Positions 1 through 64,000 of a stretch of 64,000 nt of DNA are shown piece after piece. Under the pieces are notes generated by a model. That model searched no databases and had not been told where the DNA came from. It worked only from the letters and a program-made list of their open reading frames with translations. Source of the DNA: Shimia aestuarii (GTDB lineage: Bacteria > Pseudomonadota > Alphaproteobacteria > Rhodobacterales > Rhodobacteraceae); the NCBI RefSeq assembly GCF_900114635.1, contig NZ_FOTQ01000007.1, positions 62,001-126,000 on the forward strand, in the 5' to 3' direction. Position numbers and translations under genes: made by a program. The stretch's first letter is position 1. Every line of letters starts with the position of its first letter.

Positions 1-30
1 CGAAAAACGCGCCAAGTGACTTTGCAAAAC

Positions 31-62
31 GGTGCTGCGCCTGAATTTTTGCGCGCAGCACC
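31..62. repeat. Inverted repeat (10-bp hairpin)
   Basis: A perfect 10-bp inverted repeat: GGTGCTGCGC at 31-40 and GCGCAGCACC at 53-62, with a 12-base loop. No T-run follows on either strand, so it is a weak terminator candidate. It may belong to the 3' end of a gene lying before the window. Bases 63-168 show nothing else convincing. Confidence 0.5.
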
Positions 63-168
63 TATTTCGCCGCCCCGCTTTTGCGCATATGTCCGCCAAA
101 CCGGGTATTTGCGCAATAATCGGAAAGAAAAACATCACCTCAAGACACATTTTCTGCCCCATTCGCGG

Positions 169-195
169 TTGACGCCGCGACGCGGCGCAAATAAG
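169..195 (+). promoter_or_regulatory. Candidate promoter of the ilvB leader transcript
   Basis: A good -35 element, TTGACG, lies at 169-174. The best -10 at usable spacing is the weak AATAAG at 190-195. A perfect palindrome, GCCGCG-A-CGCGGC (174-186), sits between them and could be an operator or chance in GC-rich DNA. The placement would start transcription about 25 bases before the leader peptide at 228, which suits attenuation. The -10 is poor, so this is tentative. Confidence 0.35.
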
Positions 196-227
196 GTCCG
201 CTTCGAACGCAAAAGGGAAACCAGACG

Positions 228-275
228 ATGCAATCGCTAGTCGTAGTCGTAGGATGTTGGCGCATGGGCCGGTAA
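228..275 (+). CDS. ilv leader peptide (attenuation sensor)
   Basis: A 15-codon ORF reads MQSLVVVVGCWRMGR and stops with TAA at 273-275. It carries one Leu codon and then four consecutive Val codons (240-251), the end products of the pathway whose first enzyme follows. A purine-rich AGGGAAA lies about ten bases before the ATG. The last codons overlap the left arm of an antiterminator (259-268), and a terminator follows at 301-329. Valine and leucine control codons in a short ORF before an intrinsic terminator are the classic layout of branched-chain amino-acid attenuators. Ribosome stalling at the Val codons would be expected to permit read-through into ilvB. Confidence 0.85.
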   Translation: MQSLVVVVGCWRMGR

Positions 276-303
276 CGGACACCATATTGGAACCCCATGC
301 GCC
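259..303 (+). promoter_or_regulatory. Antiterminator stem of the ilv attenuator
   Basis: GGCGCATGGG (259-268) is perfectly complementary to CCCATGCGCC (294-303). The right arm takes the first three bases of the terminator's left arm (301-307), so the two structures exclude each other. The left arm lies in the last codons of the leader peptide, so a ribosome reaching the stop codon would mask it and favour termination. The pairing is seen directly; the mechanism is inferred. Confidence 0.75.
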
Positions 304-329
304 CCCGTCAGATGATCGGGGGCTTTTTT
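301..329 (+). terminator. Attenuator terminator upstream of ilvB
   Basis: GCCCCCG (301-307) pairs with CGGGGGC (317-323) over a 9-base loop and is followed directly by six T. It lies 38 bases before the ilvB start with no complete gene in front except the leader peptide, which marks it as an attenuator and not a gene-end terminator. Confidence 0.85.
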
Positions 330-367
330 GTGTGAATGAAATGATGACGGTGTAAACGGAGAGACAG

Positions 368-2122
368 ATGGCACGTCAGATGACCGGAGCGAGAATGGTA
401 GTCCAAGCCCTCAAGGATCAGGGTGTGGACACGGTATTCGGATATCCCGGCGGGGCTGTCCTGCCGATCTATGACGAAATCTTCCAGCAGAACGATATTC
501 GCCACATCCTCGTGCGCCACGAACAGGGCGCCGTTCATGCCGCCGAAGGTTACGCCCGCTCGACCGGCAAGGTCGGCGTTGCACTCGTGACCTCCGGTCC
601 TGGCGCCACCAACGCCGTGACCGGTCTGACCGACGCGCTGCTCGACTCGATCCCGATCATCGTGCTTTCCGGTCAGGTTCCGACGTTCATGATTGGTTCG
701 GATGCGTTCCAGGAAGCCGACACCGTGGGCATCACCCGCCCCTGCACCAAGCATAACTGGCTGGCCAAGGACACCGCGACCCTGTCGGAGACGATCCATC
801 AGGCTTTCCACGTTGCGCGCTCGGGCCGTCCCGGTCCGGTGCTTGTCGACATCCCCAAGGACGTGCAGTTCGCCTCGGCCACATACACGGCACCGCAGGC
901 CACCAACACTTCCAACTACCAGCCTCAGATCCGGGGCGACATCGAGATGATCAACGAACTGGTCGAAGCGCTCGAGACTGCGGAGCGCCCTGTCTTCTAC
1001 ACAGGTGGCGGCGTCATCAACTCCGGCCCCAAGGCCTCCGAACTGTTGCGCGAACTGGTCGAAGCCACGGGCATTCCGATCACCTCGACCCTGATGGGTC
1101 TGGGCGCATACCCGGCCTCAGGCAAGCACTGGCTGGGTATGCTCGGCATGCATGGTCTCTACGAGGCCAACATGGCAATGCACGGTTGTGACCTGATGAT
1201 CAACGTTGGTGCACGTTTCGACGACCGTATCACCGGTCTGATCGACGCGTTCTCGCCAAAGTCCAAAAAGGCGCATATCGACATTGATCCTTCGTCAATC
1301 AACAAGGTAATCAAGACCGACATTCCGATCGTGGGCGACGTGGCCAGCGTTCTCGACGATATTCTCAAGGTCTGGAAGGCGCGCGGGCGCAATCTCAACC
1401 GCGACGGCATCACCAAGTGGCAGAAACAGATCGACGAATGGCGCAAAGTGGACTGCCTGCACTTTAAGCAGGAAGGCAAGGTGATCAAACCGCAATATGC
1501 CCTCCAGCGTCTCGAAGCCCTGACCAAGGACAAAGACCGTTACATCACCACCGAGGTCGGCCAGCACCAGATGTGGGCCGCCCAGTTCCTTGGCTTCGAA
1601 GACCCGAACCGCTGGATGACTTCCGGTGGCCTTGGCACCATGGGCTATGGTTTCCCGGCGTCGATTGGCGTGCAGATGGCCCATCCCGAAAGCCTCGTGA
1701 TCAACGTGGCGGGCGAAGCCAGCTGGCTGATGAACATGCAGGAAATGGGCACCGCAGTTCAGTTCCGCCTGCCAGTGAAACAGTTCATTCTCAACAACGA
1801 GCGCCTTGGCATGGTCCGCCAGTGGCAGGAATTGCTGCATGGTGAACGCTACTCGCATTCCTGGTCCGAGGCCCTGCCCGACTTTGTGAAGCTCGCCGAA
1901 GCCTTTGGCGCCAAGGGTATCTACTGTGACAACCCCGATGATCTGGATGACGCGATCCTCGAAATGATCAACCACGACGGCCCGGTGATCTTCGATTGCC
2001 TCGTCGAAAAGCACGAAAATTGCTTCCCGATGATCCCATCGGGCAAGCCACATAATGAAATGCTTCTGGGCGAAGCTTCGACGCAAGGTGCGATCGAAGC
2101 CGGCGGCGCGGTTCTGGTGTAA
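368..2122 (+). CDS. ilvB: Acetolactate synthase, large catalytic subunit
   Basis: 584 residues, the usual length. The enzyme uses thiamine diphosphate (ThDP) and FAD to make acetolactate or acetohydroxybutyrate, the first committed step to Val, Leu and Ile. The N-terminal ThDP domain has GYPGGAVLPIYDE near residue 25 and the catalytic Glu52 in HEQGA; GPGATN is near 78. The C-terminal ThDP/Mg motif ends in LNN as expected but begins GEA (Glu450) where most family members have GDG, so the usual metal-binding Asp is a Glu. The rest of the sequence is well conserved, so I expect it to be active. The start follows GGAGAGA. It is first in an operon with ilvN and is controlled by the attenuator at 228-329. 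Confidence 0.97.
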   Translation: MARQMTGARMVVQALKDQGVDTVFGYPGGAVLPIYDEIFQQNDIRHILVRHEQGAVHAAEGYARSTGKVGVALVTSGPGATNAVTGLTDALLDSIPIIVLSGQVPTFMIGSDAFQEADTVGITRPCTKHNWLAKDTATLSETIHQAFHVARSGRPGPVLVDIPKDVQFASATYTAPQATNTSNYQPQIRGDIEMINELVEALETAERPVFYTGGGVINSGPKASELLRELVEATGIPITSTLMGLGAYPASGKHWLGMLGMHGLYEANMAMHGCDLMINVGARFDDRITGLIDAFSPKSKKAHIDIDPSSINKVIKTDIPIVGDVASVLDDILKVWKARGRNLNRDGITKWQKQIDEWRKVDCLHFKQEGKVIKPQYALQRLEALTKDKDRYITTEVGQHQMWAAQFLGFEDPNRWMTSGGLGTMGYGFPASIGVQMAHPESLVINVAGEASWLMNMQEMGTAVQFRLPVKQFILNNERLGMVRQWQELLHGERYSHSWSEALPDFVKLAEAFGAKGIYCDNPDDLDDAILEMINHDGPVIFDCLVEKHENCFPMIPSGKPHNEMLLGEASTQGAIEAGGAVLV

Positions 2123-2133
2123 GGATAAGAAAG

Positions 2134-2697
2134 ATGGCTGCTCTAAAAATCAAAAAAGGCTCGACCAAGCATTCCGCCTACAACCTGCGCCCCAATTTCT
2201 CGGACGTGCAGGAAACCCACACGCTCGCCGTCGTGGTGGACAACGAACCGGGCGTGCTCGCCCGCGTCATCGGCCTGTTCTCGGGCCGGGGATACAACAT
2301 CGAAAGCCTGACCGTGGCCGAGATCGACCACACCGGGCACCAGTCACGTATTACCGTTGTCACCAAAGGCACGCCGCAGGTCATCGAGCAGATCAAAACC
2401 CAGCTGGGTCGCATCGTGCCGGTGCATCAGGTCAACGACTTGACCGTTGAGGGCCCTTCGGTTGAACGTGAACTGGGCCTGTTCAAGGTTTCCGGCGCAG
2501 GAGACAAGCGGGTCGAGGCACTGCGTTTGGCCGATATCTTCCGTGCAAATGTCGTGGACAGCACGCTGGAAAGCTTTGTCTTCGAAATCACCGGGGCTCC
2601 GGAAAAGATCGATGCATTCGCTGACCTGATGCGCCCGCTCGGGCTCATCGAGGTGGCGCGGACCGGCGTCGCGGCCTTGTCGCGCGGCTCGGCCTAA
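2134..2697 (+). CDS. ilvN: Acetolactate synthase, small regulatory subunit
   Basis: 187 residues. An N-terminal ACT domain (about residues 28-105; HTLAVVVDNEPGVLARV, then GLFSGRGYNIESLTV) is the valine-sensing part of this subunit family, and a C-terminal ALS small-subunit domain follows (LFKVSG near 118, RANVVD near 138). It stabilises and activates the catalytic subunit and confers feedback inhibition. It starts 11 bases after ilvB, with AAGGATAAGAAAG as the ribosome-binding region, so the two are co-transcribed at matched levels. A strong terminator follows the stop codon. Many genomes name the same protein IlvH; sequence alone does not separate the names here. Confidence 0.97.
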   Translation: MAALKIKKGSTKHSAYNLRPNFSDVQETHTLAVVVDNEPGVLARVIGLFSGRGYNIESLTVAEIDHTGHQSRITVVTKGTPQVIEQIKTQLGRIVPVHQVNDLTVEGPSVERELGLFKVSGAGDKRVEALRLADIFRANVVDSTLESFVFEITGAPEKIDAFADLMRPLGLIEVARTGVAALSRGSA

Positions 2698-2723
2698 GGC
2701 TCGGCCGACAGCACACTGAAATT

Positions 2724-2747
2724 GGGGGCCTCACGGCCCCCTTTTTT
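2724..2747 (+). terminator. Terminator of ilvBN
   Basis: GGGGGCC (2724-2730), loop TCAC, GGCCCCC (2735-2741), then six T. It lies 26 bases after the ilvN stop and is a textbook intrinsic terminator. Confidence 0.93.
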
Positions 2748-2770
2748 GTCCGGAGATGAACAATCCTGAC

Positions 2771-3145
2771 TCAGACCAGCTCCAGCGTGCGATCTGATTG
2801 GCGCGCTCTGGCGGCAGCAAAGGAAATAACGTCACCCGTTTCGAAGCCCGCACGAGTTGCCTGCCTGCCGGCGGGTCGGCGTTCGATCACCTTGTCCGGT
2901 GTCTGCGCGCACAACGTATCGGAGAGTCCTGAATACGCGCCATGCATTACGGGGCGCGGATTCTTGGCATAACGCTGATGACGCTCTTCACTGAGCTCGA
3001 ACTGCACCAGATCACCTGCATCGAGTCCCAATAGAGCGTCAGGTTGCTCGGACCCACCATTGAAAAACGCCAAATCTCCGTGATCCTCGCACCAGATTAC
3101 GGCTTTGTTGTCATTCGTATCACTCCAGAGCACCACGCCAAGCAT
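2771..3145 (-). CDS. Conserved hypothetical protein
   Basis: 124 residues and no family that I can name with confidence. The first 30 residues (MLGVVLWSDTNDNKAVIWCE, then DHGDLAFF) look like a small beta-barrel or OB-type fold; the rest is polar, with an Arg- and Ala-rich tail. There is no signal peptide or membrane segment. AAGGAG stands 11 bases before the ATG, which supports the start. It converges on ilvN and is divergent from the HTH regulator at 3370, so the two share the 225-base control region that contains an inverted repeat. It could be a target of that regulator, but the sequence does not show this. Confidence 0.7.
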   Translation of the reverse strand: MLGVVLWSDTNDNKAVIWCEDHGDLAFFNGGSEQPDALLGLDAGDLVQFELSEERHQRYAKNPRPVMHGAYSGLSDTLCAQTPDKVIERRPAGRQATRAGFETGDVISFAAARARQSDRTLELV

Positions 3146-3244
3146 TTGAGTTCTAACTCCTTTTCGCCTCTTGTCTGAGTTTCACAAAAGAAGCTGGAGG
3201 GTGACATTGAAATTTCCGCGTCTGTGTCCGCAAAATTGTGTCGA

Positions 3245-3277
3245 CTTGAAGCATACCTGATGCCACTATGCGTCAAG
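3245..3277. promoter_or_regulatory. Candidate operator between divergent genes
   Basis: CTTGAAGCATA (3245-3255) and TATGCGTCAAG (3267-3277) form an inverted repeat matching at 10 of 11 positions, with an 11-base spacer. It lies in the shared control region of the unknown gene (start 3145) and the HTH regulator (start 3370), about 90 bases from each. The size and symmetry suit a dimeric regulator, perhaps the adjacent HTH protein acting on itself. Confidence 0.5.
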
Positions 3278-3369
3278 TTGATGCTAAATCGCATCACCTT
3301 CAAATGTGATAACTAAATACAAGCAGCAAATGGTAGAATGTACCATGAAGAAACCAACCGGAGGGTGAA

Positions 3370-4185
3370 TTGAACGACGGAACTTCTTCCTTACGTCCGC
3401 AGAAATCGCCAGCGGAACTGCGCCAGATGCTTGGGCAGAACCTGCGGATTCTCGCGCGCGGCTATCCATCTGTATCCCGATTATGCAGAGAGCTTGGAAT
3501 CAACCGAACGCAATTCAATCGTTACCTGTCCAGCGAAAGCTTCCCAAGACCCGACGTTCTGCACCGCATATGTACCTTCTTCGACGTCGACGCCCGTATC
3601 CTTCTTGAACCGCTCGAAGACCTCAATGTCGAAAAAGGAGTACTCAACCACCCATTGATTGCTGACTATGTCGGCACCGGAATGACCGACATCCCGCAGG
3701 ACGTCTTTCCGGATGGGTTTTATCGTTTTTCCCGGCGCAGTTTCATTGAACAGGAACTGATCATTGTTGGCCTCGTCTATGTTTTTCGCAAGGACGACCA
3801 CACGTTCATCCGCGGCTATGAAGCCAAGGAAGCCATGCAGGAGCAAGGCCTGCCCACCGACAGCGCCACGCGTGAATTCCGCGGCGTGATTCTTCCCCAG
3901 GAAGACGGCGTCGCCGCTCTGGTAAGCCATGCCCGCACTATGGCGACCTCCTTCAACTATCTCAGCCGTGTTGCCTCGTTCCAGAACCACTACTGGATCG
4001 GCTATGCCACCCGCACCGTACGTGAAACCGTAACCGGATGCCGCGCTGCCCGTCTGGTATATGAACATCTTGGCAAGGATACCGCATCGGTGCTTCAGGC
4101 CGCACGCTCTGTCGGTTTTTGCAGCCCGGAAGAGTTGATGCCTTACCATCGCAAACTCTTGCAATTGGATCGACAGTTCAGCTGA
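3370..4185 (+). CDS. HTH (XRE-type) transcriptional regulator
   Basis: 271 residues starting at TTG, chosen because GGAGGG lies five bases upstream. Residues about 15-75 form an XRE-like helix-turn-helix (RQMLGQNLRILARGYPSVSR, LCRELGINRTQFNRYLS, then FPRPDVLHRICTFFDVDARI). The remaining 190 residues are a conserved but uncharacterised C-terminal domain, possibly for ligand sensing; it contains no membrane segments. It lies 115 bases before the Rieske oxygenase gene on the same strand, which suggests that it controls that enzyme. This type is common in Roseobacter genomes, and I know of no characterised target. Confidence 0.85.
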   Translation: MNDGTSSLRPQKSPAELRQMLGQNLRILARGYPSVSRLCRELGINRTQFNRYLSSESFPRPDVLHRICTFFDVDARILLEPLEDLNVEKGVLNHPLIADYVGTGMTDIPQDVFPDGFYRFSRRSFIEQELIIVGLVYVFRKDDHTFIRGYEAKEAMQEQGLPTDSATREFRGVILPQEDGVAALVSHARTMATSFNYLSRVASFQNHYWIGYATRTVRETVTGCRAARLVYEHLGKDTASVLQAARSVGFCSPEELMPYHRKLLQLDRQFS

Positions 4186-4300
4186 AAGGGCCCGGACTCG
4201 GGTTCATGTCGTACTCCATGGCCTTCCATGTCGCGAACTGGCAATCCCGTGTCCCAAGACGGGGACTACCTTCATCAAGACACCGAAACGGAGATTCGCC

Positions 4301-5455
4301 ATGACGACAACCCCGTCTGACCTTGCCGCCGTCCGCCGCCCCGTGGAAACCGCCAATGGGCTTTCCAACGCGCATTACACCGACCCCGCGATTTTTGATG
4401 AAGAAAAGCAAGCGCTTTTCTTCTCGACTTGGTCGGGGCTAGGCGTCGCTCACGAGGTCCCGGAGATCGGCGACGCCGTTCCGGTCAACTTTCTCGGCAT
4501 GCCGCTCGTCATGATCCGCGACCGTTCTGGCAAAGTGCGCGTCTTCCAGAACGTCTGCCGCCACCGTGGCATGATCTTGATCGAGGAACCACGCAAGATC
4601 GAGGGCGCGATCCGCTGCCCCTACCACTCCTGGTGCTACAGTACGGACGGGCGTTTGGTCAGCACCCCCCATGTCGGCGGCCCCGGTTTCAACACGCACG
4701 AGTCCATTATTAAGGATGATCTCGGTCTTCTCGAAGTCCGCAGCCACATCTGGAACGACGTCGTATTTGTCAACATCTCTGGCGAGGCGCCTGCTTTCGA
4801 AGATATGCACGCGCAGCTTCTAGAACGTTGGTCCGAATTTTCTGGCCCGGTCTACCACGGCGGCAAAGACAGCATTATCCGCTTTGATCTCAAAACCAAC
4901 TGGAAGCTGGTCGTGGAAAACTACTGCGAGAGCTACCACCTGCCATGGGTGCATCCCGGCCTGAACAGCTATTCCCGACTCGAAGATCACTACCATATCA
5001 TGGAACCCGGTCTGTTCTCGGGTCAGGGCACACATGTGTATCGCCAGATCGAAGATGAAGACGGAACCCGCTTTCCAGATTTTCCGGGTCTGTCCCAAAA
5101 GTGGGATACTGCTGGCGAATACCTAACCTTCCTGCCCAACGTTATGGTCGGAGTGCAGCGAGATCACATGTTCGCCATCGTCTTGCGCCCAGAGTCAGTC
5201 GACCGCACCATCGAAACAGCACATATCTACTACGCTCAACCGGATGTTTCCGATAGCCTTCGAAAAAAGAACGCGGAGCAGTGGTATGTCGTGTTCGAGG
5301 AGGACATCATGGCTGTGGAAAGCATGCAGAAGGGGCGCCACGCTATCGGCTTTGACGGCGGACGCTTCTCTCCCGCAATGGATGGCCCAACGCATTGCTT
5401 CCATGATTGGGTCGCCGGTCGAATTGAAGCCCATCGCGCCGTCGCCACCGAATGA
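4301..5455 (+). CDS. Rieske non-heme iron oxygenase, alpha subunit
   Basis: 384 residues, typical for a single-component alpha subunit. The N-terminal Rieske domain binds [2Fe-2S] through Cys86-x-His88 and Cys106-x2-His109 (CRHRG and CPYHSW). The catalytic domain has the expected mononuclear iron ligands His213 and His218 (ENYCESYHLPWVHPG) and probably Asp335 (EEDIMAVE). Such enzymes hydroxylate aromatic rings or demethylate quaternary amines using electrons from a separate reductase; no reductase or ferredoxin gene lies nearby. The substrate is unknown: overall it resembles the betaine/choline/stachydrine monooxygenase branch as much as ring dioxygenases. GGAGA precedes the ATG. The stop overlaps the next small gene by 4 bases. 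Confidence 0.92.
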   Translation: MTTTPSDLAAVRRPVETANGLSNAHYTDPAIFDEEKQALFFSTWSGLGVAHEVPEIGDAVPVNFLGMPLVMIRDRSGKVRVFQNVCRHRGMILIEEPRKIEGAIRCPYHSWCYSTDGRLVSTPHVGGPGFNTHESIIKDDLGLLEVRSHIWNDVVFVNISGEAPAFEDMHAQLLERWSEFSGPVYHGGKDSIIRFDLKTNWKLVVENYCESYHLPWVHPGLNSYSRLEDHYHIMEPGLFSGQGTHVYRQIEDEDGTRFPDFPGLSQKWDTAGEYLTFLPNVMVGVQRDHMFAIVLRPESVDRTIETAHIYYAQPDVSDSLRKKNAEQWYVVFEEDIMAVESMQKGRHAIGFDGGRFSPAMDGPTHCFHDWVAGRIEAHRAVATE

Positions 5456-5664
5456 GAGACCTCGATCAGCGCCTGCTCGCGGCGCATGCCGACAATGACC
5501 GGTCGGCGCTGGTAACTCTTTATTCTCAGGCCGCTGAGGCTGCCAGTGATGACATCGCGCGCGGGTTCTACCTGACTCACGCCTACGTCTTTGCGTTGGA
5601 GAGCGACCACCCCGATGCAGCCGATTTACGTGCACGCCTCAAGGCCATGGGGCGGGAGGATTAG
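5452..5664 (+). CDS. Small protein coupled to the Rieske oxygenase
   Basis: 70 residues. Its ATG overlaps the oxygenase stop (ATGA), which implies translational coupling and a shared function. The protein is predicted to be all-helical, reading like one TPR-type hairpin pair (LVTLYSQAAEAASDDIARGF, YLTHAYVFALESD, then LRARLKAMG). It has no cysteines or histidine clusters, so it is not a ferredoxin. A subunit, chaperone or assembly factor for the oxygenase is possible but unproven. Confidence 0.8.
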   Translation: MRDLDQRLLAAHADNDRSALVTLYSQAAEAASDDIARGFYLTHAYVFALESDHPDAADLRARLKAMGRED

Positions 5665-5675
5665 ATCAGCCCGCC

Positions 5676-6452
5676 CTACTCCGCTTCGTGCTGCATCAGG
5701 GAATAAAGGTGCCAAGTGGCGTGCCCCAATAGCGGCAACACTACCAGCAATCCCAGAAAGGCGGGGACCATCGCGACAAATGTCAACCCGGAAATGATCA
5801 TGGCCCAGACGATCATGATCACGAAATTCGCCTGCACCGCCTGAAACGAGGTGATCATGGCCGTGACGAAATCGACCTCACGATCCAGCAACAATGGCAG
5901 AGAAATCACCGTGATCATGTACAGCAACAGCGCAAACGCGGCCCCTACCACCGTACCGAACGCCAACATCTGAAGACCGCTTCCAGAAAGATAGACCTCG
6001 TAAGAGCTCGACACATTGGTCATGGTCGACAACCCAAGGAACAGGGCAAAGATCATGTGAGCTAGAAAGAACCAGAACAGGAAAACGATAATGATCACCG
6101 CACAGATCGACGGCAATTGTCGTTTGCTCTGCCGTCCGATCACACCGAATATCGCGTACCAGTCCATCGCCTCACCCCGTTCCAGACGGCGCGACACCTC
6201 ATATAGGCCGACGGCGGCAAAGGGGCCGATCAATGGGAACCCGATCGCGGCAAAAACCAACCAATAACTCTGCCCAGTCGCCACGGTAATCCACGCCATG
6301 AACCAACCCGCGATGACATAAAACAGCGCAAAAGCAATCCCGTAGCCCGGCTTGACCTTGAAATCCTTCCACCCTCTGAGCAGTGCCTCACGCAGCATTG
6401 CGCCTGTCACTGCACCCAGTTCGGGTACACCCTGTTTTGGTGCCTTCGGCAT
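5676..6452 (-). CDS. DUF2189-type multi-span inner-membrane protein
   Basis: 258 residues from the second in-frame ATG, which has AGGGAGGA four bases upstream; the earlier ATG at 6470 has none. About six hydrophobic segments are visible ([60 protein letters not shown] and three more). The pattern [18 protein letters not shown] is characteristic of DUF2189, a family of unknown function sometimes described as cytochrome-oxidase-subunit-I-like. It converges on the Rieske/small-protein pair with an 11-base gap and lies downstream of the amidase on the same strand, 60 bases away. Confidence 0.85.
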
Positions 6453-6512
6453 GCATTCCTCCCTCTGCATGTCTGCGCGTAGCGACCAAGAGACAGGGAT
6501 TCCCGGTACAAA

Positions 6513-7934
6513 TCAACCTTCGTGAATGTTTGGCGGATATTTTTGCGGCCAGAACGTTGCCTCGTGATAGGCCTGTGCCACTTCGAGGAGCGCGGTGTCG
6601 CTCCCCTTCGCCCCGATCAGCTGCACGCCCATCGGCAAACCTTGATCGTTGAACCCGACAGGCACGCTGATCGCGGGCAGCCCCAAAAGGCTGACCGGCA
6701 CCATGACCTGCATCCAGCGATGATAGGTATCCATCGCCACACCATTGATCTCGCTTGGCCATTCCCAATCCACCGGGAAAGGCCAGCACTGCGCCACCGG
6801 GAGCGCCAGAACGTCATATTGCTCAAACAGCCCGGCGGCCCGCGCAAACCACGCCGCCCGCACGGCATTCGCCCTGTGCAAGGCGCGTGCGTCCATGACG
6901 AGCCCCCGCTCGACTTCCCATTGCGCCTCCGGTTTCAGACGCTGTCGTGCAACAGGATCGTCAAATAACGACGCCAACTCTCCGGCAAGGGCAAAGCTGC
7001 GCAAATCCGTCCAGGCCCAAAAGATGTCTTCGGCATCAAACGGGGGCGCCAGCGCCACAACCTCGGCGCCCAAGACCTCGAGACATTGCAGCCCTTCCCG
7101 ACACAGGTCCACGATCCCCGGCTCCATCGGCATGGCACCGCCCCAATCCCCAAGCCAGCCAATCCGCTTGCCCGCGGTGCTGCACTTTTCGGGCAGGGTC
7201 CAGTTCTGCAGCGGCATGTTGAACGGCACACGCGGCTCGAAACGCGCCATCGCCGACAGCAACAGCGCGACGTCGCGCGGGCTGCGCGCCATGGGTCCAA
7301 TCGTGGACAATTGCTGCCAGAAACTCTCGCTACCCGCTTCACGCGGCACCACTCCCCAACTGGGGCGGAACCCGTAGACGTTGTTCCAGGCCGCCGGATT
7401 GCGCAGGCTGCCCATCATGTCGCTGCCATCCGCCAGGGCCACCATCCCCGTCGCCAATGCGGCCCCCGCCCCGCCAGACGACCCGCCCGCCGTACGATCC
7501 AATGCATATGGGTTGCGTGTTACGCCATGCACCGGGTTGTAGCTGTGACTGCCCAGACCAAATTCCGGGACATTGGTCTTGCCGATGAAAATCGCGCCCT
7601 CCGCACGCATCGCGGCCACGAAAGCACTGTCTTTTTCCGACAGATGCTCCGCAAAAAGTGGTGAGCCTTGCGTGTTACGCGTGCCTTTGACATCCGCCAA
7701 CGCCTTTACAGCGATCGGCAGCCCGTGCAATGCCCCCTTGACTTCAGCCGCATCCGCGTCGCGCGCTTCCGCCATCAAACTGTTCGGGTCGCGCAGATCA
7801 ACGATTGCATTCACTGCCCCGTTTCGGATTGAGATCCGTTCCAGCGTTTGGGCCATCAGCGTCTCTGCCGTAACGCCCCCCGACCTCAATGCCGCAAGAA
7901 TTTCTCCTGCGTCCTGATCCAGTATGGTTCCCAT
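6513..7934 (-). CDS. Amidase-signature family amidohydrolase
   Basis: 473 residues. The start is placed at 7934 because GGGAGGA lies six bases before that ATG; a 25-residue in-frame extension to 8009 has no ribosome site. The amidase signature is present: the Lys of the Ser-cisSer-Lys triad in LPIAVKALADVKGT near residue 70, the GGSSGGAGAALATG loop near 150, and the nucleophile region ADGSDMMGSLRNPA near 168. The GSDMMGS version departs from the common GSDTGGS. These enzymes hydrolyse amides; specificity cannot be read from sequence. The neighbours (DUF2189 protein, MATE exporter) give no substrate clue. It is not GatA: there is no gatB or gatC here. Confidence 0.9.
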   Translation of the reverse strand: MGTILDQDAGEILAALRSGGVTAETLMAQTLERISIRNGAVNAIVDLRDPNSLMAEARDADAAEVKGALHGLPIAVKALADVKGTRNTQGSPLFAEHLSEKDSAFVAAMRAEGAIFIGKTNVPEFGLGSHSYNPVHGVTRNPYALDRTAGGSSGGAGAALATGMVALADGSDMMGSLRNPAAWNNVYGFRPSWGVVPREAGSESFWQQLSTIGPMARSPRDVALLLSAMARFEPRVPFNMPLQNWTLPEKCSTAGKRIGWLGDWGGAMPMEPGIVDLCREGLQCLEVLGAEVVALAPPFDAEDIFWAWTDLRSFALAGELASLFDDPVARQRLKPEAQWEVERGLVMDARALHRANAVRAAWFARAAGLFEQYDVLALPVAQCWPFPVDWEWPSEINGVAMDTYHRWMQVMVPVSLLGLPAISVPVGFNDQGLPMGVQLIGAKGSDTALLEVAQAYHEATFWPQKYPPNIHEG

Positions 7935-8076
7935 GGCTTCCTCCCTCGCTCGGCAGAACGCTATCGCGTCAGCTTCGGCACACAAACCAACTTTTCTCAA
8001 TGGTCCCAAATACCACGGGGGTAGCCTTGGAAACCTTGTGCGGTTTCAAGGCTGGGGGCAGCGCCCCCTGACATCC

Positions 8077-9444
8077 TCAGGCAAAACGCTGACGCAGCCT
8101 CCGCAAACAAGGTCCCCAGAAGCGCCACATCAACAGGGCCGACGCAAAGGTCAGTCCGATCACCAACCCGCTCCATACGCCAACACCCCCGAGACTCAGC
8201 GCAAAGCCGAGCGCATAGCCACTCGGCACGCCAATCACCCAATAGCTGATTGCAGCGATGATCATAGGTCCCCGTGTGTCCTGCACCCCGCGTAGCAAGC
8301 CCAGCGCCATGACCTGCATCCCGTCCATCACCTGGAAAAGCGCCGCCACGTAAAGCAACACAACGCCGGCCGCCAGGATGGCCTCCCTTTGGGGTTCGTT
8401 CGGATCAAGGAACAGGCTCAGCAGAAATTCGGGAATCGTCAGGAACAGCGTCACAGTCACCAGCGACGTAATCAAAGACGCTCCGACCGCAACCCGTGCG
8501 CCCCGCGCCATGTGTTCCGCATCTTTGCGTCCCATGGCGTTTCCCACCCGCACCGTGGCGGCACTGGACAGACCCAGATGAACCATGAAAGCTAGGCTGG
8601 CCAGTTGCAGCGCGATGCCATGCGCGGCGAGTTGCACCGTCCCCAGCCACCCCATCATCAACGACGAAGCCGCAAACAACCCCACCTCCGACAGGTTGGT
8701 CAGGCCGATAGGAACACCAAGCCGGAACACGCGTCCAAAGGCCTCCCAATCGGGGCGCCACACACGCCGAAAAAGATCGTGTTGCGACATGGTCAACGCA
8801 CAATAGACCACAACACCAGCCAGCGACACAGCTTGCGTCACCAGCGAGGCAATGGCCGCCCCCTCGACCCCCAGTTCGGGAAACCCCCAATTGCCGAAGA
8901 TCAACAGATAGTTCACCAGCGCATTCGCAGGCACCGCCGCCACCGTGACCCAAAACACCACCCGCGTGCGTTCCAGCGCCGCAAGGTAGCTTTTCAGTAC
9001 CATCACCAGCAATGCCGGCAAGAGACCCAGCCCGGCGATCCTGAGGTACATCTGGGCCAATTGCGCAACTTCCGGGTCCTGCCCCAGCGCTTCAAGAATG
9101 CCGCCTGACCAGATGAACAGCGGCAAGAAGGCCATTCCGAACAGAACGGACAGCCATAGCCCCATCCGCGTGACACGGCGCAGCGTCACTTCATCCCCCG
9201 AAGCATCCGCCTCGGCCACAAGCGGCATCACCGCGATGGCAAAGCCCGACCCGAAAAGGAAAATGACAAAGAAGAAGGTCCCACCCAGAACCACCGACGC
9301 CAATGCCTCGACCGAATACCACCCCAGCATGACCGTGTCGGTCAAACCGATCGAGAACTGCGCCACATGCCCCCCGATCAGGGGAATACCCAGCCTCATC
9401 AAGGATCGCCAATGATCCGAATATGCCATCTGCTCGCGTGTCAT
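8077..9444 (-). CDS. MATE family multidrug/cation antiporter
   Basis: About 455 residues with twelve hydrophobic spans, the normal size for NorM-type exporters. The N-terminus (RLGIPLIGGHVAQFSIGLTD, then TVMLGWYSVEALASVVLG) and the centre (SEVGLFAASSLMMGWLGTVQ, LAAHGIALQL) match the two homologous halves of the family. It should expel cationic compounds using Na+ or H+. The start is uncertain: ATG at 9444 is used, but TTG at 9450 is equally possible and neither has a clear Shine-Dalgarno. It is divergent from the isomerase gene at 9554. Confidence 0.93.
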   Translation of the reverse strand: MTREQMAYSDHWRSLMRLGIPLIGGHVAQFSIGLTDTVMLGWYSVEALASVVLGGTFFFVIFLFGSGFAIAVMPLVAEADASGDEVTLRRVTRMGLWLSVLFGMAFLPLFIWSGGILEALGQDPEVAQLAQMYLRIAGLGLLPALLVMVLKSYLAALERTRVVFWVTVAAVPANALVNYLLIFGNWGFPELGVEGAAIASLVTQAVSLAGVVVYCALTMSQHDLFRRVWRPDWEAFGRVFRLGVPIGLTNLSEVGLFAASSLMMGWLGTVQLAAHGIALQLASLAFMVHLGLSSAATVRVGNAMGRKDAEHMARGARVAVGASLITSLVTVTLFLTIPEFLLSLFLDPNEPQREAILAAGVVLLYVAALFQVMDGMQVMALGLLRGVQDTRGPMIIAAISYWVIGVPSGYALGFALSLGGVGVWSGLVIGLTFASALLMWRFWGPCLRRLRQRFA

Positions 9445-9553
9445 CCCCAAGGCTTAGGCCCGATGCGGTACCGGGGCAAGCCACATCGGCAAGTTGATCG
9501 ACAGCCCCGTGTCTGGCACTCTATCCGCAGTTTCCAAAACGAAAGCCATTGTC

Positions 9554-10141
9554 ATGCCCGAGATCACCTTCTGGTACGCCATCGGCAGTACCTATTCCTA
9601 TCTCACCGTCATGCGTCTTTCGGACGTCGCGCAAACGACCGGGCTGACATTTCACTGGCAGCCCTTCAACGTGCGCGCGATCATGATCGAGCAGGACAAC
9701 ATTCCTTTTGCCCGCAAACCCGCGCGCGCCGCCCACATGTGGCGCGATATCGAACGGCGCGCCCCGCGCTATGGTCTCTCACCAAAGCTCCCCGCCCCCT
9801 ACCCACTCGAAGCGTTTGACCTCGCCAACCAGGTTGCCATCCTTGGTGTCCGGGAAGGGTGGGCCAGAGACTACACAATTGCGACCTACCAGCGCTGGTT
9901 CGAACAGGGCCAACCTGCAGGCAGTGAACCCAACCTTTCAGACACCTTGCGTGCCATTGGTCAGGATCCCGACCGGGTCCTTCCTCTTGCACAAACCGAT
10001 GACATCCTTGCCGCCTATGACAAGGCCACCGACGATGCCCGCGCACGGGGCATCTTTGGTGCTCCGTCCTTTACCGTCGGTGAGGAGTTGTTCTGGGGAG
10101 ACGACCGGTTGGAAGACGCCATTGACTGGGCGCTGAAATGA
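9554..10141 (+). CDS. 2-hydroxychromene-2-carboxylate isomerase-like (DsbA/GST-kappa fold)
   Basis: 195 residues from the ATG at 9554; 20 upstream in-frame residues look non-coding. The protein begins with MPEITFWYAIGSTYSYLTVM, where the usual thioredoxin-fold Cys is replaced by Ser, as in glutathione-dependent HCCA isomerases and GST-kappa. It ends with RGIFGAPSFTVGEELFWGDD, then RLEDAIDWAL, a diagnostic tail for this family. The characterised member acts in naphthalene breakdown, but many Roseobacter homologues have no such pathway, and none is visible here. Its stop overlaps the next start by 4 bases (ATGA). Confidence 0.88.
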   Translation: MPEITFWYAIGSTYSYLTVMRLSDVAQTTGLTFHWQPFNVRAIMIEQDNIPFARKPARAAHMWRDIERRAPRYGLSPKLPAPYPLEAFDLANQVAILGVREGWARDYTIATYQRWFEQGQPAGSEPNLSDTLRAIGQDPDRVLPLAQTDDILAAYDKATDDARARGIFGAPSFTVGEELFWGDDRLEDAIDWALK

Positions 10142-10782
10142 ACGCCCCCTTCGACAGCCTCGTGCCTGACGCACGCCTCTTTCTGAGCGAACTAAAACAG
10201 AATAATAACCGCGACTGGTTCCTCGCCCACAAGACGGACTATGATGCCCGGCTCAAGGCGCCCGCCCTCGCCCTGCTGGACACCCTGTCGGCCTTTCTGG
10301 AAAAGCAAACGGGCACAACCCCGCAAACCAAGCTGTTCAGGCCCAACCGGGACATCCGGTTTTCCAAGGACAAAACACCCTATCACACCCATCTGCATAT
10401 GCTCTGGAACACGCCTCCGGTTGGTTGGTTCCTTGGCATCGCGCCCGACTATGTCTCCATCGGCGCCGGGGTAATGGGGTTCGACAAAGGGACCCTGTCA
10501 AACTGGCGCAATGCAGTCGATGGCCCCAAGGGGATCGAGATTTCCAGCCTGCTGGACACCCTGTCGCGAAAGGGCGCACGCTTCTCGGAACCCGAGCTGA
10601 AGCGCGTGCCACCACCCTTTGACAAGGCACATGCCCACGGCGATCTCCTACGACACAAAAGCCTGACCGTCTGGTTCGACCTGTCCGAGGCGGACGTAAA
10701 AAAAGGCGGCTTGACCCAACAGATCGAAGCCGCCTTTTCCGAGATGCTCCCGCTTGGGAAGATGCTGCAATCCCTCCTCTGA
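10138..10782 (+). CDS. DUF2461 family protein
   Basis: 214 residues, full length for DUF2461 (TIGR02453). Visible family signatures are FLSELKQNNNRDWFLAHK near residue 16, KLFRPNRDIRFSKDKTPYHT near 65 and FLGIAPDYVSIGAG near 98. The biochemical function is unknown. It is translationally coupled to the preceding isomerase-like gene through an ATGA overlap, so the two probably work in one process. It converges on ppk2. Confidence 0.9.
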   Translation: MNAPFDSLVPDARLFLSELKQNNNRDWFLAHKTDYDARLKAPALALLDTLSAFLEKQTGTTPQTKLFRPNRDIRFSKDKTPYHTHLHMLWNTPPVGWFLGIAPDYVSIGAGVMGFDKGTLSNWRNAVDGPKGIEISSLLDTLSRKGARFSEPELKRVPPPFDKAHAHGDLLRHKSLTVWFDLSEADVKKGGLTQQIEAAFSEMLPLGKMLQSLL

Positions 10783-10833
10783 CGCAGCACCGACGGGCCG
10801 ATGGGATGGCCCGCGCGAGGCACTCGAGTCTGT

Positions 10834-11811
10834 TTAGCTGCGCCGCGAATCCGGGTGCAGGGACGATCCCAGAATATGATCGGAACGATGGATCACATGG
10901 CTCGCCGTGTTCACGATCAGTGGATCGGGCGCGTGGGCGATTTTGGGATCCTTACCCGGATAGTCCAGCGAATTAAGGAAATGCAGCATACAGTTGATAC
11001 GCGCGCGTTTCTTGTCATTTGACTTGATCACGGTCCAAGGCGCATCGGCCGTATCCGTATAGAAGAACATCGCCTCCTTCGCTTCGGTATAATCGTCCCA
11101 CTTGCTCAACGACGCCTTGTCGATCGGGCTCAGCTTCCACTGCTTAAGTGGGTCAGTCTCCCGGCTGGCAAAACGGCGCGCCTGCTCGTCCTGCGTGACC
11201 GAGAACCAGAACTTGAAAAGACGGATACCCGACCGCACCAGCATCTGTTCCAAATCGGGGGTCTGCCGCATGAACTCAAGATACTCGTGAGGTTCGCAGA
11301 ACCCCATCACCCGCTCTACGCCAGCACGGTTATACCACGAGCGGTCGTAGAGGACGATTTCACCCGAAGTCGGCAGATGATCAATGTAGCGTTGGAAATA
11401 CCACTGGCCACGCTCTTCATCTGTCGGCTTGTTCAATGCGACCACACGGGCCGAGCGCGGATTGAGGTGCTCGGTAAACCGCTTGATCGTCCCCCCCTTA
11501 CCAGCGGCGTCACGACCTTCAAAGATCATCACGAACTTCTGCCCGGTCTCCTGCGCCCAAAGCTGAACTTTCAGAAGCTCTGCCTGCAACTGCGCCTTCT
11601 GGCGCTCATAGGTGCGGCGCGACATCTTGGTCTCATACGGGTACTCGCCGCTCTCGAAAGCGCGGCGTACATCGTCCGCCGTCGGGGCCTTCTTGGGCTG
11701 GCGAGCAGGTGCCGCCTTGGCGGGCGCTGTCGCCCCATTTGCCTTGGCTTCTGCGGCTTCTGCTGCTGCTTTCTTGACGGCCTCCGGGGTGGTCGCGGGG
11801 GTTTCGGGCAT
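10834..11811 (-). CDS. ppk2: Polyphosphate kinase 2
   Basis: 325 residues. A low-complexity Ala/Lys/Pro N-terminus of about 45 residues precedes the kinase core. Walker A is GRDAAGKGG (99-107) and the Walker B-like segment is EIVLYDRSWYNRAGVERVMG (Asp156). The length and single core domain fit class I PPK2, which transfers phosphate between polyphosphate and ADP or GDP. AAGGAG lies six bases before the ATG, so the start is firm. A Crp/Fnr-type palindrome sits about 70 bases upstream. It is transcribed away from the DUF2218 gene. Confidence 0.95.
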   Translation of the reverse strand: MPETPATTPEAVKKAAAEAAEAKANGATAPAKAAPARQPKKAPTADDVRRAFESGEYPYETKMSRRTYERQKAQLQAELLKVQLWAQETGQKFVMIFEGRDAAGKGGTIKRFTEHLNPRSARVVALNKPTDEERGQWYFQRYIDHLPTSGEIVLYDRSWYNRAGVERVMGFCEPHEYLEFMRQTPDLEQMLVRSGIRLFKFWFSVTQDEQARRFASRETDPLKQWKLSPIDKASLSKWDDYTEAKEAMFFYTDTADAPWTVIKSNDKKRARINCMLHFLNSLDYPGKDPKIAHAPDPLIVNTASHVIHRSDHILGSSLHPDSRRS

Positions 11812-11866
11812 GGTATCTCCTTGGCTGAAAATGAAGTTGCGCGAACCTTAACCGAACGATCGGTTT

Positions 11867-11896
11867 TTCGCTTTGATGCACGTCAACAAAAGCGAA
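11867..11896. promoter_or_regulatory. Nested inverted repeats including a Crp/Fnr-type site
   Basis: An outer inverted repeat TTCGCTTT (11867-11874) and AAAGCGAA (11889-11896) encloses TTGATGCACGTCAA (11873-11886). The latter matches the TTGAT-N4-ATCAA scheme of FNR/DNR-family sites at all but one position. It lies between ppk2 (ATG at 11811) and the DUF2218 gene (ATG at 12045), centred about 68 bases from the ppk2 start codon. Confidence 0.45.
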
Positions 11897-12044
11897 GCAT
11901 TTGCGACATCTTTTGCCGTTTCGCGCAGGTGCACAGCCATCGTGCGGCCGCGCCCTCTTTCCTTACCCGCCCAAGGGTCGCATACTGACCGTATTAGCCA
12001 GCCCACCGGGTCAGCCGCCAACCTATCAGACACACAGGTTCAAC

Positions 12045-12335
12045 ATGACCCACAACGCGCGCGCTTCTGCATACACACAAAATGCCAGCAAGTATCTCCA
12101 ACAACTCTGCAAACACTGGTCTCACAAGGCCACGGCCACGTTCACGCCAGAGAACGGAACGGTCCGCTTTGCCTCGGGCAACACCCTTGAGATGGCGGCA
12201 CAGGAAGATCGGCTCGTCCTGATAGTCACGGTGCCCGACGATGGCGATCTCGCCCATTTTAAGGACGTCGTCGACAAACACCTCCTGCGTTTTGCATTCC
12301 GTGAGGCGCTCGAGATCGACTGGACGCAGGGCTGA
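12045..12335 (+). CDS. DUF2218 family small protein
   Basis: 96 residues. The start at 12045 is preferred because the upstream in-frame 48 codons read as non-coding; ribosome binding is weak. The sequence fits DUF2218 (HWSHKATATFTPENGTVRF, then a C-terminal HLLRFAFREALEIDW). Members are often annotated as iron-related or siderophore-associated, but their function is not established. It is cytoplasmic with no cysteine motif. It stands alone between ppk2 (divergent) and parE. Confidence 0.85.
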   Translation: MTHNARASAYTQNASKYLQQLCKHWSHKATATFTPENGTVRFASGNTLEMAAQEDRLVLIVTVPDDGDLAHFKDVVDKHLLRFAFREALEIDWTQG

Positions 12336-12420
12336 CCACAAAGGGCAGTATTCGCCACTTCCCCCTGCCCAAATCCCCTGCCATAATACGCGCCAATCAA
12401 CACTAAAAAGAGCAGCGCGA

Positions 12421-14379
12421 ATGCCCAACGATCTCCTGACCGAGACCCAACCCTCTGACTATGACGCCTCTTCCATTGAGGTGCTTGAGGGGCTTGAACC
12501 CGTTCGAAAACGCCCCGGCATGTATATCGGCGGCACGGATGAACGCGCGCTGCATCACATGGTGGCCGAGGTGCTCGACAACTCGATGGACGAGGCCGTC
12601 GCGGGCTTTGCCAACCGGATCGAAGTCGAGCTGCATGACGACTATGCGATCACCATCCGCGACAACGGGCGCGGCATCCCGGTTGATCCGCACCCCAAGT
12701 TCCCGGACAAGTCCGCGCTCGAGGTGATCCTCTGCACCCTGCACGCGGGCGGCAAATTCTCGGGCAAGGCCTATCAGACCTCGGGCGGTCTGCACGGTGT
12801 CGGCGCCTCTGTTGTCAACGCGCTTTCCGACTCCATGGTCGTGCAGGTGGCCCGCAACAAAGAAGTCTATGAACAGCGCTTCTCGCGCGGCCTCCCCCTT
12901 GGCCCCGTGGAAAAGGTCGGCGCCGCCCCCAACCGGCGCGGCACCACCGTCACCTTCCACGCTGACCCGGACATTTTCGGCCATCACCGCTTCAAACCCG
13001 CCCGACTGTTCAAATCGATCCGCTCCAAGGCCTATCTCTTCTCGGGCGTCGAAATCCGCTGGAAGTCCGCCATCGACGACGGCGAAACCCCGACCGAGGC
13101 CAGCTTCCACTTCCCCGGTGGTCTTTCGGACTACCTCAAGGAGTCAATGAACGGCTCCTCCACCTATGCCGACCAGCCCTTTGCCGGCACGGTCGAGTTT
13201 CAGGAACGCTTCAACACACCGGGCAAGGTCGAATGGGCGATCAACTGGACCCCCTCGCGCGACGGTTTCATTCAGTCCTACTGTAACACTGTTCCCACCC
13301 CCGAAGGCGGCACCCATGTCGGCGGCTTCTGGGCCGCGATCCTCAAGGGGATCAAGACGTATGGCGAACTGGTCAACAACAAGAAAGCCGCCCAGATCAC
13401 CCGTGACGACCTGATCACCGGGGGCTGCGCGCTGGTCTCCTGCTTCATCCGCGAGCCGGAATTCGTGGGTCAGACCAAAGACCGCCTCGCCACCGTGGAA
13501 GCCCAGCGTCTCGTGGAAAACGCCGTGCGCGACCATTTCGACAACTGGCTTGCCGCCGATACCAAATCCGCAGGCGCGATCCTCGACTTCCTCGTCCTGC
13601 GCGCCGAAGAGCGTCTGCGCCGCCGTCAGGAAAAGGAAACCGCCCGCAAAACCGCCACCAAGAAACTGCGCCTGCCCGGCAAGCTGGTCGACTGCTCCCA
13701 GAACAACCGCGACGGCACCGAGCTTTTCATCGTCGAGGGCGACTCGGCAGGCGGCTCCGCGAAAATGGCCCGCGACCGCAAGACTCAGGCCCTCCTGCCT
13801 CTGCGCGGTAAAATCCTCAACGTGCTCGGCGCGGCCAGCTCGAAACTCGGCACCAACCAGGAAATCAGCGACCTGACACAGGCGCTTGGCGTTGGGCTCG
13901 GCACCAAGTTCAACGTCGATGATCTGCGCTATGACAAGGTCATCATCATGACCGACGCGGATGTCGACGGCGCCCATATCGCCGCGCTCCTGATGACCTT
14001 CTTCTTCACCCAGATGCGCCCCATGATCGACGCAGGCCACCTCTACCTCGCCTGCCCGCCCCTCTTCCGCCTGACGCAAGGTGCGAAACGGGTCTATTGC
14101 CTGGACGAGGCCGAGCGCGATGAATGGCTTGAAAAAGGTTTGGGTGGCAAAGGCAAGATCGACGTCTCCCGCTTCAAGGGCCTTGGTGAAATGGACGCCA
14201 AGGATCTGAAAGAAACCACCATGGACCCCGCCTCGCGCAAACTGATCCGCGTGACGATTGACGAGGACGAACCCGGCGAAACCGGAGACCTCGTGGAACG
14301 CCTGATGGGCAAGAAACCCGAGAAGCGGTTCCAGTATATTCAGGAGAATGCGCGGTTCGTGGAGGAGTTGGATGTCTAG
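12421..14379 (+). CDS. parE: DNA topoisomerase IV subunit B
   Basis: 652 residues from ATG 12421; an in-frame extension to 12241 runs through the DUF2218 gene and is rejected. The GHKL ATPase domain has [20 protein letters not shown] near residue 22, [12 protein letters not shown] near 50 and [14 protein letters not shown] near 121. The TOPRIM domain has [20 protein letters not shown] near 438 and [10 protein letters not shown] near 511. It forms a heterotetramer with ParC to unlink replicated chromosomes. GyrB is ruled out in favour of ParE by the shorter length and lack of the GyrB insert. The last 8 bases overlap the next gene. Confidence 0.95.
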
Positions 14380-15571
14380 GCAAGTCGCCAAACCAATTCT
14401 TGTGTACCCAGACGGACGAACGGTCTCTCCAACAAAACTAGACTTGGGAAAACCTGGAACCTACACAGAATACGACCTGCAGGAAGCCCTCTTTTCTTAC
14501 CCTGAACTGCTTCCCGTCGCAGAAATAGACCCGGCGTTCAAAACTCTGATTCCGATTTGTACAGAGCTATCTATGAAGGCCGGAAGGTTGGATGTCTTAT
14601 ATGTTACACCAGACGGCCTACCCGTTTGCGTGGAAACCAAGCTTTGGCGCAACGCCGAAGCGCGGCGCGCGGTGGTCGCGCAAATACTAGATTATGCTTC
14701 GGAGCTTTCGCGTTGGTCCGTCGAGGACCTTCAACGGGTGGTCCGTCAACGAACAAAGCGGCATCTATTCGACATAGTCGCTAACGCGGTTCCCGGAATT
14801 GATGAAGCTGAATTCTTGGACAATATCACATCAGCTTTGCAAAATGGGCGGTTTTTGTTGCTTGTTTGCGGGGACGGAATTCGAGAGTCGACAGAGAACA
14901 TATCTCGCTTTTTGTCCGGCGCAGGCCACTTGGATTTCATTTTTGCACTTGTCGAAGTTGGCGTTTTCGAAACCGAGGACGGAGTGCGCATTTATCAGCC
15001 CCGTACACTCGCGCGGACGCAAAAAATCCAACGTTCCATAGATAGGTCTTTGAATAATAACTCACCCATTCTTGATGAAAGCGAGTTTTCGAATGAGCCT
15101 GTCGACCACCAAGAAAACATCGGACAAAACGGCGAAGACAAACGAAAATTCTGGCTGGAATTTTGGGAAGAAACTTCGGCTGAAATCGATTTCGACGACC
15201 CAAATCACCTAGAATTCACTCCCGAAAAACGTTTTAGAGCTGCCGGAGTGTTTGGCAACGTCGCTGGTGTTTATCTTCTTACATATTTTTCTACATCCGA
15301 TAATGAAATCGGCGTTGCTCTGAGCTTCAACAGAGAAGCTCGCCCATTATTTGAAGCACTGAAAGCTCAAAAAGACGGTCTCGAAGAACAAATCGGGTAT
15401 CCGTTGAAGTGGACAGTCAAGGAAAATGGTCGGCAAATGATCGGAACGAAAACCGAATATCAAGATCCTAAACAACCTGAACAGCGTGAAGCAGCCAAGA
15501 AGTGGTTTGCAAAACGAATTGTTGATTTCGATAACGTTTTGCGTCCAGCGCTCGAGAACTTTGACTACTAA
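14372..15571 (+). CDS. PD-(D/E)XK nuclease-like protein, probably acquired
   Basis: 399 residues. The ATG lies inside the end of parE (8-base overlap), with GGAGGAG six bases before it, so the start is firm. The N-terminal third carries a likely PD-(D/E)XK core: GRLDVLYVTPDGLPVCVETK near residues 72-91 supplies Asp, Glu and Lys, followed by the helix RRAVVAQILDYASELSRW. The C-terminal part (KRKFWLEFWEE and following, near 255) resembles DUF4268-type domains found with such nucleases. Base composition is clearly more AT-rich than its neighbours, with many rare codons (ATA, TTA, AGA), which suggests recent transfer. A DNA-processing or defence role is plausible; no methylase or other partner adjoins it. 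I could not assign a named family with certainty. Confidence 0.75.
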   Translation: MSRQVAKPILVYPDGRTVSPTKLDLGKPGTYTEYDLQEALFSYPELLPVAEIDPAFKTLIPICTELSMKAGRLDVLYVTPDGLPVCVETKLWRNAEARRAVVAQILDYASELSRWSVEDLQRVVRQRTKRHLFDIVANAVPGIDEAEFLDNITSALQNGRFLLLVCGDGIRESTENISRFLSGAGHLDFIFALVEVGVFETEDGVRIYQPRTLARTQKIQRSIDRSLNNNSPILDESEFSNEPVDHQENIGQNGEDKRKFWLEFWEETSAEIDFDDPNHLEFTPEKRFRAAGVFGNVAGVYLLTYFSTSDNEIGVALSFNREARPLFEALKAQKDGLEEQIGYPLKWTVKENGRQMIGTKTEYQDPKQPEQREAAKKWFAKRIVDFDNVLRPALENFDY

Positions 15572-15620
15572 GTGGCTTGCTGGGTCGTATCGGTCTTCAC
15601 GCTATAGTTTGATGCCCAGC

Positions 15621-15645
15621 GTGCGTGATGCAAGGCATCGCGCAT
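15621..15645. repeat. Hairpin repeat after the nuclease gene
   Basis: GTGCGTGATGC (15621-15631) pairs with GCATCGCGCAT (15635-15645) over a 3-base loop, allowing two G-T pairs. Proteobacterial genomes contain many dispersed repeats of this form (GTGCGTGATGC...). Only one copy was noticed here. It could be the gene-end structure for the upstream gene, although no T-run follows. Confidence 0.5.
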
Positions 15646-15683
15646 CAGATGGAGTGATCAGTGCGCCATAGCCGCCGCCGTAG

Positions 15684-15702
15684 GGTGGGTTTTCACCCCA
15701 CC
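15684..15702. repeat. GGTGGG hairpin repeat
   Basis: GGTGGG (15684-15689), loop, CCCACC (15697-15702), preceded by GTA. The form (TAGGGTGGGTTTTCACCC) resembles a widespread proteobacterial intergenic repeat. With the neighbouring hairpin at 15621 it occupies most of the 178-base gap between the nuclease-like gene and the next ORF. Nothing else was seen in the gap. Confidence 0.5.
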
Positions 15703-15749
15703 AAACCAAACCCCATGACACCCAAACCCAAACCTGCCACACTCCCCCC

Positions 15750-16151
15750 ATGCGCGCCCTTCTGATCCTTCTGCTCTGCCACCTGCCCCTCCATGCCGAG
15801 GCGCAGGCCCGCGCCGACAGCAAGCGTCACCAGCAACTCCCCCACAACAACCAGCGCCAACCGAACACACAAGCATGGCCCCAGAACCAGGCCCGCACAC
15901 CCCTCTTTTGTGAACAATACGCCCGCGCCGCCGCAGGCCAGAGCGGCCGGGTACAGGGCAGCATCACCGGCCGAACCATCGGCGAACAGGGCGGGCTCGT
16001 CGCCACCGGTAACCACAAACAGGCCGAAGGGCTGGGCATTGTCGGCGCCACCATCGGCTCTGCGACAGGCGCCAGCCGCGACAAACAGTTCTTTGACTAT
16101 CACTTTGGCGAATGCATGTCCGGCGGACGCCTGATCACAACTGGCCGCTAG
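15750..16151 (+). CDS. Small secreted protein, function unknown
   Basis: 133 residues. A Sec signal peptide is clear (MRALLILLLCHLPLHAEA, with cleavage likely after AEA). The mature part begins with an Asn/Gln-rich stretch, and the second half has a glycine-zipper-like segment (GLGIVGATIGSATGASR near residue 97) such as occurs in small envelope proteins. It contains two cysteines. There is no obvious ribosome site before the ATG, which lowers confidence in the start. It lies 48 bases before a lipoprotein gene on the same strand and is probably co-transcribed. A long antisense ORF covers it but lacks such features. Confidence 0.6.
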   Translation: MRALLILLLCHLPLHAEAQARADSKRHQQLPHNNQRQPNTQAWPQNQARTPLFCEQYARAAAGQSGRVQGSITGRTIGEQGGLVATGNHKQAEGLGIVGATIGSATGASRDKQFFDYHFGECMSGGRLITTGR

Positions 16152-16199
16152 GCACGCTAAGCCCTTGATCCGCCTGCGCGCCCTGCTACGCTCAACCCC

Positions 16200-16877
16200 A
16201 TGCGCGTCGCTTTCCTTGCCCTTCTCCTGCTGGCTGCCTGCTCCCGTCCCCTGACCGACTCCGAGCGCGCCTTTGCCGCCGATCTGGCGGGCGACACGTT
16301 CGATCCCGCCCCGGTGCGCATCACCGCCGATGTGCCGCTTGGCGTGGCCACCTTCAAATACGAAAAACGCCCCCGCCTGTCGTGTCGCGAACGCATCTTC
16401 CCCGAACCCTCGGGCGAAGTCATCACCACCTCTCCGGCGGGCGTCGTGCTCTGGAACCGTCTGCTCACCTCCGAGGGCTGGTATCTTGACAACTACATGC
16501 CCGGCTACCCCGAACAGATGAACCTGCAGGCGGCGCTGTTCTTTGCGCATGAGATGGTGCATGTCTGGCAATGGCAGAACCGCGACATCACCGGCTATTC
16601 CCCCCGCCGCGCCGCGCGCGAACACAGCACCAGCGACGATCCCTATCAGTTCGAGCTTCAGACCGAGACCGCCTTTCTCGACTATGGCTATGAACAGCAG
16701 GCGTCGATTGTCGAGGAATATCTCTGCTGCGCGGTTCTTGACCCCAAGGCCCCGCGCACCAGCCGCCTCAAGGCGATGCTGGGCGAGGTGTTCCCGGTCG
16801 AAAACCTGCCTCGCCCGACAAACGTCGCCCTGCCGTGGAAAGATGCCGAGCTACGCGGCATCTGCCGGGCATCCTGA
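16200..16877 (+). CDS. Lipoprotein with an HEMVH zinc-protease-like motif
   Basis: 225 residues. The N-terminus is a lipoprotein signal peptide (MRVAFLALLLLAACS; lipobox LAAC). Near residue 117 it has HEMVHVWQWQ, an HExxH pattern that occurs in zinc metallopeptidases, followed at a distance by E residues (ETAFLDYGYEQQASIVEEYL) that could supply a third ligand. Catalysis is unproven. It would sit on the periplasmic side of the inner or outer membrane. Four 11-bp repeats and a bidirectional terminator follow directly. Confidence 0.75.
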   Translation: MRVAFLALLLLAACSRPLTDSERAFAADLAGDTFDPAPVRITADVPLGVATFKYEKRPRLSCRERIFPEPSGEVITTSPAGVVLWNRLLTSEGWYLDNYMPGYPEQMNLQAALFFAHEMVHVWQWQNRDITGYSPRRAAREHSTSDDPYQFELQTETAFLDYGYEQQASIVEEYLCCAVLDPKAPRTSRLKAMLGEVFPVENLPRPTNVALPWKDAELRGICRAS

Positions 16878-16880
16878 TCC

Positions 16881-16924
16881 ATACCGACGTAATACCGACA
16901 CAATACCGACGTGATACCGATCAC
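16881..16924. repeat. 11-bp-period tandem repeat, array 1
   Basis: Four head-to-tail 11-base units: ATACCGACGTA (16881), ATACCGACACA (16892), ATACCGACGTG (16903) and ATACCGATCAC (16914). The array starts three bases after a stop codon and ends eight bases before a terminator stem. An array of the same unit in the opposite orientation lies at 25411-25454. Confidence 0.85.
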
Positions 16925-16931
16925 GAAAAAA

Positions 16932-16951
16932 GGGGCCGCGCGGCCCCTTTT
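16932..16951. terminator. Bidirectional terminator
   Basis: GGGGCCGCGCGGCCCC (16932-16947) is a perfect palindrome. It is flanked by A6 on the left and T4 on the right, so it can end transcripts from the lipoprotein gene (+) and the PA14 gene (-), which converge here. Confidence 0.85.
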
Positions 16952-16974
16952 CACATCACCTGAACGACCCGTGT

Positions 16975-17553
16975 TTACTTGTATCCAAAGGCCGAATTCG
17001 GGATCAAACCCCGCTTTCCACCGGGCGGCGTCCACTCGCTCTCGTAACACGCAGTCCCTTCTTTTTGATAGTAAAATGCCTTGAATTCATACCATCCGGG
17101 CGACGGCACCCGCACCTTCGGACGGCCCGCGCTCGAGCATGGATTGATCCCGTCCAGACGCCCGACCTGCTGCCCCGAGATCCAGACCTGCAAGCCGTCA
17201 TTGGCATACCATTCCAGCTTGTACTCCCCCGCCTGATCAAACTTGATATACCCCGAGAACCGCGCCACGATATGCTCATAGGCATTGGAGCCGAACATCG
17301 TTGCCCCCTTGCCTTTATCCGGCCATTGCAGCTTGGAAATCGCCGAAACCTTCGCATCGGAAGCCAGCTTGCCATTCGCCTCGCTCAGGCTGCGCGGACG
17401 GATATCCGGGCCCGTTCGAAACTGCATTTTCAACCCCTGCTTCAACCCCGATGGTTGCGGGCTGGCAGGTTTCAATTCAATCACTCCGGCCATCGCCACA
17501 CTGGAAATCAACGCGAACACACCGGCCAGAATACTGGTTATTAACGATTTCAT
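16975..17553 (-). CDS. Secreted PA14-domain protein
   Basis: 192 residues. A Sec signal peptide is present (MKSLITSILAGVFALISSVA with cleavage after AMA). The mature protein is a single PA14-type beta-barrel (HIVARFSGYIKFDQAGEYKL, EWYANDGLQVWISGQQVGRL near residues 95-130), a fold that often binds carbohydrate; two Cys near the C-terminus could form a disulphide. GGAGGGGAGA precedes the ATG. It stands alone, with a shared terminator at its 3' end. The ligand is unknown. Confidence 0.8.
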   Translation of the reverse strand: MKSLITSILAGVFALISSVAMAGVIELKPASPQPSGLKQGLKMQFRTGPDIRPRSLSEANGKLASDAKVSAISKLQWPDKGKGATMFGSNAYEHIVARFSGYIKFDQAGEYKLEWYANDGLQVWISGQQVGRLDGINPCSSAGRPKVRVPSPGWYEFKAFYYQKEGTACYESEWTPPGGKRGLIPNSAFGYK

Positions 17554-17679
17554 ATTACTCTCCCCTCCACCCAGGTAGAAAAAAAGCTCTGGATCAGGTT
17601 ACGTAGGAAAGGCCCCAAACAGCAAGCCACGATTGCGTGGAAATACAATCACCGGCATTCAATCGCCCAGGAAACTGCC

Positions 17680-18330
17680 TCAACTCAGAGCCTTCCGTAC
17701 GATATCGGGTAGTTTCTGGAAGTAATCAAAACTAACAAGATGCGGGATCTCGGCCACCGGTACCTTCCTGTAACCCTTTGTGAATAAAGCAAACTCTACT
17801 GGCACAGCTGCAGCAGCCGCCGCGTCGATCTCGCTGTCCCCAACATAGAGAACCGCCCCTTCCCCCAAAGCCTCAATGGCCGTCGTCAAGGGTAAAGGAT
17901 GTGGCTTTTTCTCCCTCGTACTATCCCCACCAACAACAACCTCGAACAAGTCGGCCAGCCCCATCTCGGTCAACAAATGCACGGCCGGGCCCTTGGGTTT
18001 GTTCGTGCAGACCCCCAACCGCATCCCGTCCGCTTGTAACCACTCCAGGGCTGCTCGCACCCCCGGATAGACCACACTAAACTCGGCTGACCTTGTTTCA
18101 TAATCGGCCAAAATGCCTGCGTGCAGCCGCTCGAACTCTACAGGTGCAATACGTCGCGCAGCCATGACCCGCTCAACCAGCTTGGGCAGTCCGTTTCCGA
18201 CAAAGGACTGCACGGTTTCCCGGTCCATCTCATATTGCCCCTCGGTCGCCAACATCCTGTTCACGGCCGCATGAATGTCTGGCAGGCTGTCCACAAGGGT
18301 GCCATCGAGGTCGAAAATCACAGAGGCCAT
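17680..18330 (-). CDS. HAD hydrolase, phosphoglycolate phosphatase-like
   Basis: 216 residues, HAD subfamily IA. Motif I is VIFDLDGTLVDSLPDIHAAV at the N-terminus, motif II is GVCTNKPKGP near 107, motif III is the Lys of REKKPHPLPL near 139, and motif IV is YVGDSEIDAAAA near 162. The sequence is typical of Gph, which removes phosphate from 2-phosphoglycolate arising from DNA repair or photorespiration. Substrate assignment within HAD enzymes is uncertain. Ribosome binding before the ATG is weak. No operon partner is evident; the MBL gene upstream is 78 bases away on the same strand. Confidence 0.88.
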   Translation of the reverse strand: MASVIFDLDGTLVDSLPDIHAAVNRMLATEGQYEMDRETVQSFVGNGLPKLVERVMAARRIAPVEFERLHAGILADYETRSAEFSVVYPGVRAALEWLQADGMRLGVCTNKPKGPAVHLLTEMGLADLFEVVVGGDSTREKKPHPLPLTTAIEALGEGAVLYVGDSEIDAAAAAAVPVEFALFTKGYRKVPVAEIPHLVSFDYFQKLPDIVRKALS

Positions 18331-18408
18331 GGTCCCGCTTTCATTGTTTCAAAGACCTGATGGCGCAAAGCCACGCGCGGGTCCAGCCCTCCCTTGGAGT
18401 GTTTTGTT

Positions 18409-19332
18409 TCAGGCGCCTTCTGGGACAAAGCGATAGCCATCATCCCGCTTTTCGACGTGCCCGATCCCGCCATGTGGCAGGTGAAAACCGATCAGGCGCA
18501 TCTTTTCGGTGCTGAGCTGGTCCATCAGCCGAGCCCGAGTATGCGCCGCGCGCTCCTGATCCTGATCCGACCCAGAACTCCATTGCGGACGGGCAAAAGC
18601 GACATGATGATTGCCAATCGCATCCCCCACCACAAGAACAGATTCGCTCCCAGAGCGGATCTCGAAAGCCATATGTCCCGGTGTGTGGCCAGGTGTAAGG
18701 CGCGCAGCGACTCCCGGAAGGATTTCCTCACCATCGTCAAAAAGAACGAAGCTTTCCTCCATCATCTCCAAACGCCGTCGAGCCCCCACGGCCATTGTCG
18801 TGCGCGAAGCATCAATCGTTTCGGCGGTCTCGGGGTTGATCCAGTAGTCCCACTCGGTGCGTCCCATCATATGCTGCGCCTCGTAAAACAAAGGCTCATC
18901 AAAATCGTCCAGAATGCCCCAAAGGTGGTCTGGATGACCATGAGTGAAGACAACATGCGTTATGTCCTCTGGCGCAACTTCGATCGCATCCAACGCATCC
19001 AAGAGTTGCCCTGCGCTTTGCTGAAATCCAGAACCTGAGCCAACATCAAAAAGGATCGTATTCTCACCGTCGCGCAAAAGCGTGACATTGCAGTCAGGCA
19101 TTAGATTACCGTCTGCGACGCCCATCTCTGCCAATACGGGGCCAAGTTCATCCTTAGGCATCGGCGAAAAAATGAACTCGCGCGGTAAATTCAGGAACCC
19201 GTCGGAGAGGCTATCGATCCTCACGCTCCCAACAGTCAGTTCAGAGGCTGCCCAGACCGCTTGCCCTCCAAATCCGGCCGCCGCCGCGCTGGCCCCCGAC
19301 GCCTTCAAAAACGATCGACGTGTGAAATGCAT
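18409..19332 (-). CDS. Tat-exported metallo-beta-lactamase-fold hydrolase
   Basis: 307 residues from the ATG at 19332, which has GGGAGG seven bases upstream; the longer reading frame is rejected. A twin-arginine signal (TRRSFLKASGASAAAAGFG) points to folded export, as expected for a metal enzyme. The MBL zinc motif is HVVFTHGHPDHLWG near residue 115, with a second metal region at LTPGHTPGHMAFE near 200 and HLPHGGIGHVEK near the C-terminus. Such periplasmic members include quorum-signal lactonases and many unknowns; the substrate is not predictable. It is divergent from aceE. Confidence 0.88.
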   Translation of the reverse strand: MHFTRRSFLKASGASAAAAGFGGQAVWAASELTVGSVRIDSLSDGFLNLPREFIFSPMPKDELGPVLAEMGVADGNLMPDCNVTLLRDGENTILFDVGSGSGFQQSAGQLLDALDAIEVAPEDITHVVFTHGHPDHLWGILDDFDEPLFYEAQHMMGRTEWDYWINPETAETIDASRTTMAVGARRRLEMMEESFVLFDDGEEILPGVAARLTPGHTPGHMAFEIRSGSESVLVVGDAIGNHHVAFARPQWSSGSDQDQERAAHTRARLMDQLSTEKMRLIGFHLPHGGIGHVEKRDDGYRFVPEGA

Positions 19333-19646
19333 TGCATCGCCTCCCTTGCTCCAAACTCCGACAGCACACTTGCATTCGAATGTGTGAATAACAATAGCGA
19401 TGTGTTGCCGCCACATGATCCGCGCCGCTCCTTAGGGCATATGGTTTGTGCATTCCGCTTTCTCGGCCAAGCCCGCCACAAAGCGATGAGACCACCCCGC
19501 ACATGAATGCGCCAATTCGACATACCTAACAAAAAAGAGTTTCCCGCTGAGTGCATGACTGCTATGACGCCACGCATCTAGCTAAATAGTTTAATATTAA
19601 ACTATAAGAACGAAACGCTACGTCAACTAGGAGGAGGACGCTGCGC
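19333..19646. other. Intergenic region between MBL gene and aceE
   Basis: 314 bases with no gene. It holds the MBL gene's ribosome site, a palindrome CATTCGAATG at 19373-19382 flanked by CACAC and GTGTG, a 20-bp AT-rich palindrome near aceE (separate entry) and AGGAGGAGG before aceE. The stretch 19390-19560 shows nothing recognisable. Confidence 0.7.
19586..19605. promoter_or_regulatory. 20-bp palindromic operator before aceE
   Basis: A perfect 20-base palindrome, ATAGTTTAATATTAAACTAT, lies 42 bases before the aceE ATG and overlaps a TATAAG -10-like element at 19603-19608. AT-rich palindromes of this shape are typical of MarR- or GntR-family sites. Its position over the putative -10 suggests a repressor of the pyruvate dehydrogenase operon. 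The regulator is not in this window. Confidence 0.7.
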
Positions 19647-22301
19647 ATGGCGACCCATTTCGAAGACATCGACCCAATTGAAAGCCGCGAATGGCAAGAA
19701 GCCGTCGAGGATGTCATTGCACGCGATGGGGCTGATCGAGCCCATTTTTTGCTGGACAAAGCAGTGCAGCAAGCGCGCGCTGCCGGAGCCAATCTTCCGT
19801 TCTCGGCAACCACACCCTATCAGAACACAATCCCTGCGGACGATCAGGATGATTTCCCAGGCGATATGGAGATGGAGTGGCGGATCCGTACGATCAATCG
19901 TTGGAATGCCATGGCGACGGTCGTGCGCCGGAACAAGGAATCTTCGGAATACGGCGGACACATCGCGTCCTTCGCCTCGTCGGCCGTGATGTATGATATA
20001 GGGTTGAACCATTTCTGGCGAAGCAAATCCGCCATTCACGGCGGCGACCTTGTTTTCTTTCAGGGTCACGTGATCCCCGGTATCTACGCGCGCTCCTTCA
20101 TGGAAGGTCGCCTGACAGAAGAGCAGTTGGAGAACTTCCGGTCGGAAGTGTCGGGCGAAGGGTTGTCTTCTTACCCGCACCCGTGGCTGATGCCCGACTA
20201 CTGGCAGTTCCCCACCGTTTCTATGGGTCTTGGGCCGCTGATGGCGATCTATCAGGCGCGGTTCATGAAATATATGCACAACCGCGGCCATATCGACATG
20301 GCGGACCGCAAGGTCTGGTGTTTCCTTGGTGACGGAGAGATGGACGAGCCGGAGTCGCGTGGCGCAATCGACCTTGCCGTACGCGAAGGGCTCGACAACC
20401 TGATCTTTGTCATCAACTGCAACCTGCAACGCCTGGACGGACCGGTGCGTGGCAACGGCAAGATCGTTCAGGAACTCGAAGGTGACTTCCGTGGCGCCGG
20501 CTGGAACGTGATCAAGCTCCTCTGGGGCAAGGGTTGGGACCAGCTCCTGGAAAAGGACACCTCGGGTAAACTGCGCCAGTTGATGGATGAAACCGTCGAT
20601 GGCGACTATCAGACCTTCAAATCCAAGGATGGCGCGTATATCCGCAAGAATTTCTTTGGAAAATACCCGGAAACCGCCGCGCTGGTCGAGGACTGGAGCG
20701 ACGAACAAATCTTTAGCCTGAACCGTGGCGGCCATGATCCGCAAAAAGTCTATACCGCATTCAAGAAGGCGACCGAAACCAAAGGCACCCCAACCTGTCT
20801 TCTGGTGAAAACCATCAAAGGCTATGGCATGGGCACCGCGGGTGAGGGGCAGAACACCACCCACCAGCAAAAGAAAATGGCCGAAGATCAGCTGCGCGCC
20901 TTCCGTGACCGTTTCAAGATCCCGGTAAGCGATGAGGACCTGCCCAAGGCCCCCTTCGTCCAGTTGAACAACGCGCAAAAGGCGTACCTGGCCGACCGTC
21001 GCAAAGCGCTGGGGGGAGAATTCCCAAAGCGGTTCAGCGACGCGCCGAAGCTGGACATCCCCGCGCTTGAGAAGTTCGCAACCCAGCTCAAGGGCACCGG
21101 CGAGCGCGAGATTTCAACCACCATGGCCTTTGTCCGCATCCTGACCACGCTGTTGCGTGACAAACAGATCGGCAAGAACGTGGTACCGATCGTGCCGGAT
21201 GAAAGCCGCACCTTTGGTATGGAGGGGCTGTTCCGCTCGGTCGGTATCTACAACCCGATGGGGCAGAACTATACCCCCGAAGACGCAGACCAGATGATGT
21301 ACTATAAGGAATCGGTCAACGGCCAGGTTCTGCAGGAAGGCATCAACGAAGCCGGCGCCATGGCCGACTGGATCGCTGCTGCCACCGCTTACAGCAACCA
21401 CGGTGTGCCGATGATCCCGTTTTTCATCTACTATTCGATGTTCGGCTTCCAGCGGATCGGCGATCTGGCATGGGCGGCGGGCGACAGCCGCGCACGCGGC
21501 TTCATGCTGGGCGGCACCGCCGGGCGGACAACGCTGAACGGGGAAGGCCTACAGCACGAGGACGGCCACAGTCACATCCTCGCCGGGACCATTCCGAACT
21601 GCATCACCTACGACCCGACTTTCCAGTACGAGGTTGCCGTTATCGTGCAACACGGGCTCAAGCGAATGTACCAGGATCAGGAAGACGTGTTCTTTTACCT
21701 CACGCTTATGAACGAAAACTATGCCCATCCCGACATGCCCATGGGTGTCGAAGAGGAGATCATTAAAGGGCTTTATCGTTTCAAAGAGGTTAAGAAACCG
21801 ACCAAGAAGCACGTGACCCTGATGGGGTCGGGTACGATCCTTGTGCAGGCGATCAAGGCCGCAGAGATGCTCGAAGAGGATTTCGGCGTGACTTCGGAGA
21901 TCTGGTCCGCGACCAGCTTCAACGAACTGGCCCGCGATTGTCAGGACGTGGCCCGCTTCAACCGTCTCAACCCGCTGAAGGACCCCAAGACATCTTTCGT
22001 GGCCGAGCAATTGAGCAAGGCCAAGGGTCCGGTCATCGCGGCCACCGACTACATGAAGAACTATGCCGAGCAAATCCGCTCCTGCGTACCGGGGCGCTAC
22101 ACGGTACTGGGCACGGACGGGTTTGGCCGCTCGGACAGCCGCGTGAACCTGCGCCGGTTCTTCGAAGTGGATGCCAACCACATCGCTGCTGCCGCCATGG
22201 TGGATCTCTACCGCGAAGGCAGCATCACCAAATCCGTGCTCGAAAAAGCACTCAAGAAATATGACATCGACGGCGCCAAGCCGAACCCGCGCCTGGTGTG
22301 A
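19647..22301 (+). CDS. aceE: Pyruvate dehydrogenase E1, homodimeric type
   Basis: 884 residues, matching the single-chain AceE form instead of the alpha/beta type. The ThDP motif GDGEMDEPESRGAIDLAVRE begins near residue 228, and the match to AceE extends over the whole length. It decarboxylates pyruvate and acetylates the lipoyl group of E2. AGGAGGAGG is eleven bases before the ATG. It is first in aceE-aceF-lpd, with gaps of 23 and 13 bases. The palindrome at 19586 probably regulates it. Confidence 0.97.
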   Translation: MATHFEDIDPIESREWQEAVEDVIARDGADRAHFLLDKAVQQARAAGANLPFSATTPYQNTIPADDQDDFPGDMEMEWRIRTINRWNAMATVVRRNKESSEYGGHIASFASSAVMYDIGLNHFWRSKSAIHGGDLVFFQGHVIPGIYARSFMEGRLTEEQLENFRSEVSGEGLSSYPHPWLMPDYWQFPTVSMGLGPLMAIYQARFMKYMHNRGHIDMADRKVWCFLGDGEMDEPESRGAIDLAVREGLDNLIFVINCNLQRLDGPVRGNGKIVQELEGDFRGAGWNVIKLLWGKGWDQLLEKDTSGKLRQLMDETVDGDYQTFKSKDGAYIRKNFFGKYPETAALVEDWSDEQIFSLNRGGHDPQKVYTAFKKATETKGTPTCLLVKTIKGYGMGTAGEGQNTTHQQKKMAEDQLRAFRDRFKIPVSDEDLPKAPFVQLNNAQKAYLADRRKALGGEFPKRFSDAPKLDIPALEKFATQLKGTGEREISTTMAFVRILTTLLRDKQIGKNVVPIVPDESRTFGMEGLFRSVGIYNPMGQNYTPEDADQMMYYKESVNGQVLQEGINEAGAMADWIAAATAYSNHGVPMIPFFIYYSMFGFQRIGDLAWAAGDSRARGFMLGGTAGRTTLNGEGLQHEDGHSHILAGTIPNCITYDPTFQYEVAVIVQHGLKRMYQDQEDVFFYLTLMNENYAHPDMPMGVEEEIIKGLYRFKEVKKPTKKHVTLMGSGTILVQAIKAAEMLEEDFGVTSEIWSATSFNELARDCQDVARFNRLNPLKDPKTSFVAEQLSKAKGPVIAATDYMKNYAEQIRSCVPGRYTVLGTDGFGRSDSRVNLRRFFEVDANHIAAAAMVDLYREGSITKSVLEKALKKYDIDGAKPNPRLV

Positions 22302-22324
22302 TCGGGAAGAGAGGAGACATTACG

Positions 22325-23584
22325 ATGACTGTTGAAGTGAAAGTTCCCGATATCGGCGATTTTTCGGACGTCCCGGTTGTGACCGTTCTGGTCAGCGTGG
22401 GCGACGTGATTGCCGTGGAAGACCCGATTGTTGAACTGGAAAGCGACAAGGCCACGATGGAAGTGCCCTCGTCTGCAGCCGGTAAGGTGGTCGAGATCAA
22501 GGTGAGCGAAGGGGACACCGTGTCCGAAGGCTCTTTGATCCTGATCGTGGAAGGAGAAGGTGCTGGAGAGGCGCCGGCGGAGAAACCTGCCGAAGCCCCC
22601 ACGGCAGCCCCTGCCCCGGTAGCGCCGGCGGCCGCGCCCGCATCGGCACCTGCCGTGACGGATGCCGGGTTTGGCAAAGCCCACGCCTCGCCTTCGGTCC
22701 GCGCTTTTGCGCGCCAACTGGATATTGACCTGGCCAAGGTGAACGGATCGGGCCGAAAGGGTCGCATCCTGCGCGAAGACGTCACCGCCTTCCTGAAGTC
22801 TTCGACCGCAGCGGCCCCGGTCGCTGGTGGTGCGGCGCAGGGCGGCATGGGCATCCCGCCGATCCCGGTGGTGGATTTCTCGAAATTCGGCCCCGTCGAA
22901 GACGTGGAAATGCCGCGTATCAAGAAAATCAGCGGCCCGGCATTGCACCGCTCGTGGCTGAACGTGCCGCATGTGACGCATAATGACGAAGCCGACATCA
23001 CCGACCTTGATAAATATCGCAAGGAGATGGACACGGCGGCCAAGGAAGACGGCTATCGTGTGACCCTGCTGTCGTTCGTGATCAAGGCGTCAGTCTCGGC
23101 GCTGAAACAGCATTGGGAAGTCAACTCGTCGATCCACCCAGATGGCGATAAACTGATCAAGAAGGACTACTACAACATCGGTTTTGCGGCGGACACGCCC
23201 AACGGCCTCGTGGTGCCGGTGATCAAGGACGCCGACCGCAAGGGGCTGGTCGAGATCTCCAAGGACCTCATGGAACTTAGCGCCAAGGCGCGCGCCGGCG
23301 AACTGAAAGGCCCCGACATGCAGGGCGCCACTTTCACCATCTCGTCGCTGGGCGGCATTGGCGGCACCAGCTTTACCCCGATCGTGAATGCACCCGAAGT
23401 GGCGATCCTCGGTCTGACGCGCTCGAAAATGGCACCGGTCTGGAACGGTGAAGAGTTCGTGCCGCGCCTGATTCAGCCCTTGTCACTGTCTTATGATCAC
23501 CGCGCCATTGATGGGGCCCTGGCCGCACGCTTCTGCGTGACGCTCAAGACCCTGCTCGGCGACATGCGCAAGCTGATGTGGTAA
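22325..23584 (+). CDS. aceF: Pyruvate dehydrogenase E2, dihydrolipoyl acetyltransferase
   Basis: 419 residues from ATG 22325, with AGAGAGGAG upstream. There is one lipoyl domain (residues 1-80; the lipoyl Lys lies in ESDKATMEVPS), an Ala/Pro-rich linker, a peripheral subunit-binding domain (ASPSVRAFARQLDIDLAKVN near 122) and a catalytic domain ending with the active-site SYDHRAIDGALAARF (His392). It forms the complex core and transfers acetyl to CoA. Its lipoyl domain shares 35 identical consecutive bases with that of the downstream lpd. A single lipoyl domain is fewer than the three of E. coli AceF. Confidence 0.97.
   Translation: MTVEVKVPDIGDFSDVPVVTVLVSVGDVIAVEDPIVELESDKATMEVPSSAAGKVVEIKVSEGDTVSEGSLILIVEGEGAGEAPAEKPAEAPTAAPAPVAPAAAPASAPAVTDAGFGKAHASPSVRAFARQLDIDLAKVNGSGRKGRILREDVTAFLKSSTAAAPVAGGAAQGGMGIPPIPVVDFSKFGPVEDVEMPRIKKISGPALHRSWLNVPHVTHNDEADITDLDKYRKEMDTAAKEDGYRVTLLSFVIKASVSALKQHWEVNSSIHPDGDKLIKKDYYNIGFAADTPNGLVVPVIKDADRKGLVEISKDLMELSAKARAGELKGPDMQGATFTISSLGGIGGTSFTPIVNAPEVAILGLTRSKMAPVWNGEEFVPRLIQPLSLSYDHRAIDGALAARFCVTLKTLLGDMRKLMW
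22433..22467 (+). repeat. 35-bp direct repeat shared by the aceF and lpd lipoyl domains
   Basis: The 35 bases around the lipoylated Lys codon of aceF recur without mismatch at 23700-23734 in lpd. They encode ELESDKATMEV in both. Confidence 0.85.
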
Positions 23585-23597
23585 GGAGGAGATTAAC

Positions 23598-25325
23598 ATG
23601 GAAATTCAAGTCCCTGATATCGGTGATTTTTCCGATGTACCCGTCATCAGCATCTTGGTTTCTGTCGGCGACACCGTCGCCGCAGAAGATCCGTTGATCG
23701 AACTGGAAAGCGACAAGGCCACGATGGAAGTGCCGTCGCCTGCGGCAGGCGTCGTAAAAGAGATCAAGGTGGCCGAAGGTGATACCGTTTCCGAAGGCAC
23801 CGTCATCATGATCTTCGAAGGCGCTGGCGCAGAGGAAGCCCCCAAGGCCAAAGCGCCCGCGGCTCCGGCAGCCCCGCAATCGGTCGCGGCCACGGGCACG
23901 GCGACCGGTCCCGGTGACGTGCATGCCGAGGTGGTTGTGCTGGGCTCTGGCCCCGGTGGCTACACTGCAGCCTTCCGCGCCGCCGACCTCGGCAAAAAAG
24001 TTGTGCTGATCGAAAAGGACGCGTCGCTTGGCGGGGTTTGCCTCAATGTCGGCTGTATCCCCTCCAAGGCGCTTCTGCATGCTGCGAAAGTGATGACCGA
24101 AGCCGAAGACATGGCGCATCACGGCATCACTTTTGCGAAGCCAGAGGTCGATATCGACGCGCTGCGCGGATGGAAAGAGAGCGTTATCAACCAGTTGACC
24201 GGCGGTCTTGCCGGGCTGGCGAAGGCGCGCAAAGTGCAGATCGTGGACGGCTATGGAACCTTCACCGGCCCCAACATGATCGAGGTCGACAATGATGGCG
24301 CCAAGAGCACCGTCAGTTTTGATCAGTGCATCATTGCCGCCGGGTCCGAACCTGTCACCCTGCCCTTCATCCCTCATGATGATGAGCGCGTGATCGACTC
24401 GACCGGCGCGCTGGAACTCAAGGACGTTCCTGAACGGCTTCTTGTTCTGGGCGGTGGCATCATCGGTCTGGAAATGGCTTGTGTCTATGACGCGCTGGGG
24501 TCGAACGTGACCATTGTCGAGTTCATGGACCAGATCATTCCGGGTGCCGACAAGGACATCGTCAAGCCCCTGCACAACCGGATCAAGGGCCGCTACGAAG
24601 CGATCCTGACCAAGACCAAGGTCACGGGTGTCGAGGCGACGGACGCAGGTCTCAAGGTCACGATGGAAGGTCCGGACGGCGAAAAAGTCGACACGTTCGA
24701 CAAACTGCTCGTTGCCGTGGGCCGTCGCCCGAATGGCGCTAAGGTCAACGCAGCGGCGGCGGGTGTTGCCGTGGACGAGCGGGGCTTTATCGCGGTCGAC
24801 AACCAGCAACGCACTGGCGTGCCTCACATTTTTGCCATCGGGGACGTGGTTGGCCAACCTATGCTGGCCCACAAGGCTGTGCACGAGGGCAAGGTTGCGG
24901 CAGAGGTCTGTGCCGGTCACAAGCGCTACTTTGATGCGCGTGTGATCCCGTCCGTTGCCTATACCGACCCCGAGGTCGCGTGGATTGGCGTAACCGAGAC
25001 CCAGGCCAAGGCCGAGGGCATCAAGCTGGGCAAGGGGTCATTCCCTTGGGCCGCCTCGGGCCGCTCCCTGTCGCTCGGCCGTTCGGAAGGCATCACCAAG
25101 GTGCTGTTTGACGAGCATGAGCGCGTCATCGGAGCAGGCATTGTCGGTCCCAACGCGGGCGACCTGATCGCCGAGGTGGCGCTGGCCATCGAAATGGGAT
25201 CAGACGCGGTGGACTTGGGCCACACGATCCACCCGCACCCCACGCTCAGCGAAACGGTGAACTTCGCCGCAGAGATGTTCGAAGGCACCATCACCGACCT
25301 GATGCCGCCGAAGAAGAAAAAGTAA
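23598..25325 (+). CDS. lpd: Dihydrolipoamide dehydrogenase E3 with N-terminal lipoyl domain
   Basis: 575 residues, about 100 longer than ordinary E3. Residues 1-80 are a lipoyl domain (lipoyl Lys in ESDKATMEVPS), followed by an Ala/Pro linker and the flavoprotein. The latter has the FAD motif VVVLGSGPGGYTAAFRAADL, the redox disulphide Cys148-Cys153 (GGVCLNVGCIPSKALL), an NAD motif LVLGGGIIGLEMA, and the C-terminal HTIHPHPTLSET that supplies the catalytic His and Glu. It reoxidises dihydrolipoyl groups and makes NADH. AGGAGG is eight bases before the ATG. The fused lipoyl domain implies that this E3 is dedicated to this complex. Confidence 0.97.
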   Translation: MEIQVPDIGDFSDVPVISILVSVGDTVAAEDPLIELESDKATMEVPSPAAGVVKEIKVAEGDTVSEGTVIMIFEGAGAEEAPKAKAPAAPAAPQSVAATGTATGPGDVHAEVVVLGSGPGGYTAAFRAADLGKKVVLIEKDASLGGVCLNVGCIPSKALLHAAKVMTEAEDMAHHGITFAKPEVDIDALRGWKESVINQLTGGLAGLAKARKVQIVDGYGTFTGPNMIEVDNDGAKSTVSFDQCIIAAGSEPVTLPFIPHDDERVIDSTGALELKDVPERLLVLGGGIIGLEMACVYDALGSNVTIVEFMDQIIPGADKDIVKPLHNRIKGRYEAILTKTKVTGVEATDAGLKVTMEGPDGEKVDTFDKLLVAVGRRPNGAKVNAAAAGVAVDERGFIAVDNQQRTGVPHIFAIGDVVGQPMLAHKAVHEGKVAAEVCAGHKRYFDARVIPSVAYTDPEVAWIGVTETQAKAEGIKLGKGSFPWAASGRSLSLGRSEGITKVLFDEHERVIGAGIVGPNAGDLIAEVALAIEMGSDAVDLGHTIHPHPTLSETVNFAAEMFEGTITDLMPPKKKK

Positions 25326-25331
25326 ACGCAG

Positions 25332-25359
25332 CGCGCCGCCCTCACTCAAGGGCGGCGCG
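25332..25359 (+). terminator. Gene-end hairpin after lpd
   Basis: CGCGCCGCCCT (25332-25342) pairs fully with AGGGCGGCGCG (25349-25359) over a 6-base loop, four bases after the stop region. No T-run follows, so it may act as an mRNA-stabilising end or as a weak terminator. Confidence 0.6.
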
Positions 25360-25410
25360 AAGCACTTGAATAACGATCATTAAGTCTCTGATACCAAGCC
25401 AAAAGTGCCT

Positions 25411-25454
25411 TCGGTATCACGTCGGTATTACGTCGGTATCGCGTCGGTACTGCA
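25411..25454. repeat. 11-bp-period tandem repeat, array 2
   Basis: Four 11-base units: TCGGTATCACG (25411), TCGGTATTACG (25422), TCGGTATCGCG (25433) and a degenerate TCGGTACTGCA (25444). This is the reverse complement of the unit at 16881-16924. It lies between lpd and the cyclase gene, which converge. The rest of the 214-base gap shows only the lpd hairpin. Confidence 0.85.
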
Positions 25455-25539
25455 GTGCAGAAATTTCCGGGTCACGCGGCATTTCGGAAGCCCTTGGACT
25501 GCGCGCAAAACCTTCGGCTCGAACTTAATCTCCCTCCGC

Positions 25540-27000
25540 TTACCCTTTCCCGGCGCCTAGATCCTTCAACGCGGATCTCAGGAGCGCGACAATCTCTTGC
25601 CGCCTTCCGTCTTTCAGAAGCGCACGGTTGATCGTCAGCGAGATTGCATCATCGCTATGATGGATAATTTGCCCCTTCTCTGCCAGACCATCATAAAGAC
25701 CCGCCACGCGGTAGGTCCTGACCGGTTTGGCAAACCCCTTGACCGAAATCTCGCCCACAGGTTCGGCCAGCACCGTGTCTCGCACAAGGGACCAGGTTTC
25801 GTGCGCCAATAGAATGCCTCCCGTCTCTGCGGCGCTTTCCAGCCGTGCCGCAAGGTTCACCTCGCCGCCGATAATCGTGTAGTCCATCCTGTCCTCGGAC
25901 CCGAAATTGCCAACCGTGCAATACCCGGTATTTATGCCGATGCGCATTTCAAAGGGGCGCTCGAGCCCCTGATCAAGCCAGCGCTGCCGCAGTTCGTACA
26001 TGCGGCGCTGCATGGCGATGGCCATGCGTACAGCCTGAAGAGCATCCTGCTTGACTCCCAATGTGTCAGGGTCGCCAAAGTAGAGCACGATGGCATCGCC
26101 GATGAACTTGTAAAGATTTGCACCGTGTTCCTGCGCAATGCGGCTCATTTCCGTGAGGTATTCGTTCAATAGGTCGGTGAGTTCCTCGGACTGCATTTGG
26201 TCGGTGGTTTCCGTGAAACCCACGATGTCGGAGAAAAACACCGTAAGCTTCTTGCGTTTGCTTTCGACACGCACCTCCTGATCCCCCCTCAAAATCGCCT
26301 GATACAGTTGTGGAGAGATGTACTTGGCCAATTGACGGGAGACATTTTCGAGTGATTGGTTTGCCATTTCGACGCGAAACCGAGACTCCATCAGACCTTT
26401 CTCGGCGGTCGTTGCAGCCCACTCAAAAAGCCCAATCATTGTCGCCATCAGGAACGGCAAGCAAACTGAATTGAAAGCAAAAAACAGCGTGTCAAAGCGC
26501 GGTCCCATCGGTGTGAGTGGTCCATTTTGCAACGTCCAAGCCCCGGATAGAGCCAGAGCAACAACGAAGAGCGCGGCAATGGCCACACGTGCAGGGCGCG
26601 GAGCAAAAGGCATTATCACCGCCATTAGGACGGAGTTCACGATGTAGAAAAAGAACGCTGGCTCGACGCCAAAGTAAAGTGTCGCGACCACCCCGTGCAA
26701 CGGAATCTCAATCAGGACAGCAAGAATGTAAGCCACAACGCTGAAACGGTTCTGCACGCAGACTATCCAAACCGCCCAGCCCCAAATCACCACGCTGGCG
26801 AGGTTGAACAGAAACATAGGCATGTGCCCGAGCGCATAAAATATGAAAACAAATCCTAGATGCACCAGAAATGCCGATGGATAGCCAACACGCCCCATGA
26901 CGTGCATTCGCATTTCTTGATCGCTCAAGCCGTCGGGACGAACCGAGAAGTAGCCCCGGACTTTTTGTGAGATGTCAGCCAAAGCCAATGCTTTTTCCAT
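25540..27000 (-). CDS. Membrane-anchored class III adenylate cyclase
   Basis: 486 residues. About six N-terminal membrane spans (residues 40-210) form a membrane sensor-type region. A short linker (ENVSRQLAKYISPQLYQAIL) leads to a class III catalytic domain: metal Asp in VFFSDIVGFTETTD near 260 and in YKFIGDAIVLYFGDP near 303. The Lys in YKFIGD and the Asp in DYTIIGGEVNLAARLE, together with the transition-state Asn and Arg in the same stretch, favour ATP over GTP as substrate. It should make cAMP at the inner membrane. It is a single gene; the linker is characteristic of a common cyclase group. Confidence 0.92.
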   Translation of the reverse strand: MEKALALADISQKVRGYFSVRPDGLSDQEMRMHVMGRVGYPSAFLVHLGFVFIFYALGHMPMFLFNLASVVIWGWAVWIVCVQNRFSVVAYILAVLIEIPLHGVVATLYFGVEPAFFFYIVNSVLMAVIMPFAPRPARVAIAALFVVALALSGAWTLQNGPLTPMGPRFDTLFFAFNSVCLPFLMATMIGLFEWAATTAEKGLMESRFRVEMANQSLENVSRQLAKYISPQLYQAILRGDQEVRVESKRKKLTVFFSDIVGFTETTDQMQSEELTDLLNEYLTEMSRIAQEHGANLYKFIGDAIVLYFGDPDTLGVKQDALQAVRMAIAMQRRMYELRQRWLDQGLERPFEMRIGINTGYCTVGNFGSEDRMDYTIIGGEVNLAARLESAAETGGILLAHETWSLVRDTVLAEPVGEISVKGFAKPVRTYRVAGLYDGLAEKGQIIHHSDDAISLTINRALLKDGRRQEIVALLRSALKDLGAGKG

Positions 27001-27051
27001 TTATTTCCTGGAAACAGCATACAGAAGTCAGGCGGATATCCTAAACCCGAT

Positions 27052-28830
27052 TTATAGCGGCCAGAAGAACGGGATCAGCGCCGAAGCCAGCACCCCGACC
27101 GACAGGTTCAGCGGAATGCCGACGCGCATGAAGTCGGTAAAACGGTATCCACCGGGGCCGTAGACCATCATGTTGGTCTGATAGCTGATCGGGGTGGCGA
27201 AGGTTGCGCTGGCGGCGATCATGACGGCCACAACAAGGGGGCGCGGATCAACCCCGAGCGAGGTCGCAATCCCGATCGCGACCGGGGTCAACACCACCGC
27301 GACGGCATGGTTGATGGTTTCTGAGAGCAGCGACGTCAGCAGGTAGATGGACCAGACGATCAGGAACGGAGGCAACCCCTGAATATAAGGAGAGATCGCA
27401 TGCACGATCATCTCGATGGCGCCCGATGTCTCAAGCGCTGTGGCCACGGCCAGCATGGCGAAGATCAACGCAAGCAGGCGGCCATCGACAAAGCCAAAGG
27501 CTTCGTCGCTGTCGATACACCGGGTCAGGAAGACCATTGCCATAGCCAGAACCGCCAAGAGAAGGATCGGCGCCACGCCGAAGGCCGCCAGGATCACGAT
27601 CCCTGCAAGGGCCGCGATTGCCAGAGGCGCATGGCTGCGCCGATAGGCCCGGTCGGTCGGCTTGGACACGTCAAGCAGGTTCATTTCCTTGGCCAAGCGC
27701 TGGATATCTTCGGGCGCCCCTTCCAGAAGCAGGGTGTCGCCCGGTTGAACCACAAGATCGTCAAGCTGGCGCCCGATATTCCTGTCCCGGCGGTGAGCCG
27801 CGATAGGATACACCCCGAACCGACGCCGCAGGCGCAGATCGCCGAGCTTGCGCCCGACCATCTTGCAATTCGGCGTGATCAGCGCCTCGACGGTCGTGGT
27901 TTCCACCGCCGACACCTGATCGACCCGCTTCAGGCTCTTGTTGCGCTGCAGGCTCAGGAGTTCGGTCATCTTTGTGCGCAGCACCACCCGGTCGCCAACC
28001 TGAAGAACCACATCCTTGAGATTGCGCCGCAGCGAGGCATCCCCGCGGATCACATCCACCAACCGCACGCCGTCACGCTTGAAAAGCTGTACGTCCAGAA
28101 CCTCGCGCCCGATCAGGTTGGACTCGGGCGGGACCACCGCCTCGGTAAAAAACTTCTTGGACGCCTTGTCCGATGAGAGCATGTCCGCCATGCTGTCGCG
28201 GGCCGGCAGCAGGCGCGGCGCGACAAACCGCAGGTAGAGCCCGCCCCAAATGGCCAAAACGATCGCCAGCGGGGTCACTTCGAAAATCGTAAACGGCTCC
28301 ATCCCCCGTGACCGCGCCACACCATCCACCAGAAGGTTGGTCGACGTGCCGATCAGCGTAAGGCACCCCCCAAGGATCGCGGCATAGCTGAGCGGAATCA
28401 GGAACTTGCTGGCCGACATGTTCAACTTTCGGGCCAACTGCACGAATACAGGGATCATTACCACGACAACCGGCGTGTTGTTCATGAAGGCAGAAGCCAC
28501 CATGACAAACACCATGAGGGCACCAATTGCCAGGGCAGGATTGCGTTCGGCCTGGGACTCGGCCAACTGCGTGAACCAATCGAGTGCCCCGGTTCGAACC
28601 AACGCCCCCATGACAATGAACATGGCGGCAATGGTCCATGGTGCCGGGTTGGAAAGCACATGGAGCGCTTCCTCGTAGCTCAGGAGCCCCAACACCAGCA
28701 TGACGGCAGCTCCGGTAATGGCAACCACCTCGGCCGGATATGCTTCGCGCATGAAAAGAGCAAACATGCAAGCGACAACTCCAAGGGCAAGAAATGCTTG
28801 TGTCGTTTGTGAAAAATCAAAAAGTTCCAT
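27052..28830 (-). CDS. SLC13-family permease with two TrkA-C domains
   Basis: 592 residues. An N-terminal half-transporter (about residues 5-185; six spans) and a C-terminal half (410-590) flank a cytoplasmic insert holding two RCK/TrkA-C domains (near 215-300 and 310-390; VVLQVGDRVVLRTKMTELLS and LVVQPGDTLLLEGAPEDIQR). These are Na+-coupled anion or dicarboxylate carriers of the divalent anion:sodium symporter type, sometimes sulfate carriers. Phe-rich MELFDFSQTTQAFLALG starts the protein. The substrate cannot be read from sequence. It stands alone, 44 bases before the DMT gene end. Confidence 0.9.
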   Translation of the reverse strand: MELFDFSQTTQAFLALGVVACMFALFMREAYPAEVVAITGAAVMLVLGLLSYEEALHVLSNPAPWTIAAMFIVMGALVRTGALDWFTQLAESQAERNPALAIGALMVFVMVASAFMNNTPVVVVMIPVFVQLARKLNMSASKFLIPLSYAAILGGCLTLIGTSTNLLVDGVARSRGMEPFTIFEVTPLAIVLAIWGGLYLRFVAPRLLPARDSMADMLSSDKASKKFFTEAVVPPESNLIGREVLDVQLFKRDGVRLVDVIRGDASLRRNLKDVVLQVGDRVVLRTKMTELLSLQRNKSLKRVDQVSAVETTTVEALITPNCKMVGRKLGDLRLRRRFGVYPIAAHRRDRNIGRQLDDLVVQPGDTLLLEGAPEDIQRLAKEMNLLDVSKPTDRAYRRSHAPLAIAALAGIVILAAFGVAPILLLAVLAMAMVFLTRCIDSDEAFGFVDGRLLALIFAMLAVATALETSGAIEMIVHAISPYIQGLPPFLIVWSIYLLTSLLSETINHAVAVVLTPVAIGIATSLGVDPRPLVVAVMIAASATFATPISYQTNMMVYGPGGYRFTDFMRVGIPLNLSVGVLASALIPFFWPL

Positions 28831-28874
28831 AATGCATCCGGTCGTTTTCTGGCGTTACAATCACTCAGCCGTGA

Positions 28875-29765
28875 TCATGTGGCAACCCTGTCCTGAGTAC
28901 GCGGCTGAACAAGGAACATTCCCGCGACAATAAGCGCAAGAGCCGCCCAGACCCACATTGAATAGCGCTCGCCCAAGAGCAGCATGGCCCAAAGCACGCC
29001 CGTTCCGGTGACGACATAGGACACCTGCGCCGCAAACACCGATCCGGCCCGGTTCACCAGCCACACATAGGCGGTGTAGACCACGATATGGATCAGCGCC
29101 GACCCAACCAAAGCAAACTCGGGTGCGTTCCAATCGGTGCGCGGATCAATGAACTGTCCCGAACCAATGGCCAGCGGCAAGGCCACCAGCGCGCCCATCA
29201 CGGACGCACCAAAAAGCACATGTCCCGGCCCCAGCCCATGCATGCCCCACTTGGAAACAATATTGCCTTCGAGCCCGTAGCAAAGCGGCGCCACCATGGC
29301 GACCGGCAGCCACCACACCATGGACGCGTCCGGGAGCGTGTCCGGCCCGGCAAGGATCACCACCCCACCGAGCCCCGCCAGCAGCCCGCAAAGCCGAAGC
29401 CAACTGAACCGGTCGATGCCAAGCATCAGCGCAATGGGAAAGGCGAAGATTGGCACCAGCGAAATTACCACCGACATGACACCGGATGGCAGGTAGGCCA
29501 CTGCCCGATAAAAAAAACTGTTCGGGATCACCGTGCCCAGTAGCGCAATCATCAGGAAAAACGCCCAATGCCGCATCGGCAAGGCAATGGACTTGCCGGT
29601 GGCCAGTCGAAAGATCCCCATGCCGAGCGCACCGATCACCAACTGCCAGAAAATCAGCCCCAGCGGCAAATACCCTTCTGAGACCGTGATCTTGCTCAGC
29701 GGCTGTGTCAGCCCCCAGCCCGCGCCGGTTGCCAGCAAAACCCCCATCCCACGGATCGGGGACAT
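28875..29765 (-). CDS. DMT superfamily (EamA-type) transporter
   Basis: 296 residues from the ATG at 29765, one base after the TGA of the upstream ymdB-like gene (TGAGATG). The longer reading frame overlaps that gene and is rejected. Ten hydrophobic spans in two EamA repeats are visible (MGVLLATGAGWGLTQPLSKI at the start, VSYVVTGTGVLWAMLLLGER near the end). Members export or import small metabolites; the substrate is unknown. Close coupling to the phosphoesterase gene implies co-translation, though a functional link is unclear. Confidence 0.9.
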   Translation of the reverse strand: MSPIRGMGVLLATGAGWGLTQPLSKITVSEGYLPLGLIFWQLVIGALGMGIFRLATGKSIALPMRHWAFFLMIALLGTVIPNSFFYRAVAYLPSGVMSVVISLVPIFAFPIALMLGIDRFSWLRLCGLLAGLGGVVILAGPDTLPDASMVWWLPVAMVAPLCYGLEGNIVSKWGMHGLGPGHVLFGASVMGALVALPLAIGSGQFIDPRTDWNAPEFALVGSALIHIVVYTAYVWLVNRAGSVFAAQVSYVVTGTGVLWAMLLLGERYSMWVWAALALIVAGMFLVQPRTQDRVAT

Positions 29766-29766
29766 C

Positions 29767-30585
29767 TCAGGCGGGTCCGGCCTGGGCCAGGCGTCCACCT
29801 TGTCGTACCATCTCGATGCGAGTGGTTTCACCAGTGCGGTCATTGGTCTCGACATAGACCCCTGACAAGGTCGCTTCACCCAATGCGGGCGAGAAACGCG
29901 CCTTGGGCATGCCGGTGATGAAACGGCGCATGGGTTCGGATTTTTCCATGCCGATTACCGAGTTGTAATCGCCGCACATACCCGCATCGGCCTGGAAGCC
30001 AGTGCCTCCCGTCAGGATCTGGGTGTCCGCTGTCGGAACATGGGTATGGGTACCCACAACAAGCGAAACCCGTCCGTCACAGAAATGGCCCATGCCCATC
30101 TTCTCGGACGTCGCCTCGCAATGCATGTCGACAATCGCCGCCTGGACCATGCCGCCACGGGGATGTGCCCGCAACACCTGGTCCACTGCCGAGAACGGGT
30201 CGCCATAGGGCTGTTTCATGAACACCTGCCCAAGCGCCTGCGTCACCAGCACCTTGCGCCCACCGCGCGCCTCGAACACCCGGAATCCTCGCCCCGGCAC
30301 CTCGCCACGGGCAAAGTTCAACGGGCGCAGTATGCGCGGTTCGGACTGAATGAACTGCAGCATGTCCTTCTGGTCAAAGGCATGATCGCCCAGCGTGATG
30401 CAATCTGCCCCCGCCTCGAGCAACACTTTGGCATGGGCGCCGGACAGCCCCATCCCATTGCTGGCGTTCTCGCCATTCACCACGACAAAATCGAGTTTCC
30501 AGTCTTCGCGCAGCCTTGGCAGGCGCTCTTGCACCGCAGCCCGGCCCGCGCGCCCCATGACATCGCCTAGAAAGAGTATCTTCAT
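29767..30585 (-). CDS. YmdB-type metallophosphoesterase (TIGR00282)
   Basis: 272 residues. The ATG at 30585 has AGGGCGGG upstream and is preferred over GTG at 30591. Metal-binding motifs are at the expected places: MKILFLGDVMGRAGR (GDxxG), VVNGENASNGMG near 37, and the C-terminal VDMHCEATSEKMGMG and LVVGTHTHVPTADTQI. In Bacillus the family member hydrolyses 2',3'-cyclic nucleotides and affects biofilm or sporulation. It follows 5-formyl-THF cyclo-ligase by 137 bases and is coupled to the DMT gene. Confidence 0.93.
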   Translation of the reverse strand: MKILFLGDVMGRAGRAAVQERLPRLREDWKLDFVVVNGENASNGMGLSGAHAKVLLEAGADCITLGDHAFDQKDMLQFIQSEPRILRPLNFARGEVPGRGFRVFEARGGRKVLVTQALGQVFMKQPYGDPFSAVDQVLRAHPRGGMVQAAIVDMHCEATSEKMGMGHFCDGRVSLVVGTHTHVPTADTQILTGGTGFQADAGMCGDYNSVIGMEKSEPMRRFITGMPKARFSPALGEATLSGVYVETNDRTGETTRIEMVRQGGRLAQAGPA

Positions 30586-30638
30586 GGGCACCCGCCCTAT
30601 CTTTCTTCTGGCCTTTGGACAAGCCTCCGTATGGTGGA

Positions 30639-30695
30639 TTGAGTATTTTCAGCAAGACGAAGCCCGATCTTCATTTTGCCAGAAATACTCGCGCC
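30639..30695. repeat. Gene-end T-rich repeat, inverted pair
   Basis: Two copies face each other: on the minus strand CTTCGTCTTGCTGAAAATAC (about 30663-30644) and on the plus strand ATCTTCATTTTGCCAGAAAT (from 30668), both continuing into ACTC. The minus-strand copy lies downstream of the 5-FCL gene in the same relative orientation as the copies at 34107, 35885, 42227 and 49521. Confidence 0.65.
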
Positions 30696-30722
30696 GCAGG
30701 CAGCCGCCCCAAGGCGGCTTTT

Positions 30723-31280
30723 TCAGGTGAGATCCAGAATGCGGCTCTCGGTCACGATCATGTCGAGCGGCTGATCCGTCTCCTCAAGCGGCAGTGCATC
30801 TGCCTGTTGTGCATCGAAGGCAAAACCGATCGCCAGTGTCGCGCGGCGTGCGCGCAAACGCTCGAGCGTGCGATCGTAGAACCCGCCGCCATAGCCAAGC
30901 CGGCCACCGTTTTTGTCAAAGGCCACCAGCGGCACGATGAGAATTTCCGGGTCAAAGTAATCGTCCACCATCGGCACCTTCGCCCCGAACGGACCCTCGC
31001 GCAGCGCCATATCCGGTTCCCAGCGGGAAAACTCCAGCGGCAGACCCGCCCCCTGGATCACCGGCACGCCGACCGGCCCGTGGGCCGCGGCCTCGGCCAT
31101 GGCCGAAACCGGGTTGATCTCGGTCCGAATCGGCAGGAAGCCCGAGAGTGGCACCCCGCGATACCCGGCAAGAACCTCGGAGAGATGCGCCGCCTGCCCC
31201 GGTCCGGCCCCGTCAAACGCCGCCTTGCGACGCGCAAAAGCAGCCTTGCGGGCCGCCGATTTGATTTCGCTCAGCTCCAT
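30723..31280 (-). CDS. 5-formyltetrahydrofolate cyclo-ligase
   Basis: 185 residues, normal length. ATP and substrate binding elements include the basic N-terminus (KSAARKAAFARRKAAFDG), a central LPIRTEINP and the C-terminal GGRLGYGGGFYDRTLERLRA signature. It converts 5-formyl-THF to 5,10-methenyl-THF using ATP and so recycles a folate storage form. Nine bases separate it from mgtE, so both belong to one transcript, with the YmdB and DMT genes further downstream. Confidence 0.95.
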   Translation of the reverse strand: MELSEIKSAARKAAFARRKAAFDGAGPGQAAHLSEVLAGYRGVPLSGFLPIRTEINPVSAMAEAAAHGPVGVPVIQGAGLPLEFSRWEPDMALREGPFGAKVPMVDDYFDPEILIVPLVAFDKNGGRLGYGGGFYDRTLERLRARRATLAIGFAFDAQQADALPLEETDQPLDMIVTESRILDLT

Positions 31281-31289
31281 GCGCTGCTC

Positions 31290-32684
31290 CTACAACAAAA
31301 CCGAGGCTGCCAGCCCGAGAAAGGCAAAGAACCCAACCACATCCGTGACCGTGGTGACGAATGGCCCCGAGGCGAGCGCCGGATCGATCCCGGCCCGATC
31401 CAACAGCATCGGGATCACGATACCACCCAGCGCCGCGGCCACCTGTGTCAGCAGCATGGCCACGGCAATCACCACGGCGAGCATCGGCACCCCAAACCAG
31501 AACCCGGCAACCAGCGCCATGATGAAACCGAACAACAGGCCATTGATGGCCCCGACCGAAACCTCGCGTCGCACGACACGCATGGCGTTCTGCGCTGTCA
31601 GGTCCTTGGTCGCAAGGGCGCGCACGGCCACGGTCATTGTCTGTGTCCCGGCATTGCCCCCCATGGACGCAACGATCGGCATCAACACGGCCAACGCGAC
31701 CATCTGGTCAATCGTTTCCGAAAAGAGGTCGATCACCAGAGACGCCAGAATCGCGGTGAGCAGGTTCACGAACAACCACGTCGCGCGCCCCTTGACCGTG
31801 TCCATGATCCGGTCCGACAGGCTGGCATCATCGCTGACCCCGGCCAGGCGCAGGATGTCTTCCTCATGCTCTTCATCCAGAACGATCATCGCGTCATCAA
31901 TGGTGATTACACCGACAAGCCTGTCATCCTCATCCACGACGGGCGCCGAGATAAGGTGATACTGGTTGAAGGCATAGGCCACCTCGGATTCAGGCTGTGT
32001 CACCGGGATGACCTGGAACATGTCCTCGGTAATGTCCATCAGCGCCGTATCCCGGCGCGACGACATGATCTTGCCAAGTGTCACATTGCCGATCGGGCGC
32101 ATTTTCGGATCGACGAGAATCACGTGATAGAACTGTTCCGGCAGCTCGTCCGCGTTTCTCAGGTAATCAATCGCCTCCCCGACAGTCCAATGTTCTGGCG
32201 CAAACACGGTTTCGCGCTGCATAAGACGCCCGGCAGAATACTCAGGATAGGACAGCGCCTGTTCAACCGCGACGCGGTCCGCGTCCTCGAGCTGATCCAG
32301 GATGGCTTCCTGCTGCGGTTCATCCAGATCCTCGACCAGGTCGACGATATCGTCGGATTCCATCTCGCGCACGGCCTCTGCGAGCACATCCGGCTTTAGA
32401 ACCGCTATGATCTCTTCGCGGATACTTTCATCAAGTTCCGACAGGATTTCCCCGTCGAATTCACGGTCGTAAAGCAGGACAAGTCGGCGCCGGTCGAACG
32501 GATTGATCTGTTCAAGAATGTCCGCGATATCGGCAGCGTGCAGGGGTTCGAGCAGGTCGATCAGGCGCTGGCGATCCCCGACCTCGACGGCATAGAGCGC
32601 GGCAGCCACCGTGCGCTGATCCAGCTCGTAATATTCGTCGTCGGCCTCGGTCTCCGGGGCGGTCTGATCGACAGTCTCACTCAT
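31290..32684 (-). CDS. mgtE: Magnesium transporter MgtE
   Basis: 464 residues. The ATG at 32684 has AGGAGGG upstream; the reading frame continues to 33692 but overlaps guaD antisense and is rejected. It has the N-domain (MgtE_N, acidic; RLIDLLEPLHAADIADILEQ), tandem CBS domains (about 150-275) and five C-terminal spans with the pore motif MPIVASMGGNAGTQTMTVAV. The cytosolic domains sense Mg2+ and close the pore. It is divergent from guaD, with 138 bases between start codons. No Mg riboswitch was recognised before it. Confidence 0.95.
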   Translation of the reverse strand: MSETVDQTAPETEADDEYYELDQRTVAAALYAVEVGDRQRLIDLLEPLHAADIADILEQINPFDRRRLVLLYDREFDGEILSELDESIREEIIAVLKPDVLAEAVREMESDDIVDLVEDLDEPQQEAILDQLEDADRVAVEQALSYPEYSAGRLMQRETVFAPEHWTVGEAIDYLRNADELPEQFYHVILVDPKMRPIGNVTLGKIMSSRRDTALMDITEDMFQVIPVTQPESEVAYAFNQYHLISAPVVDEDDRLVGVITIDDAMIVLDEEHEEDILRLAGVSDDASLSDRIMDTVKGRATWLFVNLLTAILASLVIDLFSETIDQMVALAVLMPIVASMGGNAGTQTMTVAVRALATKDLTAQNAMRVVRREVSVGAINGLLFGFIMALVAGFWFGVPMLAVVIAVAMLLTQVAAALGGIVIPMLLDRAGIDPALASGPFVTTVTDVVGFFAFLGLAASVLL

Positions 32685-32822
32685 GATGCGCCCTCCTGTT
32701 GCCTGCTGGTCGGACCATAGGGGAAAGCGTTGCGGGAACTCAATGGGATGCGACAATTTACAGGCCAAAAAAGGCGGGCTAGGCTGAAGCCTCGCGCCCC
32801 AGGAAAGGACAGGATCACACCA

Positions 32823-34121
32823 ATGCCGAATACTCTTCTTCTGGGACAAACCCTCAGCTTTGACGACAAACCGTTCGCTGTTCCGCCCGAAGCCGCCGCG
32901 CGACACGAGAGCAAGGGCGCCGTGTTGCTCCGGGACGGGAAAATCGCTGCCGTCGACACCGCAGACCGTCTGCGCACGGCCCACCCTTCGGCTGTGATCA
33001 AAGATTACGGCGACGGCCTGATCATCGCTGGATTCGTTGATGCCCACGTGCATTACCCCCAGACCGGCATCATCGCGTCCTGGGGCAAGCGGTTGATCGA
33101 CTGGCTCAACACCTACACCTTTCCCGAAGAAATGCGATTTGGCGATGCCGCCTATGCAAGCGAGATTGCCGAGACCTATCTCGATCTCACCGCACGCCAT
33201 GGTGTAACCACGATGGCCAGCTATTGCACGATCCACCCTGAATCGGTGGACGCGTTCTTCACGGCGGCCCAGTCGCGCGGACAGCGGGTGATTGCTGGCA
33301 AAACCTGCATGGACCGAAACGCACCCGATGGCCTGCGCGACACGCCCCAATCGGCCTATGACGACAGCAAGGCCCTGCTTGAAAAATGGCACGGGGTCGC
33401 GCGGCTGTCCTATGCCATCACGCCGCGGTTTTCGCCCACCTCCACCCCGGAACAGCTCGACGCGCTCGGTCAGCTCTGGGCCGAGCATCCCGACTGTCTC
33501 ATGCAGACCCACCTGAGCGAGCAGACCGATGAAATCGCATGGGTCCGCGACCTGTTTCCCGACGCGCGCGATTACCTTGATACCTATGAGCGTTTCGGTC
33601 TCTTGGGGGAAAAGGGCCTTTTCGGGCACGCCATCCATCTCGAGCCGCGTGAACGGGCCCGGCTGAGAGAGGTAGGCGCTGGGCTGATCCACTGCCCCAC
33701 ATCGAACAAGTTCATCGGGTCGGGGCTGTTCGACATGGGCGGGCTGATGGCAGAAGGACAGCGCGTCGGGCTGGCAAGCGACACTGGCGGCGGATCAAGC
33801 TTTTCGATTCTGCGCACCATGGCCGCCACCTACGAAGTCGCGCAACTGCGCCACAATCCACTGCATGCGGCCCAACTGATCTGGCTGGCAACCGCCGGAT
33901 CAGCGCGCGCGCTGCACATGGAAGACCGGATCGGCAATCTCGCCCCGGGAATGGAAGCCGATCTCGTCGTGCTCGACCTTGCCTCGACCCCGGATATCGC
34001 CCAACGCAGCAAACGCGCCAATTCGCTCTGGCAAGCGCTGTTTCCAACGATCATGATGGGAGACGACCGCGCCATCACCGCGACCTGGATCAACGGGCAA
34101 CTATCCTCTTCATTTTGCTGA
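32823..34121 (+). CDS. guaD: Guanine deaminase
   Basis: 432 residues from ATG 32823, with AGGAAAGGACAGGA upstream. It belongs to the amidohydrolase superfamily: the zinc ligands are in VDAHVHYPQTGIIASWGKRL near residue 71, with MQTHLSEQTDEI near 226, GHAIHLEP near 267 and SDTGGGSSFS near 319. The PQTG...SWG stretch after the HxH motif is specific to guanine deaminases. It converts guanine to xanthine in purine catabolism. Purine-catabolism partners (xdh, uraD) are not here. Its last codons are part of a dispersed gene-end repeat. Confidence 0.95.
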   Translation: MPNTLLLGQTLSFDDKPFAVPPEAAARHESKGAVLLRDGKIAAVDTADRLRTAHPSAVIKDYGDGLIIAGFVDAHVHYPQTGIIASWGKRLIDWLNTYTFPEEMRFGDAAYASEIAETYLDLTARHGVTTMASYCTIHPESVDAFFTAAQSRGQRVIAGKTCMDRNAPDGLRDTPQSAYDDSKALLEKWHGVARLSYAITPRFSPTSTPEQLDALGQLWAEHPDCLMQTHLSEQTDEIAWVRDLFPDARDYLDTYERFGLLGEKGLFGHAIHLEPRERARLREVGAGLIHCPTSNKFIGSGLFDMGGLMAEGQRVGLASDTGGGSSFSILRTMAATYEVAQLRHNPLHAAQLIWLATAGSARALHMEDRIGNLAPGMEADLVVLDLASTPDIAQRSKRANSLWQALFPTIMMGDDRAITATWINGQLSSSFC

Positions 34122-34140
34122 CAATACTCCGGGGAGTCGC
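34107..34140 (+). repeat. Gene-end T-rich repeat over the guaD stop
   Basis: TCTTCATTTTGCTGACAATA (from 34108), continuing into CTCCGGGG, includes the last four codons and stop of guaD. It has the same orientation relative to the upstream gene as the copies at 35885, 42227 and 49521. The following 34141-34228 is GC-rich with a small GCGCGC hairpin and no gene. Confidence 0.65.
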
Positions 34141-34228
34141 GCCCCGCGCGACGGGGCAGCGCCCCACCCCCGAGGCGTCAGCCGAGATCCCCTGCGCGCG
34201 CCTTTGGCGCGCTCCGCGAACTCACGCT

Positions 34229-34468
34229 TTAGAATGCCTTGAAGGTCAATGTGGTCAGCGAGCGTTCGATCTCGGGAATATCCAGCAGGTGATCATTGAT
34301 GAACTTGCCGACATCCGCATCCTTGGGGATATAGAGCTTCATCAATAGATCGTATTCCCCACTGGTGGAATGCAGCTCGGAGTGGATTTCCTTGAGCGCG
34401 ATCTCTTCGGCGACCCGGTAGGTCGAGCCGGGTTTGCAGCGGATCTGGATGAAGACACAGGTGGACAT
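34229..34468 (-). CDS. Stand-alone Lrp/AsnC ligand-binding (RAM) domain protein
   Basis: 79 residues: the alpha/beta ACT-like domain of Lrp-family regulators ([38 protein letters not shown]) without the HTH. Such single-domain proteins assemble into rings and may bind amino acids or modify full-length Lrp proteins. It is divergent from hisB (starts 131 bases apart). The location at the head of the his genes suggests, but does not show, an amino-acid-linked role. Confidence 0.9.
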
Positions 34469-34598
34469 GATGAGCCTCGTGAGGTTTTCCGCAAGGCTGG
34501 CACAAAAGCCACCCGGACCACAATCCCGAAACAGGCATCTTGGCCCCGCCCCAACCCGCGCCTATAAGGACGGCGCAATCAGGCAGAGGATCAGCCCA

Positions 34599-35186
34599 AT
34601 GCGCAAGGCGACCATCACGCGGGGCACCGCGGAAACCGAGATCACCGTCGAAATCAACCTCGACGGCACCGGCATCTATGACAACCAGACCGGGGTCGGC
34701 TTTTTCGACCACATGCTGGACCAGTTGTCGCGCCATTCGCTGATCGACATGACGATTCGCGCCAAGGGCGATTATCACATCGACGACCACCACACGGTCG
34801 AAGACACCGGCATCACGCTGGGTCAGGCGCTGACGCAGGCGCTGGGCGACAAAAAAGGCATCCGCCGCTACGCGTCCTGCCATCTGCCGATGGACGATGC
34901 ACAGGTGCGCGCGGCGCTCGATCTGTCTGGACGCCCCTACCTGATCTGGAACGTCGACATGCCGACCCAGAAAATCGGCAGCTTTGACACCGAGCTGGTG
35001 CGTGAGTTCTTTCAGGCCTTCAGCACCCATGGCGGTATCACGCTGCACGTGGACCAGCTGCACGGGTTCAACAGTCACCATATTGCCGAAGCGGCCTTCA
35101 AGGCCGTGGCGCGTGCCCTGCGCGAAGCGGTCGAGACCGATCCGCGCAAAGCCGACACGATTCCCTCGACGAAAGGCGCGTTGTAA
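34599..35186 (+). CDS. hisB: Imidazoleglycerol-phosphate dehydratase
   Basis: 195 residues, the monofunctional form. The manganese-binding His/Glu motifs are [13 protein letters not shown] near residue 36, [18 protein letters not shown] near 62 and [15 protein letters not shown] near 155. It dehydrates IGP to imidazole-acetol phosphate. The start at 34599 was chosen at the family's N-terminus; the longer frame is antisense to the RAM gene. It is followed five bases later by hisH. Confidence 0.97.
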
Positions 35187-35191
35187 CGCCC

Positions 35192-35830
35192 ATGCTGACC
35201 GCCATTATCGACTATGAATCCGGCAACCTGCATTCCGCCGAGAAAGCCTTTCAACGCATGGCCAAAGAGGTTAACGGCGGCAAAGTTGTCGTGACTTCGG
35301 ATGCCGAAACCGTGGCGCGGGCCGACCGGCTGGTTCTGCCCGGCGACGGCGCCTTTCCTGCCTGCGCGGCGGAACTGCGCGGACATAAAGGTATCTACGA
35401 CGCGATGGTCGAAGCCGTCGAGGACAAGGGGCGCCCCTTCCTCGGGATCTGCGTCGGCATGCAATTGATGGCCACCACCGGGCATGAATATGAAGAGACA
35501 TCCGGCTTGGGCTGGATTGCCGGCGACGTGGAAAAGATCACGCCCGCCGACAAGACTCTCAAGGTGCCGCATATGGGCTGGAACGATCTGGTGATCGAGC
35601 GCGCCCACCCGGTGCTTGAAGGGATTTCGAGCGGGGACCACACCTATTTTGTACACTCCTACCAGTTCCATGTCGCCAATCCCGATGAGCGCATTGCGCA
35701 TGTGGATTATGGCGGCGATGTCACCGCGATTATCGGGCGCGACACGATGTTGGGGATGCAATTCCATCCCGAGAAAAGCCAGACGGTCGGCCTGCGCATG
35801 ATTGGCAACTTCCTGCGCTGGTCGCCCTGA
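35192..35830 (+). CDS. hisH: IGP synthase glutaminase subunit
   Basis: 212 residues, a class I glutamine amidotransferase. The catalytic Cys lies in [19 protein letters not shown] near residue 85, and the His and Glu in [13 protein letters not shown] near 189. It supplies ammonia to HisF (encoded at 39487) for ring closure to IGP. It is coupled closely to hisB. Two hairpins follow the stop codon. The partner hisF lies 3.7 kb away because other genes intervene. Confidence 0.97.
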
Positions 35831-35837
35831 CCGGCAT

Positions 35838-35881
35838 GAGGGGCCAGCCCCTCGCGCCGAAAACCTGAGGGTTTTCAGCGC
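35838..35881 (+). terminator. Two hairpins after hisH
   Basis: GAGGGG-CCAG-CCCCTC (35838-35853), then GCGC(C)GAAAACC-TGAG-GGTTTTC(A)GCGC (35854-35881). There is no strong T-run on the plus strand. They may end or stabilise the hisBH transcript. Confidence 0.5.
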
Positions 35882-35884
35882 ACA

Positions 35885-35913
35885 CCCCGGGGTATTTCCG
35901 GAAAAAGAAAGAT
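35885..35913 (-). repeat. Gene-end T-rich repeat after the AraC gene
   Basis: Read on the minus strand it is ATCTTTCTTTTTCCGGAAAT, continuing as ACCCCGGGG, and abuts the TGA of the AraC-type gene. It is nearly identical to the plus-strand copy at 49521-49550. Confidence 0.75.
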
Positions 35914-36638
35914 CAGTTTTTACGAAGCGTAGTCGGGGCCTGTCCATAGGCCTGACGAAAGGCGCGGGTGAAACTGTCCGGAGAGGCATAGGCATAGCGG
36001 CGGGCGATCGCGTCAATCCGATCGCCTTGCAAAACATCCTGACGCGCCAGGATCAGCCGCCAGCGCCGCAAATACCCCATCGGGGTTTCGCCAACCTTGT
36101 CCCGGAACAGTTCCACGAAGCGTGACAGGGAAAGACCCGCCGCCTGTGCGAGGTCGGCATTGGTCCAGACCCGACCGGGATGATCATGCATCGCTACGAT
36201 GGCGCGGCTGAGGCGGGCATCCGAAAGCCCGGCCAGTAGCCCTGCCCCGGTCGCGCCGCGTTCGATCTGATCGCGCAGCAGGCGCACCATCAGCGCCTCG
36301 CCCAGCCGATTGACCACGGATTGCGCACCACAGCGGTTTCCCTGCACCTCGGAATGCATCAGGGTCACAAGCGCGCGGGTGTCGGCATGGTCGACAAGGT
36401 CAAAGGTTACGCATTGCGGTAAGGCCGCCAGCAAAGGGTTTTGCGCCCCGGCCCAATCCACGCGAACGGCAAACAACACCGCTCCGGGCATGTCGCCACG
36501 ATCCCCTTCATGAGCAAAGAACAGCACCTGCCCCGGCGATCCGTTTTCGTCAGAAAGCACGACGAGATTGGCCTCTTGTGTCGTTGTAGGGTGCACGGTC
36601 AGGCGGAAGCGCTCTACGAGGGTGGTCAGACGATCCAT
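35913..36638 (-). CDS. AraC-family transcriptional regulator
   Basis: 241 residues. A cupin-like sensing domain fills the first 125 residues (LPQCVTFDLVDHADTRALVT) and the C-terminal AraC DNA-binding domain has two HTHs (WTNADLAQAAGLSLSRFVEL, FRDKVGETPMGYLRRWRLIL, then IDAIARRYAYASPDSFTRAF). It is divergent from the peroxiredoxin-like gene, 93 bases start to start, and probably regulates it in response to an electrophile or oxidant. An inverted repeat lies between them. Confidence 0.93.
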   Translation of the reverse strand: MDRLTTLVERFRLTVHPTTTQEANLVVLSDENGSPGQVLFFAHEGDRGDMPGAVLFAVRVDWAGAQNPLLAALPQCVTFDLVDHADTRALVTLMHSEVQGNRCGAQSVVNRLGEALMVRLLRDQIERGATGAGLLAGLSDARLSRAIVAMHDHPGRVWTNADLAQAAGLSLSRFVELFRDKVGETPMGYLRRWRLILARQDVLQGDRIDAIARRYAYASPDSFTRAFRQAYGQAPTTLRKN

Positions 36639-36657
36639 GTGGGCTTTCGGCTTTAAA

Positions 36658-36682
36658 GTCGGATATTTTGGATTTTTCCGAC
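36658..36682. promoter_or_regulatory. Inverted repeat between AraC and peroxiredoxin genes
   Basis: GTCGGA (36658-36663) and TCCGAC (36677-36682) with a 13-base spacer. It lies 20 bases before the AraC-type ATG and 50 before the peroxiredoxin ATG, suitable for coordinate control. Confidence 0.4.
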
Positions 36683-36731
36683 GATAATTCCTGCGATACC
36701 CTAGATCAAGTCACATCTAAAAGGAGCACTC

Positions 36732-37268
36732 ATGCTGATTCCCCGCCAGAAAACACCGAACCTGACTCTTCCGACGCTGGATGGCTCGACCTTTGATCTT
36801 GCCAGCGAAAACAGCGAACGCGGCACCGTCATCTGCTTCTATCGGGGTTTGCATTGCCCGATTTGTGCCAACTACCTCAAGGAACTTGAAAAACGCGTCA
36901 GCGACTTTGGCGAACGCGGCGTGACCTGCATTGCGGTTAGCTCGGATGGTGAAGAGCGCACCCGCGCCATGGCCGAAAAGATCGATGCCAAGGCCCTGCG
37001 GTTCGGATATGACCTGCCTTTGTCGGTGGCGCGTGACTGGGGACTTTATATCTCGACATCGCGGGGCAAGACCTCGATCGGCATCGAGGAACCGGCGCTG
37101 TTTTCGGAGCCGGGCCTGTTCATGGTGAGCCCCGACATGTCGCTGTATTACGGCTCGGTTCAGACCATGCCCTTCGTGCGTCCGCATTTCTCGGAGTTGG
37201 TCAGCGCGCTTGATTTCGCGATTGCCAACAATTACCCGGCACGCGGCGAATACACGGGCGATGTGTAA
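36732..37268 (+). CDS. Peroxiredoxin-like (AhpC/TSA) protein
   Basis: 178 residues. A thioredoxin-fold AhpC/TSA domain has the active site in ICFYRGLHCPICANYLKELE near residues 33-52, with CPIC where thioredoxins have CGPC. The early FYRG..CPxC form is typical of a peroxiredoxin-like family found beside AraC regulators in marine bacteria. It probably reduces peroxides or disulphides, but its enzymatic activity is untested in this subgroup. AAAGGAG is eight bases before the ATG. A terminator follows. Confidence 0.9.
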   Translation: MLIPRQKTPNLTLPTLDGSTFDLASENSERGTVICFYRGLHCPICANYLKELEKRVSDFGERGVTCIAVSSDGEERTRAMAEKIDAKALRFGYDLPLSVARDWGLYISTSRGKTSIGIEEPALFSEPGLFMVSPDMSLYYGSVQTMPFVRPHFSELVSALDFAIANNYPARGEYTGDV

Positions 37269-37275
37269 TTCAGAC

Positions 37276-37315
37276 AAAAAGGGCCGCGTCCGTTCGGCGC
37301 GCCCCTCTTTTTTTT
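37276..37315 (+). terminator. Terminator after the peroxiredoxin gene
   Basis: AGGGCCGCG and CGCGCCCCT form a stem with one internal mismatch around 37280-37306, followed by C and a run of eight T. Confidence 0.75.
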
Positions 37316-37330
37316 CGGAAAATCACAAGG

Positions 37331-37729
37331 TCAGTTGATCCGGGTCCAGTCCTGCCCCCGGCAGATCATGCCCCCAGCGACGCAGCCCTTGACGTTCAGT
37401 TTGGCGCCCGAGAGCTTCATCTTGGACTTGTAGGTCTTGTCGCTATCTGGCGCCCAAATCTTGCCGCCGCTATAGGCGCCGCCGCCGTCTGCCTTCATGT
37501 CCCAGAGCATCTTCTTGCCCTTATGCTCGTACCCGGCAGAGACCTTGCCGTTTTTGTCATAGGCTTCCTTGATGGTTCCGCAGATGGCCGCGCCACAGGG
37601 CGAAATGGTCACGTGCAGGTAGCCCCCGGTGTCGCCCGGCGCGGTTTTCCATGTACCCGCAACCGGGTCTGCCATGGCCGCTGATGCGCAGGCCAGTGCC
37701 GCGGCGGCGGCCAGAAGTGTCTTTTTCAT
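37331..37729 (-). CDS. DUF2147 periplasmic protein
   Basis: 132 residues from ATG 37729, with GGGAGGACCACTC-type ribosome site. A Sec signal peptide ([20 protein letters not shown]) is followed by one DUF2147 domain ([39 protein letters not shown], then [20 protein letters not shown]). The fold is lipocalin-like and the function unknown; it contains four Cys in the mature part. It is divergent from hisA, 134 bases start to start. Confidence 0.9.
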
Positions 37730-37862
37730 GAGTGGTCCTCCCTCTTTGGCACGGAGTCTGATCCAGTGCCCGATTCCGTTCAACCCTGACTTGGGGTCAC
37801 ATTGCATTTCCGGCAAACCCATGCCAAACCGCGCGCGAAGCGACAGTCAGCAAGGTGTGCCA

Positions 37863-38585
37863 ATGATCCTCTACCCCGCCATAGATCTCAAAGACGGCAA
37901 TGCCGTGCGCCTTGTCCACGGGGACATGGAAAAGGAAACCGTGTTCAACGAAAACCCCGCCGCGCAGGCGCTGGAATTCGTGAACGCGGGCTGTGAGTGG
38001 TTGCATCTAGTGGATCTCAACGGCGCTTTTGCCGGAGAGCCGGTGAATGCGGCGCCCGTGGAAGAGATTTTGAAACAGACCAAGGTTCCGGCACAGCTGG
38101 GAGGTGGTATTCGTGACATGGCGACCATTGAACGCTGGATCGACAAGGGGCTGGCGCGGGTGATCCTTGGCACCGTGGCGGTTGAAAACCCCGATCTGGT
38201 GCGCGAGGCGGCAAAGGAATTCCCCGGCAAGGTTGCGGTCGGAATTGACGCGCGCAACGGCAAGGTTGCCACCAAGGGCTGGGCCGAAGAAACCGACGTG
38301 ATGGTCACGGACCTTGCCAAGTCTTTTGAGGACGCCGGCGTGGCGGCGATCATCTACACCGATATCAACCGTGATGGCGCGATGCAGGGGCCGAATGTCG
38401 AGGCAACAGCCGCCTTGGCCAATGCGGTGTCGATCCCCGTGATTGCCTCGGGCGGTGTTTCGTCGCTTGATGACCTGAAGGCACTGAAATCCTGTGGCGC
38501 GCCGCTCAACGGCGCGATCTCGGGGCGCGCGCTTTATGATGGGGCGATTGACCTCAAAGAGGCGTTGGCCCTTTTCAAGGGCTGA
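37863..38585 (+). CDS. hisA: ProFAR isomerase
   Basis: 240 residues, a (beta/alpha)8 barrel. The catalytic Asp are in [20 protein letters not shown] (Asp8) and [16 protein letters not shown] (near residue 130); the phosphate sites are GGGIRD and SGGVSS. It isomerises ProFAR to PRFAR. The ATG at 37863 is the family start; the long upstream extension is antisense to DUF2147. It stands apart from hisBH and hisFE. Confidence 0.97.
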
Positions 38586-38587
38586 GA

Positions 38588-39337
38588 TCAGGCGCTGGCG
38601 CCCGGCAATCCTCGGGCGTCAAGCCATTCAAGAAACGTGTAATCCGCAGCGTAATACTTGCGCAGATTGGCTTCGGCCTCTGCGCTCAGAAACTTGTCTT
38701 CGTTGTCCGGGGCAACATGGGCGCGCGGGCGTTCTTCGAGTTTGTCAGGGGCAACCTCGAACCCGGTGGCACGGAACACGGCGCGCATGTCGGGGATCAG
38801 CGCCTCTTGACGGACGCGATAGACACGTCCCGCGGCAATGTCCTCGGCCAGTCGATCCCGATCCGGAAACCAGTGCACATGCGGTTCGTTCACGTGACGG
38901 ATGTCACGCATGGCCTTCTCGGCGGCCTTGCGGGTGGCCGGGTCCTGGGCGCTCAGCGCTTCAGCAAGGGCGTTGGGGCTTTCGAACCGTGCAAAAGCCA
39001 CCTGTTCAGCGCGGCTTTGGCGGTTACGTCCCGAGACACCACGGCGGCGGCGGCTTAGGAAGCCGCTGACAAAGCGCGTGGCCGGATCGCGTGTTCCGAG
39101 AATAAAACGGCTGCCCTTGGGCAAATGGGAATGCAGCAGGTTGTGACCTAGCGGGATCAACAACATCGGTTCATGCGTGAAACTTCCGGAATCCTTGGTG
39201 GTTTTCTTGAAAAACGTGCCGCCGGTTTTGCCGATATGCAGGTAATAGAGCACCTCTGACGGCACCGGCACGCCGGGATGACGGCGGCGGTATTTGCGGG
39301 CGTAACTGATCCGGCGAAGGGCAACGATCCAGCGCAT
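38588..39337 (-). CDS. Sulfotransferase-family protein
   Basis: 249 residues. The PAPS 5'-phosphosulfate loop is YYLHIGKTGGTFFKKTTKDS near residue 31 and the 3'-phosphate region is ILGTRDPATRFVSGFLSRRR near 80, typical of the Roseobacter sulfotransferase family. It would transfer sulfate from PAPS to a carbohydrate or other acceptor. It sits between hisA and hisF on the opposite strand, two bases after the hisA stop. Ribosome binding is weak. The acceptor is unknown. Confidence 0.85.
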   Translation of the reverse strand: MRWIVALRRISYARKYRRRHPGVPVPSEVLYYLHIGKTGGTFFKKTTKDSGSFTHEPMLLIPLGHNLLHSHLPKGSRFILGTRDPATRFVSGFLSRRRRGVSGRNRQSRAEQVAFARFESPNALAEALSAQDPATRKAAEKAMRDIRHVNEPHVHWFPDRDRLAEDIAAGRVYRVRQEALIPDMRAVFRATGFEVAPDKLEERPRAHVAPDNEDKFLSAEAEANLRKYYAADYTFLEWLDARGLPGASA

Positions 39338-39486
39338 GTCTTTGGGGCTTTCGCTTGGGGTTGGCCCGGTCCGGGCCGCAAGATGGGTCGAGGGGTATCA
39401 GCGTGCACTATCGGGCGTCAAGACGAGCACCAGTGTGAGGCGCGTTGTCTCTTTTATTGCCGCGCGGTCCGGTCTAAGAGAGAGCC

Positions 39487-40248
39487 ATGTTGAAAACCCG
39501 CATCATCCCCTGTCTCGATGTCGCCGATGGCCGTGTGGTCAAGGGCGTGAACTTTGTTGGCCTGCGAGATGCGGGCGATCCGGTCGAAGCGGCCCGTGCC
39601 TATGACGCGGCCGGGGCCGACGAGATATGCTTCCTCGACATTCACGCAACCCATGACAATCGCGGCGTGATGATCGATATGGTGCAACGCTGTGCCGAGC
39701 AATGTTTCGTGCCGCTCACCGTGGGCGGTGGCGTGCGCACGGTTCAGGACGTGCGGCGGCTGTTGCTGGCCGGGGCGGACAAAGTGTCGTTCAACTCGGC
39801 GGCGGTTGCCAACCCGGATGTCGTGGCCGAAGCAGCGGCCCAGTTCGGTAGCCAGTGCATCGTGGTTGCCATCGACGCCAAAACGGTCAGCCCCGGGAAA
39901 TGGGAGATCTTCACCCATGGCGGGCGCAAACCCACCGGGATCGACGCCGTGGAATTTGCCAAGCTGGTCGTGGCCAAGGGCGCGGGAGAGATTCTTTTGA
40001 CCTCGATGGATCGCGACGGCACCAAGGCCGGGTTCAACCTGCCCCTAACCAAGGCGATTTCGGACGCGGTGGATGTGCCGGTGATCGCTTCGGGCGGCGT
40101 GGGAACACTGGATCACCTTGTCGAAGGCGTCACCAAGGGAGGCGCAAGTGCGGTGCTTGCGGCATCCATTTTTCACTTTGGCGAATTCACGATCCAGGAG
40201 GCCAAACAGCACATGGCCGACGCAGGCATTCCGATGAGGTTGGCATGA
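39487..40248 (+). CDS. hisF: IGP synthase cyclase subunit
   Basis: 253 residues. The (beta/alpha)8 barrel has its catalytic Asp in [20 protein letters not shown] (Asp11) and IVVAIDAK (near residue 130), and phosphate loops GGGVR and SGGVG. With HisH it makes IGP and AICAR from PRFAR. AGAGAG precedes the ATG. The stop overlaps hisE by ATGA. Confidence 0.97.
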
Positions 40249-40559
40249 GCATTCTCGAAGATCTTGCCGCAACAATCGCCGAACGCGCCAAGGCCGACCC
40301 CGAGTCGAGCTGGACGGCCAAGCTTTTGGCCAAGGGGCCCGAAAAATGCGCCGAGAAATTTGGCGAAGAAGCCATCGAGGCCGTAATCGAAGCCGTCAAG
40401 AATGACCGGGAAAAGCTGACCTATGAGGCGGCGGATGTGCTCTATCACCTGCTGGTGATGCTGGAATCGCGCGATGTGGCGCTGGCGGATGTGCTGGGCG
40501 AGCTGGCGCGGCGTCAGGGCATGAGCGGCGTTGCCGAGAAGGCTTCACGCAAAAGCTAG
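40245..40559 (+). CDS. hisE: Phosphoribosyl-ATP diphosphatase
   Basis: 104 residues. The MazG-like helical fold shows the metal-binding [20 protein letters not shown] and [20 protein letters not shown]. It hydrolyses PR-ATP to PR-AMP, the second step in His synthesis. It is translationally coupled to hisF through a 4-base overlap; the separate (not hisIE-fused) form is normal for alphaproteobacteria. Confidence 0.97.
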
Positions 40560-40626
40560 GCTTGCGGGCTTCCAACTATTTCAGAGCGCGTTATTCTGGG
40601 GCTGGAAACAGTATAACGATACGCGC

Positions 40627-41199
40627 ATGATCTTTCGCTTGATGGCCGTCCTTATGACGGCCCTGACCCTTAGTGCCTGCGGAGCGCCCGCGCCCTCTGA
40701 CTGGAAACCGGATGTCGGTGGTCTGAGCGAGGAGGTGCGTGGCTTGAGCCCTGCGATCAATCCCGAAGAAGCGACGCGGCTTGCGCAGATCTCCTTTAGC
40801 TATTCTCAGCAGCTTGCGCGTGAATACAACGTGACAGACCCACCGCTGGTGCACAACGCCAAGGTCAATCGGGGCACCCGTCCGCGCGGGTTGTGCTGGC
40901 ATTGGGCGGATGATCTGGAAAAACGCCTGCGGCAGGAGAACTTCCAGTCAGTACAGTTCCATCGTGCCATTGCCAACACCGACAACGTGCGCGTTGAACA
41001 TAGCACCGTCATTGTGTCAGCGCCGGGGGCGGCGATGGAAGACGGGATCGTGCTTGATCCGTGGCGCTATGGCGGAAAGCTGTTCTGGGCGCCTGTCGTG
41101 GAAGATACGCGCTATCGCTGGATTCCGCGCCAACAGGTGTTTGCCGAAAAGAAGCGGCGCGCGGAACGGGAAGACGCCGTCACGCGCAGCCGAAACTGA
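40627..41199 (+). CDS. Lipoprotein, function unknown
   Basis: 190 residues from ATG 40627. A lipoprotein signal (MIFRLMAVLMTALTLSACG; lipobox LSAC) is clear. The mature part has a CWHWADDL segment near 92 and conserved-looking Trp/His/Arg stretches (VLDPWRYGGKLFWAPVVED), but I do not recognise a family. It follows hisE by 67 bases and could be co-transcribed. It converges on the CoA-binding gene with a 5-base gap. Confidence 0.8.
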   Translation: MIFRLMAVLMTALTLSACGAPAPSDWKPDVGGLSEEVRGLSPAINPEEATRLAQISFSYSQQLAREYNVTDPPLVHNAKVNRGTRPRGLCWHWADDLEKRLRQENFQSVQFHRAIANTDNVRVEHSTVIVSAPGAAMEDGIVLDPWRYGGKLFWAPVVEDTRYRWIPRQQVFAEKKRRAEREDAVTRSRN

Positions 41200-41204
41200 G
41201 CCGG

Positions 41205-41672
41205 TCAGAGTTTGGACGAAATCACGCCCGTCGCGAAACCGCCCATGCGCAGTTCGCCGAAGAGCCGCTGGTATTCGATCTTGGGACAGCGGTTCATGAT
41301 CACGTCAACACCGCGCGCCTCGGCCACTGCGGCTGCCTCGGCATGCTCGACGCCGATCTGCATCCAGATCGTCTTGAGATGCGGCAGGTGTTCGAGCGCA
41401 GACTCCACGATCGGAGGAACGGCTTCTGACCGGCGGAAGATGTCGACCATGTCGACCGGCGCGTCGATTTCGGCAAGCCCCCCTACCACGGTTTCCCCAA
41501 AAAGCTTTTCGCCCGCATGGAGCGGATTGACCGGGATCACACGATACCCTTTGAGCCCCATGTAGCGCGCCACGTAATAGCTCGGGCGCACAGGGTTCAT
41601 CGACACACCCACCACGGCCACCACTTTGGTCCGGCGCAGAACGGTTTTCAGGAAGTCATCAGTATAGCTCAT
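41205..41672 (-). CDS. CoA-binding protein (YccU-like)
   Basis: 155 residues of the CoA-binding Rossmann domain (KVVAVVGVSMNPVRPSYYVA, YMGLKGYRVIPVNPL, then TIWMQIGVEHAEAAAVAEAR). These proteins resemble the nucleotide-binding part of succinyl-CoA ligase but lack the catalytic part; their function is unclear. The start lies 29 bases after a minus-strand terminator, so this gene has its own promoter or is fed by read-through. Confidence 0.9.
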   Translation of the reverse strand: MSYTDDFLKTVLRRTKVVAVVGVSMNPVRPSYYVARYMGLKGYRVIPVNPLHAGEKLFGETVVGGLAEIDAPVDMVDIFRRSEAVPPIVESALEHLPHLKTIWMQIGVEHAEAAAVAEARGVDVIMNRCPKIEYQRLFGELRMGGFATGVISSKL

Positions 41673-41700
41673 GGCGCCACGCTACACGGCTTGTGGCAAA

Positions 41701-41730
41701 GAAAAAAGCGCCCAAGACGAACTTGGGCGC
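41701..41730 (-). terminator. Minus-strand terminator
   Basis: GCGCCCAAG (41708-41716) pairs perfectly with CTTGGGCGC (41722-41730) over a 5-base loop, with a run of six T on the minus strand (A6 at 41702-41707). Confidence 0.9.
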
Positions 41731-41780
41731 GAGGTACGGAACGAGGGACAGTGAAGTCAAACACGAACGTTCCGTGTCCG
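41701..41780 (-). ncRNA. Candidate small RNA with its own terminator
   Basis: On the minus strand a -10-like TATAAG (41793-41788) is followed by an 80-base stretch without a convincing ORF, which ends in a strong terminator (41730-41701). The stretch contains CGGAACG and CGTTCCG, which could pair. The -35 is poor. Alternatives are a plain 3' end for the zinc-ribbon gene or an attenuated leader of the CoA-binding gene. Expression data would be needed to decide. Confidence 0.35.
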
Positions 41781-41871
41781 CGTTTGCCTTATAGATCTAG
41801 GTACGTTGAGCACGTTTTGTAGGGTCTATAAAAAACATGTGAACAGAAGATGAAAGTCGGCGAAATTCTGC

Positions 41872-42162
41872 TCAATCGAAGATATCCTCAATCACATCGA
41901 AGATGTCTTCGATCCAGTCCGAACGACGGCTTCTGCGTTTCTTGGACTTGTTTTTCTTCGATTTCACCTTGCGACGCAGCGCAGGCGCCGCAGCAGGCCT
42001 TGCCGGCTGGGGATCACCTGTCGGGCGCGGCATTTGCTTGAGGTCGTGCAAGGGCGCACCGCAGGAGGCACAGGCCAGTTCATGTCGCGTCTCGCCCCGC
42101 AACACCAGTGCGGCGCGGGTGCCGCAATAACAGCAGGAGGCGATTTTCGAGTAGTGGGGCAA
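41872..42162 (-). CDS. Zinc-ribbon protein with basic linker
   Basis: 96 residues. It starts at TTG, supported by GAGGAG seven bases upstream. CCYCG (residues 10-14) and CASCG (31-35) supply four Cys for a zinc ribbon. A Pro/Ala linker, a highly basic run (KVKSKKNKSKKRRSRR) and an acidic tail that repeats IEDIFD twice follow. It is probably a nucleic-acid-binding or adaptor protein; the function is unknown. Like rlmB it is on the minus strand, 96 bases downstream of it. Confidence 0.8.
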   Translation of the reverse strand: MPHYSKIASCCYCGTRAALVLRGETRHELACASCGAPLHDLKQMPRPTGDPQPARPAAAPALRRKVKSKKNKSKKRRSRRSDWIEDIFDVIEDIFD

Positions 42163-42226
42163 AGGTGTCTCCTCGCTGGCATGCCTTTTGCCCTATGTAG
42201 TGTTAGCGCGGCGGCTTCGGGAGCCT

Positions 42227-42256
42227 CCGGCGGGGTATTTTGGGAAAAGAAAGAAC
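42227..42256 (-). repeat. Gene-end T-rich repeat after rlmB
   Basis: On the minus strand it reads GTTCTTTCTTTTCCCAAAAT, then ACCCCGCCGG, starting three bases after the rlmB stop codon. It matches the copies at 35885 and 49521. Confidence 0.7.
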
Positions 42257-42258
42257 AA

Positions 42259-43038
42259 TCAGCGCGGCAGCGAAGCGTAGAGCGCCACGGCCGCAGCATT
42301 GGACACGTTGAGAGAGCCGAAATTGCCCGCGAAGTCGATCTTGACCAGCTGGTCCACGGTTTCCTTGGTTTTTTGTCGCAGTCCCGGCCCTTCGGCCCCC
42401 AGAACCAGCGCCACTGCATGATCGCGCCGCCCGTCGAGCGCCTGTTCGATGGTCATGTCGGCCTCGCCATCCAGCCCCAGAACGACGTAGCCCATCCCCT
42501 GAAGCGCCACGATCGTATCTGCAAGGTTGCGTTCGCGCAGGTAAGGCTGGCGCTCCAACGCGCCGCTCGCTGTCTTGGCAAGCGCGCCAGTTTCCGGGGC
42601 CGCGTTGTGGCGTGTGCCGATCACGGCCTGGGCACCAAACACCTCTGCGGAACGCAAGATGGCGCCAACATTGTGCGGATCGGTGACGCGGTCGAGCAGA
42701 ATCAGGCGGGGCGGATTGGTGCCATCGCCCAGCGCTCGCTCTTCCAGTCGGCCCCAGTTCAGCGGTTTGACCTCAAGTGCTGCGCCCTGATGCACCGATT
42801 GGGGATCAAGTGGCACGTTGAATTTACGCGGATCGACGATTTCGGGCGTCATACCCGACGCCGCAATCGCATCGGCCAGCTTGTCGGCGGCGTTTTTCGT
42901 GACCACGAGTCGTTTTCTTTCACGTGCGGGGTTCATCAACGCATCCCGCACCGCATGCAGGCCAAAGAGCCAGAGCGTTTCGGCAGCAGCCTTGCGTTTG
43001 GCCTGTTCCTTTTCGACCACCCACTTTGGTTTTTTCAT
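42259..43038 (-). CDS. rlmB: 23S rRNA 2'-O-methyltransferase (RlmB/TrmH family)
   Basis: 259 residues. The N-terminal substrate-binding domain (WLFGLHAVRDALMNPARERK) and the C-terminal SPOUT knot domain have motif 1 NVGAILRSAEVFGAQAVIGT near 128, motif 2 LVLGAEGPGLRQKTKETVDQ near 205 and motif 3 NFGSLNVSNAAAVALYA near 237. RlmB methylates G2251 in 23S rRNA; a related TrmH-type specificity is not excluded. It is divergent from tRNA-Tyr, an apt translation-related pairing. Confidence 0.93.
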   Translation of the reverse strand: MKKPKWVVEKEQAKRKAAAETLWLFGLHAVRDALMNPARERKRLVVTKNAADKLADAIAASGMTPEIVDPRKFNVPLDPQSVHQGAALEVKPLNWGRLEERALGDGTNPPRLILLDRVTDPHNVGAILRSAEVFGAQAVIGTRHNAAPETGALAKTASGALERQPYLRERNLADTIVALQGMGYVVLGLDGEADMTIEQALDGRRDHAVALVLGAEGPGLRQKTKETVDQLVKIDFAGNFGSLNVSNAAAVALYASLPR

Positions 43039-43110
43039 GGCCCGATCCCTCTCAAAACAAGCGGATCTACCAATGCTCCGAGGAAGCGGTCAGCGCAAGG
43101 GATTTTCTTG

Positions 43111-43138
43111 TTGACGCCCCCGGCGCATCACTTTAATC
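43111..43138 (+). promoter_or_regulatory. Promoter of tRNA-Tyr
   Basis: TTGACG (43111-43116) and TTTAAT (43132-43137), spaced 15 bases (16 if TTAATC is used), lie about 37 bases before the tRNA. TTGACG matches the -35 proposed for ilvB. Confidence 0.6.
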
Positions 43139-43173
43139 AGCCCCTCACACCGAGACCGCAAGGTCTGGAAAGT

Positions 43174-43257
43174 GGGCGACAGGCCGCAAGGTGTGGCAGG
43201 GGACTGTAACTCCCTCGCGGAGACGCACGCTTGGTTCGATTCCAAGGTCGCCCACCA
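43174..43257 (+). tRNA. tRNA-Tyr (GUA)
   Basis: 84 bases with encoded CCA. The acceptor stem GGGCGAC (43174-43180) pairs with GTCGCCC (43247-43253), followed by A and CCA. The T arm is CTTGG-TTCGATT-CCAAG. The anticodon loop CTGTAAC places GTA at 43206-43208. The long variable arm is as expected for a class II tRNA-Tyr. Confidence 0.95.
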
Positions 43258-43312
43258 CTTTCCCTCTCCTCAGAGACACAGATTCCAGTTGCGGAGACAG
43301 GCGCGCCTGCTG

Positions 43313-44071
43313 TCACGCGTCGCGGATATTGCGTTCCATCAGGCGCTGGAAAAGACGCGGGCTCAGGCGGTTGATCCACCAACTTAGCCGTGCGACACGC
43401 CCCACCGGGATCATCGGTGCGCCGCGCTCAACCCCTTTGAGAATCACGGAAGCCGCGTCGTCGGGGGTCATGTAGTCGATCCCGTCGCCGGCCGATCCTG
43501 GGCGGGCGATTCCGGTCTCGTCGGCCTGTGCATTGCCGATATTGGTGGCGACAAAACTTGGCGCGGCGATCAGGGTGCGCACCCCATGGGGCGATTCCTC
43601 GGACCGCAGCGACGCAAAAAATCCTTCGAGCGCATGTTTGGACGCGGCATAGGCGGTACGATGATAGAGCGGCGAAAACCCGGCCACGGAAGAGATCGCC
43701 AGATGTGTGCCGTGCGCCGCGCGTACCGGCTTCAGAAATGCGCGCGCCATGGCGACGGCGGCAAAGACATTGATCTCGAACACCCGGCGCAAGGTCGCGT
43801 CCTCTAGCGCCTCAAATGGGCCGATATGGGTAATGCCCGCATTGTAGATCACGAGGTCGATGGCCGGTGTGAGGTCGAGGATTTCCTGCGTCGCCGCCTG
43901 CAATTGCGCGGGGTTGGTCAGGTCACAGGCAATCGGGACCTGTGTAGACGATCTTTCAAGATTCGAAACGTCAAGGTCCAGCAACACACAGCGCCACCCG
44001 CGCGCCTGCAAACCCGCAGAGAGCGCACGCCCCAGCCCCCCGGCCCCGCCGGAAATCACCGCTGTTTTCAT
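43313..44071 (-). CDS. SDR family oxidoreductase (classical)
   Basis: 252 residues from ATG 44071, which overlaps the upstream stop (ATGA). It is a classical short-chain dehydrogenase: cofactor motif GGAGGLGRAL near residue 8, NAG in VIYNAGITH near 81, catalytic Ser in ISSVAGFSP near 133 and YAASKHALEG near 145 (Tyr and Lys). It is the last gene of a four-gene operon with a flavin monooxygenase, a bile-acid-type symporter and an extended SDR. The substrate may be a hydroxy or keto lipid or terpenoid; this is inference from neighbours only. Confidence 0.92.
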   Translation of the reverse strand: MKTAVISGGAGGLGRALSAGLQARGWRCVLLDLDVSNLERSSTQVPIACDLTNPAQLQAATQEILDLTPAIDLVIYNAGITHIGPFEALEDATLRRVFEINVFAAVAMARAFLKPVRAAHGTHLAISSVAGFSPLYHRTAYAASKHALEGFFASLRSEESPHGVRTLIAAPSFVATNIGNAQADETGIARPGSAGDGIDYMTPDDAASVILKGVERGAPMIPVGRVARLSWWINRLSPRLFQRLMERNIRDA

Positions 44072-45006
44072 AGCCCTGCCGCCTCTTTCCAAAGCGCGAA
44101 CACCTCGCGGCTCGATTTCTCAGGCACATAACCGAATTTCTGCTTTAAAGCGTCATTGGCCAGAACCGGGCGGTATTGCAGAAAGCGCACCTGTTCCGGC
44201 CCATACCGGGACAAGCCAAGTGGCTTGGCTACCGACAGGGCCCCTTTCAGAAGTGTGGCGGGCAGACGCAAAACAGGTTTGTTGAGCTCCCGGGCCAGAT
44301 CATCTACCGCCATCGCACCGTCCCCGGCAACGTTGAAGATCCCCGCAGGTCCATCGGTGGCGGCCCGTTCGAGAATGCGCGCGAGATCGCGGGTCCAGAT
44401 GAAGACAAAGGGGCTGTCGCTGCCTTGCAGGGCCAGAAGCCGGGGCTTGTGAAACAACGCCGTAATCTGGTTTTCCGTTCCGGGGCCCAACACGGTGCCG
44501 ACGCGCAGGACAACCTGTTCCAGAGCGGGGAACGACTGGCGCGCTTCGGCCAGCATCTCTTCGACCAGCCGCTTATGATGGCTGTAGGGGAATTCTGTAT
44601 TGCCGCGCACCGGGTCGTCTTCGTGCAAGGGCACCGGGTTGTCCGCGTGGTAGCCATAGGCCGCGCCGGACGAGGTCACGACGATGCGCCGCGTTCCTGC
44701 GGCAATCGCCGCCTCGAGCACCTTGCGCGTGCCGTCAACGTCGACGGCGTATTCAAGATCACGCGTCGAGCCCTTGGGCGGTGTCACGATACTTGCCAGG
44801 TGTACGATGACCTCGGGGCGTTCGGTTGCGATGACGCGGCCAGGATCGTCGCTTGTCACGTCCATCGGCGAAAAGCGCACGGCGCCGTCCAGCCGATCCG
44901 GCGCGCGCAGGTCGGTGGCGATCACCTCATGCCCCTTGCCGCATAGCTCGTCCAGAAGGGCACGCCCAACCATACCCGCCGCGCCGGTGATCAGGATACG
45001 CGTCAT
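44068..45006 (-). CDS. NAD-dependent epimerase/dehydratase (extended SDR)
   Basis: 312 residues. Rossmann motif TGAAGMVGRALLDEL at the N-terminus, catalytic Ser in VVTSSGAAYG near 115 and YSHHK near 144 (Tyr and Lys). It is of the extended SDR class that includes sugar epimerases and steroid or cinnamoyl dehydrogenases. Its start overlaps the symporter's stop (ATGA), and its stop overlaps the next SDR start. The substrate is not determinable from sequence. Confidence 0.92.
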   Translation of the reverse strand: MTRILITGAAGMVGRALLDELCGKGHEVIATDLRAPDRLDGAVRFSPMDVTSDDPGRVIATERPEVIVHLASIVTPPKGSTRDLEYAVDVDGTRKVLEAAIAAGTRRIVVTSSGAAYGYHADNPVPLHEDDPVRGNTEFPYSHHKRLVEEMLAEARQSFPALEQVVLRVGTVLGPGTENQITALFHKPRLLALQGSDSPFVFIWTRDLARILERAATDGPAGIFNVAGDGAMAVDDLARELNKPVLRLPATLLKGALSVAKPLGLSRYGPEQVRFLQYRPVLANDALKQKFGYVPEKSSREVFALWKEAAGL

Positions 45007-45905
45007 CGTGCAGCCTCCGTCCGGGCCATGAGCGCAGCGAGCCCGATACCGGACAGGACATGCCAGATGCCCCAGAACGCCGCCACGACGGCCATGCCCC
45101 CAAGCCCGTGGAAGAAAGCAAATATCAGGACCAGCCCGAGACCGGAGTTCTGAATGCCCGTCTCGATGGTGATCGAGCGGCGATCAAACTGCGACAGTCC
45201 GGCGATGCGCGCCACGACGTTACCCGCGCCCAGAGCAAGCGCGTTGTGCAGGATGACCAGCCCGGCCACCAGCCCCGCATATTGCAGGAAATAGGCCCAG
45301 TTCGCCGCGATCGCGATGATGACGAAAGCCACAAAAATCCCCATCGACAGCCATTGCAGCGGTGTGCGCATCTTTTGTGTCAGGTCTGGGCGTTTCACGT
45401 TCAACGTAACGCCAAGGATCAGCGGCAGAACAAGCATCAGCCCCACGGTAATCGCAACGGCCACCGGGTCGATATAGGTCTGGCGCAGAATCTCGCGCGT
45501 TGGCGCATATAGGCTTCCCCAGAAGGCGATATTGAAAGGTGTCAGCAGGATCGCAGAGACCGTCGCAAAGGCGGTAAGGCTCACCGAAAGTGCCGCGTTA
45601 CCCCCTGCCCTGTGAGTAATGAAATTCGAGATATTTCCCCCGGGACAGGCCGCGACAAGGATTAGCCCGAGCGCGATTGATGGCTGCGGCCGCAGCGCCA
45701 GAACCAACAGGAAGGTAAGTGCCGGCAGCACGACGAACTGGGACACCAGCCCCGTGATCACCGGTTTCGGGGCCTTGAGTAGCCGCTTGAAATCCGACGG
45801 GGTCAGGTCGATTGCGATCGAGAACATCACCACGGCCAGAATGGCATTCAACAGGTTCAGCGATCCGGGGCTGAAGTTCAGGACAACGTCATCTACCGGG
45901 GTCAT
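45003..45905 (-). CDS. Bile acid:sodium symporter family (BASS) transporter
   Basis: 300 residues with about ten spans, from ATG 45905, which overlaps the monooxygenase stop (ATGA). The BASS signatures are visible: VAACPGGNISNFITHRAGGN near residue 92 and IETGIQNSGLGLVLIFAFFH near 247, which line the Na+ and substrate sites. Bacterial members import bile acids, pantoate or other organic anions. Position in a redox operon suggests uptake of that pathway's substrate. Confidence 0.93.
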   Translation of the reverse strand: MTPVDDVVLNFSPGSLNLLNAILAVVMFSIAIDLTPSDFKRLLKAPKPVITGLVSQFVVLPALTFLLVLALRPQPSIALGLILVAACPGGNISNFITHRAGGNAALSVSLTAFATVSAILLTPFNIAFWGSLYAPTREILRQTYIDPVAVAITVGLMLVLPLILGVTLNVKRPDLTQKMRTPLQWLSMGIFVAFVIIAIAANWAYFLQYAGLVAGLVILHNALALGAGNVVARIAGLSQFDRRSITIETGIQNSGLGLVLIFAFFHGLGGMAVVAAFWGIWHVLSGIGLAALMARTEAAR

Positions 45906-47218
45906 GCGTGGGCTCCTTTCGACAGACGGTCGATCCACTTGGTCACGGCCCCGCGATAGGTGGCCTTGTCGACATAGTAGGCCATGCGCGGCAGTTTCAG
46001 GTAATCCATTCCGCCTGTGGCCCTTTCGAACTGTTTCGACTTTTCGGATTTGAGGGCGCGCGCCGCTTCCGATCCGGTGCGCAGACCGGCAACATAGCGT
46101 GCGACCATCTCGGCCTGTTCATGCCGCCCCTGCCAGCCCAGCCCGGTGGCCTCGATCATGCCCAACACAAAAAGATCGTCCCGCACAGGATGCATGGCGT
46201 TCAGATAAAGGTGCGGTGCCTCCCCCTGCCAGTTCAACTCGGCCTGGTCGATGAACGGATAATGCAGCTTGTAGCCCGTCGCCAAGAGAATCATGTCATA
46301 AGCGACCCGCGTGCCATCCTTGAAAAGCACGGTGTCGCCTTCGAATCGGTCGATATCGGGACGGATCGTAAGATCGCCATGCCCCGCATGATAAAGCACC
46401 AGCGAATTCACGACAGGATGGCTTTCATAAAGCTTGTAATCGGGCCTGGGAAATCCGTATTTCTCGGGCGTGCCGACAAACCACTTCAGGATCAGCCTGT
46501 CCACCTTGCGCTTCAGCCACATCGGCAGCTTGATCGCGCCGCCCATCGTATCCGCCGGTTTTCCGAACACGTATTTCGGCACAAAGTAGTATCCCCGCCG
46601 CATGGACAGATCGCACCGCGTGCCGTGGTGGATCGCATCCACGGCGATGTCACAGCCCGAATTGCCCGCCCCCACCACAAGCACACGCTTGCCCGCGAAC
46701 TGTTCGGGCTGGCGGTATTGGCAGGCATGGATCAGCTCGCCCTCGAACGCGCCCTGAAAGCTCGGCACATTGGGTTCGGACAGGGTGCCGTTGGCAATCA
46801 TGACACCGGCAAACACGGCCTCGTGCGCCCCATCATCATCGCGCCAACGCACGCGCCAGCCTTCGCCATCCCCGCCAAGGGGCGTGGTTTCCAGCACCTC
46901 CGTGCCAAAACGATAATGTTTACGCAGATCAAAATGATCGGCAAAGGCACGGAAATAGGCGGCCATTTCACGATGCGACGGGTATTCGGCCACCGTTTCC
47001 GCCATCGGGAAATCCGCAAATTCGGTCATTGTCTTGGACGAAATCAGATGCGCGCTTTCATACATGGTCGACCGCGGCGCCTCGATGTCCCACAGCCCCC
47101 CAACATCAGAATGCAACTCGAACCCCTGAAAGGCGATGCCTTGCTCGACCATGACCTTGGCCGCTGCCAACCCCATCGGCCCCGCGCCGATCAGGGCGAA
47201 TTGTTCACGTGTATCCAC
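45902..47218 (-). CDS. Flavin-containing monooxygenase
   Basis: 438 residues. FAD motif FALIGAGPMGLAAAKVMVEQ at the N-terminus, NADPH motif RVLVVGAGNSGCDIAVDAIH near 175, and an LLATGYKLHYP segment near 320 characteristic of FMO/Baeyer-Villiger-like proteins. It would insert oxygen into a soft nucleophile or a ketone. It is the first gene of the four-gene operon and divergent from the TetR gene, with 63 bases between starts. The final residues (DYLKLPRMAYYVDKATYRGA) are conserved in bacterial FMOs. Confidence 0.92.
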   Translation of the reverse strand: MDTREQFALIGAGPMGLAAAKVMVEQGIAFQGFELHSDVGGLWDIEAPRSTMYESAHLISSKTMTEFADFPMAETVAEYPSHREMAAYFRAFADHFDLRKHYRFGTEVLETTPLGGDGEGWRVRWRDDDGAHEAVFAGVMIANGTLSEPNVPSFQGAFEGELIHACQYRQPEQFAGKRVLVVGAGNSGCDIAVDAIHHGTRCDLSMRRGYYFVPKYVFGKPADTMGGAIKLPMWLKRKVDRLILKWFVGTPEKYGFPRPDYKLYESHPVVNSLVLYHAGHGDLTIRPDIDRFEGDTVLFKDGTRVAYDMILLATGYKLHYPFIDQAELNWQGEAPHLYLNAMHPVRDDLFVLGMIEATGLGWQGRHEQAEMVARYVAGLRTGSEAARALKSEKSKQFERATGGMDYLKLPRMAYYVDKATYRGAVTKWIDRLSKGAHA

Positions 47219-47246
47219 CAGGTTTTCTCCTCACTCCTTTTTTAAA

Positions 47247-47262
47247 TTGAACAACTGTTAAA
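47247..47262. promoter_or_regulatory. Candidate TetR operator
   Basis: TTGAACA-AC-TGTTAAA (47247-47262), an inverted repeat with 6 of 7 pairs, lies midway in the 63-base gap between the divergent FMO and TetR genes. The surrounding bases are AT-rich and could hold both promoters. Confidence 0.5.
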
Positions 47263-47281
47263 AATAAGGCAAGCTGTTTTT

Positions 47282-47944
47282 ATGCCAAGTGGAATTCCAA
47301 AGGAAAAACAACGACAAAGAGCGCCCTCCAAACGCTCCTTGGAGACCCGCGCGCGCATCATGGACGCCGCCGAACAGGTCTTTGCCGCCCACGGATTCGA
47401 CGGCGCATCATTGCGTGACATCGCGTCCGAAGCCGGGGTTCAGGTGGCACTGGTCAATCATCATGGCGGCACCAAAGAAGAGCTTTTCTGGCGCGTCGTG
47501 GCACGGCGCGCAGACGAACTGTCGGCTGCCCGACTGAAAGCACTTGCGGCCCGCAAGGCACGAGGCCCGCTCACGTTGAGATCGCTTCTTGAATGCTTCT
47601 TCGGCCCCTATCTTGAAAAGGCCGAAGTCGGCGGCACTCATTGGTTTGCCTATGCGCGGCTCGTGGCCATCGTGTCGGCAGATCCGCGTTGGCGCGCATT
47701 GACGGCGCATTGCTTCGACCCGACCGCCAATCGCTTTGTCAGCGAAATCTGCGCGCTCTACCCGCAAGCCCCGCGCCAGACGATCTCTGCCGGGTTCGTT
47801 TACTCGGTGTCCGCGATGCTGGCGCTGTTGACTTCGCGCTGGCGGATCGGAGCCTTAGGTCAGGGTTCGAGCGAGATCAGCGAGCACTTGGATGAGCTCG
47901 TCATATATTGCGCCGCCGGAATAGACGCCGCTGCACGTCGTTAG
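47282..47944 (+). CDS. TetR family regulator
   Basis: 220 residues. After a 22-residue basic N-terminus, the TetR HTH is clear (TRARIMDAAEQVFAAHGFDG, ASLRDIASEAGVQVALVNHH). The C-terminal ligand-binding domain resembles the CecR-like C-terminal type (LLECFFGPYLEKAEVGGTHW). It is divergent from the FMO-BASS-SDR-SDR operon and most likely represses it until a pathway ligand binds. The stop overlaps the convergent gene by four bases. Confidence 0.92.
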   Translation: MPSGIPKEKQRQRAPSKRSLETRARIMDAAEQVFAAHGFDGASLRDIASEAGVQVALVNHHGGTKEELFWRVVARRADELSAARLKALAARKARGPLTLRSLLECFFGPYLEKAEVGGTHWFAYARLVAIVSADPRWRALTAHCFDPTANRFVSEICALYPQAPRQTISAGFVYSVSAMLALLTSRWRIGALGQGSSEISEHLDELVIYCAAGIDAAARR

Positions 47945-48387
47945 TTCATCAGCACTGCTGCCCGCTCGAACGTCACGCTTTCGGTACCAAGGTCGTCATA
48001 GAGCAGGTCCACGCGCACCGACTGTACCGCGCCCGCGCCAAAAGAAAGATAGATCTCGGCATCCTGGGGTATGGCATTTGGTTGAGCGATGTCAGGCGGG
48101 CAATCCGGCAACGGGAATTCCCGCACCGGGCCGCCATTGATCGAATAATGCACGTCGTAAAGCCCACAGCGCCACGAAATCAGATGAGTGAAATACACCA
48201 GGTCCTGCCCGCCATATTCACGCACCGCGATCCAGTTCCCCTTGGTCGCCTGAAGAATGGGACGTACTTCCGTGGCCGTCATGAACTTGCCTGTAGGGGT
48301 TTGATCCTCGGCCTCGCGCGCATCCTGCGCAATCGCCATACATGCCCCCAAAACACCCGCAAGCAACGCGATACCAATGGTTTTCAT
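47941..48387 (-). CDS. Secreted protein, function unknown
   Basis: 148 residues with a Sec signal peptide (MKTIGIALLAGVLGACMAIA, cleaved after AQA-like or at AIA). The mature protein has a WRCGLYDVHYSINGGPVREF stretch near residue 72 and two Cys. No family is recognised. GGGAGGAATTGCA precedes the ATG. It converges on the TetR gene and is divergent from the glycosyltransferase-like gene. Confidence 0.75.
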   Translation of the reverse strand: MKTIGIALLAGVLGACMAIAQDAREAEDQTPTGKFMTATEVRPILQATKGNWIAVREYGGQDLVYFTHLISWRCGLYDVHYSINGGPVREFPLPDCPPDIAQPNAIPQDAEIYLSFGAGAVQSVRVDLLYDDLGTESVTFERAAVLMN

Positions 48388-48503
48388 TGCAATTCCTCCC
48401 GTGAAAAACCGATTGCCCCCCTAAACCGTGGTGTTTCCCGCCTTTTACCGCGCCCGGTGGCAATCTATAATCCTCGCAGCTATCGTGCAGGGCAGCAGAA
48501 AAA

Positions 48504-49508
48504 ATGGCAAGAAAAGCATCGAAACCTCCCCGTTTCAACGTGGTGATTGTCGGCCAATCCGGCCGCCTGCAATACGAGGCCGTTCTCTTTGCTGCCTCGC
48601 TGCGCGCCATGTCGCCGCAGTTTTCCGGCAAGCTTTTCGTGGCCGAACCCCAGCCGGGCCCCAGATGGGAAAAAGACCCGCGCATCTCCAGCCCCGACGT
48701 GCGCGCGCTTCTGGAAACATTCGATGTCACTTTCCTGCCGTTTGAAAACCGCCTCTTCGGGCAGTCCTATCCCGAAGGCAACAAGATCGAATTGCTGACC
48801 GCCCTGCCCAGGGGCGAACCTTTCGTGTTCTTTGATACCGACACCCTGATTACCGGCGACCTGACGACGGTGCCATTTGATTTCGACCGCCCCTCCGCCT
48901 CGTTGCGCGTCGAGGGGACCTGGCCCCAGATCGAGCTTTATGGCCCCGGTTACACAGAAATCTGGCAATCACTATATGACAGGTTCAGGTTGGATATGAC
49001 GTCTACTCTGGACCTGTCCCAGCCGGATGAGTACTGGCGCCGCTACATGTATTTCAACGCGGGCTTTTTCTATTTTCGCTGCCCGTATGAGTTCGGCACC
49101 CGGTTTGCAGACTTCGCACAGAGCATCCGCAACGATCCCCCGCCCGAGCTGGTCTGCCAAAGCATGACGCCCTGGCTTGACCAGATTGCGCTGCCACTGG
49201 TCATTCACTCCTTCGGTGGTGGACGTGACAGCCTGCCCAAGGGGTATCTGGACGGCAAGGTCAGCTGCCATTACCGGGTGCTCCCCCTGCTTTATGCGCG
49301 GGAAGGTGACCACGTGGTCGAGGTCCTCGAACAGGTCTCCGCCCCGAACAGGATCAAGAAAGTTCTGAAACAATACGATCCGTTCAAACGCATGATCTAC
49401 CAGGGCCGAGGACACAAGGTCCGCGCCCTGTTCGATCGCGATTTCCTGCCGCGCCGGGAACAGGCGATTCGCAACACCATCCGCAAAAACGGGTTCTGGA
49501 TGCGCTAG
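48504..49508 (+). CDS. Glycosyltransferase-like protein (GT-A fold)
   Basis: 334 residues. A single alpha/beta domain carries a DxD motif in PFVFFDTDTLITGDL near residue 110, the nucleotide-sugar/metal site of GT-A enzymes. The N-terminus (FNVVIVGQSGRLQYEAVLFA) fits its first beta strand. The C-terminus is Arg/Lys-rich with no membrane span. The donor and acceptor are unknown, and no polysaccharide genes flank it. The start has only a weak ribosome site (GCAGAAAAA). Confidence 0.7.
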   Translation: MARKASKPPRFNVVIVGQSGRLQYEAVLFAASLRAMSPQFSGKLFVAEPQPGPRWEKDPRISSPDVRALLETFDVTFLPFENRLFGQSYPEGNKIELLTALPRGEPFVFFDTDTLITGDLTTVPFDFDRPSASLRVEGTWPQIELYGPGYTEIWQSLYDRFRLDMTSTLDLSQPDEYWRRYMYFNAGFFYFRCPYEFGTRFADFAQSIRNDPPPELVCQSMTPWLDQIALPLVIHSFGGGRDSLPKGYLDGKVSCHYRVLPLLYAREGDHVVEVLEQVSAPNRIKKVLKQYDPFKRMIYQGRGHKVRALFDRDFLPRREQAIRNTIRKNGFWMR

Positions 49509-49520
49509 ACCGCGCCCCGC

Positions 49521-49550
49521 ATCTTTCTTTTTCCAGAAATACCCCGGGGG
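49521..49550 (+). repeat. Gene-end T-rich repeat after the glycosyltransferase gene
   Basis: ATCTTTCTTTTTCCAGAAAT then ACCCCGGGGG, starting 12 bases after the stop codon. It is almost identical to the minus-strand copy at 35885-35913. A GGGGGCC/GGCCCCC hairpin with little T follows near 49575-49592. Confidence 0.75.
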
Positions 49551-49607
49551 TGAATTGAGCCTCCAGGCTCAAGAGGGGGCCCGCGGCCCCCTTCCCTGCA
49601 ACATGCC

Positions 49608-50198
49608 TCAGGCCTGTCCAATCATGGTGCGCCCGCGCCGGTCATTGCGCAAAGCGGCATAAAGCACATGCGTGCGCCAGCGCCCGTTGATCTGCAGGTA
49701 GCTCTGCGCGACGCCCTCGTATTTGAAACCGGATTTCTCCAATACCCCGCGTGATGCGATGTTCTCGGGCAGACAGGCCGCCTCGATCCGGCTCAGGTCC
49801 ATACGCTGGAACGCGTGATGCACCACCGCTTCGATCGCCTCGCGCATGTAACCGCGGCGCGCGAATTCCTCTCCGATCCAATACCCCAGCGTTCCGGCCT
49901 GTGCCGGGCCACGTCGGATATTGTCCAATGTGATCGCGCCCAGCAGAGTCTCATCGCGCCGCCGCACCAGAAACAGGGGCAGTGCGCTGTCATTGCTGAT
50001 CGAACGCTGCGCCCAGTAGACCCGGTTCGTAAAACTTTTGCGGCTCAGGTGTGTGGGCGACCAGACCGGTTCCCAAGGCACTAGAAAACCGGCGCTGGCG
50101 CTGCGCAGCTCGGCCCAGTCGCGAAAATCCGAATGCACCGGCGGACGCAGGACCAACCGTTCGGAATCGATCCGCACCTTGCGCCGGTTCAGGAGCAT
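49608..50198 (-). CDS. GNAT acetyltransferase (RimJ/RimL type)
   Basis: 196 residues. The fold begins with RIDSERLVLRPPVHSDFRDW; the acetyl-CoA loop is GYWIGEEFARRGYMREAIEA near 108, and ENIASRGVLEKSGFKYEG near 145 is the C-terminal RimJ/L signature. It would acetylate a protein N-terminus (ribosomal S5 in the RimJ case) or a small amine. Its ATG shares one base with the M16 stop (TGATG), so it is the last gene of the SURF1-thrC-M16 run. Confidence 0.9.
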   Translation of the reverse strand: MLLNRRKVRIDSERLVLRPPVHSDFRDWAELRSASAGFLVPWEPVWSPTHLSRKSFTNRVYWAQRSISNDSALPLFLVRRRDETLLGAITLDNIRRGPAQAGTLGYWIGEEFARRGYMREAIEAVVHHAFQRMDLSRIEAACLPENIASRGVLEKSGFKYEGVAQSYLQINGRWRTHVLYAALRNDRRGRTMIGQA

Positions 50199-51460
50199 CA
50201 GGCAGCGCGCCTCTGCTGCAGCGCATCCAGGTCGGGCGCACCGGAGACCGGACCATAAAGCGCCATGGCCGGACGCGCGGCGACCGCCATGTGTTCGGCG
50301 ATGCGACGCACATCCTCGTCCGTGACGGCGTCAATCCGCTCCACGGTTTCGCTCAACGCCGGGATGCGATCCCAGATTGCCAGCATCCGCGCCAGCCGTT
50401 CGGCACGGCTGGACGGGCTTTCCAGCCCCATCAGGAGGCCGGCCTTCATCTGGGTTCGCGCGCGCGCGATTTCCACCGGGCTCATGTCTTCGGCCGCACG
50501 CTTAAGTTCATCGATCGTGATCTGCGCCAGTTCGGCAATCTGGCCTCCGGACGTACCGGCGTAGATCGTGGTCATGCCGGTGTCGGCATAGGCCCCGGTC
50601 TGGGCAAATATCGAATAGCACAGGCCCCGCTTTTCGCGAATTTCCTGGAAGAGACGGCTCGACATGCCCCCCCCCAGCGCAGTGGTGTAGATCTGCGCGG
50701 AATAGATATCCGGGCTGCAATAATCCGGGCTTTCGAGCCCGAGCGCAAAATGCGCCTGCTCCAGCGCCTTCTCGGTGCGGTATTCGCCACCGCCAAATCT
50801 GGCCGGTGCAATCTCGATGCGGGGGCCGCGCTCGAGATGCCCAAACATCTCCTCGGCCAGCCTTACGATTTCTTCATGGTCGATGCCGCCCGCAGCCGAC
50901 AGGATCATGCGATCCGGGCGATACTGTTCTCGCACGAAGGACGACAGGTCATCTCGTCCGAACCCCCGCACATGCGCCCCTTCCCCAAGGATGGTACGCC
51001 CCAGCGGCTGATCGGGATAGGCGCGCTCCTGCAGCCAATCAAAGATCACGTCATCCGGCGTATCGAGCGCCTGTCCGATTTCCTGAAGGATGACACCACG
51101 TTCGATCTCGATTTCGACCGGATCGAAAACCGGGTTCAGAACGATGTCCCCCACCACATCCAGCGCCAGCGCCACGTCATTGCGCAGCACGCGCGCGTAA
51201 TAGGCCGTCACTTCGCGGCTGGTATAAGCGTTGATATAGCCGCCTACGTCCTCGATGGCTTCGGCGATCTCGAGCGCGTTGCGCCGCTTTGTTCCCTTGA
51301 AGGCCATGTGTTCGAGGAAATGCGCAATGCCGTTTTGCTCGGGGCGTTCATGACGCCCTCCCGCATTGACCCAAATTCCGATGGCTGCGGATTCCAGCCC
51401 CGGCATGTTCTCGGTGACGATCCGGAAACCGTTCGAGAGTGTGTGCAGTTCTACGGTCAA
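50198..51460 (-). CDS. M16 zinc peptidase (mitochondrial-processing-peptidase-like)
   Basis: 420 residues. The inverted zinc motif is IAHFLEHMAFKGTKRR (His47, Glu50, His51), with the distal Glu expected about 75 residues on. The length and HFLEH pattern match the single-chain family often called PqqL- or MPP-like. It digests peptides in the cytoplasm or is involved in processing; the substrate is unknown. The ATG overlaps the thrC stop (ATGA). The M16-after-thrC order is common in alphaproteobacteria. Confidence 0.95.
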   Translation of the reverse strand: MTVELHTLSNGFRIVTENMPGLESAAIGIWVNAGGRHERPEQNGIAHFLEHMAFKGTKRRNALEIAEAIEDVGGYINAYTSREVTAYYARVLRNDVALALDVVGDIVLNPVFDPVEIEIERGVILQEIGQALDTPDDVIFDWLQERAYPDQPLGRTILGEGAHVRGFGRDDLSSFVREQYRPDRMILSAAGGIDHEEIVRLAEEMFGHLERGPRIEIAPARFGGGEYRTEKALEQAHFALGLESPDYCSPDIYSAQIYTTALGGGMSSRLFQEIREKRGLCYSIFAQTGAYADTGMTTIYAGTSGGQIAELAQITIDELKRAAEDMSPVEIARARTQMKAGLLMGLESPSSRAERLARMLAIWDRIPALSETVERIDAVTDEDVRRIAEHMAVAARPAMALYGPVSGAPDLDALQQRRAA

Positions 51461-52845
51461 CGCTGGGCAATCCGTTCTTTGATCAGGGCTTCGAGATACG
51501 CAAGGTCATTGGGCACCCGTGTCACGTGCTCCTCACGATCCATCATGTCCGCCATGTGCGGAGGCAGATCGGGGCGGCGCCCCATCGCCTGTTCCACGGC
51601 ATCGGGGAATTTCGCAGGATGGGCTGTGGCCAAGGTTATCATCGGTGTCCCGGACAGGTTCTCGTTACCAACTTTTACCCCAACTGCCGAATGCGGGCAA
51701 AGAACTTCTCCACAAGCGGTAAACTCGTCGCGAATGGTGGCCATAGTCTCGTCTTCCGAGGCGCGGCCCGACTTGAAAGTCTCGCGCAGGATTTCCATCG
51801 CCCCCTGGCTGATCGGGAAGGACCCGTCCTTCAGTTCTTCCATCAATTGCGCGACCGCATTCCCGTCGCGCCCGTAGGCATCAAACAGCGCTCGCTCAAA
51901 ATTTGAACTCACCTGAATATCCATCGACGGGCTGATCGAGGGCGTCACACCTTCCTTGGTGTAGGCGCCGGATTCCATCGTGCGGTGCAGGATGTCATTC
52001 TGGTTCGTGGCAATCACCAGGTCCTTGATCGGCAGTCCCATCTTCTTGGCAATGTAGCCCGCGAAGATGTCACCAAAATTGCCGGTCGGCACGGTAAACG
52101 ACACCTCGCGATACGGTGCGCCAAGGCTTACGGCGGAGGTGAAGTAATATACCACCTGCGCCAGCACCCGCGCCCAGTTGATCGAGTTCACCCCGGCGAG
52201 CTTCACGCCGTCGCGGAAATCGAAATCGTTGAACATGTCCTTGAGCTTGGCCTGACAATCGTCAAAATCACCATCCAGCGCCAGCGCGTGCACGTTGGCA
52301 TCGTCCGGCGTGGTCATTTGTTTGCGCTGGATATCGCTGACCCGGCCATGCGGGAACAGGATGAACACATCCACGTTGTCCAAACCCCGGAAGGCTTCGA
52401 TTGCCGCCGAACCGGTGTCGCCCGAGGTGGCGCCAACGATGGTCACGCGATCATTCCGTCGCCCCAGCGAGAACTGGAACAGCTGGCCAATGAGCTGCAT
52501 GGCAAAGTCTTTGAAGGCCAGCGTCGGGCCGTGGAACAGCTCAAGAAGGAAATGGTTCGGCGCCAGCTGCACCAGTGGCGCGCGGGCCTCGTGGCGGAAG
52601 CCCTCATAGGCGCGCGCGATGATGCCCTTGAATTCGTCGTCGGTGAACGCGTCACCAACAAAGGGGCGCATCACCCGGAATGCCGCTTCTTCATAGCTCA
52701 CCCCGGCCAGCGCGGCGATCTCGTCCGCGCTCATTGTCGGGATGGTTTCGGGCACATATAGGCCACCATCGCGGGCAAGGCCGGTCAGCATGGCTTCTTC
52801 GAAGCTCAGAACAGGAGCGTTTCCGCGGGTCGAAATGTATTTCAC
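51457..52845 (-). CDS. thrC: Threonine synthase
   Basis: 462 residues starting at GTG, five bases after the SURF1 stop; this gives the family's usual N-terminus (KYISTRGNAPVLSFEEAMLT). PLP binds Lys112 in GPTLAFKDFAMQLIGQLFQF. It converts O-phosphohomoserine to threonine. The long reading frame to 52929 overlaps SURF1 and is rejected. Both adjacent junctions are tight, implying one transcript from SURF1 to the GNAT gene. Confidence 0.96.
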   Translation of the reverse strand: MKYISTRGNAPVLSFEEAMLTGLARDGGLYVPETIPTMSADEIAALAGVSYEEAAFRVMRPFVGDAFTDDEFKGIIARAYEGFRHEARAPLVQLAPNHFLLELFHGPTLAFKDFAMQLIGQLFQFSLGRRNDRVTIVGATSGDTGSAAIEAFRGLDNVDVFILFPHGRVSDIQRKQMTTPDDANVHALALDGDFDDCQAKLKDMFNDFDFRDGVKLAGVNSINWARVLAQVVYYFTSAVSLGAPYREVSFTVPTGNFGDIFAGYIAKKMGLPIKDLVIATNQNDILHRTMESGAYTKEGVTPSISPSMDIQVSSNFERALFDAYGRDGNAVAQLMEELKDGSFPISQGAMEILRETFKSGRASEDETMATIRDEFTACGEVLCPHSAVGVKVGNENLSGTPMITLATAHPAKFPDAVEQAMGRRPDLPPHMADMMDREEHVTRVPNDLAYLEALIKERIAQR

Positions 52846-52850
52846 CGGTC

Positions 52851-53528
52851 TCAGGCCTTCTTGGTTTTGCGCAGTCGGCGCAGGTAATAAAGCGTCATGA
52901 TCACCCAGACAATCGCCAGACCGTACCAAGTGACAACATATTCAAGGTGATCGTTGGGAATCCCCGCGCTGTCGAGCGGCAGGGGCGTCACCGGAGGGTC
53001 GTTTTCAGACGTTTCACGCAAAACGATCAGAACAGGTTCGGTTGTCAGCGCCGCCGCCATGGTATCCACATCGCGTGCGAACCAGATATTCCCCGCCAGA
53101 TCGTTTTCCGGTGTATAGCTGTCGATCTCGTCCGGCCAGTGCAGATTGCCCACAATGGTTGCGTCGACAGGCGCGCGGGCGGCATTCTTCTGGGGTGTTT
53201 TGATCCAACCGCGATCCAGCAACAGGCGGCGCCCATCCTCGGTCTCAAAAGCCGCAATCACACGATAGACCGCGCCCACGTCGCGGGTAGACGCCAGTAC
53301 GTGCAGCTCTTCGATCGTGATCGTGCCACGTGCGGTGACCGGCAGAAAGCGGTCCTTGTCCGGGTCGGGCTCAATCGGGACAGCCACGGGATCCGAGGCA
53401 ATCCGTGCGTCGATCTCGGCCAGTACGTCTGTTTTCCATGCCAGTCGCTGCACCTGCCAGGTGCCAAGGCTCACCAGCACGACAGTGCCGAGAATGCCAA
53501 AGAACAGGGGCAGAATGTAACGGGTCAC
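52851..53528 (-). CDS. SURF1 family cytochrome oxidase assembly protein
   Basis: 225 residues starting at GTG 53528, with GAGG seven bases upstream. It has the two membrane spans typical of SURF1 (LPLFFGILGTVVLVSLGTWQ near the N-terminus and WYGLAIVWVIMTLYYLRRLR near the C-terminus) with a periplasmic domain between. It helps insert heme a into subunit I. It lies after the coxC terminator, so it is partly independent of the cox transcript. Confidence 0.94.
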   Translation of the reverse strand: MTRYILPLFFGILGTVVLVSLGTWQVQRLAWKTDVLAEIDARIASDPVAVPIEPDPDKDRFLPVTARGTITIEELHVLASTRDVGAVYRVIAAFETEDGRRLLLDRGWIKTPQKNAARAPVDATIVGNLHWPDEIDSYTPENDLAGNIWFARDVDTMAAALTTEPVLIVLRETSENDPPVTPLPLDSAGIPNDHLEYVVTWYGLAIVWVIMTLYYLRRLRKTKKA

Positions 53529-53548
53529 ACGGGCCTCATTTGAGCAAA

Positions 53549-53580
53549 GAAAATCGCGGGCAGCACCGGGCTGCCCGCGA
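53549..53580 (-). terminator. Terminator between coxC and SURF1
   Basis: TCGCGGGCAGC (53554-53564) and GCTGCCCGCGA (53570-53580) form an 11-bp stem; on the minus strand TTTTC follows. It separates the cox genes from the SURF1-thrC run. Confidence 0.8.
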
Positions 53581-53627
53581 CGTGTTATTCTCTGTTTGGC
53601 AGCAGATTTCAACCGCTGCCGAAAGGC

Positions 53628-54428
53628 TTACTGGCCCCAGACGTAAATCGCTGCGAAGAGGAACAGCCAGACAACGTCAACAAAGTGCCAGTACCATGCG
53701 GCGGCTTCGAAACCGACGTGTTTCTCGGGGGTGAAATGCCCCTTCATCAGACGCAGCAGGCAGACGAACAGGAAGATCGTCCCGATGATGACGTGCGCGC
53801 CGTGGAAGCCCGTCGCCATGAAGAAGGACGCGCCGTAGATGTTGCCGGCAAAGCCAAAGGCCGCGTGGCTGTATTCATACGCCTGGAAACCGGTGAAGAT
53901 CACACCCAGAGCGATGGCGATGATCAGGCCCCATTTCATATCCTGGCGGTTATTTTCATGCACGAGCGCATGGTGCGCCCAGGTGGCGGCCGCGCCCGAA
54001 CACAGCAGGATCAGCGTGTTGATCAGCGGCAGGTGCCATGGATCGAAGGTCTCGATTCCCGCGGGTGGCCAGACGCCGTCCACCATGGGGCTATCGGGGC
54101 CCATCGGGTACATGGCGTGTTTGAAGAAGGTCCAGAACCATGCCGAGAAGAACATGACTTCGGACATGATGAACAGAATGAAGCCATAGCGCAGCCCGAT
54201 CTGAACAACGGGTGTGTGATCCCCGGCATTGCTTTCCGCGATCACGTCAGCCCACCAGCCGAACATGACATAAAGAACGGCAATCAGGCCGATCAGGAAC
54301 ATCCACGGGCCATTGTCGTGGAACCACAGGACCGCACCAAACAGCATAATGAAGCCGCCCAGCGAACCCAGGAAGGGCCACCAGGAGGGGGCCAAAATGT
54401 GATAGTCGTGATTTTTAGCGTGCGCCAT
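53628..54428 (-). CDS. coxC: Cytochrome c oxidase subunit III
   Basis: 266 residues with seven spans; the aa3-type subunit III signature is clear ([20 protein letters not shown] at the start, [20 protein letters not shown] near 100, [20 protein letters not shown] near 200, [18 protein letters not shown] at the end). It stabilises the core and the proton pathway of terminal oxidase. The ATG has AAGGGAAAAG about nine bases upstream. It follows ctaG by 31 bases. Confidence 0.97.
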
Positions 54429-54459
54429 TTTTTTCTTTTCCCTCGTTGGAAGGCTTGCC

Positions 54460-55035
54460 TTAGTTTACGTCGGTCTCCCCCGCCCGCGTCAAGGACGCGG
54501 TTTCCTCGGGAAGATCTATTTCGAAGAATGTGTAGCTCAGTGTGATCGATTTGACGAACTTGGCGTCGCGGTCGTTCACGATCTCGGGGTCCACAAAGAA
54601 GCTCACCGGCATCGTCACCCGTTCGCCGGGCTGCAATACCTGCTCTTCAAAGCAGAAACAGTCGATCTTGGTAAAGTAGCCGCCCGCATCAAACGGGGCG
54701 ACATTGTAGCTGGCCGACCCCGCGATCGGGCGATCGGTGGGGTTGTAAGCTTCGTAGAAAGCCAGTCCGGTCTCGCCGATGCGAATTTCCATCTCGCGCT
54801 GCAGCGGCTTGAACTCCCACGGCATGCCGCGTTCCTTGGAAGCGTCAAAGCGCACCTTGATGGTTTTTTCGAGGATCACGTCCGAGCCGCTGTCGGCGAC
54901 ATTCGTTTCCCCGCCAAATCCCGTTACCCGGCAGAACCAGTCATAGAAGGGCACCGAGGCCCACGCGAGCGCCCCCATGAGCACAACCACGCCCACGGTC
55001 TGGAACAGGGTCTTGTTCTTGCCTTCCATCGCCAT
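54460..55035 (-). CDS. ctaG: Cytochrome c oxidase assembly protein CtaG/Cox11
   Basis: 191 residues. One N-terminal span ([20 protein letters not shown]) anchors a periplasmic domain with the copper-binding [20 protein letters not shown] near residue 125. It delivers copper to the CuB site of subunit I. Its ATG shares one base with the stop of the small gene before it (TGATG); ATG at 55029 is an alternative start. Confidence 0.96.
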
Positions 55036-55196
55036 CAGTTGCTCACCACCGCGTTTTCAGGTTCGTAGTCACCGCGCGTGACCTTGACCACGGTCAGGCC
55101 GAACACGATCACGATGAAGCCAACAAGAACCAGCGCCACACCCAGATTGCGCCCGAACCGACGCTTGTGCAGTTCATGATCGTCACGAAAGCTCAT
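55035..55196 (-). CDS. Small single-span cox-operon membrane protein
   Basis: 53 residues: [20 protein letters not shown], then a hydrophobic helix [17 protein letters not shown], ending [16 protein letters not shown]. The ATG lies two bases after the ctaB stop and the stop is coupled to ctaG. Small proteins of this kind occupy the same position in many alphaproteobacterial cox operons and are annotated as oxidase assembly proteins (CoxF-like). The role is inferred from position. Confidence 0.88.
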
Positions 55197-55198
55197 GG

Positions 55199-56137
55199 TC
55201 ACCAGCCTCCCCACCCGTATGGTGCCAGCGCCGCTTCGGCGAGGATCGCACCGAAATGCAGGAACAGGTACAGAAGCGACAGGCCAAAGAATGCCTTTTC
55301 GCGCTTGTAACCGTCACGCTCGGCCACGGTTTCATCACGCCGCCAGATTGCCACTGCCCCTGCCAGGAACAGCGCGTTCAGCACCAGCGAGGTCACGAGG
55401 TAGATTGGACCGCCCACTCCGGTGAAGGCCATGCCCACCGCGATGATTGCGAGAAGGATCGTGTAGACGAGAATATGGTTGCGGGTCACGCGGTGCCCGT
55501 GGGTCACGTGCAGCATCGGCACGCCCGCGTCCTTGTAGTCGGATTTCATGAACAGGCAGAGCGCCCAGAAATGGGGCGGGGTCCACATGAAGATCAGGGT
55601 GAACATCAAAACGCTCTCGATCGAGATGCCCCCCGTCACCACGGCCCAGCCGATCATCGGAGGGAACGCCCCAGCAGCGCCGCCGATCACGATGTTCTGC
55701 GGCGTCCAGCGCTTGAGCCACATGGTATAGATCACCACGTAGAAGAAAATGGTAAAGGCCAGAAGTCCTGCAGCCACCCAGTTGGCAGCCAACCCCAGCA
55801 TCACGACGGCGAATCCCGACAGCGCCACGCCGATCGCCATGGCTTCGTCCGGGGTTACCTTGCCCGAGGGGATGGGACGGCTCTGGGTGCGCTTCATCAC
55901 CCGGTCGATATCCGCATCCCACCACATATTCAGCGCGCCCGAGGCGCCGCCGCCCACGGCAATGAACAGGATCGAGCAGAACGCCACGAAGGGATGTACC
56001 CCGCCGGGTGCGGCGAGCAGACCCACCGCGGCGGTGAACACCACCAGCGACATCACGCGCGGCTTGAGCAGAGCGAAGTAATCGCCAAAGCCCGCCTCGC
56101 CGGTGTCGGCCCGTGTGTTGATACTTGTGTCACTCAT
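55199..56137 (-). CDS. ctaB: Heme O synthase (protoheme IX farnesyltransferase)
   Basis: 312 residues from ATG 56137, with AGGA upstream; the longer frame is rejected. It belongs to the UbiA superfamily: the metal/diphosphate motifs are [20 protein letters not shown] near residue 80 and the region around [20 protein letters not shown] near 208. Eight or nine spans are seen. It farnesylates heme B to heme O for the aa3 oxidase. It belongs to the coxB-ctaB-ctaG-coxC operon. Confidence 0.96.
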
Positions 56138-56202
56138 GACTGCGTCCTGTTCAATCGCTGCCGTTCGGATGGTCGAAGGCGGGGTCTCCCCCGCCATCAA
56201 GA

Positions 56203-57051
56203 TCAATCAGCCGCGGCCACCTTGACCGAAGGCAGGGTCGACTTATCGCCTGCATATTCTTCGATCGCGCCTTCGAGCCACTTGTCATAGTCGGCCTGCG
56301 AAACCACCTGAACGGTGATCGGCATATAGGCGTGGTCCTTGCCGCAAAGCTCCGAACACTGGCCAAAATAGATGCCCTCACGCTCGGCGTTGAACCACAG
56401 CTGCGCGATGCGGCCCGGGACGGCGTCCTGTTTCACGCCAAAGGCGGGGATGGTCCAGGAATGGATCACGTCCGCACCGGTCACGTCCATGACGACGGTC
56501 TTGCCAACCGGCACGACAACCTTGGTGTCGGTGGCCAGAAGGTATTCATCGCTATTGTAACCGTTCTCGGCCAGTTCCTCTTTCGGCAGCAGAAAGCTGT
56601 CAAAGGCGAACTCGTGGTCGGTGTACTCGTAGCCCCAGTACCACTGATAGCCCGTCACCTTGATGTGCACTTCGCCTTCCGGGATTTCCTGCTGGTTGAA
56701 CAGAACTGGCAGCGAGAAGGCACCGATGAACACCAGGATGATGATCGGGCCCAGCGTCCAGGCGATCTCGATCGGGGTGTTGTGGGTAAAGGTCGCCGCG
56801 TTCGGGTTGGCCCGGCGGTTGTAGCGCACGATCACGATCAGAATCAGCAGGCTGACAAAGGCCACAATGGCGGTGATGATCACCAGGAGAAGGTGGTCCA
56901 GCGAGTGGATCTGGCGAGCCAGTTCGGTGGCGGCCGGTTGAAAGCCGAGGCCGCCGGGCGTGGGTTTGCCAACGGTTTCAACGCTCTGTGCGAGCGCCGG
57001 AACGGCGGTAAAGGCTGCCAGGAGGCCCAGGATTGTCGAGAGAATGCGCAT
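56203..57051 (-). CDS. coxB: Cytochrome c oxidase subunit II
   Basis: 282 residues. A signal peptide ([20 protein letters not shown], cleaved after ALA) and two spans precede the CuA domain. The CuA ligands lie in [20 protein letters not shown] near residue 233, with an earlier His in [14 protein letters not shown] near 190. It accepts electrons from cytochrome c. First gene of this block; no subunit I (ctaD) is adjacent. A perfect FNR-type box lies 150 bases upstream. Confidence 0.97.
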
Positions 57052-57200
57052 GTTTCACCCTGATCGGTTACTGTGTTGTTCTATTACGAGTCGGCGAGTC
57101 GCACCGGAAAACCGGCACAATCCCGCTGTTGTTTCGCGCCTAGAAACCATATTCTATCCCACAGATAAAGATCGAAGCATGCGGCAAACAGGCGCTTTTT

Positions 57201-57214
57201 TTGATTTAGATCAA
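57201..57214. promoter_or_regulatory. Perfect FNR/FnrL-type box
   Basis: TTGATTTAGATCAA matches TTGAT-N4-ATCAA exactly. It lies 20 bases before the tldD ATG and 150 bases before that of coxB. The 183-base gap (57052-57234) otherwise holds tldD's AGGGA ribosome site. The site could repress tldD or control cox in response to oxygen. Confidence 0.75.
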
Positions 57215-57234
57215 AAACCGAGGGAAAACCACAC

Positions 57235-58656
57235 ATGACTCAGAACAACTTTCGCCCTTTCGAGACCGCCCTGGACGAGGGTGCCGCGCTGCGGCATCTG
57301 CGCGCGGCGACAGACGGGGCCGAGGATGGCGAACTGTTCTTCGAGCGCCGCAGTTCGGAGGCGCTGGTGTTTGATGACGGGCGCCTTAAGACCGCCAGTT
57401 ATGACGCGGGCGAAGGTTTCGGCCTGCGCGCTGTCAAAGGGGATGTGTCGGGCTATGCCCATTCCTCGGACATCTCCGAAGCCGCGATTGGGCGCGCCGT
57501 GGAAACCGCCCGGCTGGCCGTTGGCGCGGGCGGAGGCGTGCTCGCCGAGGGGCCGCAACCGACCAACCGCAAGCTTTACACGGATGCCGACCCGATCGGC
57601 GGCATCGCCTTTCCGGTCAAGATCGAAACCCTGCGCGAGATCGACGCCTTTGCCCGTGCTCTTGATCCGCGCGTTGTTCAGGTTTCGGCCACGCTCGCCG
57701 CATCGCATCAGGAAGTGGTGATCCTGCGCCCCGATGGCACGCATGTCACCGACACCCGCCCCATGACGCGCGTCAATGTCTCGGTAATCGTCGAACAGGA
57801 TGGACGCCGGGAATCCGGTAGCGCTGGGGGCGGTGGGCGCATCGGCCTCGATGGGTTGCTCGACCCCGCCGACTGGCAAGCCAAAGCACAAGAGGCGCTG
57901 CGCATTGCGCTGGTCAACCTTGAAGCGGTCCCGGCCCCAGCCGGCCCGATGCAGGTGGTGCTTGGCCCCGGCTGGCCTGGGATCCTGTTGCATGAAGCCG
58001 TCGGGCACGGGCTTGAAGGCGATTTCAACCGCAAGGGCAGCTCCAAGTTCACGGGCATGGTCGGCCAACAGGTCGCCGCGCGCGGCGTGACCGTTGTGGA
58101 TGACGGTACCATTCCGGACCGGCGTGGCTCGATCACCGTGGATGACGAGGGAACGCCGTCCACAAAGACGACACTGATCAAGGACGGTATCCTTGTCGGC
58201 TACATGCAGGACCGCCAGAATGCCCGGCTCATGGGCGTGGCACCGACGGGCAACGGACGGCGCGAAAGCTATGCCCACACGCCGATGCCGCGCATGACCA
58301 ACACCTATATGGAGGGCGGCGACAGCGATCCTGCGGATCTGGTGGCCTCGCTCAAGGACGGGATCTATGCGGTGGGTTTTGGCGGCGGGCAGGTCGACAT
58401 TACCAATGGCAAGTTCGTGTTCTCCTGCACCGAGGCGTATCGCGTAGAAAACGGCAAGGTCGGCGCCCCGGTCAAGGGCGCGACCCTGATCGGGGACGGA
58501 GCGACGGCCATGATGCAAATCCGCGGCCTTGGCAATGACATGGCGCTTGATCCTGGCATGGGCAATTGCGGCAAGGCCGGGCAATGGGTTCCCGTCGGGG
58601 TTGGGCAGCCAACGGTGTTGATGGATGGGCTGACGGTGGGCGGTTCTGCAGCTTGA
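57235..58656 (+). CDS. tldD: Metalloprotease TldD
   Basis: 473 residues. The zinc motif is HEAVGHGLEGDFNRKGSSKF near residue 250; the C-terminal GNCGKAGQWVPVGVGQPTV stretch is typical of TldD. With TldE it trims peptides such as CcdA and modified-peptide precursors; tldE is not in this window. AGGGA is about 12 bases before the ATG. The stop overlaps the next start by TTGA. Confidence 0.96.
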   Translation: MTQNNFRPFETALDEGAALRHLRAATDGAEDGELFFERRSSEALVFDDGRLKTASYDAGEGFGLRAVKGDVSGYAHSSDISEAAIGRAVETARLAVGAGGGVLAEGPQPTNRKLYTDADPIGGIAFPVKIETLREIDAFARALDPRVVQVSATLAASHQEVVILRPDGTHVTDTRPMTRVNVSVIVEQDGRRESGSAGGGGRIGLDGLLDPADWQAKAQEALRIALVNLEAVPAPAGPMQVVLGPGWPGILLHEAVGHGLEGDFNRKGSSKFTGMVGQQVAARGVTVVDDGTIPDRRGSITVDDEGTPSTKTTLIKDGILVGYMQDRQNARLMGVAPTGNGRRESYAHTPMPRMTNTYMEGGDSDPADLVASLKDGIYAVGFGGGQVDITNGKFVFSCTEAYRVENGKVGAPVKGATLIGDGATAMMQIRGLGNDMALDPGMGNCGKAGQWVPVGVGQPTVLMDGLTVGGSAA

Positions 58657-59096
58657 GCGGATGGCCGGCTTTTCGGACCGACAAAGAGGCCGCCGGAAAG
58701 GTTTTCTGGCGGCACCATGCGATTGCCTGCGCTGCTGTTCTCATAGTCCCATCGCTTCTGGGTTACATATACCTGATCCTCTTTATCTCATCCGAGACCA
58801 AGGCCACATTGAGCTGGGGCGGTGTTGACGGGCTGACGATCGGCCTGTTTGCAAGCTTTGCTGCCTTTTCCTTCTATTTCTCATGGATAGGGTTATTGAT
58901 GGGCGTTCCGCTTGCCATCGCGGCCCTGAAACGCGGGATCGCAGGCTGGGGAATGGCGCTACTTGCCGGGGCGACCGTTGGGCAGGTGGTCGCGCTGGTT
59001 CTTTCCATGCCCATCGCGCTGGCGATGGGGCCGTTTCTGGCCTTGATCTACTGGATCGGCCTACGCCTGTCAGTGCCAGGCGCATTTGTTGGCTAA
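58653..59096 (+). CDS. Small integral membrane protein
   Basis: 147 residues if it starts at TTG 58653, which overlaps the tldD stop (TTGA), with GGTGGGCGG about ten bases before. Four hydrophobic spans are seen (AIACAAVLIVPSLLGYIYLI, FAAFSFYFSWIGLLMGVPLA, MALLAGATVGQVVALVLSMP, then MGPFLALIYWIGLRLS). No family is recognised. Coupling to tldD suggests co-expression. The in-frame ATG at 58566 lies deep in tldD and is unlikely. Confidence 0.65.
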   Translation: MSGWPAFRTDKEAAGKVFWRHHAIACAAVLIVPSLLGYIYLILFISSETKATLSWGGVDGLTIGLFASFAAFSFYFSWIGLLMGVPLAIAALKRGIAGWGMALLAGATVGQVVALVLSMPIALAMGPFLALIYWIGLRLSVPGAFVG

Positions 59097-59168
59097 ATCT
59101 GTTTACGGTTTACGCGCCATTAACCACCCGCGCGCTACATCTGATTCTGCAAGCGGATGGAGCCACGG

Positions 59169-60317
59169 ATGACTGAAGACAATTATTCTTCCACTCACCC
59201 CCAACTCCCACCCACCACGGAAGAAGTTCGTTTTTCGTGGCTCCGTCTCTTGCGCTCTCGCCGGGTTGGCATTTCTACGTTCAATCGACTGATGGAGGAG
59301 CACGGCACCGCAGATGCGGCGCTTGACGCCCTGCCCGAAATTGCCCAAGCCGCCGGCGTCGAGAATTACGAACCCTGCCCCGAAGCCGTGATCAATAACG
59401 AGCTCAAGGCGGGATATGCGGCCGGGGCGCGTCTCCTGCTGCGCAGTGATCCGGACTATCCTGACGCTTTGCGCGATATTGCTGATGCCCCACCGGTCCT
59501 CTGGGCCAAGGGGCGCGCAGATCTATTGCAAAAACCGATGATTGCCATGGTCGGCGCACGCAATGCGTCGTCTCTGGGAACCCGCATGGCGCGCGCGCTT
59601 GCCCGCGATCTGGGGCAGAAGGGATTCGTCGTGGTCTCCGGCCTTGCGCGTGGCGTCGACACCGCCGCCCATATCGCCGCCCTGCCCACCGGCACGGTTT
59701 CGGTTTTCGCCAGCGGCATCGACATTGTCTATCCTGCCGAAAACACACGGCTGGCAGAGGATATCGCCCAACAGGGCCTGCGCCTGTCCGAACAGCCACC
59801 CGGCCTGATGCCCCAGGCGCGCCATTTCCCGGCGCGCAACCGGATCATCTCGGGCCTGTCACGCGCCGTCGTGGTTGTCGAGGCCGCCGTCAAGTCCGGC
59901 AGCCTGATCACCGCACGCAACGCCCTTGACCAGGGCCGAGAGGTTCTGGCCGTGCCCGGCCATCCCTTTGATGCACGGGCCTCCGGGTGCAACCTGTTGA
60001 TCCGCGACGGGGCACAGCTTGTGCGGTCGGCGGAAGATGTGATCGAGGCGCTCGGACCGCTGGCAGGCTTGCAACTCGACACCCAGCCCGAACTTCCCAA
60101 CTTGCCACCGCCCCCGAAACCCCGGAAACGCAGCCTGCGGGAAATCTCGAACCTGCACATGCAAATCCTGAACCGGCTGGGCCCGGCCCCCGTCGCTGAA
60201 GATCAACTGGTCAGGGACCTGCAGGCCGAGTCCGAAGACGTGGCCCCTGCGCTTGTCGACCTCGAGCTTGATGGCAAGATCACCCGACAATCCGGCGGGC
60301 TGCTGAGCCGGGTTTAG
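59169..60317 (+). CDS. dprA: DNA-processing protein DprA
   Basis: 382 residues. The ATG at 59169 has GGAG eight bases upstream and is favoured over 59157. The Rossmann-like DprA domain has MIAMVGARNASSLGTRMARA near 121, VVVSGLARGVDTAAHIAALP near 156 and NRIISGLSRAVVVVEAAVKS near 219. A C-terminal winged-helix (DprA_WH type) follows a Pro linker. It loads RecA on incoming single-stranded DNA. Its stop overlaps the convergent gene by 4 bases. Confidence 0.95.
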   Translation: MTEDNYSSTHPQLPPTTEEVRFSWLRLLRSRRVGISTFNRLMEEHGTADAALDALPEIAQAAGVENYEPCPEAVINNELKAGYAAGARLLLRSDPDYPDALRDIADAPPVLWAKGRADLLQKPMIAMVGARNASSLGTRMARALARDLGQKGFVVVSGLARGVDTAAHIAALPTGTVSVFASGIDIVYPAENTRLAEDIAQQGLRLSEQPPGLMPQARHFPARNRIISGLSRAVVVVEAAVKSGSLITARNALDQGREVLAVPGHPFDARASGCNLLIRDGAQLVRSAEDVIEALGPLAGLQLDTQPELPNLPPPPKPRKRSLREISNLHMQILNRLGPAPVAEDQLVRDLQAESEDVAPALVDLELDGKITRQSGGLLSRV

Positions 60318-60754
60318 TTGATCCCGGTGCAGAACTCGGCGATCACCGGCCGGAACACCCGACAGGTCGGCGCCCAAGCCCACCAGACATCGGTCGCCCC
60401 CAAAGACCATTGCACTGCGACCCAAGTTGACCCCGATTTTTTGTAAAGCACATGGTACCAAGCCCCATCCATGTCTTCGGGATAGAGCTCTCCGCGCTGA
60501 TAGGCCGGTGTGTCATAAAGGTTGATCGCACCACCGCCCGGGCGCTGCGCCCGCAACGAGGCAAAAGCGATGTCATCTGCGCGGCGCAAGTCTTCGACCA
60601 CGAATTGCACCGGCGCGCCCAGCTGCCATTCTGCATGGGGGCGGATGGCGTCCATCAACGCCGCGCGCGTTGCCGTACCGCGGGCCGGTTCTTCCCACGC
60701 CAAGGCGGGAAATGTCACAGCCATGGCCAACAGGATCATCAACGCTCTCAACAT
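60314..60754 (-). CDS. Secreted protein, function unknown
   Basis: 146 residues from the second ATG (60754), which has AGAGG at a better spacing (eight bases) than the first at 60760. A Sec signal peptide (MLRALMILLAMAVTFPALA) precedes a mature domain with APVQFVVEDLRRADDIAFAS near residue 45 and many Trp in the last third (VQWSLGATDVWWAWAP), and two Cys. No family is recognised. It converges on dprA. Confidence 0.8.
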   Translation of the reverse strand: MLRALMILLAMAVTFPALAWEEPARGTATRAALMDAIRPHAEWQLGAPVQFVVEDLRRADDIAFASLRAQRPGGGAINLYDTPAYQRGELYPEDMDGAWYHVLYKKSGSTWVAVQWSLGATDVWWAWAPTCRVFRPVIAEFCTGIN

Positions 60755-60884
60755 CGCCATACCTCTTTCTGCATCCTTTGCACATCACCTTGCCACGGCG
60801 AAAATGCCACCGCATTGACAATTCCCCCTTTCACCCCACATTTTTCGCCGCCATAACGCTCGTCCCGAGTCGAGAGGAATTTTC

Positions 60885-63434
60885 ATGCCCGTTGTCGTTG
60901 TCGAATCCCCGGCCAAAGCCAAAACAATCAACAAGTACCTGGGGTCCGATTACACGGTGCTGGCGTCTTACGGCCATGTGCGCGACCTGCCACCCAAGGA
61001 CGGATCGGTCGACACGGATGATGACTTTGCGATGAAATGGGAGGTCGGCACCGACTCTCGCAAACATGTGAAGGCGATTGCCGACGCGCTCAAGGATGAC
61101 AACAACCTGATCCTCGCAACCGACCCCGATCGCGAGGGCGAGGCGATCAGCTGGCATCTTGAAGAAGCGCTGCGCAAACGCCGCGCCATCAAGAAGGACA
61201 CGCCGGTATCGCGCGTGGTGTTCAACGCGATCACCAAGTCCGCCGTGACCGAAGCCATGCAGAACCCGCGCCAGGTGGATCAGCCGCTCGTCGATGCCTA
61301 TCTCGCCCGGCGCGCGCTCGACTACCTCGTCGGTTTCAACCTTTCACCGGTGCTTTGGCGCAAGCTGCCCGGCGCGCGCTCGGCCGGGCGCGTGCAATCG
61401 GTCTGCCTGCGTCTGATCGTGGAACGCGAGATGGAGATCGAAGCCTTCAACGCGCGTGAATACTGGTCGGTCAAGGCGGTGCTCACCACGCCGCGGGGTC
61501 AGGAATACGAAGCCCGCCTGACGGTTCTGGGCGGCAACAAGCTCGACAAGTTCGACATCGCCAACGAAACAGCGGCCGAACTGGCGGTGCAGGCCATCAA
61601 TTCGCGCGACCTTTCGATTGCCAAGGTCGAAGCCAAACCGGCCAGCCGCAACCCTTCGGCCCCTTTCATGACCTCGACCCTGCAACAGGAAGCCAGTCGC
61701 AAGTTCGGCATGGGTGCACGTCAATGCATGTCCACTGCCCAGCGGCTCTACGAGGCCGGACACATTACATATATGAGGACCGACGGCATCGACATGGCCC
61801 CCGAAGCGGTCGCAGCCGCGCGAGACGCAATCAAGGATCGTTATGGCGCTGAATATGTGCCTTCCGAACCGCGCATGTACAAGAACAAGGCCAAGAATGC
61901 GCAGGAAGCGCACGAATGTATCCGCCCCACCGACATGGCGCGCGATGCCGCCGCGCTGAAGCTGTCCGACGATGATCAGCGCAAACTATATGACCTGATC
62001 TGGAAACGCACGATCGCCTGCCAGATGGAGGGTGCCCGCATGGAGCGCACCACCGTCGAGATCGCCAGCGGCGACGAGCAGGTTGGCCTGCGCGCCACCG
62101 GTCAGGTGGTGTTGTTCGACGGGTTTTTGCGGGTTTATGAAGAGGGGCGCGACGACGTGGTGGACGACGACGACAAGCGTCTTCCACAGATCATGGAGGG
62201 TGAGGCCGCGACCAAGAAGTCGGTCACACCGGAACAGCATTTCACCCAGCCGCCGCCCCGCTATACCGAAGCGACGCTGGTCAAGAAAATGGAAGAACTG
62301 GGCATTGGCCGTCCCTCGACCTATGCCAGCGTGATCACCACGATCCAGGACCGCGAATATGTCCGCAAGGAAAAGAACCGCCTTTTCCCCGAGGACAAGG
62401 GCCGGATCGTCACGATCTTCCTGCTGAACTTCTTCCGCCAGTACGTCGGTTACGAATTCACCGCCAATCTCGAGGAAGAACTCGATGACGTTTCGGCGGG
62501 CAACCGCAACTACAAGAACGTGCTGGCCCGCTTCTGGAAGGATTTCTCCGCTGCCATTGCGGAAACCTCGGAACTGCGCATCACCGAGGTTCTTGATGTA
62601 CTTGACGATGCGCTGGCCCCACAACTTTATCCGCCGCGCGAAGACGGCTCCGATCCGCGTATCTGCCCGAAATGCGGTCAGGGGAAACTGCACCTCAAGA
62701 CCTCGCGCACCGGGGGCTTCGTCGGCTGCGGCAACTATCCCGAGTGTACATACACTCGCCCAATTGCCGGAGAAGGCGCCGATGGTGACGAACGGGTTCT
62801 GGGCGAGGATGCAGGCGACGAGATCTGGCTCAAGGCGGGCCGGTTCGGGCCTTATGTGCAGCGCGGCGAGCCCACACCCGAGAACAAAAAGCCACCGCGG
62901 GCGTCACTGCCGCGCGGATGGAACAAGGATGACATGGATCTTGAAAAGGCCCTGACCCTGCTCAGCCTGCCGCGCGAGATCGGCGAACATCCCGAGGGTG
63001 GCATGATCAGCGCCAATTTCGGTCGGTTCGGGCCCTATGTCATGCACCAGCTGCCTGACGAGGCCAAGCCGGTCTATGCCAACCTCAAGGATCCCAACGA
63101 CGTCTTTGAAATCGGCATGAACCACGCGGTCGAACTGCTCACCGAAAAGCGCAACAACCCGGGCCGCCGGGGCGGGCGGGCGGCTGCCAAGCCACTCAAG
63201 GAACTGGGCGAACACCCCGAGAGCGGCGGCGCCGTAAACGTAATGGATGGGCGCTATGGCCCTTATGTGAAATGGGAAAAGGTCAACGCGACCATTCCCA
63301 AGGACATCAAGGCTGAAGATGTTACCATGGAGCAAGCCATGGAATGGATCGCCGAAAAGGCCGCCAAGAAGGGCACCAAGCGAAAGGCCCCGGCCAAGAA
63401 AAAGGCCCCGGCGAAAAAGGCCGCAGCCAAGTAA
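60885..63434 (+). CDS. topA: DNA topoisomerase I
   Basis: 849 residues. The TOPRIM domain is at the N-terminus (MPVVVVESPAKAKTINKYLG; acidic triad in LATDPDREGEAISWH near 80). The catalytic Tyr296 lies in HITYMRTDGIDMA. A single four-Cys zinc ribbon (CPKCGQGKLHLKTSRT, then CGNYPEC) lies near 593, then TopA C-terminal repeats, and a Lys/Ala/Pro tail (about 25 residues) that probably binds DNA. It relaxes negative supercoils. GAGAGGAA precedes the ATG. A terminator follows. Confidence 0.97.
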   Translation: MPVVVVESPAKAKTINKYLGSDYTVLASYGHVRDLPPKDGSVDTDDDFAMKWEVGTDSRKHVKAIADALKDDNNLILATDPDREGEAISWHLEEALRKRRAIKKDTPVSRVVFNAITKSAVTEAMQNPRQVDQPLVDAYLARRALDYLVGFNLSPVLWRKLPGARSAGRVQSVCLRLIVEREMEIEAFNAREYWSVKAVLTTPRGQEYEARLTVLGGNKLDKFDIANETAAELAVQAINSRDLSIAKVEAKPASRNPSAPFMTSTLQQEASRKFGMGARQCMSTAQRLYEAGHITYMRTDGIDMAPEAVAAARDAIKDRYGAEYVPSEPRMYKNKAKNAQEAHECIRPTDMARDAAALKLSDDDQRKLYDLIWKRTIACQMEGARMERTTVEIASGDEQVGLRATGQVVLFDGFLRVYEEGRDDVVDDDDKRLPQIMEGEAATKKSVTPEQHFTQPPPRYTEATLVKKMEELGIGRPSTYASVITTIQDREYVRKEKNRLFPEDKGRIVTIFLLNFFRQYVGYEFTANLEEELDDVSAGNRNYKNVLARFWKDFSAAIAETSELRITEVLDVLDDALAPQLYPPREDGSDPRICPKCGQGKLHLKTSRTGGFVGCGNYPECTYTRPIAGEGADGDERVLGEDAGDEIWLKAGRFGPYVQRGEPTPENKKPPRASLPRGWNKDDMDLEKALTLLSLPREIGEHPEGGMISANFGRFGPYVMHQLPDEAKPVYANLKDPNDVFEIGMNHAVELLTEKRNNPGRRGGRAAAKPLKELGEHPESGGAVNVMDGRYGPYVKWEKVNATIPKDIKAEDVTMEQAMEWIAEKAAKKGTKRKAPAKKKAPAKKAAAK

Positions 63435-63458
63435 TGCCTCTTTGCTATGAATGTCAGA

Positions 63459-63488
63459 CGGCGCCGGATGTCCGGCGCCGCCTTTTTT
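63459..63488 (+). terminator. Terminator after topA
   Basis: CGGCGCCGGA (63459-63468) and TCCGGCGCCG (63471-63480) form a 10-bp stem with a tight loop, followed by CC and seven T. Confidence 0.9.
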
Positions 63489-63585
63489 TGCGGGCACCTC
63501 GCGACTGCCTCAACAACTCGTGATTTGAATTCGTCACTGCGCCTCGACATTTTCGTGTCAAAACGAGCAGATTCAGGACCAATTC

Positions 63586-64000
63586 ATGACCGACACGCGC
63601 TTCACACGCCGCGCGCTTTTGCTTGCGGCCCCTGCCCTTGCCCTCTCGCGACTGCCCGCCCACTCAGACGAGCGCGACACGTCCGTCCCGCCCGTGCCTC
63701 GGAATATTTCGTCCTTCCGCACACAGGATTGGCGCGATCATTTTGACACGCTCGGTGTCGCCACCATCGTGGCCGACACCACCTCGCGTGCCCTGCATTT
63801 CTGGAGCGGGGACGGCAGCGATTACCGGATGTTCCCGACCTCCGTGCCAATCTCGGAAGAGCTGACCAAGCGCGGATATACCAAGATCGTGCGCAAGCGC
63901 GTTGGCCCCGACTGGACCCCGACGCCAAGCATGATCGAGCGCAACCCCGAGTTGAAGTACATGCCCCCGGGCCCCGACAATCCGCTTGGCACTCACGCGA
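63586..64000 (+). CDS. L,D-transpeptidase family protein (cut by window end)
   Basis: 138 residues are visible and the frame is open to the window end. The ATG has AGGA eight bases upstream. The N-terminus TRFTRRALLLAAPALALSRL is a signal peptide with an RR pair (possible Tat). The last visible residues (RVGPDWTPTPSMIERNPELK, YMPPGPDNPLGTHA) are the start of a YkuD domain as seen in Roseobacter YbiS/ErfK-type proteins. The catalytic His and Cys lie beyond the end. The role would be peptidoglycan cross-linking or lipoprotein attachment. Confidence 0.8.
   Translation, partial: MTDTRFTRRALLLAAPALALSRLPAHSDERDTSVPPVPRNISSFRTQDWRDHFDTLGVATIVADTTSRALHFWSGDGSDYRMFPTSVPISEELTKRGYTKIVRKRVGPDWTPTPSMIERNPELKYMPPGPDNPLGTHA

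Follow-up and report, generated by a model that had tools for sequence, protein, structure and literature searches.

The window, a 64,000-nucleotide stretch of the Shimia aestuarii genome, contains two short tandem arrays. Array 2 occupies positions 25411–25454 on the plus strand. It lies between lpd (23598–25325, plus strand), which encodes a dihydrolipoamide dehydrogenase with an N-terminal lipoyl domain (Pfam matches to lipoyl and pyridine-nucleotide oxidoreductase domains), and a convergent gene for a guanylate/adenylate cyclase-domain protein (25540–27000, minus strand). The array consists of four 11-bp direct units, each made of a 7-bp TCGGTAT core and 4 further bp, which read in order TCGGTATCACG TCGGTATTACG TCGGTATCGCG TCGGTACTGCA. 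The letters, the coordinates and the degenerate last unit were correct in the initial annotation. Upstream of array 2, an A-tract at −10 to −7 (25401–25404, plus strand) occupies the flanking position that is most conserved across the array family in column profiles, and a TTAA at −31 to −28 (25380–25383, plus strand) stands where TTAA is enriched among the arrays of this genome.

Array 1, the sister of array 2, also has four units, which read on the minus strand TCGGTATCACG TCGGTATTGTG TCGGTATTACG TCGGTATGGAT. It had been placed at 16881–16924; the four-unit sister array was recovered, and its position is 16877–16920 on the minus strand. A 225-aa ORF without Pfam match (16200–16877, plus strand) ends at array 1, and the convergent neighbour is a PA14-domain ORF (16975–17553, minus strand), so that both arrays lie at convergent gene ends, as had been claimed. 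Tandem Repeats Finder scored array 2 at 64 and array 1 at 59; the array model described below (R1) scored them at 59.9 and 55.2 bits.

The three-unit pattern TCGGTA-N5-TCGGTA-N5-TCGGTA had no occurrence in 200 shuffled windows. In the window's own genome (G000, 4.23 Mb in 27 contigs), the pattern had 95 matches (34 on the plus strand, 61 on the minus strand), against 0 for the letter-reversed control, and the two-unit pattern had 183 matches, also against 0. A chance repeat was ruled out by the shuffles and the reversed-pattern control. R1, a sequence-only model of 58 positions, was built from 72 of 79 array sequences; the best 150 candidates per genome were scored for G000 and for the genus counts. 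The search of G000 gave 91 matches of at least 38 bits, followed by four of 28 to 14 bits. The score gap from 38 to 28 bits showed that the arrays form a discrete class and not a continuum. Arrays 1 and 2 are members of a chromosome-wide set, not a local pair. For analysis of context, 68 stretches round arrays (1.33 Mb) were taken from G000; these contain 81 of the 91 strong arrays.

Among these 81 arrays the unit number was four in 69, three in 10 and five in 2. Of 317 same-strand distances of up to 60 bp between TCGGTA words, 314 were 11, 22 or 33 bp. In four genomes, unit frames 1–4 had a high mean match to TCGGTAT, and frames 0 and 5 were at background level. In column profiles of 79 of the 81 arrays (the two five-unit arrays were omitted), the 7-bp core was near-invariant in units 2 and 3, and so were the initial five letters of unit 4; variation was greater in units 1 and 4. 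The array form differed between genomes as dialects: unit 1 is preferentially TCTGTAT, and unit 4 TCGGTGC, in a second Shimia genome (G170) and a genome of another genus (G293).

The approximately 40 bp before the array show an alternation of A/T and G/C, about 10 bp in period. In G000, G170, G293 and Pseudooceanicola spongiae (G149), A/T-rich steps were found near −9, −19, −30 and −39 and were separated by G/C. The phasing was also present in 85 arrays of named loci, with an upstream period of 10–10.5 bp, and it was weaker downstream of the arrays than upstream. TTAA flanked the G000 arrays upstream in 39/79 and downstream in 38/79, compared with 7% and 6% of 330 control regions.

GANTC, the recognition sequence of the CcrM methylase, was found at −45 to −35 in 35/79 G000 arrays, about 2 being expected; 29 of these were GAATC, and examples include L001, L008 and L024, where it lies about 41–40 bp upstream of the first unit. 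In the other genomes it was found in 2/22 arrays of G170 (both at −40) and at −45 to −35 in none of G149 or G293. A CcrM site was therefore rejected as a universal part of the array, since it is nearly restricted to G000 among the four genomes. By eye, several arrays fall into sub-families with near-identical upstream flanks of about 30–45 bp (C5:3525, C13:114168, C14:11524, C18:43021, C18:844531, C18:473061 and others), and some G000 arrays share a TTAA-GCGGCG-like block downstream. The common flanks of the sub-families hint at copying or concerted change.

A hairpin or single-stranded DNA element was rejected, as the four arrays that were folded had no predicted ssDNA hairpin (z 0.13, −0.52, 1.75 and −0.05). 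A search of 8 array loci in Rfam gave two matches, both far under the gathering score. An RNA element was rejected on this result and on the tandem gene pairs, 18 of 35 of which have the array on the strand opposite to the genes.

Gene context was determined with a home-made codon-model gene caller. Clearly intergenic positions were found for 76/81 arrays, though 88.6% of the sequence is coding; four arrays lie inside called genes and one at a stretch edge. One of the four (L154, G000:C18:628075) is a four-unit array within a called coding frame of 1044 aa, which indicates that arrays are tolerated in some genes. By intergenic length, convergent regions were enriched in arrays (34/76, 11.0 expected, p 2e-10), divergent regions were depleted (7/76, 21.9 expected, p 6e-5), and tandem regions held 35/76 (43.2 expected, p 0.06). 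In tandem pairs the array had the same direction as the genes in 17 cases and the opposite direction in 18; judged by GC skew, 16/17 of the former and 16/18 of the latter agreed with the skew.

These counts bear on the reading of the initial annotation, in which the array acts on transcript ends or supercoiling of the convergent gene pair. The convergent excess is in its favour, and terminator-like hairpins were seen by eye close to both window arrays. However, 42/76 arrays are not convergent, and the direction of the arrays in tandem pairs is independent of the genes and follows the skew. A role in transcript ends or supercoiling is therefore not what the arrays best point to, and we regard this reading as very improbable. 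Replication direction is a stronger correlate of the arrays than the convergent gene pair.

The leading strand is G-rich, and GC skew, an established marker of it, was the sole basis on which replication direction was read. In 74/81 G000 arrays, and in 62/62 where |skew| was at least 0.07, the TCGGTAT strand coincided with the G-rich strand of the array's 20-kb stretch. All seven disagreeing arrays, array 2 included, lie in weak-skew stretches. On contig C18, the 22 fetched arrays below 1.0 Mb all agreed; a mixed region lies beyond, where 13/14 followed the local skew. Isolated TCGGTAT words of the same stretches were on the G-rich strand in 80/140 cases, and the intergenic ones in 7/11; this control is slightly skewed itself, and few of its words are intergenic. 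That the polarity is a by-product of base composition was rejected, since the isolated words reach 80/140 only. Polarity was also found elsewhere, with agreement of 21/22 arrays in G170, 16/18 in G293 and 18/22 in G149 (7/62 disagreeing overall). Named loci agreed in 59/61 cases at |skew| of at least 0.05 and in 18/25 below 0.05; this set includes P. spongiae records and is thus independent of the G000 arrays but not wholly of G149. Read this way, with GC skew taken as the leading-strand marker, the arrays point from origin to terminus.

In its 20-kb stretch, the strand that carries array 1 is the G-rich one, in line with the local skew; the local skew at array 2 is weak (−0.064 over 20 kb, −0.008 over 6 kb). 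The two arrays are opposite in orientation, as had been stated, but this is a local exception. In the window, GC skew is about zero over 20001–28000 (0.019 and −0.014), with −0.147 and −0.113 in the adjoining 4-kb bins, and further near-zero bins were seen at 36–44 kb and 56 kb. The stretch 20001–28000 may have been inverted locally long ago, together with array 2.

Leading-strand polarity and intergenic placement would also suit a polar element acting on the fork, either a Tus-Ter-like barrier or a replication-restart element such as a primosome or recombination hotspot site. The sites were found on 12 contigs throughout the genome, not in one terminus trap, and a fork element of this kind is considered quite unlikely.

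The spacing of the arrays was determined for 90 arrays on 12 contigs (3.81 Mb), which corresponds to one array per 42 kb. In G000 the coefficient of variation (CV) of the gaps was 0.62, compared with 0.94 ± 0.09 for uniform random placement, and 0/5000 simulations were that low. There was no gap under 5 kb (9.3 expected) and one over 100 kb (5.2 expected). In P. spongiae the evenness was weaker, with a CV of 0.77 at a cut-off of 24 bits or more, and it varied with the cut-off (p 0.009, 0.20 and 0.07 at 24, 27 and 30 bits); strand runs were marginally fewer than by chance (20, 26.7 expected, sd 3.5).

Conservation was analysed at the lpd site and by orthologous neighbours. Downstream of lpd, an array-like sequence was found by eye in 16/21 congeners, often degenerate and in the same direction relative to lpd. 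It was absent in G150, G152, G156, G172 and G173, and three more congeners gave no lpd match. In L214, L219, L220 and L225 the lpd array is partly decayed, with mismatched units, and the upstream TTAAC is still visible. For the orthologue comparison, matches below 45% identity or 70% coverage were omitted; the G170, G293 and G149 stretches were centred on arrays from score-ordered lists, and four array-free G293 stretches were added. Among G170 genes with an orthologue in the G000 stretches, 17/19 of those adjacent to an array had the orthologue beside a G000 array, compared with 4/87 of the more distant genes. For 13/22 G170 arrays a flanking gene was common to a G000 array, with the same direction relative to the gene in 13/13; the other 9/22 had no orthologue in the G000 stretches. 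Between genera the positions were mostly lost, with 2/8 in G149 (one array; far genes 5/48) and 0/8 in G293 (far genes 2/28). Array positions are thus largely kept within the genus and mostly not between genera.

In the genus (25 genomes including the window's own), 22 genomes had 51–99 model matches, and three array-poor congeners (G152, G172 and G173) had 2, 1 and 0. The site class is therefore dispensable. The exact three-unit pattern, which misses diverged dialects, was found in 12/25 genus genomes and 4/149 family genomes. R1 found at least one match in at least 31/295 family genomes (at least 30/294 genera), and nine or more in at least 16; in the class sample at least 5/385 genomes had a match, four of them in the same family and the fifth single and weak. 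The family and class figures are lower bounds, as the best 18 and the best 14 candidates per genome were scored. Among the matches listed, the named carriers included Roseovarius, Salinihabitans, Pseudooceanicola, Shimia, Silicimonas, Boseongicola and Sulfitobacter, and 91/110 named loci with the bare pattern scored above 25 on the array matrix; the other 19/110 scored lower, and most of these came from unrelated phyla. One match outside the class, L130 of Cupriavidus sp. IDO (NODE_230), scored 28.0 on the array matrix; it is a chance match, a contamination or a real outlier.

A search of PLSDB and INPHARED with one 53-base consensus query gave no match at E 0.01. IMG/VR contained 66 loci with the bare pattern, of which one was clearly array-like (L315, IMGVR_UViG_3300037791_000022, score 67; the next scored 27.9). 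L315 is perhaps host DNA on a provirus contig. On these results a plasmid- or phage-borne element was rejected.

A short mobile repeat, either REP/MITE-like or moved by single-strand transposition at forks, would explain the orientation bias by insertion into one template strand. Single-strand transposition is known to have a strand bias, and the near-identical flanks that some arrays share by eye would fit such copying. The persistence of the lpd site among congeners, the gene neighbours common to G170 and G000, the lack of an ssDNA hairpin in the four folded arrays and the lack of a PLSDB or INPHARED match to the one consensus query all count against mobility; even spacing and a mostly fixed unit number would be unexpected. 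Mobility of this kind is given a low probability as the origin of the arrays.

Known systems were compared with the arrays feature by feature. KOPS are short single 8-mers of the GGGNAGGG type, which are far more frequent than the arrays and also occur in genes. FtsK follows small oriented repeats in moving DNA towards dif, according to PMC7901474. Like KOPS, the arrays are chromosome-wide and have leading-strand polarity (for the arrays by GC skew); unlike KOPS, they number about 91 per genome, are mostly four-unit sites of 44 bp, are clearly intergenic in the great majority (76/81) and are not octamers. The matS sites are dispersed and discrete, one per tens of kb, and their palindrome is confined to the Ter region. 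The arrays resemble the sites of the matS/MatP system in being dispersed, discrete and one per tens of kb, but they are polar direct repeats on 12 contigs and lack both the palindrome and the restriction to the terminus.

The mycobacterial PhoP binds 7-bp direct repeats separated by a strict 4-bp spacer, including four such repeats in succession, according to PMC4832192. The arrays have this geometry of OmpR/PhoB operators (e.g. those of PhoP of M. tuberculosis), with 7-bp direct repeats and a strict 4-bp spacer. However, OmpR/PhoB operators act at promoters, whereas the arrays are depleted in divergent regions and their direction follows the skew. The TAACTGA heptamer direct repeats of Beggiatoaceae, as excerpted from PMC4679880, form 169 intergenic sets of 2–6 copies, mostly just upstream of start codons and facing the gene. 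They are like the arrays in being abundant intergenic sets of heptamer direct repeats and, among the matches listed, are the nearest printed parallel; they differ in their variable copy number and start-codon position, and the excerpt describes neither a phased flank nor replication polarity.

REP/BIME elements and strong gyrase sites resemble the arrays in being intergenic, present in many copies and placed at gene ends, with phased DNA in the gyrase sites. They differ in that the arrays are direct repeats with a mostly fixed copy number and replication polarity, and the four folded arrays had no predicted hairpin such as the imperfect palindrome of REP/BIME forms. In E. coli, gyrase sites are enriched in BIME-2; each site has two arms of 47 bp, in which the GC period is 10.75 bp. 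The strong-site motif is 130 bp, symmetric, with two periodic arms round an aperiodic 36-bp centre (PMC6379681). Arrays acting as strong DNA gyrase sites would have the phased flank and the 44-bp repeat wrapped round GyrA C-terminal domains and would control supercoiling at gene ends, like the Mu SGS or BIME-2. The approximately 10-bp A/T phasing at the arrays, set beside the periodicity in that source, and the preference for convergent ends are consistent with this. However, the arrays are phased from about −40 through the array, fading after about +60, and the A/T profile of −60 to −1 and +44 to +103 showed no second 47-bp arm, the motif being compared by its description. Gyrase is thought to recognise shape, whereas the array cores of units 2 and 3 are near-invariant; it is presumably kept by the array-poor congeners, and by itself it does not predict leading-strand polarity. 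The gyrase explanation is regarded as unlikely.

In each comparison with a tested family, at least one defining feature was lacking in the array element or left open. Among the matches listed for an open-access collection of papers, searched by letters and by description, there was no account of it, though a passing mention could be missed.

The initial annotation had argued for function over chance from the recurrence of two arrays. This argument is supported by the 91 strong copies, the mostly fixed unit number, the strict spacing, the within-genus positions and the polarity. Genome-wide, the arrays are in non-random contexts, and not in the random ones that it had named as evidence to the contrary.

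The reading that we favour, with confidence slightly above even, is that array 2 belongs to a class of polar sites spread over the whole chromosome, bound by a putative head-to-tail tetramer and serving a chromosome-scale process from origin to terminus. The repeat beside lpd is probably a docking site for a putative protein that handles the whole chromosome. A mostly fixed count of direct subsites, one helical turn apart, requires a protein capable of head-to-tail stacking; a sequence-specific protein would bind the four subsites as a head-to-tail tetramer. The geometry would be that of OmpR/PhoB-type winged helices, although any former of direct-repeat filaments would fit, and the PhoP-like geometry fits this protein family by analogy but does not prove it. 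The phased flank suggests that the flanking DNA may be bent or wrapped, as in gyrase sites. A binder gene adjoining the site was considered and rejected: the sole array position common to G000, G170 and G149, between what we take to be YhhQ-like and ArfB-like genes, had no evident DNA-binding gene.

A direction that tracks replication and not transcription, together with even spacing, points to a chromosome-scale process, and the depletion in divergent regions and the independence of gene direction, which argue against a transcription role, favour the same. The sites may serve segregation, or may guide a translocase or SMC complex. For a large bound complex, convergent gene ends would be the places of least harm. 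Turnover of positions with retained number, polarity and form would be expected where density and direction outweigh the exact place.

More tentatively, and as a possibility that we hold to be rather less than probable, the sites may be direction signs: polar, even, tetrameric docking places for a dedicated protein, whose direction is read by a mover from origin to terminus (SMC, translocase or fork), as a bacterial CTCF-like boundary. The protein would co-evolve with its sites, which would give rise to the genome dialects.

To our knowledge, the known bacterial chromosome-wide families of replication-polar sites are short words. The arrays are long, mostly four-unit, evenly spaced and polar, with many orthologous positions kept in the genus and a dialect of their own in other genomes. 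The array-poor congeners G152, G172 and G173 are natural comparisons for finding the binding protein. The site class predicts a DNA-binding protein and, with it, a layer of chromosome organisation.
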